Notes under the pieces: generated by a model | The model's input: the letters and a program-made list of their open reading frames with translations, nothing else | The model's database searches: none | What the model was told of the DNA's origin: nothing | Assembly (NCBI GenBank): GCA_012522045.1 | Contig: JAAYLC010000094.1 | Coordinates: forward strand, 1 to 32,104 | Length of the DNA stretch: 32,104 nucleotides | Source of the DNA: Bacteroidota bacterium | GTDB taxonomy: Bacteria > Bacteroidota > Bacteroidia > Flavobacteriales > Flavobacteriaceae | Direction: 5' to 3' | In this document: one piece after another, positions 1 to 32,104 of the stretch | How the letters are laid out: each line of letters starts with the position of its first letter | Position numbering within the stretch: position 1 is the stretch's first letter | Program-made: the position numbers and the translations under genes

Positions 1-227
1 ATTATATTATGACCAAAAAAACCATTGCCCACGCCACGGCCGATGTGGGTTTGATTTTCACAGCATACAACCTGCGTAGAATCTTCAACATCCTCGATAA
101 AAACACACTCAAAGCCTACTTAAAAGGTTTTGGTCTTTATTTTTGGGCCCTGAAAAGCTATTTTAAGGGTTTTAGGGAACCTTTAATTATCCTAAAGTTA
201 AAATACAAATTTGCTGCAGTTGCTTAA
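1..227 (+). CDS. Transposase, C-terminal fragment (DDE, IS1182/IS5-like), cut by window start
   Basis: This is the last 75 codons of an open frame that runs into the left edge of the window, so the first ATG at 9 is probably internal. The residues YIMTKKTIAHATADVG followed by FTAYNLRRIFNIL resemble the end of DDE transposases of the IS1182 type common in Bacteroidota, where an alpha-helical AYNLRRI segment follows the last catalytic Glu. The catalytic triad lies outside the window, so activity cannot be judged. No terminal inverted repeat could be confirmed after the stop. It sits at the left edge of an accessory island, which is a typical place for an insertion sequence. The family name rests on remembered consensus, not on a search. 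Confidence 0.6.
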   Translation, partial: YIMTKKTIAHATADVGLIFTAYNLRRIFNILDKNTLKAYLKGFGLYFWALKSYFKGFREPLIILKLKYKFAAVA

Positions 228-408
228 TTCAAGGGCTTATATTTAAAATATTTGCCTATTTTTAAATCCTAATTAAACCCATAAAGGGTTTTTAGACGAA
301 CTGACGTTGTGCCTCATTGGAAAAACCCACCGCACAAACAGCACATTTGGTTTTTGCCGACACGCAATGCTAAGGCTGAAAAACCAAAAGAGCTGTTTTT
401 GCCAACGC
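228..408. other. Gene-free island flank with inverted repeats
   Basis: No credible gene is visible. A small hairpin with AAACCC/GGGTTT arms lies at 275-291 and is followed by only a short T run. A larger inverted repeat has a 10-base arm at 346-355 (TTTGGTTTTT) and its complement at 379-388. The words CCCACCGCAC (326-335) and GCCAACGCT (401-409) recur in the gene-free DNA at the other end of the island (7930-7939 and 7857-7865). The stretch may be part of the transposase insertion sequence end, a dispersed repeat, or both. Confidence 0.5.
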
Positions 409-1413
409 TCAATAAAGACGACCTGCTGACTTGAAACGCTGAGAAATACGTTCTTTGAAATCCTGTGGAGAAATTACCTTGACTTGTTCTCCAAAAGAAA
501 GAATCAATCTTTCCAACTCAAAATTTGGAATGACTTTGATTCTAACTTCAAGACCAGTTGGGTCATTCTTGTGCTTTTGACTTGGATGAATAGGCTTTGT
601 AATGACATAGGGAGCAACTTCAGGAGAAAACTTCAAGATGATTTCCTGTAAGATTCCACTTTCGGGGCGGGTAACACCAACCAAATCGAAAAAGTAATCT
701 TCCCAATCGGTTTGGGACGGGCTGTATTTTTGGGCAGTTTCAGACAATGATTCAATCCGATCCAAAGCAAGATTCCAATTCGGGACCTGATTATCAGAAT
801 TAAGCCCAAAAACAAACCACCGATTGTTGTATTGCTTTAAATAGTATGGATGAAAAGTGATTTCGTATGGTTCAGAACTTTTAAAATCTTTGTATTTGAC
901 AAGTAAAACCCGCTCATTAACTATAGCATTGAACAGTGGAGTTAAAAAATGAAGCCCTTTAAGGTCAATATTGCTCTCAAAGCTGATGATTTCACTTTTA
1001 CGCTCAATTAAGCCAAACTTCGATTCCAACATTGGAATCATCTCATTGACCCACTCAAACTGAGGTGTGCCAGAGAAACGAGAAAATATTTGAAGGGCTG
1101 ACTTTATTTGTTCGGCTTCCGAATCATTCAAAGGTTGGTTGCTGATTGAAAACGACAAATCTTCATATCGGTAATAAACCTTTCTACCATGACGGATTCT
1201 GCCAAGAGGGATAGACCAGCCTGCTTCACTTTCCATGAAACGGATGTCATCAAACAGTTGCCTTCTTTGTATTCCTTCGCTGTTTGGGTCAAAATCCATC
1301 AATGCTTTATTGCATTCTTCGAGCAGATCTTCCCAAAAATACATCCTGCCCGTGTTGCGAAAGCAACGGTCTAAGACCTGATAGCGGATAAGTGCATTTT
1401 TGTTGACAGACAT
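409..1413 (-). CDS. WYL-domain transcriptional regulator (BrxR/CapW-like layout)
   Basis: The 334-residue protein has the layout of WYL regulators that control phage defence loci. An N-terminal winged helix covers about residues 5-85, with RRQLFDDIRFMESEAG as its recognition part. A WYL domain covers about 155-230, with HPYYLKQYNNRWFVFG at 188-203 (YYL at the WYL position). A C-terminal WCX dimerisation region covers about 255-325. Such proteins bind a palindrome as dimers, and the WYL pocket senses a nucleic acid or nucleotide ligand. The gene is divergent from the retron. Its own promoter is TTG (1478-1480, minus), 19 bases, TATCTTTG (1451-1458), and a palindrome at 1430-1448 covers the expected transcription start, so autorepression is likely. 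Whether it represses or activates the retron cannot be read from sequence. Confidence 0.87.
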   Translation of the reverse strand: MSVNKNALIRYQVLDRCFRNTGRMYFWEDLLEECNKALMDFDPNSEGIQRRQLFDDIRFMESEAGWSIPLGRIRHGRKVYYRYEDLSFSISNQPLNDSEAEQIKSALQIFSRFSGTPQFEWVNEMIPMLESKFGLIERKSEIISFESNIDLKGLHFLTPLFNAIVNERVLLVKYKDFKSSEPYEITFHPYYLKQYNNRWFVFGLNSDNQVPNWNLALDRIESLSETAQKYSPSQTDWEDYFFDLVGVTRPESGILQEIILKFSPEVAPYVITKPIHPSQKHKNDPTGLEVRIKVIPNFELERLILSFGEQVKVISPQDFKERISQRFKSAGRLY

Positions 1414-1429
1414 AATTTAAATATTTTTA

Positions 1430-1448
1430 GTGCAGGTGAAATGCACAG
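1430..1448 (-). promoter_or_regulatory. Palindromic operator 1, at the WYL gene start
   Basis: The plus strand reads GTGCAGGTGAAATGCACAG, with palindromic arms GTGCA/TGCAC separated by 7 bases. It begins 2 bases downstream of the WYL gene -7 element and so covers the likely transcription start, the classical position for autorepression. The same 19-base frame recurs at 1540-1558 and 4057-4075. Binding by the WYL protein is inferred. Confidence 0.72.
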
Positions 1449-1450
1449 CA

Positions 1451-1480
1451 CAAAGATACTTTTATTCCCTGAATGAGCAA
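1451..1480 (-). promoter_or_regulatory. Promoter of the WYL regulator
   Basis: On the minus strand, TTG at 1480-1478 is followed after exactly 19 bases by TATCTTTG at 1458-1451. This is a full match to the Bacteroidota housekeeping promoter (TTG, 19 bases, TAnnTTTG). The start codon at 1413 gives a leader of about 30 bases. Confidence 0.75.
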
Positions 1481-1539
1481 TGTAATGAATGGAAATACAA
1501 AATACGCTTTTGTAACTTATTTTTATCTGTATCTTTACC

Positions 1540-1558
1540 GTGCAGATTGAGTGCACAG
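1540..1558 (+). promoter_or_regulatory. Palindromic operator 2, at the retron promoter
   Basis: The site GTGCAGATTGAGTGCACAG has the same arms and spacing as operator 1. It contains the TTG (1547-1549) that would serve as -33 element and ends 8 bases before the retron -7 element. Binding here would directly affect retron transcription. Confidence 0.75.
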
Positions 1559-1574
1559 AAGCACTATACTTTTG
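1547..1574 (+). promoter_or_regulatory. Promoter of the retron RNA
   Basis: TTG at 1547-1549, a 17-base spacer and TACTTTTG at 1567-1574 form a Bacteroidota promoter. The predicted start is near 1580, essentially the first base of the a1 arm of the msr-msd RNA, which supports both calls. A second possible pair, TTG at 1510-1512 with TATCTTTA at 1530-1537, would start transcription inside the operator and cannot be excluded. Confidence 0.65.
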
Positions 1575-1576
1575 CA

Positions 1577-1844
1577 GAAGTTCTTTGAAGCACTTGCCAC
1601 AAGATATTGATTCGTGGGTGCTGGTCTCAGATTTCGGTTTGAGACAATGATCGGCATCTTCTCCCGACCTCTGGTTGGGATGAATGTCACTTAGGCATTT
1701 TTAACAGCGGTTATTGATTTCAATATCAATAATATGAAGTTGTTATTGATGTAATTATTAGTGATGAATAGGTATTGATTTCAATTGTAATGATTGAAAT
1801 ATTCATACAAAAAGAGTATCCGGCAGGTGTTTTCAAAGTCCTTC
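1577..1844 (+). ncRNA. Retron msr-msd non-coding RNA
   Basis: The RNA is bounded by an a1/a2 inverted repeat. a1 at 1577-1598 (GAAG, CTTTGAA, CACTTGCC) pairs with a2 at 1822-1844 (GGCAGGTG, TTCAAAG, CTTC): 19 pairs with two small internal loops and one G-U. Inside a1 are two msr-type hairpins. One is GTCTCAGA/TTTGAGAC with loop TTTCGG (1624-1645). The other is TCCCGACC/GGTTGGGA with loop TCT (1662-1680). The 3' half is AT-rich with three imperfect repeats starting TATTGAT (1712, 1744, 1773) and hairpins at 1711-1732 and 1778-1800; this should be the msd template. The branching G is probably just after a1 (for example 1603), which is a guess. The reverse transcriptase ATG follows 13 bases after a2. 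Confidence 0.83.
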
Positions 1845-1856
1845 AAAACTTTAGAC

Positions 1857-3047
1857 ATGAAAATTGAACAGGCACATATCGACCAAATACGGAAGCAATT
1901 TGCAGAACTGCAAAGCAAAAAGGACTTAGTGAAACTATTAAGTGACGCTAAGAATATGCTTTATGGTGAGGAATGTAAGCCGGTTCAATTAAAAGCATTG
2001 ACCTATTACGCTAATCCTACCCTTTGCAAAAAGCGTTATCAGACTTTTACCATCAAGAAAAAGTCGGGTGCAGACAGAACCATCCATGCACCCGTGAAAG
2101 GGTTAAAATCTATCCTTCGCTCTCTAAACTTTGTGCTGCAATGTGTATATGAGCCGCATAAAGCAGCTACGGGTTTTGTATTGGATAAGTCAATCGTTGA
2201 CAATGCCCAAAAGCACGTGGAAAAACATTATGTTTTCAATTTAGACTTAAAAGATTTCTTTCACACTTTCGACCGTAACAGAGTGAAAATGGGCTTTATG
2301 TATGAGCCTTTTAACCTGAATGGAGACAAAGAACCTTTGGCTTTCCTTTTGGCAAGTCTTTGCACCCACCCTTTTGAAATTGACGGTGAAGTAAAAACGG
2401 TTCTTCCACAAGGCAGCCCTACATCTCCGACCTTAACCAACATTCTTTGCAAAAAGCTTGACCGAAGACTTACCGGACTTGCCAACCGATTTGGAGCAAC
2501 GTATACAAGGTACGCTGACGATATTACATTTTCGTCACCGCACAACATCTATACTGATGAAGCTTTTAACAATGAGCTAAAGCGAATAATTGAAGATGAC
2601 CAAAAACTGGTTATAAACCCGAAGAAAACACGTTTACAAAAAGCAGGGTATAGACAAGAAGCAACAGGCTTGATTGTAAACGACAAGGTAAATGTCCGCA
2701 GGAGATATGTGAAGCAAATCCGTATGTGGCTATACTATTGGGAAAAGTACGGCTATGAAAAAGCGGAACAGATTTTTAAACGGGATTACATTGCCGATAA
2801 AGGGCATGTAAAAAACATTAATGCCCATTTGGTGAATGTGCTTGATGGGAAATTGGAATTCCTAAAGATGGTGAAGGGTGCTGAGGATGGAACTTATAAG
2901 GGATTAAAGGAGAGGCTTGAAAAATTGACTGGATTGAAAGAAAAAAAGGATTATCAAAAAATTGACTTAGAAAGTGTAGTAAACGCTATCTTGAATAAAG
3001 GACTTGATGAGGGCATAAACCTTTACGATAGGTTCAAAAACAGCTAA
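1857..3047 (+). CDS. Retron reverse transcriptase
   Basis: The 396-residue RT uses its msr-msd RNA as primer and template to make a branched RNA-DNA (msDNA). Visible motifs are NAQKH (116-120, the retron NAxxH of region X), NLDLKDFF (128-135, motif A with the catalytic Asp), LPQGSPTSP (183-191), YADD (219-222, catalytic Asp pair) and ATGLIVN (269-275, a variant of the retron VTG of region Y). This set separates retron RTs from group II intron and DGR enzymes. I chose the ATG at 1857. The frame is open from a TTG at 1794, but that start would put coding sequence inside the a2 arm. About 85 C-terminal residues extend beyond the thumb and may bind the cognate RNA. The next gene starts 2 bases after the stop, so the two are co-transcribed. 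Confidence 0.93.
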   Translation: MKIEQAHIDQIRKQFAELQSKKDLVKLLSDAKNMLYGEECKPVQLKALTYYANPTLCKKRYQTFTIKKKSGADRTIHAPVKGLKSILRSLNFVLQCVYEPHKAATGFVLDKSIVDNAQKHVEKHYVFNLDLKDFFHTFDRNRVKMGFMYEPFNLNGDKEPLAFLLASLCTHPFEIDGEVKTVLPQGSPTSPTLTNILCKKLDRRLTGLANRFGATYTRYADDITFSSPHNIYTDEAFNNELKRIIEDDQKLVINPKKTRLQKAGYRQEATGLIVNDKVNVRRRYVKQIRMWLYYWEKYGYEKAEQIFKRDYIADKGHVKNINAHLVNVLDGKLEFLKMVKGAEDGTYKGLKERLEKLTGLKEKKDYQKIDLESVVNAILNKGLDEGINLYDRFKNS

Positions 3048-3049
3048 AA

Positions 3050-4057
3050 ATGAAGGATAAGGATAAACTTAAAAAACTTGTTCAAATCATTGGTGATCTT
3101 CTAAAAGTTGAAGGTAATGAATGGTTAATTGACGAAATATTAAAAACCATTGGTGAAACATCACCTGTTGAAGAAATAGCAAAACATTCTGTTATTCAAA
3201 ATATCCATGAATATTGTGTTGAGCAAAAAATTGAAAAACAAGCAACTGAGTTCTATAATTCATTCCCTATTCATGAAATAAGAGAACAGCTGATTCAAGA
3301 CTACAAAAAAATGGAGCATGAAAGGCGGAGAGATGACTTTGAGGGATTTTGTCTAAGCATGTTTCAGCAAATCGAAGCCGTTGTGAATTTTTTATTTGAA
3401 TCTGATTTGGTTAAAAGTAAACTACAAATTGAGAGAAAATCATCCGCATTCTTAGAGTGGGATTCAGAAAAAAGGGTTTGGACTCGAAACAGCAATCAAC
3501 GTTTAGTTCCCTTCTTACTAATGAAAGTAAATCCTGAAAAGGATCAAAATTCACCGAGATACAACCCAAATTCTAAAGGACCATTTTATGAAATGGATGA
3601 AAAAAGTGAAGATGCATATTTTGATAAAGATGGTAAACCAGTAATTGATTATAATCCAAGTAAGAAAAGTTGGGGATTTCTAAACAGGTTTCGTGCAGTA
3701 CTTTTCTATTACTACTTCAAAAGCGAACTGAAACAAATAGATTTTGATAAAATTTATAAACCAGGATACGACCTATATATAATGAGAAATCAAAATCATA
3801 GAGAGAGCAAACCTACAGACAATCAAAAGAAGATAATTGACACAATCGCAGGAAAGGAGGGAAAGTATTTTCTAAAGTTTTATGGCTTTTTAGAAGACTT
3901 CATTTCGCAAGTAGAACAATCCTTATATTCCCAAAACCTGATAAAAAGCAGTAGTAATCAAACAAACAAACCTAAACAGAAAAACAAATTTTCCAATACT
4001 CTTGGAGACGACCCTAAGCTAGCAAAACTCTTTGAACAATTAAAGAAAAAAGATTAG
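3050..4057 (+). CDS. Retron-linked partner/effector candidate, HEPN-like features, family not recognised
   Basis: The 335-residue protein is encoded 2 bases after the RT stop and is probably the retron partner or toxin. I do not recognise the family with certainty. It is charged and mostly helical. LSMFQQIEAVVNFLF (102-116) looks like a packed helix, and YIMRNQNHRES (243-253) holds an Arg-Asn followed by His, reminiscent of the HEPN ribonuclease motif (R-polar-x3-5-H) but one residue short at R-x3-H. A second core helix, FLKFYGFLEDFISQVE (274-289), follows, then a polar tail rich in Lys, Asn and Gln. No membrane segment, Walker motif or signal peptide is seen. Its stop codon overlaps operator 3. 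If it is HEPN-like it would cleave RNA during infection; this is inference. Confidence 0.72.
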   Translation: MKDKDKLKKLVQIIGDLLKVEGNEWLIDEILKTIGETSPVEEIAKHSVIQNIHEYCVEQKIEKQATEFYNSFPIHEIREQLIQDYKKMEHERRRDDFEGFCLSMFQQIEAVVNFLFESDLVKSKLQIERKSSAFLEWDSEKRVWTRNSNQRLVPFLLMKVNPEKDQNSPRYNPNSKGPFYEMDEKSEDAYFDKDGKPVIDYNPSKKSWGFLNRFRAVLFYYYFKSELKQIDFDKIYKPGYDLYIMRNQNHRESKPTDNQKKIIDTIAGKEGKYFLKFYGFLEDFISQVEQSLYSQNLIKSSSNQTNKPKQKNKFSNTLGDDPKLAKLFEQLKKKD

Positions 4058-4075
4058 TGCAGATACACCGCACAG
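4057..4075 (+). promoter_or_regulatory. Palindromic operator 3, before the helicase gene
   Basis: GTGCAGATACACCGCACAG keeps the outer blocks of operators 1 and 2, with one T-to-C change in the right arm. It overlaps the stop of the preceding gene and ends 8 bases before AACCTTTG, the same distance as operator 2 from its -7 element. The shared geometry argues for a functional site. Confidence 0.65.
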
Positions 4076-4083
4076 ATAAATCC

Positions 4084-4091
4084 AACCTTTG
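4084..4091 (+). promoter_or_regulatory. Candidate -7 element of the helicase operon
   Basis: AACCTTTG deviates at one base from TAnnTTTG. There is no TTG at the expected -33 distance; that region is filled by operator 3. Transcription would start near 4097, 13 bases before the ATG at 4110. A promoter lacking a -33 box but carrying a bound site could be activator-dependent, or the genes may mainly be read from the retron promoter. Confidence 0.45.
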
Positions 4092-4109
4092 CATGAAAGA
4101 ATAACAGCC

Positions 4110-6317
4110 ATGAAAATTTTTGAACATTTCCAACATATCAATCTCACCAACGACCAACGCCAGGCGTTGGAAAAGCTTCACGCTTTTTTAGAAAGCGATG
4201 AGCGGATATTTATTCTTCAGGGATATGCGGGGAGTGGTAAAACAACTTTATTAAAGGGTTTTGTCGAGTATTTGGAATCTCTAAAAAAGAAATATCAATT
4301 GATGGCACCAACAGGCAGAGCTGCAAAAGTCATCAATCAAAAAACAGGCTTTGAATCTACCACCATTCACAAAGGCATATACAGCTTTGAAGAGTTGCAG
4401 GAAATCAAACAAGGTGAAGATGAAAACGATGTTTCGTTTTTGTACCAATACAAAATCAGAAACAATCCGGAAGTTCATGATTCGGTTCTGATAGTGGATG
4501 AAGCGTCTATGGTCAGCGATATTTTGAGCCAAGGCGAGTTTTTCCGCTTTGGAAGTGGACATTTGTTGCGAGACCTTGTGACTTATGGAAGAATTCAAGA
4601 AGCTACCACAACCAGCAAAATCATTTTCATTGGTGACCCTGCACAGTTGACACCAATCGGGATGAATTTCTCTCCTGCCCTTGATCCACATTATCTAAGT
4701 GAGACTTACAAGGTTTCTATTTCACAAGCTGAAATGAAAGAAGTGAAACGTCAGGATGCCAATAATGGTATTTTGATTTCGGCCACTAAAATAAGGCAGT
4801 GCCTTACTTCTGGCTACTTCAATGATTTTGATTTGAGAGAAAATGGACGGGACATTTTCAATCCAGCTTATCAAGATTACTTAGAAACCTACAAGGCGCA
4901 ACAAGACCAAAAAATAATCATCTGCTACAAAAACAAAACAGCACTTGATTTAAACCAAGCTATCCGCAGAGAAAAATTTGGAGATGATTTACCCATACAA
5001 CCATCTGACACAGTTATCATAGGAGGAAACAATTACCGCTTAGGTATCATGAACGGTGAATTTGCGGTTGTTTCAGAATCAAGTCCACAGGTTGAAAGCA
5101 GAGATGTTAGTTTTTACATTGAAAAAGGAAAAACAAAAACTGTTAGATTAACTTGGAGAGGAATTAGCCTTGTTTTACCTGATGAAAACAATCAGCCCAA
5201 AACCATAAACGGATTTATTTTAGAAAACTATCTATACGGTGATGACTACTTAAAACCCGAAGAGCAAAGAGCCCTTTATGTGGATTTTAAAAACAGGCAT
5301 CCCAAACTTAAAAAGGGTACAGAGGAATTTAAGGAAGCCATTATCAACGATAAGTATTTCAATTGCATACTTTTGAAATACGGTTATGCAGTAACCTGCC
5401 ACAAAGCCCAGGGCGGTGAATGGTCAAATGCCTTTGTATTTTGGGACAGAGGAACGCAAGCCAACTTCAACTTTTATGAATCGGAACATAACCGCTCAGG
5501 TAAGACCAATTCAGAATTTTACCGTTGGGCATATACAGCGGTTACCAGAGCATCCAAGAAACTGTTTTGCATCAATCCACCGTATTTTTCATCCTTTTCA
5601 GGCATGAATTTTATTGACGTGAATGTTCAACAAGCCTTCAATGAGTTGACAGGACAATCAAATCCGACAACTGAAATCAATATCAATGAAGTTTTGCCGG
5701 AATTGGAAAAATTTGGTTTAGTTGATGCACCATTGACTATCCAAGATCATTTTATTCATAGGTGGTATAATCTCCGAAAACATTACATAGATATTGAAGC
5801 TTGGCAGAAAGTTGGGTATGAAATACGATATATCTTCAAAAGAGAAGCCCAAACAGCAGCATTCAAACATTGGGTTAATGGTCAGAATGTTTTTAAAAGC
5901 AATTTTCAAAAGTTACCTGCACAAACCAATTCTGATGAGTTATTTGAAACCATCACAAAAATACTAGAGTGTGCTACTCCGATTGTAGTAAACAGGAACA
6001 ACATTGAAGGTATTCTGACCCAAATTGAATTTGATGTAGCAATTGAAGAAGAGAAGCCTTTCTTGAAAAATCTATTCGATTTTATCAGTAAAGGTTTAAC
6101 AAAAGGTGAAATCATTTCCAACATTCAGCATCTCGAATACCGTGAAAGATATACCATAGATAATAATGGACGGTCTTGCATAATTGACTTTGAATATGAT
6201 AAAGCAGGCTTTTTTGGTCGAGTGCTTCCATTAGAAAAGAAATGTGACTGCCCCGAAATTCTAAGCAGAATCAAATCCATTGTAAAAAACCTAAAAGAAA
6301 CTGATTATGTCATTTAA
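4110..6317 (+). CDS. RecD/Pif1-like SF1B DNA helicase with unknown C-terminal region
   Basis: The 735-residue protein has the SF1B helicase motifs: GYAGSGKTT (38-46, Walker A), APTGRAAKVI (66-75, motif Ia), IVDEAS (128-133, Walker B, DEAS), IFIGDPAQLTPIG (172-184, motif III), VTCHKAQGG (428-436, UvrD_C_2 motif V) and AYTAVTRASKKL (474-485, motif VI). These predict ATP-driven 5'-3' unwinding of DNA. About 240 residues after the helicase core match no domain I recognise and may bind the partner or substrate. No nuclease motif is seen. I use the ATG at 4110 because the upstream TTG (4089) lies inside the putative -7 element. The last 11 bases overlap the next gene, suggesting translational coupling and a two-protein complex. 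Confidence 0.88.
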   Translation: MKIFEHFQHINLTNDQRQALEKLHAFLESDERIFILQGYAGSGKTTLLKGFVEYLESLKKKYQLMAPTGRAAKVINQKTGFESTTIHKGIYSFEELQEIKQGEDENDVSFLYQYKIRNNPEVHDSVLIVDEASMVSDILSQGEFFRFGSGHLLRDLVTYGRIQEATTTSKIIFIGDPAQLTPIGMNFSPALDPHYLSETYKVSISQAEMKEVKRQDANNGILISATKIRQCLTSGYFNDFDLRENGRDIFNPAYQDYLETYKAQQDQKIIICYKNKTALDLNQAIRREKFGDDLPIQPSDTVIIGGNNYRLGIMNGEFAVVSESSPQVESRDVSFYIEKGKTKTVRLTWRGISLVLPDENNQPKTINGFILENYLYGDDYLKPEEQRALYVDFKNRHPKLKKGTEEFKEAIINDKYFNCILLKYGYAVTCHKAQGGEWSNAFVFWDRGTQANFNFYESEHNRSGKTNSEFYRWAYTAVTRASKKLFCINPPYFSSFSGMNFIDVNVQQAFNELTGQSNPTTEININEVLPELEKFGLVDAPLTIQDHFIHRWYNLRKHYIDIEAWQKVGYEIRYIFKREAQTAAFKHWVNGQNVFKSNFQKLPAQTNSDELFETITKILECATPIVVNRNNIEGILTQIEFDVAIEEEKPFLKNLFDFISKGLTKGEIISNIQHLEYRERYTIDNNGRSCIIDFEYDKAGFFGRVLPLEKKCDCPEILSRIKSIVKNLKETDYVI

Positions 6318-7818
6318 AGAAATCAAAGAACTTAGACAAACAGGTAAACTTGAAGAAGCTTTGCAAAAGGCAAATCAGGCTTTGGAAACAGAACCCGAAA
6401 ATATTTGGAATAAACGGGCTGCCGCATGGGTGTATTATGAATATCTCAAAAAAAATGCTCAGCCAGAATCATTTATAGCCTTTAAGGAAAATCTCATAAA
6501 GATTAAAAATCTGCAATTACCAGAAGATGAGAAAATGGTGTTTGACAATTGTGCATGGCAAATTGGTAGTTTAGTTTTTGCATTACAGAATACGGAGCAT
6601 GTTGATTATGGCAAAATCAATGAGTTATTTGAAATTATCAGAGACTTTAATTTCACCAAGCCATCTGAGGCGTATTCTTTTATTTACAAAGCCTTTCACA
6701 AAGGCTATCAAAACTGGTCAAACTATCTAACTTTTGCCGACTGGTGGAATTTTGATAATCTTCGTTCCGAAGACTATTTAAAAGAGGAGTTCAAAGGCAA
6801 AAAGATGATGTCTATTGCTGAACAAGCATACATTGCTTATTCCAAGAAGCTTTTGGAAGGAGAAGCTTTAGATCCTTTTGGACAGCAAAGAGTCATTGAC
6901 AAGGAAAAGATCCAATCATTCTTGCCAAAACTGGACTCTTTGATAGATAAACATCCTGACTATCAATATCCGCCCTATTTCAAGGCTAAGCTCCTTTTGG
7001 CATCAGGTAGTGATGAAAATGTTCTATCTGCATTTATACCTTTTGCCAAACAAAAAAGAAATGACTTTTGGGTGTGGGAACTGATGGCAGAAATATTTTC
7101 AGAAGATAAAGAAATTCAGTTTGCATGCTATTGTAAAGCCTTGAGCCTAAAAACCCCCGAAGACTTTTTAGTTAAGTTAAGACGGACTTTTTCTGAAATG
7201 CTCATTGAAAAGAAAATGTACAATGAAGCCAAAACAGAAATACAGAAAGTTATAGCCACAAGAGAGAAACACGAATGGAAATTGCCCAACCAAATAGTGC
7301 AATGGACAGAACAAGAGTGGTATAAATCTGCCACAGCTAAAAAGGACAACAACGATTTATATTCAAAACACTTCAAGCAAGCAGAGGAAATATTGTTTCA
7401 GGACATACCGGAAGAACTCATTGTAGTTGAGTTTGTAAACGAAAACAAGAATATGCTGAATTTTGTGAAGAGTAAGAGTAAATTTGGATTTTTCAATTAC
7501 TCGGGCTATTTGACGAAACCACAAATTGGCGACCTTTTAAAAGTACGTTTTAATGGAGAAGGACAAGGTGGTTTTTATAAAATCCTGACAGCAAAAAAAG
7601 CCGACTCTAATGAAAGAACTAATGCAGTGAAAAATTTTGAAGGAACAATAAAGGTGGTTTCTCCACAGAACTTTGGTTTTATAGAAGACATATTTATTGA
7701 ACCTAGAATTATAGAAAGGAGTAAGCTAAATAACGGTCAGCAGGTAAAGGGAAGAGCAATACTATCATTCAATAAAAAGAAAAATGAATGGGGATGGAAA
7801 GCAATAGAAATCAGATAG
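6307..7818 (+). CDS. TPR protein with C-terminal cold-shock/OB domains, helicase partner
   Basis: The N-terminus (LRQTGKLEEALQKANQALET, residues 9-28) is a classical TPR helix pair, and further helical repeats probably continue to about residue 370. The C-terminal part carries two beta-rich segments: KFGFFNYSGYLTKPQIGDLLKV, from about 385, and EGTIKVVSPQNFGFIEDIF, from 445. The latter continues to KGRAILSF and KKNEWGWKA and resembles a cold-shock or S1-type OB fold that binds single-stranded nucleic acid. Because it overlaps the helicase gene by 11 bases it is likely its partner, perhaps loading it on RNA or ssDNA. Its role in defence is inferred only from context. No transmembrane segment or catalytic motif is visible. 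It is the last gene of the island. Confidence 0.78.
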   Translation: MSFKEIKELRQTGKLEEALQKANQALETEPENIWNKRAAAWVYYEYLKKNAQPESFIAFKENLIKIKNLQLPEDEKMVFDNCAWQIGSLVFALQNTEHVDYGKINELFEIIRDFNFTKPSEAYSFIYKAFHKGYQNWSNYLTFADWWNFDNLRSEDYLKEEFKGKKMMSIAEQAYIAYSKKLLEGEALDPFGQQRVIDKEKIQSFLPKLDSLIDKHPDYQYPPYFKAKLLLASGSDENVLSAFIPFAKQKRNDFWVWELMAEIFSEDKEIQFACYCKALSLKTPEDFLVKLRRTFSEMLIEKKMYNEAKTEIQKVIATREKHEWKLPNQIVQWTEQEWYKSATAKKDNNDLYSKHFKQAEEILFQDIPEELIVVEFVNENKNMLNFVKSKSKFGFFNYSGYLTKPQIGDLLKVRFNGEGQGGFYKILTAKKADSNERTNAVKNFEGTIKVVSPQNFGFIEDIFIEPRIIERSKLNNGQQVKGRAILSFNKKKNEWGWKAIEIR

Positions 7819-8137
7819 CCAACCCTCACAGCCACACACATTGCCAAGCCTCACAAGCCAACGCTAAAACCCAAGCTTGGCAAAGAGCTTGCAAAGGCAA
7901 CGCAAGAGAAAAGAAATTTTAAAAAATGCCCCACCGCACGACAAAAGACAATGAATATAACAGCAACAAATAGACCGACAAACCACGGCAGACAAGGAAG
8001 CACTGGTGGTAACAGCGTGTATGTGGCAATAGCGGGTGAAGTGGTAAATCGAAGGTCTGTACTTTTAAGAAACTTTGTGCTAAACGGAGGGACTGTAAAA
8101 TATTTTGTGTTTTAACTTATAATACACATTAAAACAA
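7819..8137. other. Gene-free right flank of the island
   Basis: I find no credible gene here. A perfect 9-base inverted repeat, TTGCCAAGC (7841-7849) and GCTTGGCAA (7875-7883), encloses a 25-base loop. The words GCCAACGCT (7857-7865) and CCCACCGCAC (7930-7939) are shared with the left flank. The stretch 7995-8110 (GGTAACAGCGTGTATGTGGC and onward) has the look of dispersed repeats that I associate with accessory islands in Bacteroidota; this is memory, not a search. Confidence 0.45.
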
Positions 8138-8187
8138 AAAAACCAACCTCTCCTATCATAGAATCTCTCTGAAAAAGGTTGGTTTTT
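8138..8187 (-). terminator. Terminator of the btuB-btuG operon (works on both strands)
   Basis: AAAAACCAACCT (8138-8149) and AGGTTGGTTTTT (8176-8187) form a perfect 12-base stem with a 26-base loop. On the minus strand the stem ends in a T run, as expected downstream of the gene ending at 8252. It also insulates the B12 locus from the island. Confidence 0.75.
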
Positions 8188-8251
8188 CCATTTTCCAATG
8201 TTATCGGTTAAATCCTATTAAATCGGGCTTTTTAATATTCTCAAAACAAAC

Positions 8252-9313
8252 TTATTCATTAAAATAAATTCCGCCGGGGATGATTCCCATTTGGAGGTCT
8301 TCAATTTTTTGGTTTGTGGTCAAATCGTAAACATACAGTCTTCCCTGGCTGGCAAAATCTACGGCATCGGTGGCGTATAAAAAATTGTCGCGCACTTCCA
8401 TGCGGTAAAAGAATCCGTCAAAAAGTGGTGTTGGAGTGTCTGAAATGGAGTTTGCAGCAAGCTTATAAACCTGTCCGTTTAGATTGTAAAATAGGTGCGT
8501 TCCGTCGGTCGTCAGATTTTCAGGATGTTCGCTCATTTCAAAATCTACTCGCTCCACTACTGTTTCTGTAGTCAAATCAATTTTTGTCAGTGTTCCGGCG
8601 GTTTCATCGCCTGTATAACTTGGTTTTCCTGTTCCCAAAACAAATAAATTATTCCCCACAATTGCCATTGATTGAGGTGCATCACCAACGGTGATCGTAT
8701 TGGATAATTCATTTCCTGCAATTACGGAAATTACGTGATTGTGTCCGTATCCGCCTTGATGTGCTACATAAACCCGATTGTTGTGAGCCACCATTCTTTC
8801 CGGTCCGAAAGTTACGGGAATCGTCGCCATTACCGATTGGGAATTCAAATCAATCACAGCGATAAAATCATCTTCTTCATCTGTAGGATCGCCCCAGTTT
8901 GAAACATATCCAAAATCGTTATTCGCAGTTACAAAATGTCTGGGACTTTCAAGTCCAGAAGTAATTGAACCTTTGGATTCAAAAGTATAACGGTTGGCAA
9001 TTCGAATCAAGTTGGAATTATTTGCCACAATGTATGCATCGGTATCGCTAAATCCCATTGCATTTACTACATTTCCAATACCGCTCCCGTTTACGTTTTG
9101 ATAAATATTGTGTTCTACGGTGTTGAAATCATAGGAAATAAAAGAAATAGTTCCACTGCCACTGCCGAAAGGACCTTCATTGGAAATGAGAATTCCGTTG
9201 GCATATTGTCCCGTCGGTACAGGTTCTTGACCTTGGTCATCATCTTTTGAACAGCTTGTAAAAAACAAAGAAATGCAGATTAAAAGTAATGCTGAGTAAT
9301 TTAGTTTATTCAT
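8252..9313 (-). CDS. btuG: BtuG-like surface lipoprotein, YncE/DUF5074-type beta-propeller
   Basis: The 353-residue protein starts with a lipoprotein signal (LFFTSC, acylated Cys21) followed by SKDDD. A negatively charged stretch just after the Cys is the lipoprotein export signal that sends Bacteroidota lipoproteins to the cell surface. The rest shows repeated beta-propeller blades such as DAYIVANNSNLIRIANRY, YVSNWGD, VYVAHQGGYG and LFVLGTG, as in YncE-like proteins. In Bacteroides, BtuG is a propeller that binds cobalamin very tightly and caps BtuB. Here the gene lies 2 bases after btuB, under the same cobalamin riboswitch, which strongly supports that role. Sequence alone does not prove cobalamin binding; an uncharacterised DUF5074 surface protein is the fallback call. 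Confidence 0.8.
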   Translation of the reverse strand: MNKLNYSALLLICISLFFTSCSKDDDQGQEPVPTGQYANGILISNEGPFGSGSGTISFISYDFNTVEHNIYQNVNGSGIGNVVNAMGFSDTDAYIVANNSNLIRIANRYTFESKGSITSGLESPRHFVTANNDFGYVSNWGDPTDEEDDFIAVIDLNSQSVMATIPVTFGPERMVAHNNRVYVAHQGGYGHNHVISVIAGNELSNTITVGDAPQSMAIVGNNLFVLGTGKPSYTGDETAGTLTKIDLTTETVVERVDFEMSEHPENLTTDGTHLFYNLNGQVYKLAANSISDTPTPLFDGFFYRMEVRDNFLYATDAVDFASQGRLYVYDLTTNQKIEDLQMGIIPGGIYFNE

Positions 9314-9315
9314 TA

Positions 9316-11142
9316 TTAAAAGTTTAAGGTTATAAAAAATTCAAAATTTCGAGGGGGCATCGGCCGATATGCCACATTTTCATAATAGGTATTGGCAATA
9401 TTTTTGACCATCCCTCCTACTTTAATCATTTTGGACAGTTCGTAATCAATGCCGAGATTCAGTAAATTATATCCATCCACCACGCTTGAATTATCAGTGG
9501 TGGTAAAGACTTTTCCGTTGTATGAATACTGCAAATAACCGGAGAATCGTGTTGTTGTTACTGAAATCATGTTCGTCCACGAATGAAATGGAACATAAAT
9601 CAATTGTTTTTCTTTGTCCAAATCTTTTGCATCGGTATAAGCATATCGAGATGAGAGATTTAAAAAAACAGATTGGCTCAAAGATTTTCCGTACTTTAAA
9701 GTTGCTTCAAAACCCTTATTTTCAGTTTGTTCCAAATTTTCCGGTTTCCACAGACTCATATTAATCGGAACCCATTTTATCATATCCTTGGATTTAATAA
9801 GGTAACCGGCGATATCGAGATTAAAATTTCCCCAACGGAAATTCTTGCCTATTTCAAACTGATAGGAACTTTCGGGTTTTAAATCCAAATTCCCACCTGC
9901 AATCCAATATAAATCATTGAAAGTCGGTATTTTATAATTCCTAGAAAGGTTTGCTCGCAGTTGATAATTTTCCGTAATACTCCAGCGGGCATCAGCGGCA
10001 AATAAAAATGGATTTTCAAAGTCGTTCAAAAATTCTTGGCGCAAATTGATTCCATAAGTAAATTTTTTATTCAAGTTGTGATTTAACAGTAAAACAGCAG
10101 CAATCGTATGTCGTTGGTGACTCCCGATATTATCTCCTTCCGCATCAATCACGGTATATTCGAGTTTGCCTTGCACTTTCATTTCCGGATTCAAATAAGC
10201 TTCAAATTCGGTATTTGCAATAAAACTATGCGCTAAACCTTGATCGTAGTTAGCGGATTCAGTATTCGGGAAATATTTAAATTGCTCAAAAAGATGCGCT
10301 GCCCGTGCGGTAAATCTCAGCTTTTCATAATTTTTTTGAAACCTGAATAAATTTCGTGTGTGATAATCTTCATAACCGTCTTTTCCTATGGTATTCAGAC
10401 TGCCTGAAAAATTTCTGTCGTTGTAAACCACTTCCGAATTTAAACCGATCAATGCATTTGAACCTACTTTTTTTGCAGTATTGACACTAAAACCGGTGCG
10501 TAGAAATTCCCCGTGCTCGTTCTTTTTATCATATCCGATGTAGGAATAATCATTTTCCGATTGAATAAAATTTGCATTTAAATGAAGAAAAAATGTTTCT
10601 CGTTGTATCGAATAATCAGCTGCTATTTTCGGTGTTTGAAAACTTGCATAAGCCAAATGCAGCCGTGATTTTTCGTTTTTTTCTCCAAACTTAAATTGAT
10701 TGTTCATGTGAATACTGCCGCCAATTGCGCCACTTCCGTATTGAACACCGCCACCGCCGCTTCGGATAGTGATGTCGTCATATCCTACGGGAGAAACGAC
10801 ATTAAAATCAGTTTGTCCGGTAAAGTTCGAGTTTATGTTGATTCCATTCCAAATCACAGCGGTGTGAGAGGCATTCGTTCCTCTGAAAGAAGGCGAAGAA
10901 ACCATTCCGTTGCCGTTTTCTTTAAAGTAAACCGATGAATTTAAACGCAACAAATCAGTAAATGAAAAACTTCGAGCTGATTCCTCTTTTGAAAGTTTAT
11001 CGACTTTATATCCTTTAGAATAATCTTTTAATTTGGAATCTGTAATAATGACTTCATTCAACTGTTGAATAGAGTCCAATTGGGCAAACATTGCCGAAGC
11101 AATAAGATAGAATAGTATGAATATGATTTTTTTTCGACACAT
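9316..11142 (-). CDS. btuB: TonB-dependent cobalamin receptor BtuB
   Basis: This 608-residue outer-membrane receptor has a signal peptide (1-20, ending MFAQ), a TonB-box-like LNEVIITDSK (28-37), a plug domain with FRGTNASHTAVIWNGI and GSGAIGGSIHMNN, and a 22-strand-type barrel ending in the aromatic residue of FFITLNF. It imports cobalamin using TonB energy. Specificity is inferred from the cobalamin riboswitch just upstream and from the adjacent BtuG-like and divergent BtuFCD-like genes. I place the start at the ATG at 11142. An upstream in-frame start at 11181 would make the leader hairpin of the riboswitch coding. The size is typical of BtuB. Confidence 0.92.
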   Translation of the reverse strand: MCRKKIIFILFYLIASAMFAQLDSIQQLNEVIITDSKLKDYSKGYKVDKLSKEESARSFSFTDLLRLNSSVYFKENGNGMVSSPSFRGTNASHTAVIWNGININSNFTGQTDFNVVSPVGYDDITIRSGGGGVQYGSGAIGGSIHMNNQFKFGEKNEKSRLHLAYASFQTPKIAADYSIQRETFFLHLNANFIQSENDYSYIGYDKKNEHGEFLRTGFSVNTAKKVGSNALIGLNSEVVYNDRNFSGSLNTIGKDGYEDYHTRNLFRFQKNYEKLRFTARAAHLFEQFKYFPNTESANYDQGLAHSFIANTEFEAYLNPEMKVQGKLEYTVIDAEGDNIGSHQRHTIAAVLLLNHNLNKKFTYGINLRQEFLNDFENPFLFAADARWSITENYQLRANLSRNYKIPTFNDLYWIAGGNLDLKPESSYQFEIGKNFRWGNFNLDIAGYLIKSKDMIKWVPINMSLWKPENLEQTENKGFEATLKYGKSLSQSVFLNLSSRYAYTDAKDLDKEKQLIYVPFHSWTNMISVTTTRFSGYLQYSYNGKVFTTTDNSSVVDGYNLLNLGIDYELSKMIKVGGMVKNIANTYYENVAYRPMPPRNFEFFITLNF

Positions 11143-11146
11143 ATGG

Positions 11147-11167
11147 CAACCTTTATCCCGAAAGTTG
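11147..11167 (-). promoter_or_regulatory. Hairpin before the btuB start, possible riboswitch expression platform
   Basis: CAAC-C-TTT (11147-11154) pairs with AAAGTTG (11161-11167): a 7-pair stem with one bulge, only 4 bases from the btuB ATG. On the transcript it would hold the AAAGG that could act as ribosome binding site. This fits translational control, but pairing with the aptamer was not worked out. Confidence 0.4.
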
Positions 11168-11179
11168 ATAATAATTAAC

Positions 11180-11368
11180 ACTTTTGGCAGGTCTCCTGGC
11201 TTGTCGATGCTACCTTCCCATTCTATTTTAGAACAGTGGTTTGAAGAATTGCAATCCGAAAAATGTTTTCGGCCGACTTACAGTTGCGGGAACAGCATAG
11301 GAATATTCACCTATTTCCCTTTTAAGAACCACAACTTATACTTGTTGTTAAGGGTTCACCAATCGTAT
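11180..11368 (-). ncRNA. Cobalamin riboswitch
   Basis: On the minus strand this carries the AdoCbl/B12 riboswitch core in order: GGTGAACCC, AAGGGAA, GGTGAATATTCCTATGC, TGTTCCCGCAACTGTAAG, CCACTGT, GGGAAGG, GACAAGCC and the exact B12 box GCCAGGAGACCTGCC (11186-11200). It lies between the promoter and btuB, so high cobalamin would switch off btuB-btuG. Class II-type switches also bind this way; the exact ligand form cannot be told. Confidence 0.96.
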
Positions 11369-11371
11369 TTG

Positions 11372-11379
11372 CAAAGATA
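11372..11379 (-). promoter_or_regulatory. -7 element of the riboswitch-btuB-btuG transcript
   Basis: TATCTTTG on the minus strand matches TAnnTTTG and lies directly upstream of the riboswitch aptamer. No clear TTG is seen at the -33 distance. Confidence 0.6.
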
Positions 11380-11459
11380 ATCTTTAATTTATTAATGCTG
11401 TGAATAAATTATATAATTCAGTCATTTTTTAGAATCGATAATTATTCCGTCGCTTATTT

Positions 11460-11467
11460 TACCTTTG
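11460..11467 (+). promoter_or_regulatory. -7 element of the btuFCD operon
   Basis: TACCTTTG matches TAnnTTTG. Transcription would start around 11472, at or next to the ATG at 11474, so the mRNA is probably leaderless or nearly so. This operon lacks its own riboswitch. Confidence 0.55.
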
Positions 11468-11473
11468 CAAGAA

Positions 11474-12619
11474 ATGAAATCACTCATGTTTAGACTTCAC
11501 TACATTTCTATTGTCGTTTATTTTTTATTTGTCGGTTGTAAGAATAATGAGAGTCCATCTGAAATAATAACCAATCGGGAAAGTGTGGTTAGCTATGCCG
11601 CGAGTTTTGACATTTTCAACTATGACGATTACAGAGTCATCACCGTAAAAAAAGCGTGGCCCGATACCGACAGACATTTTAAATATGCATTGATAAAAGA
11701 AGGCGTAACAATCTCAAATCCATCTGATTATGATGCCGTTATCACTGTTCCAATTCAAACATTGGCAGCTACTTCAACCACGCATTTACCTTCTTTAGAA
11801 ATGTTAAATGAAGTAGAAAGTCTTGTGGGTTTTGCAGAACTGGATTTTATTTCCTCTGAAAAAATTCGTTCGCGTATTGAAGCGGGAAAAATTGCAGAAC
11901 TCGGTAAGAACGAAGCGCTTAACACCGAAGTACTCATTGATTTGGCACCTGAAGTCGTGGTTGGTTTTGCGATGGACGGAATAAATGCAACTTATAAAAA
12001 CATTCAAAATTCCGGCATACCGGTTTTATACAATGCCGATTGGACAGAAACTTCGCCTTTGGGAAAAGCAGAATGGATAAAGTTTTTTGGGGCTTTGTTT
12101 GACAAAGATGAAGAAGCCGAAAAAATTTTTGAAACCATAAAAAGCGAATATGAAAACGTCAAAAATCTGGCGAAAGAAGCTTCCGATATTCCCGATGTTT
12201 TGTACGGTGCCATGTATCGAGACATCTGGCATGTACCCGGTGGAGACAGTTGGGGTGCAAAATTTATTGAAGATGCCAACGGAAATTATTTATGGAAAGA
12301 CGAACGAGGAACCGGCGGATTAGCATTGAGTTTGGAAACTGTATTAGAGAAAGGACAACACGCAGACATATGGATTGCTCCGGCACAATACAGCACATTG
12401 GAAAGTCTGGAAAAAGCAAGTCAAGTTTATACGCAATTTAACTCTTTTAAAACCAATCAAATCTATAATTATACGGCAAAGAAAGGTCCAACGGGCGGAT
12501 ACATTTATTTTGAATTGGCTCCGAATCGTCCGGATTTGGTTTTAAAAGATTTGGTCAAAATTTTCCATCCCGAATTACTACCGGATCATCAATTGTATTT
12601 TTATAGCCAACTCAAATAA
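11474..12619 (+). CDS. btuF: Cobalamin-type ABC importer substrate-binding lipoprotein, BtuF-like
   Basis: The 381-residue protein has a lipoprotein signal (YFLFVGC, Cys22) and the two-lobe fold of periplasmic binding proteins for cobalamin and Fe-siderophores (PF01497): ALNTEVLIDLAPEVVVGFAM, IPVLYNADWTETSPLGKAEW, a long helix around residues 190-225, then WHVPGGDSW and ANGNYLWKDERG. Together with the following permease and ATPase and the cobalamin riboswitch across the divergent promoter, this supports a BtuF role. I use the ATG at 11474; an internal ATG at 11486 would also leave a usable signal peptide, and an upstream TTG at 11465 overlaps the promoter. A heme or siderophore substrate is the alternative. 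Confidence 0.82.
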   Translation: MKSLMFRLHYISIVVYFLFVGCKNNESPSEIITNRESVVSYAASFDIFNYDDYRVITVKKAWPDTDRHFKYALIKEGVTISNPSDYDAVITVPIQTLAATSTTHLPSLEMLNEVESLVGFAELDFISSEKIRSRIEAGKIAELGKNEALNTEVLIDLAPEVVVGFAMDGINATYKNIQNSGIPVLYNADWTETSPLGKAEWIKFFGALFDKDEEAEKIFETIKSEYENVKNLAKEASDIPDVLYGAMYRDIWHVPGGDSWGAKFIEDANGNYLWKDERGTGGLALSLETVLEKGQHADIWIAPAQYSTLESLEKASQVYTQFNSFKTNQIYNYTAKKGPTGGYIYFELAPNRPDLVLKDLVKIFHPELLPDHQLYFYSQLK

Positions 12620-13650
12620 TGCTTAGAAGTTCAAAATATCATTTTCATTTTATTCTATTAGGAATAAGCTTATTGGTTGCCTTTGTTTTAAATTTGAGTT
12701 TGGGATCGGTTTCAATTCCTTTTATCCAAGTTTTAAAAGCATTTTTTGGAAGTGGTGCCGAAAAAGAAAGTTGGAATTATATTTTACTGAATTACCGATT
12801 GCCAAAATCTGTCACGGCGATAGTCAGCGGCGCCGGATTGAGTATTTCGGGCCTTATGATGCAAACGCTATTTCGAAATCCTCTTGCCGGTCCTTATGTA
12901 TTGGGAATCAGTAGTGGCGCAGGACTTGGTGTAGCCATTGTTATCTTAGGTGCCGGAACTGTGGGAGGATTACTCGGAATTTGGCTGTCCAGTCCGTGGA
13001 GTTTGGTTTTAGCTTCCGGCATGGGAAGTTTTCTCGTTTTACTTGCCGTTATGGCAGTCTCTTATAAAGTAAAAGATACCATGGCTATTTTGATTATCGG
13101 GTTGATGTTCGGAACCTTTTCAACCGCCGTTGTTTCCGTTTTATCCTATTTTAGTGACGCCGAACAACTGCAACAATACGTCTTTTGGTCATTCGGAAGT
13201 TTGGGAAATTTATCGTGGAATCAAGTTGGAATTTTAACCTTGTGTTTTTTCATAGGACTTATCTTATGCATTGCCACCGGAAAATCCTTAAACACGCTTT
13301 TACTGGGTGAAAATTATGCGCGAAGCATGGGATTGCATATCAAAAAAACCACGGTGATGATTATTCTTTCCACGAGTATTCTTGCCGGTGTAGTTACTGC
13401 ATTTGCCGGCCCCATTGCTTTTATTGGCCTCGCAGTTCCACATTTGGTCAGACAAGTGTTCCACACTTCCGATCATTTTGTATTGATTCCGGCTGTGCTG
13501 ATCACCGGAAGTTTGTTGATGCTTCTTTGTGACACGGTGGCTCAAATGCCATTTAGTACTTACACCCTACCGATCAATGCGATTACATCGATTGTAGGCG
13601 CGCCTGTAGTTATTTGGTTATTGGTACGAAAAAAGAAATTGTTTTTTTAA
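12619..13650 (+). CDS. btuC: Cobalamin-type ABC importer permease, FecCD/BtuC family
   Basis: The 343-residue membrane protein has about nine to ten transmembrane helices and the FecCD signature SGAGLSISGLMMQTLFRNPL followed by AGPYVLGISSGAGLG. It forms the dimeric channel that takes substrate from BtuF. The loop GPIAFIGLAVPHLVRQ near residues 260-275 is the coupling segment that contacts the ATPase. Its ATG overlaps the btuF stop by one base (TAATG), so translation is coupled, and the ATPase gene starts 2 bases after its stop. Length and topology match BtuC (326 residues in E. coli). Confidence 0.88.
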   Translation: MLRSSKYHFHFILLGISLLVAFVLNLSLGSVSIPFIQVLKAFFGSGAEKESWNYILLNYRLPKSVTAIVSGAGLSISGLMMQTLFRNPLAGPYVLGISSGAGLGVAIVILGAGTVGGLLGIWLSSPWSLVLASGMGSFLVLLAVMAVSYKVKDTMAILIIGLMFGTFSTAVVSVLSYFSDAEQLQQYVFWSFGSLGNLSWNQVGILTLCFFIGLILCIATGKSLNTLLLGENYARSMGLHIKKTTVMIILSTSILAGVVTAFAGPIAFIGLAVPHLVRQVFHTSDHFVLIPAVLITGSLLMLLCDTVAQMPFSTYTLPINAITSIVGAPVVIWLLVRKKKLFF

Positions 13651-13651
13651 T

Positions 13652-14443
13652 ATGCCCGGCAAAAAATTAAATATTTCGCTCGAAGCACGAGATTTGACTA
13701 TTGGTTATCAATTAAATAGGATTAAAACCGTTATCGGAGAGCGTTTGAATTTTCAACTTTTTCCCGGAACGCTTACTGCGTTGGTGGGCGCAAACGGCGT
13801 AGGAAAATCCACATTGATTCGAACCCTGACAACCATGCAAAAACCATTATCGGGAACTGTTTCAATCATGAATCAATACATTCAAACACTTTCTCCGTTA
13901 AACTTGGCCCGTTTGGTAAGTATTGTTTTAACTGAAACGCCGGCGTCTAAAAATTTAAGTGTCCTGGAATTGGTGTCCCTCGGTCGCCAACCTTACACCA
14001 ACTGGAATGGAACCCTTTCCGAAAAAGACAAACAAGCGGTTTCATTTGCATTTAAAATTACAGAAATAGAATCGCTTGCTTCAAAAAAATGTTACGAACT
14101 CAGTGACGGTCAAATGCAACGCGTTACCATTGCCCGAGCACTTGCTCAAGATACGCCTGTCATAATTTTGGATGAACCCACTACCCATCTTGACATTTAT
14201 CATCGAGCATATATTTTAAAACTCCTCCAAAAACTTGCAAACGAATATGATAAAACGATTTTGTTTTCTACCCATGAGATTGATCTCGCCATACAATTAA
14301 GCGATTCCATTCTTTTAATGACTGAAAATGAATATTTCTTTGATTCGCCAGAAACACTTATTCAACAAGGACATTTTAATAAGTTATTTCCTGCTGACAC
14401 CATTTTATTTGATAAAGATTCAAGAAGGTTTTTTATCAAATAA
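13652..14443 (+). CDS. btuD: Cobalamin-type ABC importer ATPase, BtuD/FecE family
   Basis: The 263-residue ATPase contains GANGVGKST (46-54, Walker A), LSDGQMQRV (150-158, signature with Asp replacing the usual first Gly), VIILDEPTTHLD (170-181, Walker B and D-loop) and FSTHE (205-209, switch His208). It powers import through the BtuC dimer. It is the third gene of a tight operon with 1-2 base junctions. A Q-loop Thr-Glu (VLTETPAS, 92-99) takes the place of the usual Gln, as is common in FecE-like proteins of Bacteroidota. The substrate is inferred from the locus. Confidence 0.88.
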   Translation: MPGKKLNISLEARDLTIGYQLNRIKTVIGERLNFQLFPGTLTALVGANGVGKSTLIRTLTTMQKPLSGTVSIMNQYIQTLSPLNLARLVSIVLTETPASKNLSVLELVSLGRQPYTNWNGTLSEKDKQAVSFAFKITEIESLASKKCYELSDGQMQRVTIARALAQDTPVIILDEPTTHLDIYHRAYILKLLQKLANEYDKTILFSTHEIDLAIQLSDSILLMTENEYFFDSPETLIQQGHFNKLFPADTILFDKDSRRFFIK

Positions 14444-14506
14444 AATTGCATCTGTTAAGGATTTTGTATTTTGTTCCTCACATTCAAGCTACTAATTTTT
14501 CTCATA

Positions 14507-15838
14507 ATGAATACCCTTTTTATCGTAATTGGTTTCAGCATTGCATTTTTGCTAATCGGTTTTTATTTAGGACAGCACATTTCCCGACTGAAAAATCAGG
14601 GAATGATTCTTCAACTTAACCAAAGTCTCACGCATTTAAAAGAGCAACTGGAACAGCATTTAAATGATAACAAGCGCCTTCAGGAAATAAACGACACACT
14701 TCGTTCAGAAAAAGAAAGCGTCAATATTGCTTACGGAAAAGCGCAAAGTGAAATTGAGGCTCTAAAAAATGAAGTAGCGAAAGAAAAAATCCGATTTCAA
14801 ACATTTGAAAAAGATTTTAACGATAAGTTTGAAAATCTTGCTCACAAGATAATGCTTGAGAAAACAGAAAAGTTTACCCTGAAAAATCAGGAAAATATTG
14901 AAAATATTTTAAAGCCCTTAAGTTTAAAAATCAAAGAATTTGAGGAGCAAGTCGGAAAAACCAATGCCGATTTTACACGGGGTCATGCTGCTCTTGAAAA
15001 ACAATTGGAAATCCTCAACGAACAGAATATCAGAATCAGTGAAGAAGCCAACAACCTCACGCGTGCATTGAAAGGCGATACGAAAACCCAAGGAAATTGG
15101 GGAGAATTAATTTTAGAACGTGTTTTGGAACGTTCCAATCTGGTTAAAAACAGGGAATATTTTGTTCAACAAACCTTTATGGATAAAGACGGCAACAAGC
15201 AAATTCCGGATGTGGTAATTCACCTTCCCAACGAAAAACGTATGATTATCGATTCTAAAGTTTCTTTAAATGCTTATGAACGCTATGTAAATGAGGAAGA
15301 CCCCAAACTAAAACAACAACACCTCAAAGAACACATTCGTTCGCTGAATACGCATATTTCACAATTAAGTTCCAAAAAGTATGAAGAACTCTTAGCAGGA
15401 GAGTCTCCGGATTTTGTTTTGCTTTTTATCCCGATTGAAGCTGCTTTATATGCAGCTCAAAATGAAGACAATACCTTTTTCTACACAGCATTTCAGCGAA
15501 ATATCTTATTGGTAAGTCCGACGACTTTACTTTCCACCCTTCGAACAATTGACGCCTTGTGGAGCAATGAAAAACAACATCAAAATGCCCAGGAAATTGC
15601 AAAACACGCTGCTTCATTGTATCATAAATTCAGAAATCTCATCGAAGAATTAGATACTGTCGGCAAACGTTTGGAATCTACTCAAAATGCCTATTCTGGT
15701 GCCATGTTAAAACTTACGGGAAATCAAAACTTGGTAAAAGACATTGTAAAATTAGAAGCATTGGGAATCTCTCCTAAGGAGCAAATCAAACCCCATTGGA
15801 TAAAAAAAGGTGAAGATGAAGCGCCTTTGCTCTCTTAG
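14507..15838 (+). CDS. rmuC: RmuC family DNA recombination protein
   Basis: The 443-residue protein has one N-terminal membrane helix (TLFIVIGFSIAFLLIGFYLG, residues 3-22), a long coiled coil (about 30-190) and the RmuC domain with KGDTKTQGNWGELILERVLE, IPDVVIHLPNEKRMIIDSKV and SPDFVLLFIPIEAALYAA, which has a PD-(D/E)xK nuclease-like fold. RmuC limits inversion between short inverted repeats and is thought to cut DNA structures. I choose the ATG at 14507; the TTG at 14471 would add 12 residues before the membrane helix. The stop overlaps the stop of the convergent gene by 4 bases. Confidence 0.92.
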   Translation: MNTLFIVIGFSIAFLLIGFYLGQHISRLKNQGMILQLNQSLTHLKEQLEQHLNDNKRLQEINDTLRSEKESVNIAYGKAQSEIEALKNEVAKEKIRFQTFEKDFNDKFENLAHKIMLEKTEKFTLKNQENIENILKPLSLKIKEFEEQVGKTNADFTRGHAALEKQLEILNEQNIRISEEANNLTRALKGDTKTQGNWGELILERVLERSNLVKNREYFVQQTFMDKDGNKQIPDVVIHLPNEKRMIIDSKVSLNAYERYVNEEDPKLKQQHLKEHIRSLNTHISQLSSKKYEELLAGESPDFVLLFIPIEAALYAAQNEDNTFFYTAFQRNILLVSPTTLLSTLRTIDALWSNEKQHQNAQEIAKHAASLYHKFRNLIEELDTVGKRLESTQNAYSGAMLKLTGNQNLVKDIVKLEALGISPKEQIKPHWIKKGEDEAPLLS

Positions 15839-16410
15839 TATTTGGTGATTTTTAAAGTAGTTTGAATATTTTCACTTGTAATTTTTATAAAATACATTCC
15901 ACTGTTTAAAGCCGACATATCGATGCGGGGCTTTTTGGTATTTCCTTTTCCTTTCATAACCAAGGTTCCTAAAACATTGTAGATTTCAAAAGAATCAATT
16001 GGAAAAATTGACGTGAGGTATAAATGCGTCGTAACAGGATTCGGATAATAATTTAGATTTTTAAGAAATTTATCCTGGGCTGATAAATTTTGAACAACGG
16101 TAATTGCTCCATTCATCATCGGATTCACCTCGTTTTCATAACGTGTGACTCCGGGTTTTAAAAAAGTATGTGAAAAAGATTTTTGTCTCCCCTGTATCAC
16201 ACCGCTGTCAAATACTTCGCGGCCTCCGGGTAAAGAAGTTACCGACTTTGATTGTCCGTCGCTCCAAATCCATTTTACAGTATCCCCTATTTCAATGGTC
16301 AGGTTCACAGTTTGAGTTTCCGAAACGGAATCCCAACTAATTTCATAGGTTGACTGAGCAACAGTGAAATTTGATAAAATTAATATTAAAAAAAGCGTAA
16401 GTTTCTTCAT
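15835..16410 (-). CDS. Secreted cupredoxin-like protein with type IX sorting domain, copper ligands lost
   Basis: The 191-residue protein has a signal peptide (1-18, ending TVAQ), a small beta domain (about 22-106) and a C-terminal type IX secretion sorting domain (YYPNPVTTHLYL, FEIYNVLG, LNSGMYFIKI; residues 121-191), so it should be exported through the outer membrane and anchored or released. The beta domain follows plastocyanin: VNLTIEIGDTVKWIW, DGQSKSVTS, FDSG, FSHTF, then YENEVNPMMNG. In active cupredoxins the ligands are His, Cys, His and Met. Here the aligned positions are Lys55, Asn93, Asn96 and Met99, so copper is unlikely to bind. The start at 16410 (MKK) is preferred over an upstream ATG at 16437. 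Confidence 0.85.
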   Translation of the reverse strand: MKKLTLFLILILSNFTVAQSTYEISWDSVSETQTVNLTIEIGDTVKWIWSDGQSKSVTSLPGGREVFDSGVIQGRQKSFSHTFLKPGVTRYENEVNPMMNGAITVVQNLSAQDKFLKNLNYYPNPVTTHLYLTSIFPIDSFEIYNVLGTLVMKGKGNTKKPRIDMSALNSGMYFIKITSENIQTTLKITKY

Positions 16411-16467
16411 AATTAACCTAAAAATACAAATTATCATTTAGATTGTAAAGAAACTTACACTAAAAAA

Positions 16468-19320
16468 TTACTTGCTCAAATACATTTTTCTTCTCGCGTA
16501 GATGTCGTAAAATGCATCGTCGTGCAGGCTGTCGATAAAAAGAATGCTTTCTCCGGTGCTCTTCATTTCGGGACCGAGTTGTTTATTTACATTCGGAAAT
16601 TTGTTGAAACTAAAGACCGGTCTTTTAATCGCAAACCCGTTGAGCTTGGGCTTAAATTCAAAGTCTGTGACCTTGTTTTCACCTAACATTATTTTGGTGG
16701 CATAATTCACATAAGGTTCTCCATACGCTTTAGAAATAAATGGCACTGTTCGGGATGCTCTCGGATTTGCCTCGATAACATACACAACCTCGTCTTTTAT
16801 GGCAAACTGAACATTGATAAGTCCGACAGTATTTAGCGCTTTGGCTATTTTTATGGTATGGTCTTTTATTTGTTGCAAGACAAATTCTCCGATATTAAAA
16901 GGAGGCAAAGTTGCATTAGAATCTCCGGAATGAACTCCGCAAGGTTCGATGTGTTCCATTATTCCGATAATATATACATTCTCACCATCGCATATCGCAT
17001 CAGCTTCTGCTTCGATTGCGCCGTCTAAATAATGGTCTAATAAGAGTTTGTTGTTTGGAATCTGTCGCAGCAAGTTGATTACGTGTTTTTCCAATTCATC
17101 TTTGTTAATCACAATCTTCATCCCTTGACCTCCGAGTACATAGGAAGGACGTATCAACAAAGGAAAATCAAGTTCTTCCGCAAGTTTGAGCGCTTGTTCT
17201 GTAGTTTCGGCAGTTCCAAATTTTGGATAAGGGATGTTGTGTTCTTTTAATAATGTTGAGAAACTTCCGCGATCTTCAGCCAAATCCAGAGATTGATAAT
17301 TGGTTCCAATAATTTTTATTCCGTATCGGTCTAATTTTTCAGCCAATTTCAATGCTGTTTGTCCGCCGAGTTGCACAATCACGCCTTCCGGATTTTCGTG
17401 TCGGATGATGTCGTAAATATGTTCCCAAAAAACAGGCTCAAAATAAAGTTTGTCTGCTATGTCAAAATCGGTAGAAACTGTTTCCGGATTACAGTTAATC
17501 ATAATCGTTTCATAACCGCATTCCGAAGCAGCAAGAACGCCGTGTACACAGCAATAATCAAACTCAATTCCCTGTCCGATACGATTCGGACCCGAACCCA
17601 ATACGATAATTTTCTTTCTGTCAGAAACGATGCTGTCGTTGGCTGAGTAAGGTGCTTCTCCGGGTTTTTGGACATCATTTTCAAAAGTAGAGTAGTAATA
17701 AGGCGTTTCTGCTTGAAATTCTCCTGCACACGTATCCACCAATTTATAAACACGCTGGATGCGCATTTCTTCCCGCTTGTTATAAACTTGACTTTCAAGA
17801 CAATTCAACATATGTGCTATTTGCCTGTCACCGTATCCTTTTTGTTTTGCTATCAGCAACAATTCTCGCGGCAACGTTTCTAAAGTGTATGAAGAGATTT
17901 CCTTCTCCAACAAGTATAGTTCTTCATATTGTTTCAGATACCACATATCGATTTTCGTCAATTCGTGGATAGTACTGAGCGGAATTCCCATTTGAATGGC
18001 ATCGTAAATTACAAACACCCGATCCCAGCTTGGATTTTTTAATTTCTCCAGAATTTGTTCATAATTTGTATATCCTTTTCCGTCGGCTCCCAGTCCGTTT
18101 CTTTTTATTTCCAAAGATTGCGTTGCTTTGTGGAGTGCTTCTTGAAAGGAACGCCCGATTCCCATCACCTCTCCTACTGATTTCATCTGCAATCCGAGGG
18201 TTCTATCGGCGCCTTCAAATTTGTCGAAATTCCAACGCGGAATCTTGACAATAACGTAGTCCAGTGCCGGCTCAAAAAAGGCAGAAGTATTTTTGGTAAT
18301 TTGATTGAAGAGTTCATCCAAGGTGTAGCCGATGGCCAATTTCGAAGCAATTTTTGCAATCGGATATCCTGTTGCTTTCGATGCCAGTGCAGAAGATCGT
18401 GACACCCGTGGATTAATTTCTACCGCTACAATGTCTTCTTTTTCGTCGGGACTAACTGCAAACTGAATGTTGCAACCTCCGGCAAAATCTCCGATGCTGC
18501 GCATCATTAAAATTGCCATTTCACGCATTCTTTGATAACAATTATCACTTAAAGTCATTGCCGGAGCCACCGTAATGGAATCGCCGGTATGCACTCCCAT
18601 CGGATCCATATTTTCGATGGTACACAAAACAATGACATTGTTGTTTTTATCGCGTAACAATTCCAATTCGTATTCTTTCCATCCTAACAATGCTTTATCG
18701 ATAAGAACTTCGTGAATGGGCGATTCTTCCAAACCGTATTTTAAAAGCGCATCAAATTCCTTTTCCGTGTGAACAAAAGCAGCACCTGAACCTCCGAGCG
18801 TAAAAGAAGGACGGATAACCAACGGAAAACCGAACTCTTGCGCAATTTCTTTCCCTTTTAAATAGGAGTTTGCAATTTTGGCGGGTGCAATCGGAACTCC
18901 GATTTTTATCATTAAATCTTTAAACTTGTCGCGATCCTCGGTAATATTAATTGCATCAATATCAACCCCAATTACTTTGACTCCAAAATCGCTCCATATT
19001 CCTTTTTCATCGGCTTCAATACATAAATTTAAGGCAGTTTGTCCGCCCATTGTAGGCAGAACGGCATCAATCTGAGGGTGCTCTTTTAAGATTTTCACCA
19101 ACGATTTTGTGGTTAACGGCAACAGATAAATATGATCGGCCATCGACGGGTCTGTCATAATTGTTGCCGGATTGCTGTTAATCAAGATGGTTTCGATGCC
19201 ATCTTCTCGCAAAGAACGTAATGCTTGAGAACCGGAATAATCAAATTCGCACGCTTGTCCGATGATGATCGGTCCGGAGCCAATGATAAGAATGGATTTA
19301 AGAGCTGGATTTTTAGGCAT
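16468..19320 (-). CDS. carB: Carbamoyl phosphate synthase large subunit, short form
   Basis: The 950-residue protein has the duplicated ATP-grasp layout. Half one begins ILIIGSGPIIIGQACEFDYS; half two begins at about residue 570 with IIVLGSGPNRIGQGIEFDYC. Both halves have Gly-rich ATP loops (TLGGSGAAF and VLGGQGMKI) and metal sites (VAVEINPRVSRSSALASK and VIEANPRASRTVPFISK). It makes carbamoyl phosphate from ammonia supplied by CarA, bicarbonate and two ATP, for pyrimidines and arginine. It ends just after the second synthetase domain, about 120 residues short of the E. coli protein (1073), so the allosteric MGS-like domain is missing. carA is not in the window. It lies downstream of rpmH, separated by a terminator. 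Confidence 0.97.
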   Translation of the reverse strand: MPKNPALKSILIIGSGPIIIGQACEFDYSGSQALRSLREDGIETILINSNPATIMTDPSMADHIYLLPLTTKSLVKILKEHPQIDAVLPTMGGQTALNLCIEADEKGIWSDFGVKVIGVDIDAINITEDRDKFKDLMIKIGVPIAPAKIANSYLKGKEIAQEFGFPLVIRPSFTLGGSGAAFVHTEKEFDALLKYGLEESPIHEVLIDKALLGWKEYELELLRDKNNNVIVLCTIENMDPMGVHTGDSITVAPAMTLSDNCYQRMREMAILMMRSIGDFAGGCNIQFAVSPDEKEDIVAVEINPRVSRSSALASKATGYPIAKIASKLAIGYTLDELFNQITKNTSAFFEPALDYVIVKIPRWNFDKFEGADRTLGLQMKSVGEVMGIGRSFQEALHKATQSLEIKRNGLGADGKGYTNYEQILEKLKNPSWDRVFVIYDAIQMGIPLSTIHELTKIDMWYLKQYEELYLLEKEISSYTLETLPRELLLIAKQKGYGDRQIAHMLNCLESQVYNKREEMRIQRVYKLVDTCAGEFQAETPYYYSTFENDVQKPGEAPYSANDSIVSDRKKIIVLGSGPNRIGQGIEFDYCCVHGVLAASECGYETIMINCNPETVSTDFDIADKLYFEPVFWEHIYDIIRHENPEGVIVQLGGQTALKLAEKLDRYGIKIIGTNYQSLDLAEDRGSFSTLLKEHNIPYPKFGTAETTEQALKLAEELDFPLLIRPSYVLGGQGMKIVINKDELEKHVINLLRQIPNNKLLLDHYLDGAIEAEADAICDGENVYIIGIMEHIEPCGVHSGDSNATLPPFNIGEFVLQQIKDHTIKIAKALNTVGLINVQFAIKDEVVYVIEANPRASRTVPFISKAYGEPYVNYATKIMLGENKVTDFEFKPKLNGFAIKRPVFSFNKFPNVNKQLGPEMKSTGESILFIDSLHDDAFYDIYARRKMYLSK

Positions 19321-19370
19321 TGTTTTTAGAGATATATTAGTTAAAAATTACGTTTCGATACTTTGAGGTA

Positions 19371-19403
19371 CAAAAAAAGGTGTTGCTTAAAAGTCAACAC
19401 CTT
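19371..19403 (-). terminator. Intrinsic terminator of rpmH
   Basis: On the minus strand AAGGTGTTG and CAACACCTT form a 9-pair stem (19377-19403) with a 9-base loop, followed by a 7-base T run (19378-19372). It lies 25 bases after the rpmH stop and just before carB, so carB needs its own promoter or read-through. Confidence 0.88.
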
Positions 19404-19427
19404 AGGTAAATATAATTTTCATCAACA

Positions 19428-19586
19428 TTATTTTTTATGTCTTGGTTCTGATGACACACTTAGTTTTTTTCGGCCTTTGGCTCGACGGGCTGCTAAAACT
19501 TTTCTTCCATTCACAGTTGCCATACGCTCCCGGAAGCCGTGTTTATTTTTTCGTTTTCTTTTTGATGGCTGAAATGTTCTTTTCAT
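19428..19586 (-). CDS. rpmH: 50S ribosomal protein L34
   Basis: This short gene encodes 52 residues starting [20 protein letters not shown] and containing [20 protein letters not shown], the full signature of L34, a basic protein of the large ribosomal subunit. A short tail ([10 protein letters not shown]) extends a few residues beyond the usual 44-46, a common feature in Flavobacteriia. The ATG at 19586 gives the canonical N-terminus. It has its own promoter at 19704-19733 with a leader of about 110 bases, and its own terminator. Confidence 0.97.
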
Positions 19587-19703
19587 TATGGTTTACTTTA
19601 AACTTCTGAATAATCTTTATCTCAAAAATTTCCGGACCTGACAGAAATTTGATTTTGCTCTATAATTTATTCGCTATGAACGTTTGTTTTTTATAGGCGG
19701 ATG

Positions 19704-19733
19704 CAAAAATACGACAACTTTTTACTTATACAA
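19704..19733 (-). promoter_or_regulatory. Promoter of rpmH
   Basis: Minus strand: TTG at 19733-19731, exactly 19 bases, TATTTTTG at 19711-19704. This is a textbook Bacteroidota promoter. The start lies about 110 bases before the rpmH ATG, leaving a leader in which no strong fold was seen. Confidence 0.7.
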
Positions 19734-19849
19734 ATCTTTTTTTGAAATAATTTACATCAATTTTTCATGCTTTATTCTACCCGCTTTAAATGACGATGTT
19801 GGATTGACAACCCAATAAAATTAGTGACAAAAATAGCAAGAAGATTTCG

Positions 19850-19857
19850 TACCTTTG
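19850..19857 (+). promoter_or_regulatory. -7 element of the TPR membrane protein gene
   Basis: TACCTTTG matches TAnnTTTG, 28 bases before the ATG at 19886. No clean TTG at -33 is visible. Confidence 0.5.
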
Positions 19858-19885
19858 CAGGCAATTTTACAGAAAAAAAGGAACT

Positions 19886-20452
19886 ATGTACAATAAGAAT
19901 ATCAAATTAGTGCTCGCTGCTTTGACCGTCGGTTTGGGAATTTGGCAAATGACAGAAAGCTTTATAGGAAACGGAATCATGTTGATTTTGTTGGCTTCGG
20001 TATTTGTTTTCTTATATTTTAAAAATGAAATGATTTTATTGGCATTTCTTCGATTGCGCAAACAAGATTTTGTTGGAGCAAAAAAATGGTTGGATAAAAT
20101 CAAAAATCCGGAGGCGGCTCTTGTAACAAAACAACAAGGATATTACAATTATCTAAACGGCTTGATGGTTTCTCAAACCAATGTGAATGAAGCTGAAAAA
20201 TATTTTAAAAAAGCTGAAAAATTAGGATTGTCCATGGCTACGGATATGGCTATGGTAAAGATGAATCTTGCGGGAATTGCCATGACCAAGAACCGAAAAA
20301 GAGAAGCAGATTTGTTGCTTGAAGAAGCCAAAAAGCTTGATAAACACAATATGTTGGATGAGCAAATAAAAATGCTTAAACAGCAAATGAAAAAAATGGG
20401 ACAACCGCGTCAGCAATTCGGGAAACACAGCAGAGGGAACAGATACTTTTAA
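19886..20452 (+). CDS. Small membrane protein with TPR repeats
   Basis: The 188-residue protein has two N-terminal membrane helices (about residues 7-24 and 29-46, LVLAALTVGLGIW and IMLILLASVFVFLYF). A cytoplasmic TPR-like part follows: RLRKQDFVGAKKWLDKIK, VNEAEKYFKKAEKLGL and READLLLEEAKKLDKH. A basic, Gln-rich tail (KQQMKKMGQPRQQFGKHSRG) ends it. Such proteins are common single genes in Flavobacteriaceae with no known function. TPRs suggest a scaffold role at the inner membrane. The start ATG fits the -7 element upstream. Confidence 0.85.
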   Translation: MYNKNIKLVLAALTVGLGIWQMTESFIGNGIMLILLASVFVFLYFKNEMILLAFLRLRKQDFVGAKKWLDKIKNPEAALVTKQQGYYNYLNGLMVSQTNVNEAEKYFKKAEKLGLSMATDMAMVKMNLAGIAMTKNRKREADLLLEEAKKLDKHNMLDEQIKMLKQQMKKMGQPRQQFGKHSRGNRYF

Positions 20453-20501
20453 ATTTATTCTTTTTTTAATTAAAAATTCATATAATCCACAACAATAATT
20501 G

Positions 20502-20509
20502 TATTTTTG
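20502..20509 (+). promoter_or_regulatory. -7 element of the thioredoxin-like gene
   Basis: TATTTTTG matches TAnnTTTG and lies 31 bases before the ATG at 20541. This is also why the earlier in-frame start at 20499 was not used. Confidence 0.5.
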
Positions 20510-20540
20510 CCAATTCAACTTGCCTGGCCAAAATTCAATT

Positions 20541-21275
20541 ATGTACTACTCATATGTACTTCCGTTAATTGTAGCATTTGCTTTTATAATTACAGGAGAT
20601 AGCTATTGTCAACAGCCAATTGATATCGAAGAAAAAACTTTGTTTTCCGTAGCTATAGATATGAACATCCAATACTATAATCAAAAAGCCGAGCAAGCCT
20701 TTTTTGATCAAGATATGGAACGCGTAGAAGCATTGTTTGATTCCATTGTTGAAAATGTAGTAAAAGGAACGTACTTGGATAATTTTACGGTTAATGAATA
20801 CCGCTCTAAAAAGGTTTCATTGCATTCTTTTGAAAAACCGATTTTTCTCATCACTTATTCGGACTGGTATCCTTTCGCGCCCGGAGAAATTGCCGCTTTA
20901 AATCAAATTGCCGCAAAACACCATCGCCAAATTGATTTTTTAGTGCTTTTTTTTAACTCTCGAAATCGTGTCAGAAAATACGCCTCTAAATTCAATAACA
21001 AAATCCACCTTCTCTATGCCGATGAACGCGCCAACAGATTTGACCGAATTATCAAATCGATGAAACACAGTTTTGGCGTTCCTACTGTTTTTTACATAGA
21101 TCAGGATAAAAAGTTTTTAGATGTCGGACGGATGCCGGCGCATCACTTTCAGGATGAATTTGAAGCGTCTTTCTTTTCTAAATACAATTACTTCTTAAAC
21201 GGGATTTCAGTTTTTAAAATAGACGGAGTGGGCCTTCATATGGCTAAAAAAGAAACCCCTGAAAAAAATCAATAA
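20541..21275 (+). CDS. Exported thioredoxin-like protein without active-site cysteines
   Basis: The 244-residue protein has a signal peptide (about 1-24, FAFIITGDSYCQQ). After about 70 helical residues it shows a thioredoxin/TlpA-like fold: KPIFLITYSDWYPFAPGEIAA (99-119), DFLVLFF (132-138), and FGVPTVFYID (178-187) with the cis-Pro at 181. In TlpA or ResA the first segment would read W-C-x-x-C; here the Cys positions are Tyr110 and Ala113. Redox activity is therefore unlikely, and a binding or chaperone role is more plausible. The last 7 bases overlap the convergent lytic transglycosylase gene. The fold is inferred from motif order, not from a search. Confidence 0.78.
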   Translation: MYYSYVLPLIVAFAFIITGDSYCQQPIDIEEKTLFSVAIDMNIQYYNQKAEQAFFDQDMERVEALFDSIVENVVKGTYLDNFTVNEYRSKKVSLHSFEKPIFLITYSDWYPFAPGEIAALNQIAAKHHRQIDFLVLFFNSRNRVRKYASKFNNKIHLLYADERANRFDRIIKSMKHSFGVPTVFYIDQDKKFLDVGRMPAHHFQDEFEASFFSKYNYFLNGISVFKIDGVGLHMAKKETPEKNQ

Positions 21276-22192
21276 TCGTAATATCCTATATCAGGAATCT
21301 CGATAATATATTCTTTTTTGCTTGCATTTTTTAAATAAGTATCGCGAAGCCAAGGGTTGTGAATTTTTAAAATCTTATAGTTGATACCGTACTGCTTTAC
21401 CCACTCAGACCAATCTTCAACAGGATAATCTACTTTAATTTTTCGCGTGGGAATCGGCTGATATAAATCTTTGTCTCTAAAGTGGAATCCGTATTTTTTT
21501 GGGTTTTCCATAATTTCTTTGAGCGCAACTATACGAAAAACATAGCGACTTGTTTCTTCATTGAGCAGCAAGTCGTAATAATCTGTTTGCCCTTGTCTTT
21601 CTATTTGTCGATTCAATCCTGCCATTCCTCCGTTATAAGCTGCTGCAGCCATCGTCCAGGAACCGAAACGTTCTTTCGCTTTCTTGAGGTATTCTGCCGC
21701 TGCTTTTGTAGCTTTTTGCAAATCGTAACGCTCGTCTACATAGTCATTGATTTCCAAACCATATTCTTGACCGGTTGCTTTCATAAAATGCCACAATCCG
21801 GAAGCTCCTGCCGGAGAACTTCTAAAATCCAACGCACTTTCTGCAACCATTAAATATTTAAAATCATCGGGAATTCCATATTCTTTTAAAAGCGGTTCAA
21901 CCTGCGGGAAATATTTATTGGCGCGTTTAAAAAGTAATAATGCGTTGGATTGCCAATATGTATTTACCAACAATTCACGATCCATGCGCTCACGAATGTC
22001 AGGATTTGAAAGCGGGACGGGTTCTCCTGCTAATTTGAGATTCTCCGGTATCGGAAGCGCATACACTTTGTATTCGTTGTGAATCTTTTTCTCAATAATT
22101 TCATCTGTTTCAGCATCTTGTACAGCAAAAATACTCACTGCGCCCACTGCAATTAAACTTAGTATAATTCCTGCTTTCTTAATCCCGTTCAT
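21269..22192 (-). CDS. Lytic transglycosylase, MltD/Slt-like (GH23)
   Basis: The 307-residue protein has an N-terminal signal or membrane helix (AGIILSLIAVGAVSIFAVQ, residues 7-25) and a GH23 domain. Its catalytic Glu118 lies in VAESALDFRSSPAGASGLWHF, followed by the conserved ATGQEYGL, DERYDLQKATKAAAEYL and WTMAAAAYNGG. It cleaves glycan strands of peptidoglycan with formation of 1,6-anhydro ends. Unlike E. coli MltD it lacks LysM repeats; about 60 residues after the catalytic core (IPTRKIKVDYPVEDWSEW and onward) may take their place. It overlaps the convergent gene by 7 bases at the stop. Confidence 0.9.
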   Translation of the reverse strand: MNGIKKAGIILSLIAVGAVSIFAVQDAETDEIIEKKIHNEYKVYALPIPENLKLAGEPVPLSNPDIRERMDRELLVNTYWQSNALLLFKRANKYFPQVEPLLKEYGIPDDFKYLMVAESALDFRSSPAGASGLWHFMKATGQEYGLEINDYVDERYDLQKATKAAAEYLKKAKERFGSWTMAAAAYNGGMAGLNRQIERQGQTDYYDLLLNEETSRYVFRIVALKEIMENPKKYGFHFRDKDLYQPIPTRKIKVDYPVEDWSEWVKQYGINYKILKIHNPWLRDTYLKNASKKEYIIEIPDIGYYDY

Positions 22193-22222
22193 AATCTGTA
22201 TATTTTTTGTGACAATGTATTT

Positions 22223-22888
22223 TTATGTTTCTATTGCTTTTATCAAAAGGCGTGAAATCGTCCTCCCTTTTGTCAAAAGCATGACGTGTGTTCCTTTATT
22301 TACAACGATACAATCATCGATATATTTAATCGGAAACACATGGTCTTGATCTCCGTGAATATGGACAATTCCCGGCATGGGTTCTTCTCTGTCCCAAGAT
22401 ACCATTTCCTTGATTGCCCACTTTAAATAGTCGGAGTTACGAACCCTTAAATACTCCTGATACAACTCCAGCCGCTTTAAAGATTTTTGTCCAATGGCAA
22501 ACTTGGTTAAATCATCGGTACTTAAAACGGTTTCAACCGGAAGTGCTTTGTATAATTTGAATTTTTTTGCCCAACGCATGATTGAAGGCAACTCTGAGCG
22601 TTTTTTTATACTGGAAATAATAACAAGTTTTTTCAAATTCAAAAACTGTTCCATTTCTTGAGCCACAACTCCACCAAAAGAAACGCCCACGAGCACAGAA
22701 TTCTCTGCTTTGATCTTTGCTGCCATGCGTTGTGCATAATGGTGAAGCGGTTCCTCCTTTTCGGGAATCTGCCATTCTATAATTTCAACTTCATATTTAT
22801 CTTCGGGCAAACGGATATTCTCAAAAGAATTTGATCCGGCACCCATTCCGGGAATGAAATATATTTTTGTTTTTGTGTTAGTACTCAT
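22223..22888 (-). CDS. Alpha/beta hydrolase
   Basis: The 221-residue cytosolic protein has the compact alpha/beta hydrolase fold: IYFIPGMGAGSNSF (9-22, oxyanion loop), VLVGVSFGGVVAQEM (65-79, nucleophile elbow with Ser70), HGDQDHVFP (178-186, Asp180 or Asp182) and GTHVML (199-204, His201). The triad is complete, so it is likely an esterase or related hydrolase of unknown substrate. A lid of about 60 residues between Ser70 and the Asp is charged. The ATG at 22888 is the only suitable start. Upstream lies a -7 element at 22941-22948 inside an inverted repeat. Confidence 0.88.
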   Translation of the reverse strand: MSTNTKTKIYFIPGMGAGSNSFENIRLPEDKYEVEIIEWQIPEKEEPLHHYAQRMAAKIKAENSVLVGVSFGGVVAQEMEQFLNLKKLVIISSIKKRSELPSIMRWAKKFKLYKALPVETVLSTDDLTKFAIGQKSLKRLELYQEYLRVRNSDYLKWAIKEMVSWDREEPMPGIVHIHGDQDHVFPIKYIDDCIVVNKGTHVMLLTKGRTISRLLIKAIET

Positions 22889-22935
22889 TCTTTTAGCAAA
22901 TTAGATGCTTTAATGAAGATATTGTTTAACTTTGT

Positions 22936-22958
22936 AAATGCAAAGATATAATGCATTT
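22936..22958 (-). promoter_or_regulatory. Hydrolase promoter -7 element within an inverted repeat
   Basis: On the minus strand TATCTTTG (22948-22941) is a full -7 match. It overlaps the inverted repeat AAATGCA (22936-22942) / TGCATTT (22952-22958). The repeat may be an operator or chance in AT-rich DNA. Confidence 0.4.
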
Positions 22959-23036
22959 TAAAATTTTTTTTACTTCTTTGAATTACTTCCATTAGTTTCT
23001 TGACTAAGAACTTGGAAGCCAAAATATTCTTTTAAA

Positions 23037-23333
23037 ATGGATTTGATTAAAATTACCGACAATGAATTTTTACGTCAATTTGAATTGCATATTGACGGAC
23101 ATTTAGCACGTATTGAGTATGCTTTACAGGAAAGAAAAATATTTCTTACAAAGTTTGACATGCCTGATGAATTAATTGAAGACGGATACAAAGAACCTTT
23201 TATCAAAGCCGTTTTTGATGAAATCCGAGAGCGTGGAATCAGTTTGGTTCCTACCAGCCCGGAAATTGCCGGTTTTATGCGGGCAAATAGAAGAAAATAT
23301 AAATCCTTACTCCCCGTTGGAATTAATATATAA
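23037..23333 (+). CDS. Small GNAT-type N-acetyltransferase (YidJ/YjdJ-like, COG2388)
   Basis: This 98-residue protein has the minimal GNAT fold of the YjdJ group: IDGHLARIEYALQERKIFL (18-36, beta hairpin), MPDELIEDGYKEPFIKAVFDE (43-63, replacing the acetyl-CoA loop region) and ISLVPTSPEIAGFMRANRRKYKSLL (68-92, last strand and helix). Members of this family are about 90-100 residues and bind CoA, but the acceptor is not known. The stop is 7 bases from the stop of the convergent mtaB gene. The start ATG at 23037 has no evident Shine-Dalgarno. Confidence 0.85.
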   Translation: MDLIKITDNEFLRQFELHIDGHLARIEYALQERKIFLTKFDMPDELIEDGYKEPFIKAVFDEIRERGISLVPTSPEIAGFMRANRRKYKSLLPVGINI

Positions 23334-23340
23334 ATAAAGG

Positions 23341-24681
23341 TCAATGGACCGCCGGAACATTGTCAGCCACAAATTCAAATCGAACCAACCCGTCAGTGTC
23401 AATTTTTGACAGTTGAATGTGATGAAGTGTATTGACTAACTCCGGATTCCACGGAGTTTTTACTTTGACGTAATTCTCCGTAAAACCGTGGATGTAACCT
23501 TTTTTATTTTCCCCTTCAAACAAGACAGTATGTGTTTTTCCCAACTGGCTTTCATAGAATGAGCGTCTTTTTTTTACGGAAAGTCCGCGAAGCATCTTGC
23601 TTCTTTTATTTCTGACTTTCATCGGTACTGCATCATTCATTGAAGCTGCCAGCGTATTGTCACGTTCCGAATAAGTAAATACATGAAGATACGAAATATC
23701 CAATTCATTCAAGAAATGATATGTTTCCAAAAAATGTTCATCCGTCTCCCCGGGAAATCCAACTATTACATCCACGCCGATACACGCATCCGGCATAAGG
23801 CTTTTAATTTTCTTGACGCGTTCCACATACAATTCACGCAAATAACGACGCCGCATTTTTTTTAAAATTTCATTGCTTCCGCTTTGTAACGGTATATGAA
23901 AATGCGGAACAAATGAACGAGAACTTGCAACGAATTCAATCGTTTCGTCTTTCAATAAATTGGGTTCAATCGATGAAATTCTCAACCGCTCAATTCCTTC
24001 CACCTGATCCAACGCTTTTACCAAATCGAAAAAAGTGTGTTCGTGTTTCTTGTTTCCAAATTCTCCTTTTCCGTAATCTCCAATGTTCACGCCTGTAAGG
24101 ACAATCTCTTTAATGCCTTGGTCGGAAATTTCTTTTGCATTTTTCAGCACATTTTCCAAGGTATCGCTTCTGGAAATGCCACGTGCCAGTGGAATCGTAC
24201 AATACGTACACTTGTAATCGCATCCGTCTTGAACTTTGAGAAACGCACGCGTACGATCCCCGACGGAATAGGAACCGACATAAAAATCGGCTTCTTCAAT
24301 TTCACACGAATGGACTTCACCAAAATCATTTTTGGTCAAATCGTTGAGATAGTCGGTAATTTTAAATTTTTCCGTAGCTCCGAGAACCAAATCGACGCCA
24401 TCCGTTTCTGCCAATTCGTGGGGTTTTAATTGCGCATAACACCCAATAGCTGCGACAAATGCATTTGGATTTATGTTTTGTGCTTGTCGCACAATGGTTT
24501 TAAATTTTTTATCTGCATTATCCGTTACACTACAGGTGTTAATCACATAAATGTCAGCATTTTCTTCAAACGAAACTCGTTCAAAACCTTCATCTTCAAA
24601 ATTACGAGCGATTGTGGCTGTTTCGCTAAAATTCAATTTACAACCCAAGGTGTAAAATGCAACTTTCTTCCTGATATCCAT
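23341..24681 (-). CDS. mtaB: tRNA t6A37 methylthiotransferase MtaB
   Basis: The 446-residue radical SAM enzyme adds a methylthio group to t6A37 of tRNAs reading ANN codons. Cys14, Cys50 and Cys81 (TLGCKLN, NTCSVTDNADKK and AIGCYAQ) bind the auxiliary [4Fe-4S] cluster. CDYKCTYC (154-161) binds the SAM cluster. VNIGDYG, IEPNLL, FHIPLQSGS and DVIVGFPGE are conserved MTTase motifs. The C-terminal TRAM domain (about 380-435) binds RNA. NTCSVTDNADKK points to MtaB rather than MiaB or RimO. The ATG at 24681 gives the usual N-terminus (MDIRKKVAFYTLGC); an upstream start at 24714 lies before the promoter. Confidence 0.94.
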   Translation of the reverse strand: MDIRKKVAFYTLGCKLNFSETATIARNFEDEGFERVSFEENADIYVINTCSVTDNADKKFKTIVRQAQNINPNAFVAAIGCYAQLKPHELAETDGVDLVLGATEKFKITDYLNDLTKNDFGEVHSCEIEEADFYVGSYSVGDRTRAFLKVQDGCDYKCTYCTIPLARGISRSDTLENVLKNAKEISDQGIKEIVLTGVNIGDYGKGEFGNKKHEHTFFDLVKALDQVEGIERLRISSIEPNLLKDETIEFVASSRSFVPHFHIPLQSGSNEILKKMRRRYLRELYVERVKKIKSLMPDACIGVDVIVGFPGETDEHFLETYHFLNELDISYLHVFTYSERDNTLAASMNDAVPMKVRNKRSKMLRGLSVKKRRSFYESQLGKTHTVLFEGENKKGYIHGFTENYVKVKTPWNPELVNTLHHIQLSKIDTDGLVRFEFVADNVPAVH

Positions 24682-24701
24682 AGCCTTGCAATTTAAGTTT
24701 G

Positions 24702-24733
24702 CAAAGATACCCAAAGCACTTATAAATATTCAA
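24702..24733 (-). promoter_or_regulatory. Promoter of mtaB
   Basis: Minus strand: TTG (24733-24731), 21 bases, TATCTTTG (24709-24702). The start would lie about 15 bases before the ATG at 24681, so a short leader is expected. Confidence 0.6.
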
Positions 24734-24827
24734 AATCTTCAGCTTAAAAAGACAGTGATAATGAGAGTGCTTATAATTTGACTTCAATTAGTCTTTATTT
24801 TCAATAAAAACGCTCAAATTTGCAGCT

Positions 24828-26450
24828 ATGAAAATTATCGGTTTCTTTCCTAACGGCTTTCAAATCATCTTTGGTTTGCTCTTGCTTATTTCCTGTGGAG
24901 AATCGGAGCAAAACAGCAGAGACCATTTGGTTTTCAGGTATAATGAACACGGGAATATTCCTACGTTAGACCCGGCTTTTGCCAGAAATTTACAAATTAT
25001 TTGGACTACCAATCAGCTGTATAACGGTTTGGTTCAATTGGACGACAGTTTAAACATCATTCCTGACATTGCCAAAAACTGGAGTATTGACGATTCAACA
25101 CATACGTATACCTTTTATCTGCGTGACGATGTGTATTTTCATAAAAACAAAGTTTTTAAAAATTATCCCGACAGTACACGAGTTGTTACGGCACACGATT
25201 TTGTCTATAGCTTTGACCGGCTCACCGATGAAAATGTTGCATCGCCGGGAAGCTGGATTATGAGTAACATTCATACTTATGAAGCCATTAATGACACAAC
25301 TTTTTCCATCCAATTAACCAAGCCGTTTCCGGCTTTCCTGGGATTACTCAGCATGCGTTATTGTTCTGTTGTTCCAAAAGAAGCCGTAGACTATTACGGC
25401 AACGATTTTAGGCGAAATCCCGTAGGAACCGGTCCTTTTCAGTTTCAGATGTGGGAAGAAAACGTAAAGTTGGTATTGCGGAAAAATCCACTGTATTTTG
25501 AAAAAGACACAGACGGAAATTCCCTGCCTTATCTGGAAGCTGTGGCAATTACATTTCTTCCGGATAAACAGAGTGAATTTTTACAATTTGCACAGGGAAA
25601 ATTGGATTTTATTTCCGGACTGGATAACAGTTATAAAGATGAAATTTTAACTACCGACGGAAAACTTCAAGCGAAATACCAAGAAGATTTTAAACTGGTT
25701 ACAGGTCCTTTTTTAAACACCGAATACCTCGGTATTTATTTGCCTACGCCCAAATCAGAAATTCAGAACAAAGAATTTAGGCAAGCGATAAATTACGGTT
25801 TTGACCGTCATCAAATGGTCAAATATTTACGTAACGGAATGGGAATTCCGGCCGTTCACGGATTCATTCCCAAAGGGTTGTCGGGACATTCAGAAATTGA
25901 AGGATATACTTACAATCCTGAAAAAGCCCGACAATTAATAGAAACTTACAAGCGAGCATCGGGAAATTCTCAACCTCAAATTACCATAGGCACTTCGGGA
26001 AATTATCTGGATATCGTAGAGTTTATTCAACGAGAATTAGAGAAACTGGGAATTGCCGTCACTATTGATGTTATGCCTCCTTCCACGCTTAGACAAATGA
26101 GAAGCAGTGGTGAAATCGACATCTTCAGAGCAAGTTGGATTGCAGATTATCCGGATGCCGAAAATTATTTGTCTTTATTTTACAGTCCCAATTTTGCTCC
26201 TAACGGTCCGAATTACGTGCATTTTAAAAATGAAGTGTATGATTCGCTATACACCAAAGCTTTAACGCGCTCTGCTATCGACGAACGAAAAGAATTATAT
26301 ACCAAAATGGACTCCATCATTGTGGCAGAAGCGCCTGTGATTCCTTTATTTTATGATATGGCCGTACGTTTTGTCAACAAAAAAGTAGATGGTTTGGGAA
26401 TTAATCCGCAAAACTTTTTAGTTCTCAAACACGTTCGAAAAGTGCCTTAA
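24828..26450 (+). CDS. Family 5 solute-binding lipoprotein, DppA/OppA-like
   Basis: The 540-residue protein has a lipoprotein signal (FGLLLLISC, Cys23) and the SBP_bac_5 fold: NIPTLDPAFARNLQIIWTTN near the N-terminus, IPDIAKNWSIDDSTHTYTFYL, the signature VVTAHDFVYSFDRLTD, GTGPFQF, and FRQAINYGFDRHQMV. Relatives bind peptides, nickel or other solutes for ABC import. No permease or ATPase genes are next to it, so it either serves a remote transporter or has another role. It is preceded by a weak promoter-like region and overlaps the convergent GlmU-like gene by 4 bases at the stop. Confidence 0.9.
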   Translation: MKIIGFFPNGFQIIFGLLLLISCGESEQNSRDHLVFRYNEHGNIPTLDPAFARNLQIIWTTNQLYNGLVQLDDSLNIIPDIAKNWSIDDSTHTYTFYLRDDVYFHKNKVFKNYPDSTRVVTAHDFVYSFDRLTDENVASPGSWIMSNIHTYEAINDTTFSIQLTKPFPAFLGLLSMRYCSVVPKEAVDYYGNDFRRNPVGTGPFQFQMWEENVKLVLRKNPLYFEKDTDGNSLPYLEAVAITFLPDKQSEFLQFAQGKLDFISGLDNSYKDEILTTDGKLQAKYQEDFKLVTGPFLNTEYLGIYLPTPKSEIQNKEFRQAINYGFDRHQMVKYLRNGMGIPAVHGFIPKGLSGHSEIEGYTYNPEKARQLIETYKRASGNSQPQITIGTSGNYLDIVEFIQRELEKLGIAVTIDVMPPSTLRQMRSSGEIDIFRASWIADYPDAENYLSLFYSPNFAPNGPNYVHFKNEVYDSLYTKALTRSAIDERKELYTKMDSIIVAEAPVIPLFYDMAVRFVNKKVDGLGINPQNFLVLKHVRKVP

Positions 26451-27613
26451 TCCCTACGCCACTTGGCAGTTATTTCAAACACGTGTCTTAAAATTTCGGC
26501 ATCTTCTTCCGTAAATTCTATACCTCGTCGTGCCATAACCATTTTTGCAACTTCAAAAGCTTTTTCGGTTTTATAGGTCGTAGCACCTCCCCACGTAAAA
26601 CTCGGCACAAAATTTTTCGGGAAGCCACTTCCAAAAATGTTGGCACTCACGCCTACTACGGTTCCGGTGTTGAACATCGTATTGATACTGCATTTGCTGT
26701 GATCGCCCATCATCAATCCGCAAAATTGCAAACCTGTGCGTGCAAATCCTTCAGTTTCATAATTCCACAAACGAACTTCGGCATAATTGTTCTTAAGATT
26801 GGAGGTGTTTGTGTCTGCTCCTAAGTTACACCATTCTCCAATGACTGAATTTCCTAAAAAACCATCGTGCCCTTTGTTGGAATAACCGAAAATCACCGAG
26901 TTTCCGACTTCTCCGCCCACTTTGCTGTGCGGACCGACCGTAGTATCTCCGTAAATTTTTGCTCCCATTTTCAGTGCAGCGCCTTCACATAAAGCAAACG
27001 GACCTCTGACCAGCGCTCCTTCCATAACCGTTGCATTTTTTCCTATGTAGATAGGCCCTTCAGATGCATTTAAGGTACAAAAATTAATTTCGGCACCTTC
27101 TTCAATAAATACATTTTCAGGATTCTTTACCCAGACACCTTCCGGAATGGGTTGGGAAATTTTATTTTCGGTAAGCATTTTAAAATCCCTTTTAATTGCT
27201 TCCCCATTCATTGAAAAAATATCCCAAGTATTTTCAATTCTTCGAACGTCATGATGGGTATATGAAATTACATCAAAAGTATCAAAATTCACTTCCTGCC
27301 CTTCTGTCGCAAAAAACGCAATGGGTTCGTCTTGATAAAACAGCGCTTGATTTTCGGTTAATCCTTTGACGATATTTGCAATGTTTTCAGTAGGAAAAAA
27401 AGAACTGTTAATGAAAATATTATTCTCTAATTCTAAAAAAGAAAATCGCGAACTCAGATAATCTTCTGTCAAGGTCGTTGTGGTAAATCCTAAATAGTGT
27501 TCCCATTTTTCGCGTATGGTCAAAATTCCAACGCGAATATCGGCTACGGGTCGTGTAAACGTAAAAGGAAGGAGTCGGTTACGGACGTTTCCGTCAAAGA
27601 GGATATAATTCAT
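26447..27613 (-). CDS. GlmU-family protein, putative sugar nucleotidyltransferase/acyltransferase
   Basis: The 388-residue protein has an N-terminal nucleotidyltransferase-like part starting ILFDGNVRNRLLPFTFTRPV, which is specific to this Bacteroidota group and differs from the L-x2-G-x-G-T-x-M loop of true GlmU. From about residue 155 it has a left-handed beta-helix of hexapeptide repeats (IYIGKNATVMEGALVRG, IYGDTTVGPHSKVGGEVGNS, VIGEWCNLGADTNTSNLKNN), typical of acyltransferases. A two-step role in sugar nucleotide synthesis, such as UDP-GlcNAc, is plausible but unproven because the canonical uridyl loop is absent. It converges on the binding protein gene with a 4-base stop overlap. Confidence 0.85.
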   Translation of the reverse strand: MNYILFDGNVRNRLLPFTFTRPVADIRVGILTIREKWEHYLGFTTTTLTEDYLSSRFSFLELENNIFINSSFFPTENIANIVKGLTENQALFYQDEPIAFFATEGQEVNFDTFDVISYTHHDVRRIENTWDIFSMNGEAIKRDFKMLTENKISQPIPEGVWVKNPENVFIEEGAEINFCTLNASEGPIYIGKNATVMEGALVRGPFALCEGAALKMGAKIYGDTTVGPHSKVGGEVGNSVIFGYSNKGHDGFLGNSVIGEWCNLGADTNTSNLKNNYAEVRLWNYETEGFARTGLQFCGLMMGDHSKCSINTMFNTGTVVGVSANIFGSGFPKNFVPSFTWGGATTYKTEKAFEVAKMVMARRGIEFTEEDAEILRHVFEITAKWRRD

Positions 27614-27677
27614 AAAAATGATGATAAAAATTTAATTCAATATTACAAAAAAAAGTAAATTATTGTAAGCGAGAATT

Positions 27678-27711
27678 AAAAAAGGTCTTCAAAATTTGAA
27701 GACCTTTTTAA
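27678..27711 (-). terminator. Terminator of rpmE2 (bidirectional)
   Basis: GGTCTTCAAA (27684-27693) and TTTGAAGACC (27695-27704) form a strong stem flanked by A runs before and T runs after, so it can act on either strand. It lies about 40 bases after the rpmE2 stop (27747) and before the GlmU-like gene. Confidence 0.85.
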
Positions 27712-27746
27712 AGTTTAACCCTAAATTTACATTATGGAATAAAAAC

Positions 27747-28007
27747 CTATTTAGCCGGTTTTTTAAATTTATTGTATTTATTCTTAAATTTATCAATACG
27801 ACCGGCAGTATCAATAAGTTTTGATTTTCCTGTATAAAATGGATGTGATGTTCTGGAAATCTCCAATTTTACTAAAGGATATTCAACGCCATCTACCTCG
27901 ATTGTTTCTTTTGTCTCCGCGGTTGATTTTGTGATAAAAACATCATCGTTGCCCATATCTTTAAAAGCAACCAATCTATTATTTTCCGGGTGGATACCTT
28001 TTTTCAT
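27747..28007 (-). CDS. rpmE2: 50S ribosomal protein L31 type B
   Basis: The 86-residue protein starts [20 protein letters not shown] and has the L31 core [24 protein letters not shown]. It lacks the zinc-binding CxxC pairs of the type A protein, so it is the zinc-free paralogue (type B), which replaces L31 when zinc is scarce in some bacteria. In Flavobacteriia it is usually the only L31. It is a single-gene unit with a strong promoter and terminator. A leader hairpin (28035-28051) could be regulatory; no Zur-type site was seen. Confidence 0.96.
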
Positions 28008-28034
28008 CGTTATTTAATTTTTTAAAAATACATC

Positions 28035-28051
28035 TTCCGACCTTTTCGGAA
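28035..28051 (-). promoter_or_regulatory. Leader hairpin of rpmE2
   Basis: TTCCGA (28035-28040) and TCGGAA (28046-28051) form a 6-pair stem with loop CCTTT on the plus strand, within the short leader between the promoter and the rpmE2 ATG. It might bind L31 or another regulator; this is only a possibility. Confidence 0.35.
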
Positions 28052-28060
28052 ATGAGTTTG

Positions 28061-28090
28061 CAAATTTACTTAATTTTTGATATATAACAA
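28061..28090 (-). promoter_or_regulatory. Promoter of rpmE2
   Basis: Minus strand: TTG (28090-28088), exactly 19 bases, TAAATTTG (28068-28061). It matches the Bacteroidota consensus and gives a leader of about 45-50 bases. Confidence 0.7.
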
Positions 28091-28105
28091 ACGAATGATA
28101 ATTTT

Positions 28106-28627
28106 TTATTCTGATAAATTTAATCCTACTATTTCATCGTAATCAAAGCCTGCGCGTTTCAGTGCACGTTTGGCAGCCTCAAATACATAAGGAGATGCAT
28201 TTGGAGGATGAACAGGCACTGGAGTTGTCGTCCTAAACGCCTGTAAAATAGCTGCTGTATCTGTTTCGGCAAGCCGTTCGCAAATTTCATAAACACCGCC
28301 GGATTCTTCTTCTTTTAAATCATGGATATTCAAAATATAGCGAATGACTTTGGTCAAATCCTTAGACGGTGGGAGCGCCATCAAAGCTGTAATGGCACCG
28401 TGTTCTAATCGCAATTGAGGAATCATCGGTAAATTCCTGTTTCCGTTAGCCTTTTTAGCGGCTGGAAAGAGAATTTTTTCTTCCATTTTGATATGTGTCA
28501 ACAACCCTACCCTAAATTGGTGATATTTTTCAGAATCAATTGCATTGTAGTCGGCAACGGCTTCATTGAGCAACTTATCCAATCGTTGGTGGTCGGTACT
28601 TAAGAAGTTATAAATCGGTTTATTCAT
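28106..28627 (-). CDS. Hemerythrin HHE-domain protein
   Basis: The 173-residue protein has the four-helix hemerythrin pattern of metal ligands: LSTDHQRLD (9-17, His13), YHQFRVGLLTHIKMEEKILFP (35-55, His45 and Glu49), LRLEHGAITAL (76-86, His80) and ILNIHDLKEEE (97-107, His101 and Glu105). Such proteins bind a di-iron centre and sense or store oxygen or handle nitric oxide. The C-terminal part (about 125-173) is helical with no further motif. It lies upstream of rpmE2 on the same strand but rpmE2 has its own promoter. The ATG at 28627 is the only good start. Confidence 0.88.
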   Translation of the reverse strand: MNKPIYNFLSTDHQRLDKLLNEAVADYNAIDSEKYHQFRVGLLTHIKMEEKILFPAAKKANGNRNLPMIPQLRLEHGAITALMALPPSKDLTKVIRYILNIHDLKEEESGGVYEICERLAETDTAAILQAFRTTTPVPVHPPNASPYVFEAAKRALKRAGFDYDEIVGLNLSE

Positions 28628-28820
28628 AAGGAGAATCGATTAAAAAAGCAAGTTCGATAAAATTTCAATAAAACAGCTTCATTTATAAGGAGAAATTTAT
28701 TTTTTTAAATCCTTCCCTCCTGAAAATGATGGTTATAAGAGCGCCAAATGAATTTAAATCACTTGTTTTTAACACCATGGAATATAAGGACAGAGAAACC
28801 GGTAAGTTAATTTCTTTTCT

Positions 28821-28828
28821 TAATTTTG
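28821..28828 (+). promoter_or_regulatory. -7 element of the DUF4199-GT2-methyltransferase operon
   Basis: TAATTTTG matches TAnnTTTG, 30 bases before the ATG at 28859. A clear TTG at -33 is not visible. The gap 28628-28858 holds no other feature I can support. Confidence 0.5.
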
Positions 28829-28858
28829 CCTAATTATTCACCTTAAACCGATCCTTTT

Positions 28859-29404
28859 ATGAACACAACCGATTCTACACACGGCACTCCGCTGGTTTCA
28901 AGTAATAAAATCATCCTTACTTATGGGATTTTATTAGGATTATTAACGATTGTTCTTCAGGTCGTTTCCTATGTAACCGATACGCACATCGATCGTACGT
29001 GGTGGAGTTCACTTATTTTGTTTGCAATAACTTCGGCAACGATTGTATATGGAATCTTTGTATACAAAAGAGAGAATGGTAGCTTTTTGTCTTTGTCTCA
29101 AGCATTAAAAATAGGAATTGGCATTGCATTGATTGGTTCCATCGTCGCTGCAATTTTCAATTACATCTTCATCCACTATATCGACCCTACTTTTATCGAC
29201 AAAACCATTGAGTATACTCGTATACAAATGGAAGAAGCAGGAACACTAACCCAAGAACAAATTACGGCTTCTTTAGAAATCACCCGCAGATTTATGCAAC
29301 CTTGGATTATGACGGCATTATCAATTGTTGGGGGAATTTTTTGGGGCTTTATCATTTCGCTCATCGCAGGATTGGCTATGCGAAAAGCGAGACCTGAATA
29401 TTAA
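28859..29404 (+). CDS. DUF4199 membrane protein
   Basis: The 181-residue protein has four predicted membrane helices (about 18-40, 50-70, 82-105 and 145-170). Motifs such as ILTYGILLGLLTIVLQVVSY and FLSLSQALKIGIGIALIGSI are typical of DUF4199, a Bacteroidota family often placed directly before a GT2 glycosyltransferase. A helper role for that enzyme, for example in the membrane, is likely but not shown. The glycosyltransferase ATG follows 11 bases after the stop, so the two form an operon. Confidence 0.88.
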   Translation: MNTTDSTHGTPLVSSNKIILTYGILLGLLTIVLQVVSYVTDTHIDRTWWSSLILFAITSATIVYGIFVYKRENGSFLSLSQALKIGIGIALIGSIVAAIFNYIFIHYIDPTFIDKTIEYTRIQMEEAGTLTQEQITASLEITRRFMQPWIMTALSIVGGIFWGFIISLIAGLAMRKARPEY

Positions 29405-29415
29405 TCACTTTGTTT

Positions 29416-30384
29416 ATGCAGATTTCTGTCGTTATTCCATTGCTGAATGAAGAAGATTCGTTAATTGAATTGTTTGAATGGATTGATTCAGTGATGCAAA
29501 CTCATAATTTTTCTTACGAAGTTATTTTTATTGACGACGGAAGCACGGACGATTCCTGGGAAATAATTAAAAATTTAGTTGAAAAGAATCCTGAATTAAA
29601 AGGCATTCGGTTTCAAACAAACTATGGAAAATCGCAAGCGTTGCACGCCGGTTTTGCTAAAGCCGAAGGCGATGTGATTATTACCATGGATGCCGATTTA
29701 CAAGACAGTCCGGATGAAATTCCTGAATTGTATCAGATGATTGTCGAAAACGATTACGATTTGGTTTCCGGTTGGAAAAAAAAACGATACGATTCCAAAT
29801 TAAGCAAAAACATTCCTTCCAAACTCTTTAATTTCGCTGCAAGAAAAACTTCCGGATTAAAATTACACGATTTTAACTGTGGATTAAAAGCCTATAAAAA
29901 AGAAGTAGTCAAATCCATTGAAGTGACCGGAGAAATGCATCGATACATTCCCGTATTGGTAAAAAGTGCAGGATTTAAGCGCATTGCCGAAAAACCCGTA
30001 CAGCATCAAGCCAGAAAATACGGAAAAACAAAATTTGGTGCCGAGCGTTTTATTCGAGGATTTTTAGATTTAATAACCATTTGGTTTCTTTCGCGGTTTG
30101 GAAAACGCCCTATGCATCTCTTCGGAGCATGGGGAGGAATTATCCTGTTTGTAGGTTTCTGTTTTGCTTTGTATTTGGGAATTGACAAACTATTTATCAA
30201 TCCCGATGGAAGGTTAATTGCACAAAGAACAGAATTTTACTTGGCGCTGACTGCTATGATTTTGGGTTCTCAATTATTTTTGGCGGGATTTCTCGGTGAA
30301 TTGTATTTGCGCAATAAACCCAACAGACAGGATTATATTATTCAAGAAGAAATTACTTCACCGCAACACCAAGAAGTGCGATAG
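29416..30384 (+). CDS. GT2 glycosyltransferase, DPM1/GtrB-like
   Basis: The 322-residue enzyme has a GT-A fold: ISVVIPLLNEEDSL (3-16), FIDDGSTDDSW (38-48), MDADLQDSPDEIP (91-103, with the DxD-like metal site), SGWKKKR and GLKLHDFNCGLKAYK. Two C-terminal membrane helices (about 235-257 and 272-298) anchor it. This layout suits polyprenyl-phosphate glycosyltransferases (dolichol-phosphate mannose synthase, GtrB) that load a sugar on undecaprenyl phosphate. I use the ATG at 29416; the upstream TTG at 29410 has no support. A methyltransferase gene follows 3 bases after the stop. Confidence 0.9.
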   Translation: MQISVVIPLLNEEDSLIELFEWIDSVMQTHNFSYEVIFIDDGSTDDSWEIIKNLVEKNPELKGIRFQTNYGKSQALHAGFAKAEGDVIITMDADLQDSPDEIPELYQMIVENDYDLVSGWKKKRYDSKLSKNIPSKLFNFAARKTSGLKLHDFNCGLKAYKKEVVKSIEVTGEMHRYIPVLVKSAGFKRIAEKPVQHQARKYGKTKFGAERFIRGFLDLITIWFLSRFGKRPMHLFGAWGGIILFVGFCFALYLGIDKLFINPDGRLIAQRTEFYLALTAMILGSQLFLAGFLGELYLRNKPNRQDYIIQEEITSPQHQEVR

Positions 30385-30387
30385 TTT

Positions 30388-31104
30388 ATGGAAGTTGATA
30401 TTATCGGAACGGCATTGTTAGATTATTTCGAAGGAAATTATACAGAAGAAATCCGTACACGAACGAATATAACAGCAGAAGACCTCATGCCGTTACCGCA
30501 TCTTTTTAGAAGTTATGAAGAGATGCCTAAAGTAGAACAAAAAGCATTACAACTTTCACGAGGTCGGGTTTTGGACGTAGGGTGTGGCGCCGGAATTCAC
30601 GCGCTTTATCTCCAGGAAAAAGGATTTCGAGTTACGGCAATAGATACTTCTCCCGGAGCCATTGAAGTTTGCAAAAGAAGAAATCTTAACGATGCACGAC
30701 ATATTGACATTTTAGAACTTACCGGAGAGAAATTTGACACCATTCTTTTAATGATGAACGGAACCGGAATTTTTCAAACTTTAGATAAAGCTCCCGTTTA
30801 TTTAAAACATTTGAAAAGCCTGCTTGTTCCGAATGGTCAAATTTTAGTGGATACTACAGATTTACGCTATATGTATGATTCAAATCCAAACGGGAGTATT
30901 TGGGTTCCCGCCGATATTCCCTATTACGGACAGCTCACTTTTACCATGAAATACAAAGATTTGGAAAGTGAAGAATTCCCGTGGTTATACTTAGACAAAA
31001 AAACATTTAGTGAACTTGCAGATACGTGTGGATTCAATTTGAAAATTGTTCAAGAAGGCGCTTTTTTTGATTATCTCGGCAGATTGACTCCAAAGACCGA
31101 TTAA
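30388..31104 (+). CDS. Class I SAM-dependent methyltransferase
   Basis: The 238-residue protein has the Rossmann methyltransferase motifs: [15 protein letters not shown] (61-75, motif I), [17 protein letters not shown] (82-98, motif II with acidic Asp86), and [12 protein letters not shown] (near 115-127, motif IV). The C-terminal half, from [18 protein letters not shown], is typical of small-molecule methyltransferases. It is the third gene of the operon with DUF4199 and GT2, so the substrate may be a lipid-linked sugar or a related small molecule; this is inference. Its stop overlaps that of the convergent pyrD by 4 bases. Confidence 0.9.
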
Positions 31105-32104
31105 GAATTCTCATTTTTCAGTATTTCTTTATTTATACTTCGAATTAATTGAGGACCTTCATAAATGAAACCGGTATACAGTTGAATCAAATCTGCTCCG
31201 GCTTTTAGTTTTTCAAGTGCATCTGCAGCATTGTGAATGCCTCCCACACCGATAATCGGAAAACTTTTGTTGCTTTTTTCTGCAAGAAAACGAATGACTT
31301 CAGTAGCGCGTTTAGTCAAGGGTTTTCCGCTCAATCCTCCGGTTTCATTTTTATTGGCAGATTTTAAACCTTCACGACTTATGGTCGTATTTGTGGCTAT
31401 GACACCATCAATTTTAGTTTCCTGAACAATCTCAATGATATCCAATAATTGGGAATTGGTAAGGTCGGGAGCAATTTTTAAAAGAATGGGCTTACGTTGT
31501 TTATTTGTTGCATGCGCATCATTTCTCTTTTGTAGGAGGTTCAACAACTTCATTAGAGGTTCTTTTTCTTGTAAAGCTCGCAGGTTGGGCGTATTGGGAG
31601 AACTTACATTGACCACAAAATAATCTACATAATCATAAAGAGCATCAAAACAAGTTAAATAATCCTCAGATGCTTTTTCATTGGGAGTATCTTTATTTTT
31701 CCCGATGTTCCCTCCTATTATTACCGGTGTTTGCGAATGTTTATTATTCTTCAATCGGTTTACTGCTTCTTGAACGCCTCCATTATTAAAACCCATTCTG
31801 TTGATAACGGCTTCATCTTCTTTAAGCCTGAACAAACGCGGCTTTTCGTTTCCCGGCTGTGGTCGTGGGGTAACCGTTCCGATTTCAATAAACCCAAATC
31901 CAAAATTTGACAATTCGTGATAAAGTTTGGCATCTTTATCAAAACCGGCAGCCAATCCTACAGGATTTGGAAATTTTATTCCAAAAACAGTACGTTCCAA
32001 TTTTTTGTCGGTTATGGGTTTTCCGAAAATTCTTGTCCCTCCAAATTTATTTGTAAAGCGAATTAATTTAAAACTCAAATGATGAACTTTTTCAGGATCC
32101 ATCA
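31101..32104 (-). CDS. pyrD: Dihydroorotate dehydrogenase (quinone), N-terminus cut by window end
   Basis: At least 333 residues of class 2 PyrD are present: [17 protein letters not shown] (FMN site), [39 protein letters not shown] (with the catalytic Ser of class 2), [27 protein letters not shown] and [21 protein letters not shown]. It oxidises dihydroorotate to orotate at the membrane with quinone as acceptor, the fourth step of pyrimidine synthesis. The ATG at 32102 is probably internal: homologues carry about 20 more residues, a membrane-associated helix, before [13 protein letters not shown], and this would lie beyond the window. Confidence 0.95.

Follow-up and report, generated by a model that had tools for sequence, protein, structure and literature searches.

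Retrons are bacterial anti-phage systems that copy a short RNA into DNA. It is an open question how the RT-msDNA particles of retrons can recognise and hold back toxins of such different kinds. In the type IX retron (Retron-Kva2), a HEPN RNase effector is held in the RT-msDNA particle; the system has an extra winged-helix protein, and its HEPN protein lacks the canonical motif, with H64 and R122 lying far apart (PMC13405049). HEPN RNases typically carry an Rx4-6H motif, with a polar residue after the arginine and an acidic residue upstream (PMC3710099). BrxR-type WYL repressors have inverted repeats at their own promoter and at the promoter of the defence system (PMC9122601).

We analysed a 32,104-nucleotide stretch of Bacteroidota DNA (the window). 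Judged from its sequence, the locus is a genuine retron, with an msr-msd RNA encoded at 1580–1844, 5' of a retron RT. In our main reading, which we hold with a probability of roughly 0.7, it is a complete, WYL-controlled retron whose RT belongs to a clade spread across Bacteroidota and close to types XI and XII, and its msDNA particle restrains a HEPN RNase through the RT tail. A sequence-only reading had drawn attention to the RNA; most of the interest is found beyond its coordinates, in the regulator/operator pair, the partner protein and an exchange of output cassettes, none of which that reading had described. The genes central to this exchange were as follows.

1857–3047, plus strand: retron RT of 396 aa (PF00078, 1.1e-17; retron RT models to 1e-100; YADD, NAQKH)
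2880–3044, plus strand: variable RT tail, residues 342–396, which changes with output type
3050–4057, plus strand: HEPN-like partner protein of 335 aa (R246-N-Q-N-H250 encoded at 3785–3799)

Using the RT (1857–3047) as query, we gathered relatives from whole genomes, GTDB contigs and viral contigs. The best 80 loci were kept from the GTDB contigs, nearly all of them labelled Bacteroidota, and the locus counts given below rest on the matches listed. The single RT sequence had no matches among the viral contigs, and an RT alignment was needed to find relatives. Near-identical retrons occurred in MAGs labelled Candidatus Atribacteria and Bacillota (L034, L038); these are probably Bacteroidota contigs that were wrongly binned, or else cases of transfer.

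Close relatives with the same WYL regulator, operator, RNA and RT body had a histidine-kinase/inactive-receiver cassette in place of the HEPN gene. The first gene of this cassette encodes a PF22561 HisKin-conflict protein, either separate or fused to the RT, and is followed by genes for a ~210-aa protein that belongs to no Pfam family and for a protein of ~570–600 aa with inactive-receiver and receiver domains. RT identity to the window RT was 84% for the kinase-type locus L038 and 82% for L012, the contig of which ends after the kinase gene. Five loci (L050, L052, L053, L055, L074) encoded an RT-histidine-kinase fusion, with the same ncRNA upstream and a receiver-domain gene downstream. An RT tree of 78 rows (a quick tree, no bootstrap) needed at least 21 output changes, and its well-supported branches alone force 6–7 output changes per group.

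The exchange was mirrored in the RT itself. Among the 12 closest loci listed, RT body identity was 78% within and 79% between output types, whereas the last ~55 residues were 49% identical within and 24% between them. A contrast so large arose only under the true labelling among 792, in a comparison that ignores the tree. Because the RT tail travels with the output, it is the best candidate for an element that docks the output. We give about even odds to a two-part design of the clade. The WYL repressor, operator, ncRNA and RT body would form a constant sensor half, and the C-terminal tail of the RT would form, with either the HEPN RNase or the histidine-kinase/inactive-receiver cassette, an output half that can be exchanged. 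The same kind of msDNA sensor could then drive either RNA cleavage or a phosphorelay-like switch, and the RT tail would serve as docking plug.

The partner gene begins 2 bases after the RT stop, and a partner gene was always downstream of the RT in the loci listed. As a single sequence the partner had no meaningful match in Pfam, PADLOC, NCBIfam or PDB sequences, and a plasmid search with it found nothing. The 39-member partner family had invariant M88, E109, N113, R246 and H250 and a nearly invariant N247. Its motif is R-N-x2-3-H, and the R-N-x2-H of the window clade is one residue shorter than the classical Rx4-6H. Because the invariant R, H and Glu and the near-invariant N fit the HEPN pattern, the partner is probably a HEPN RNase. 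The structural model (pLDDT 40 when folded alone, 76.6 with the family alignment) was all-helical and confident in its core. A Foldseek search of this model against PDB and viral structures gave no significant fold match, with a HEPN toxin appearing only at E = 9.8. Profile matches to designed helical repeats in PDB were judged artefacts of helical composition.

The locus could also be a true retron with a partner that is not an RNase, R-N-x-x-H then belonging to another all-helical domain with some other output for defence. We regard this as unlikely, although the absent fold match, the lack of any library match for the window protein itself and the shortened motif all speak in its favour, because the invariant R, H and Glu and the near-invariant polar residue after R reproduce the published HEPN pattern (PMC3710099) and other family members weakly match HEPN families (DUF4145 in four members, best 2.6e-5; HEPN_Apea in two). 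In one locus, L043, the HEPN partner was only 144 aa long and was followed by a split TOTE helicase; the effector there looks broken, with RT and RNA intact.

Downstream of the probable HEPN RNase gene the window has a second candidate module.

4110–7818, plus strand: TOTE/PDC-M16A-B gene pair (a helicase with a TBP-TOTE domain; a TPR protein with S1/CSD-TOTE domains)

This pair is possibly an accessory or separate defence module. In 10 of the 40 loci listed it came immediately after the HEPN gene, and in 9 of the 31 kinase or fusion loci listed it lay further downstream. Since the same pair often follows either cassette, the middle cassette looks replaced between conserved flanks. These counts also favour a reading in which the effector proper, or an indispensable part of the retron, is the TOTE/PDC-M16 pair and the HEPN-like protein is an adaptor; however, the pair was absent from most loci listed and has its own catalogue entry as a candidate system, PDC-M16, and we consider such a role quite unlikely. 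In L035 (7293–8288), a YhcG/DUF1016 nuclease gene separated the HEPN partner from the TOTE pair. The window also contains an ordinary cobalamin riboswitch (RF00174, 88.5 bits, 11169–11378, minus strand).

The RT was compared with known models and structures. The top PADLOC retron models, matching over the RT domain only, were RT-Protease_XI (1e-100), RT-TIR_XII (5e-95) and RT-Toprim_I-C, and the closest solved structures were those of retron RTs. Membership among group II intron RTs or Drt2 was rejected, as retron models score far above both. The motifs YADD and NAxxH (as NAQKH) were present. The third retron motif, VTG, was ATG in this RT and its nearest relatives; VTG was found in 67 of the 78 aligned relatives listed and was missing from ten rows besides this RT. 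The locus has an RT of the retron clade with YADD and NAxxH, an msr-msd RNA bounded by a1/a2, msr stem-loops and an invariant G by a1; of the retron features examined, it does not plainly show the exact VTG letters or a clearly structured msd.

The ATG in place of VTG, the variable, A+T-rich msd and the fact that msDNA is only predicted leave a small chance that the gene is some other defence RT (DRT-like) with a structured RNA and a different DNA product. We think this very improbable, given that NAxxH is present, that retron models far outscore the Drt2 and group II models, and that there is covariation in the a1/a2 geometry, the boundary of which carries an invariant G. The parts of the retron RNA were the following.

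1580–1598, plus strand: a1 arm at the 5' end of the ncRNA, GTTCTTTGAAGCACTTGCC, with cognate pairing to a2 across 22 loci
1603–1610, plus strand: inner extension of the a1/a2 stem, then invariant TTGA (alignment A3)
1616–1659, plus strand: msr stem-loop 1, which includes an inner hairpin that varies (4 of its 9 pairs changed on both sides; 98% of cells paired)
1662–1680, plus strand: msr stem-loop 2 (both sides changed in 6 of its 7 pairs)
1682–1687, plus strand: conserved GAATGT 3' of the msr stems (alignment A3)
1688–1804, plus strand: msd, variable and A+T-rich, the predicted msDNA template; sequence not conserved
1805–1820, plus strand: conserved ATACAAAAAGAGTATC adjoining a2, from the alignment; its 3' part pairs with 1603–1608
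1822–1844, plus strand: a2 arm, GGCAGGTGTTTTCAAAG at 1822–1838 with weaker pairing on to ~1844

The minimum-free-energy fold of 1570–1857 (−91.8 kcal/mol, z = −5.5) was closed by the a1/a2 stem, and none of 200 dinucleotide shuffles folded as well. The sequence-only reading had set the arms at 1577–1598 and 1822–1844, with 19 paired positions, two internal loops and a promoter that started the RNA at 1577. We found the arms, their pairing and the promoter in place; the computed duplex had ~17 pairs and one bulge, and the RNA 5' end is best put at ~1580, 3 bases inside the earlier position. The two hairpins described 3' of the 5' arm were real (1616–1659 and 1662–1680) and both covaried, and the spacing given from RNA to RT agrees with the RT ATG at 1857, 12 bases after 1844. 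With promoter, RNA, RT and a partner gene 2 bases downstream all intact, the suggestion that the system is likely complete was supported as well.

Inward of the arms the stem continued, with GATATT (1603–1608) pairing with GAGTATC (1814–1820). G1609, which lies in the invariant TTGA next to a1, is probably the branching or priming G, and the conserved ATACAAAAAGAGTATC at 1805–1820 is the predicted start of reverse transcription. The msd formed hairpins in most loci and was only moderately structured, with z from about −5 to 0 by locus and −2.6 here.

Alignment with the regions upstream of close RT homologues revealed the same RNA in the same position, in the order GTTCTTTGAAAnACCTGCC, invariant TTGA, stem-loop 1, stem-loop 2, GAATGT, variable A+T-rich msd, ATACAAAnAGAATATC and a2. 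Covariation of the arms among homologues, on which the sequence-only reading had staked its claim, was borne out: over 22 loci the a1/a2 duplex averaged −25.0 kcal/mol for cognate arms, −17.1 for non-cognate arms and −14.5 for clearly different partners. The permutation value for this cognate preference was 1e-4 (22 loci), in a permutation that ignores relatedness. In the divergent loci L046, L052, L056, L057, L060 and L061, each a1 paired best with its own a2 or an equal one, and the changes were compensatory on both sides, as in CCTGCTGC/GCAGCAGG and AACCCAAAC/GTTTGGGTT. The two msr stems kept 93% of their pairs and had double compensatory changes in 10 of 16. Their covariation score was 0.461, compared with 0.205 in shuffles, of which 0 of 500 reached it; sliding gave no more than 0.184. 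Because the same RNA occupies the same position upstream of related RTs, the arms and fold are not a product of chance; the notion that intergenic DNA happened to form the inverted repeat and hairpins, which has nothing behind it beyond their discovery by eye, is refuted by the covariation and countered by the z of −5.5.

Rfam 15 had no retron family matching this RNA, either at gathering thresholds or at E <= 5, which fits the remark that retron RNAs of Bacteroidota are rarely annotated. A covariance model built from the relatives, by contrast, detected the RNA immediately 5' of the RT in 38 of the 94 sources listed (E < 0.01), half of them outside the training set; untrained loci matched at E <= 1.1e-5 include L037, L050, L053, L055, L058, L014, L065, L074 and L097. 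Fifty-nine related genomes yielded no match, which suggests a patchy, probably horizontal distribution. Two loci had unusual RNAs. L039 (~4654–5000) contained a tandem second copy of the msr stem region, making the RNA ~70 bases longer with a1/a2 intact, and L037 (4096–5000) had ~600 extra bases with a 187-aa ORF between msr and RT, which looks like an insertion in the ncRNA.

Upstream of the RNA we identified a promoter, a divergent regulator gene and two predicted operators.

409–1413, minus strand: WYL-domain regulator, divergent from the retron (PF13280 WYL and PF25583 WCX)
1430–1446, strand not assigned: predicted operator 1, GTGCAGGTGAAATGCAC, a GTGCAN7TGCAC site just upstream of the WYL gene
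1540–1556, strand not assigned: predicted operator 2, GTGCAGATTGAGTGCAC, a GTGCAN7TGCAC site at the retron promoter
1567–1574, plus strand: Bacteroidetes-type −7 box, TACTTTTG, recognised by sequence

The position of the −7 box places the RNA 5' end at ~1580. An exact TAnnTTTG lay no more than 22 bases from the RNA start in 15 of the 38 loci listed, with variants in the others. A WYL gene was near the retron in 64 of the 94 related loci listed, mostly divergent in the closest ones. GTGCAN7TGCAC occurred exactly twice in the whole 2.69-Mb assembly, both times between wyl and the retron. Most close relatives had a like palindrome 38–40 bases before GTTCTTTGA, just upstream of the −7 box, whatever the effector. 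By analogy with BrxR (PMC9122601), the WYL protein likely represses its own promoter and the retron promoter through the predicted operators.

Under the main reading, the WYL repressor would hold down its own gene and the retron promoter through the two palindromic operators. Once transcribed, the ncRNA would fold by a1/a2 pairing, and the RT would use as primer the 2'-OH of a G located immediately within the stem (G1609 is the probable one) and copy the msd from the conserved site next to a2 into msDNA. The partner, which is probably a HEPN RNase in dimeric form, would then be held by the RT-msDNA particle through the C-terminal tail of the RT. A phage trigger that acts on this particle may release the RNase, so that cellular RNA is cleaved and infection aborted. 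In relatives, the same sensor half would carry the histidine-kinase/inactive-receiver output instead.

The window retron and L038 or L012 are alike in more than 80% of the RT and have almost the same RNA, but their outputs are unrelated. With natural pairs of this kind, swaps can directly test the RT tail as docking element and the way in which sensing is divided from killing, and cassette replacement in close relatives could reveal how a single sensor comes to be linked to different outputs in retrons. The clade further provides an RNA family that is well supported and missing from Rfam 15, together with a predicted retron repressor and its predicted operator, and it adds retrons from Bacteroidota, where few are characterised.

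We compared the locus with the closest described systems. In the literature searched, which excluded the main retron surveys, we found neither this RNA nor any mention of HEPN partners in the clade or of retrons with histidine kinases; their novelty is provisional for that reason. Like type IX, this is a retron with a HEPN effector, here a predicted HEPN RNase; it differs in its linear motif, in a partner that follows the RT and in having no winged-helix gene. Membership of type IX was rejected because the operon has no winged-helix gene with a small HEPN and the type IX RT model scored 2.2e-45, against 1e-100 for XI. Types XI (RT-protease) and XII (RT-TIR) have the closest RT models over the RT domain (E of 1e-100 and 5e-95), but here the partner is a separate HEPN-like protein, or histidine-kinase domains in relatives, and membership was rejected because the RT, at 396 aa, has neither a protease nor a TIR domain fused to it. 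The partner shares with the HEPN superfamily (DUF4145, ApeA and others) the invariant R-polar-x-H and upstream acidic residue, with weak matches in some members; most members, including this one, match no named HEPN family, and the spacing in the window clade is R-N-x2-H. As with BrxR, a WYL regulator stands beside a defence system with inverted repeats, predicted here, at both promoters; the operator sequence differs, and a consistent link to one retron clade was not found in the parts of PMC9122601 searched. No paper in the literature searched links histidine kinases or inactive receivers (PF22561/PF22563) to retrons. In close relatives of the window retron, PF22561 HisKin-conflict and PF22563 iREC domains make up the alternative output cassette; the retron RT that they stand behind, or to which they are fused, has the same ncRNA.
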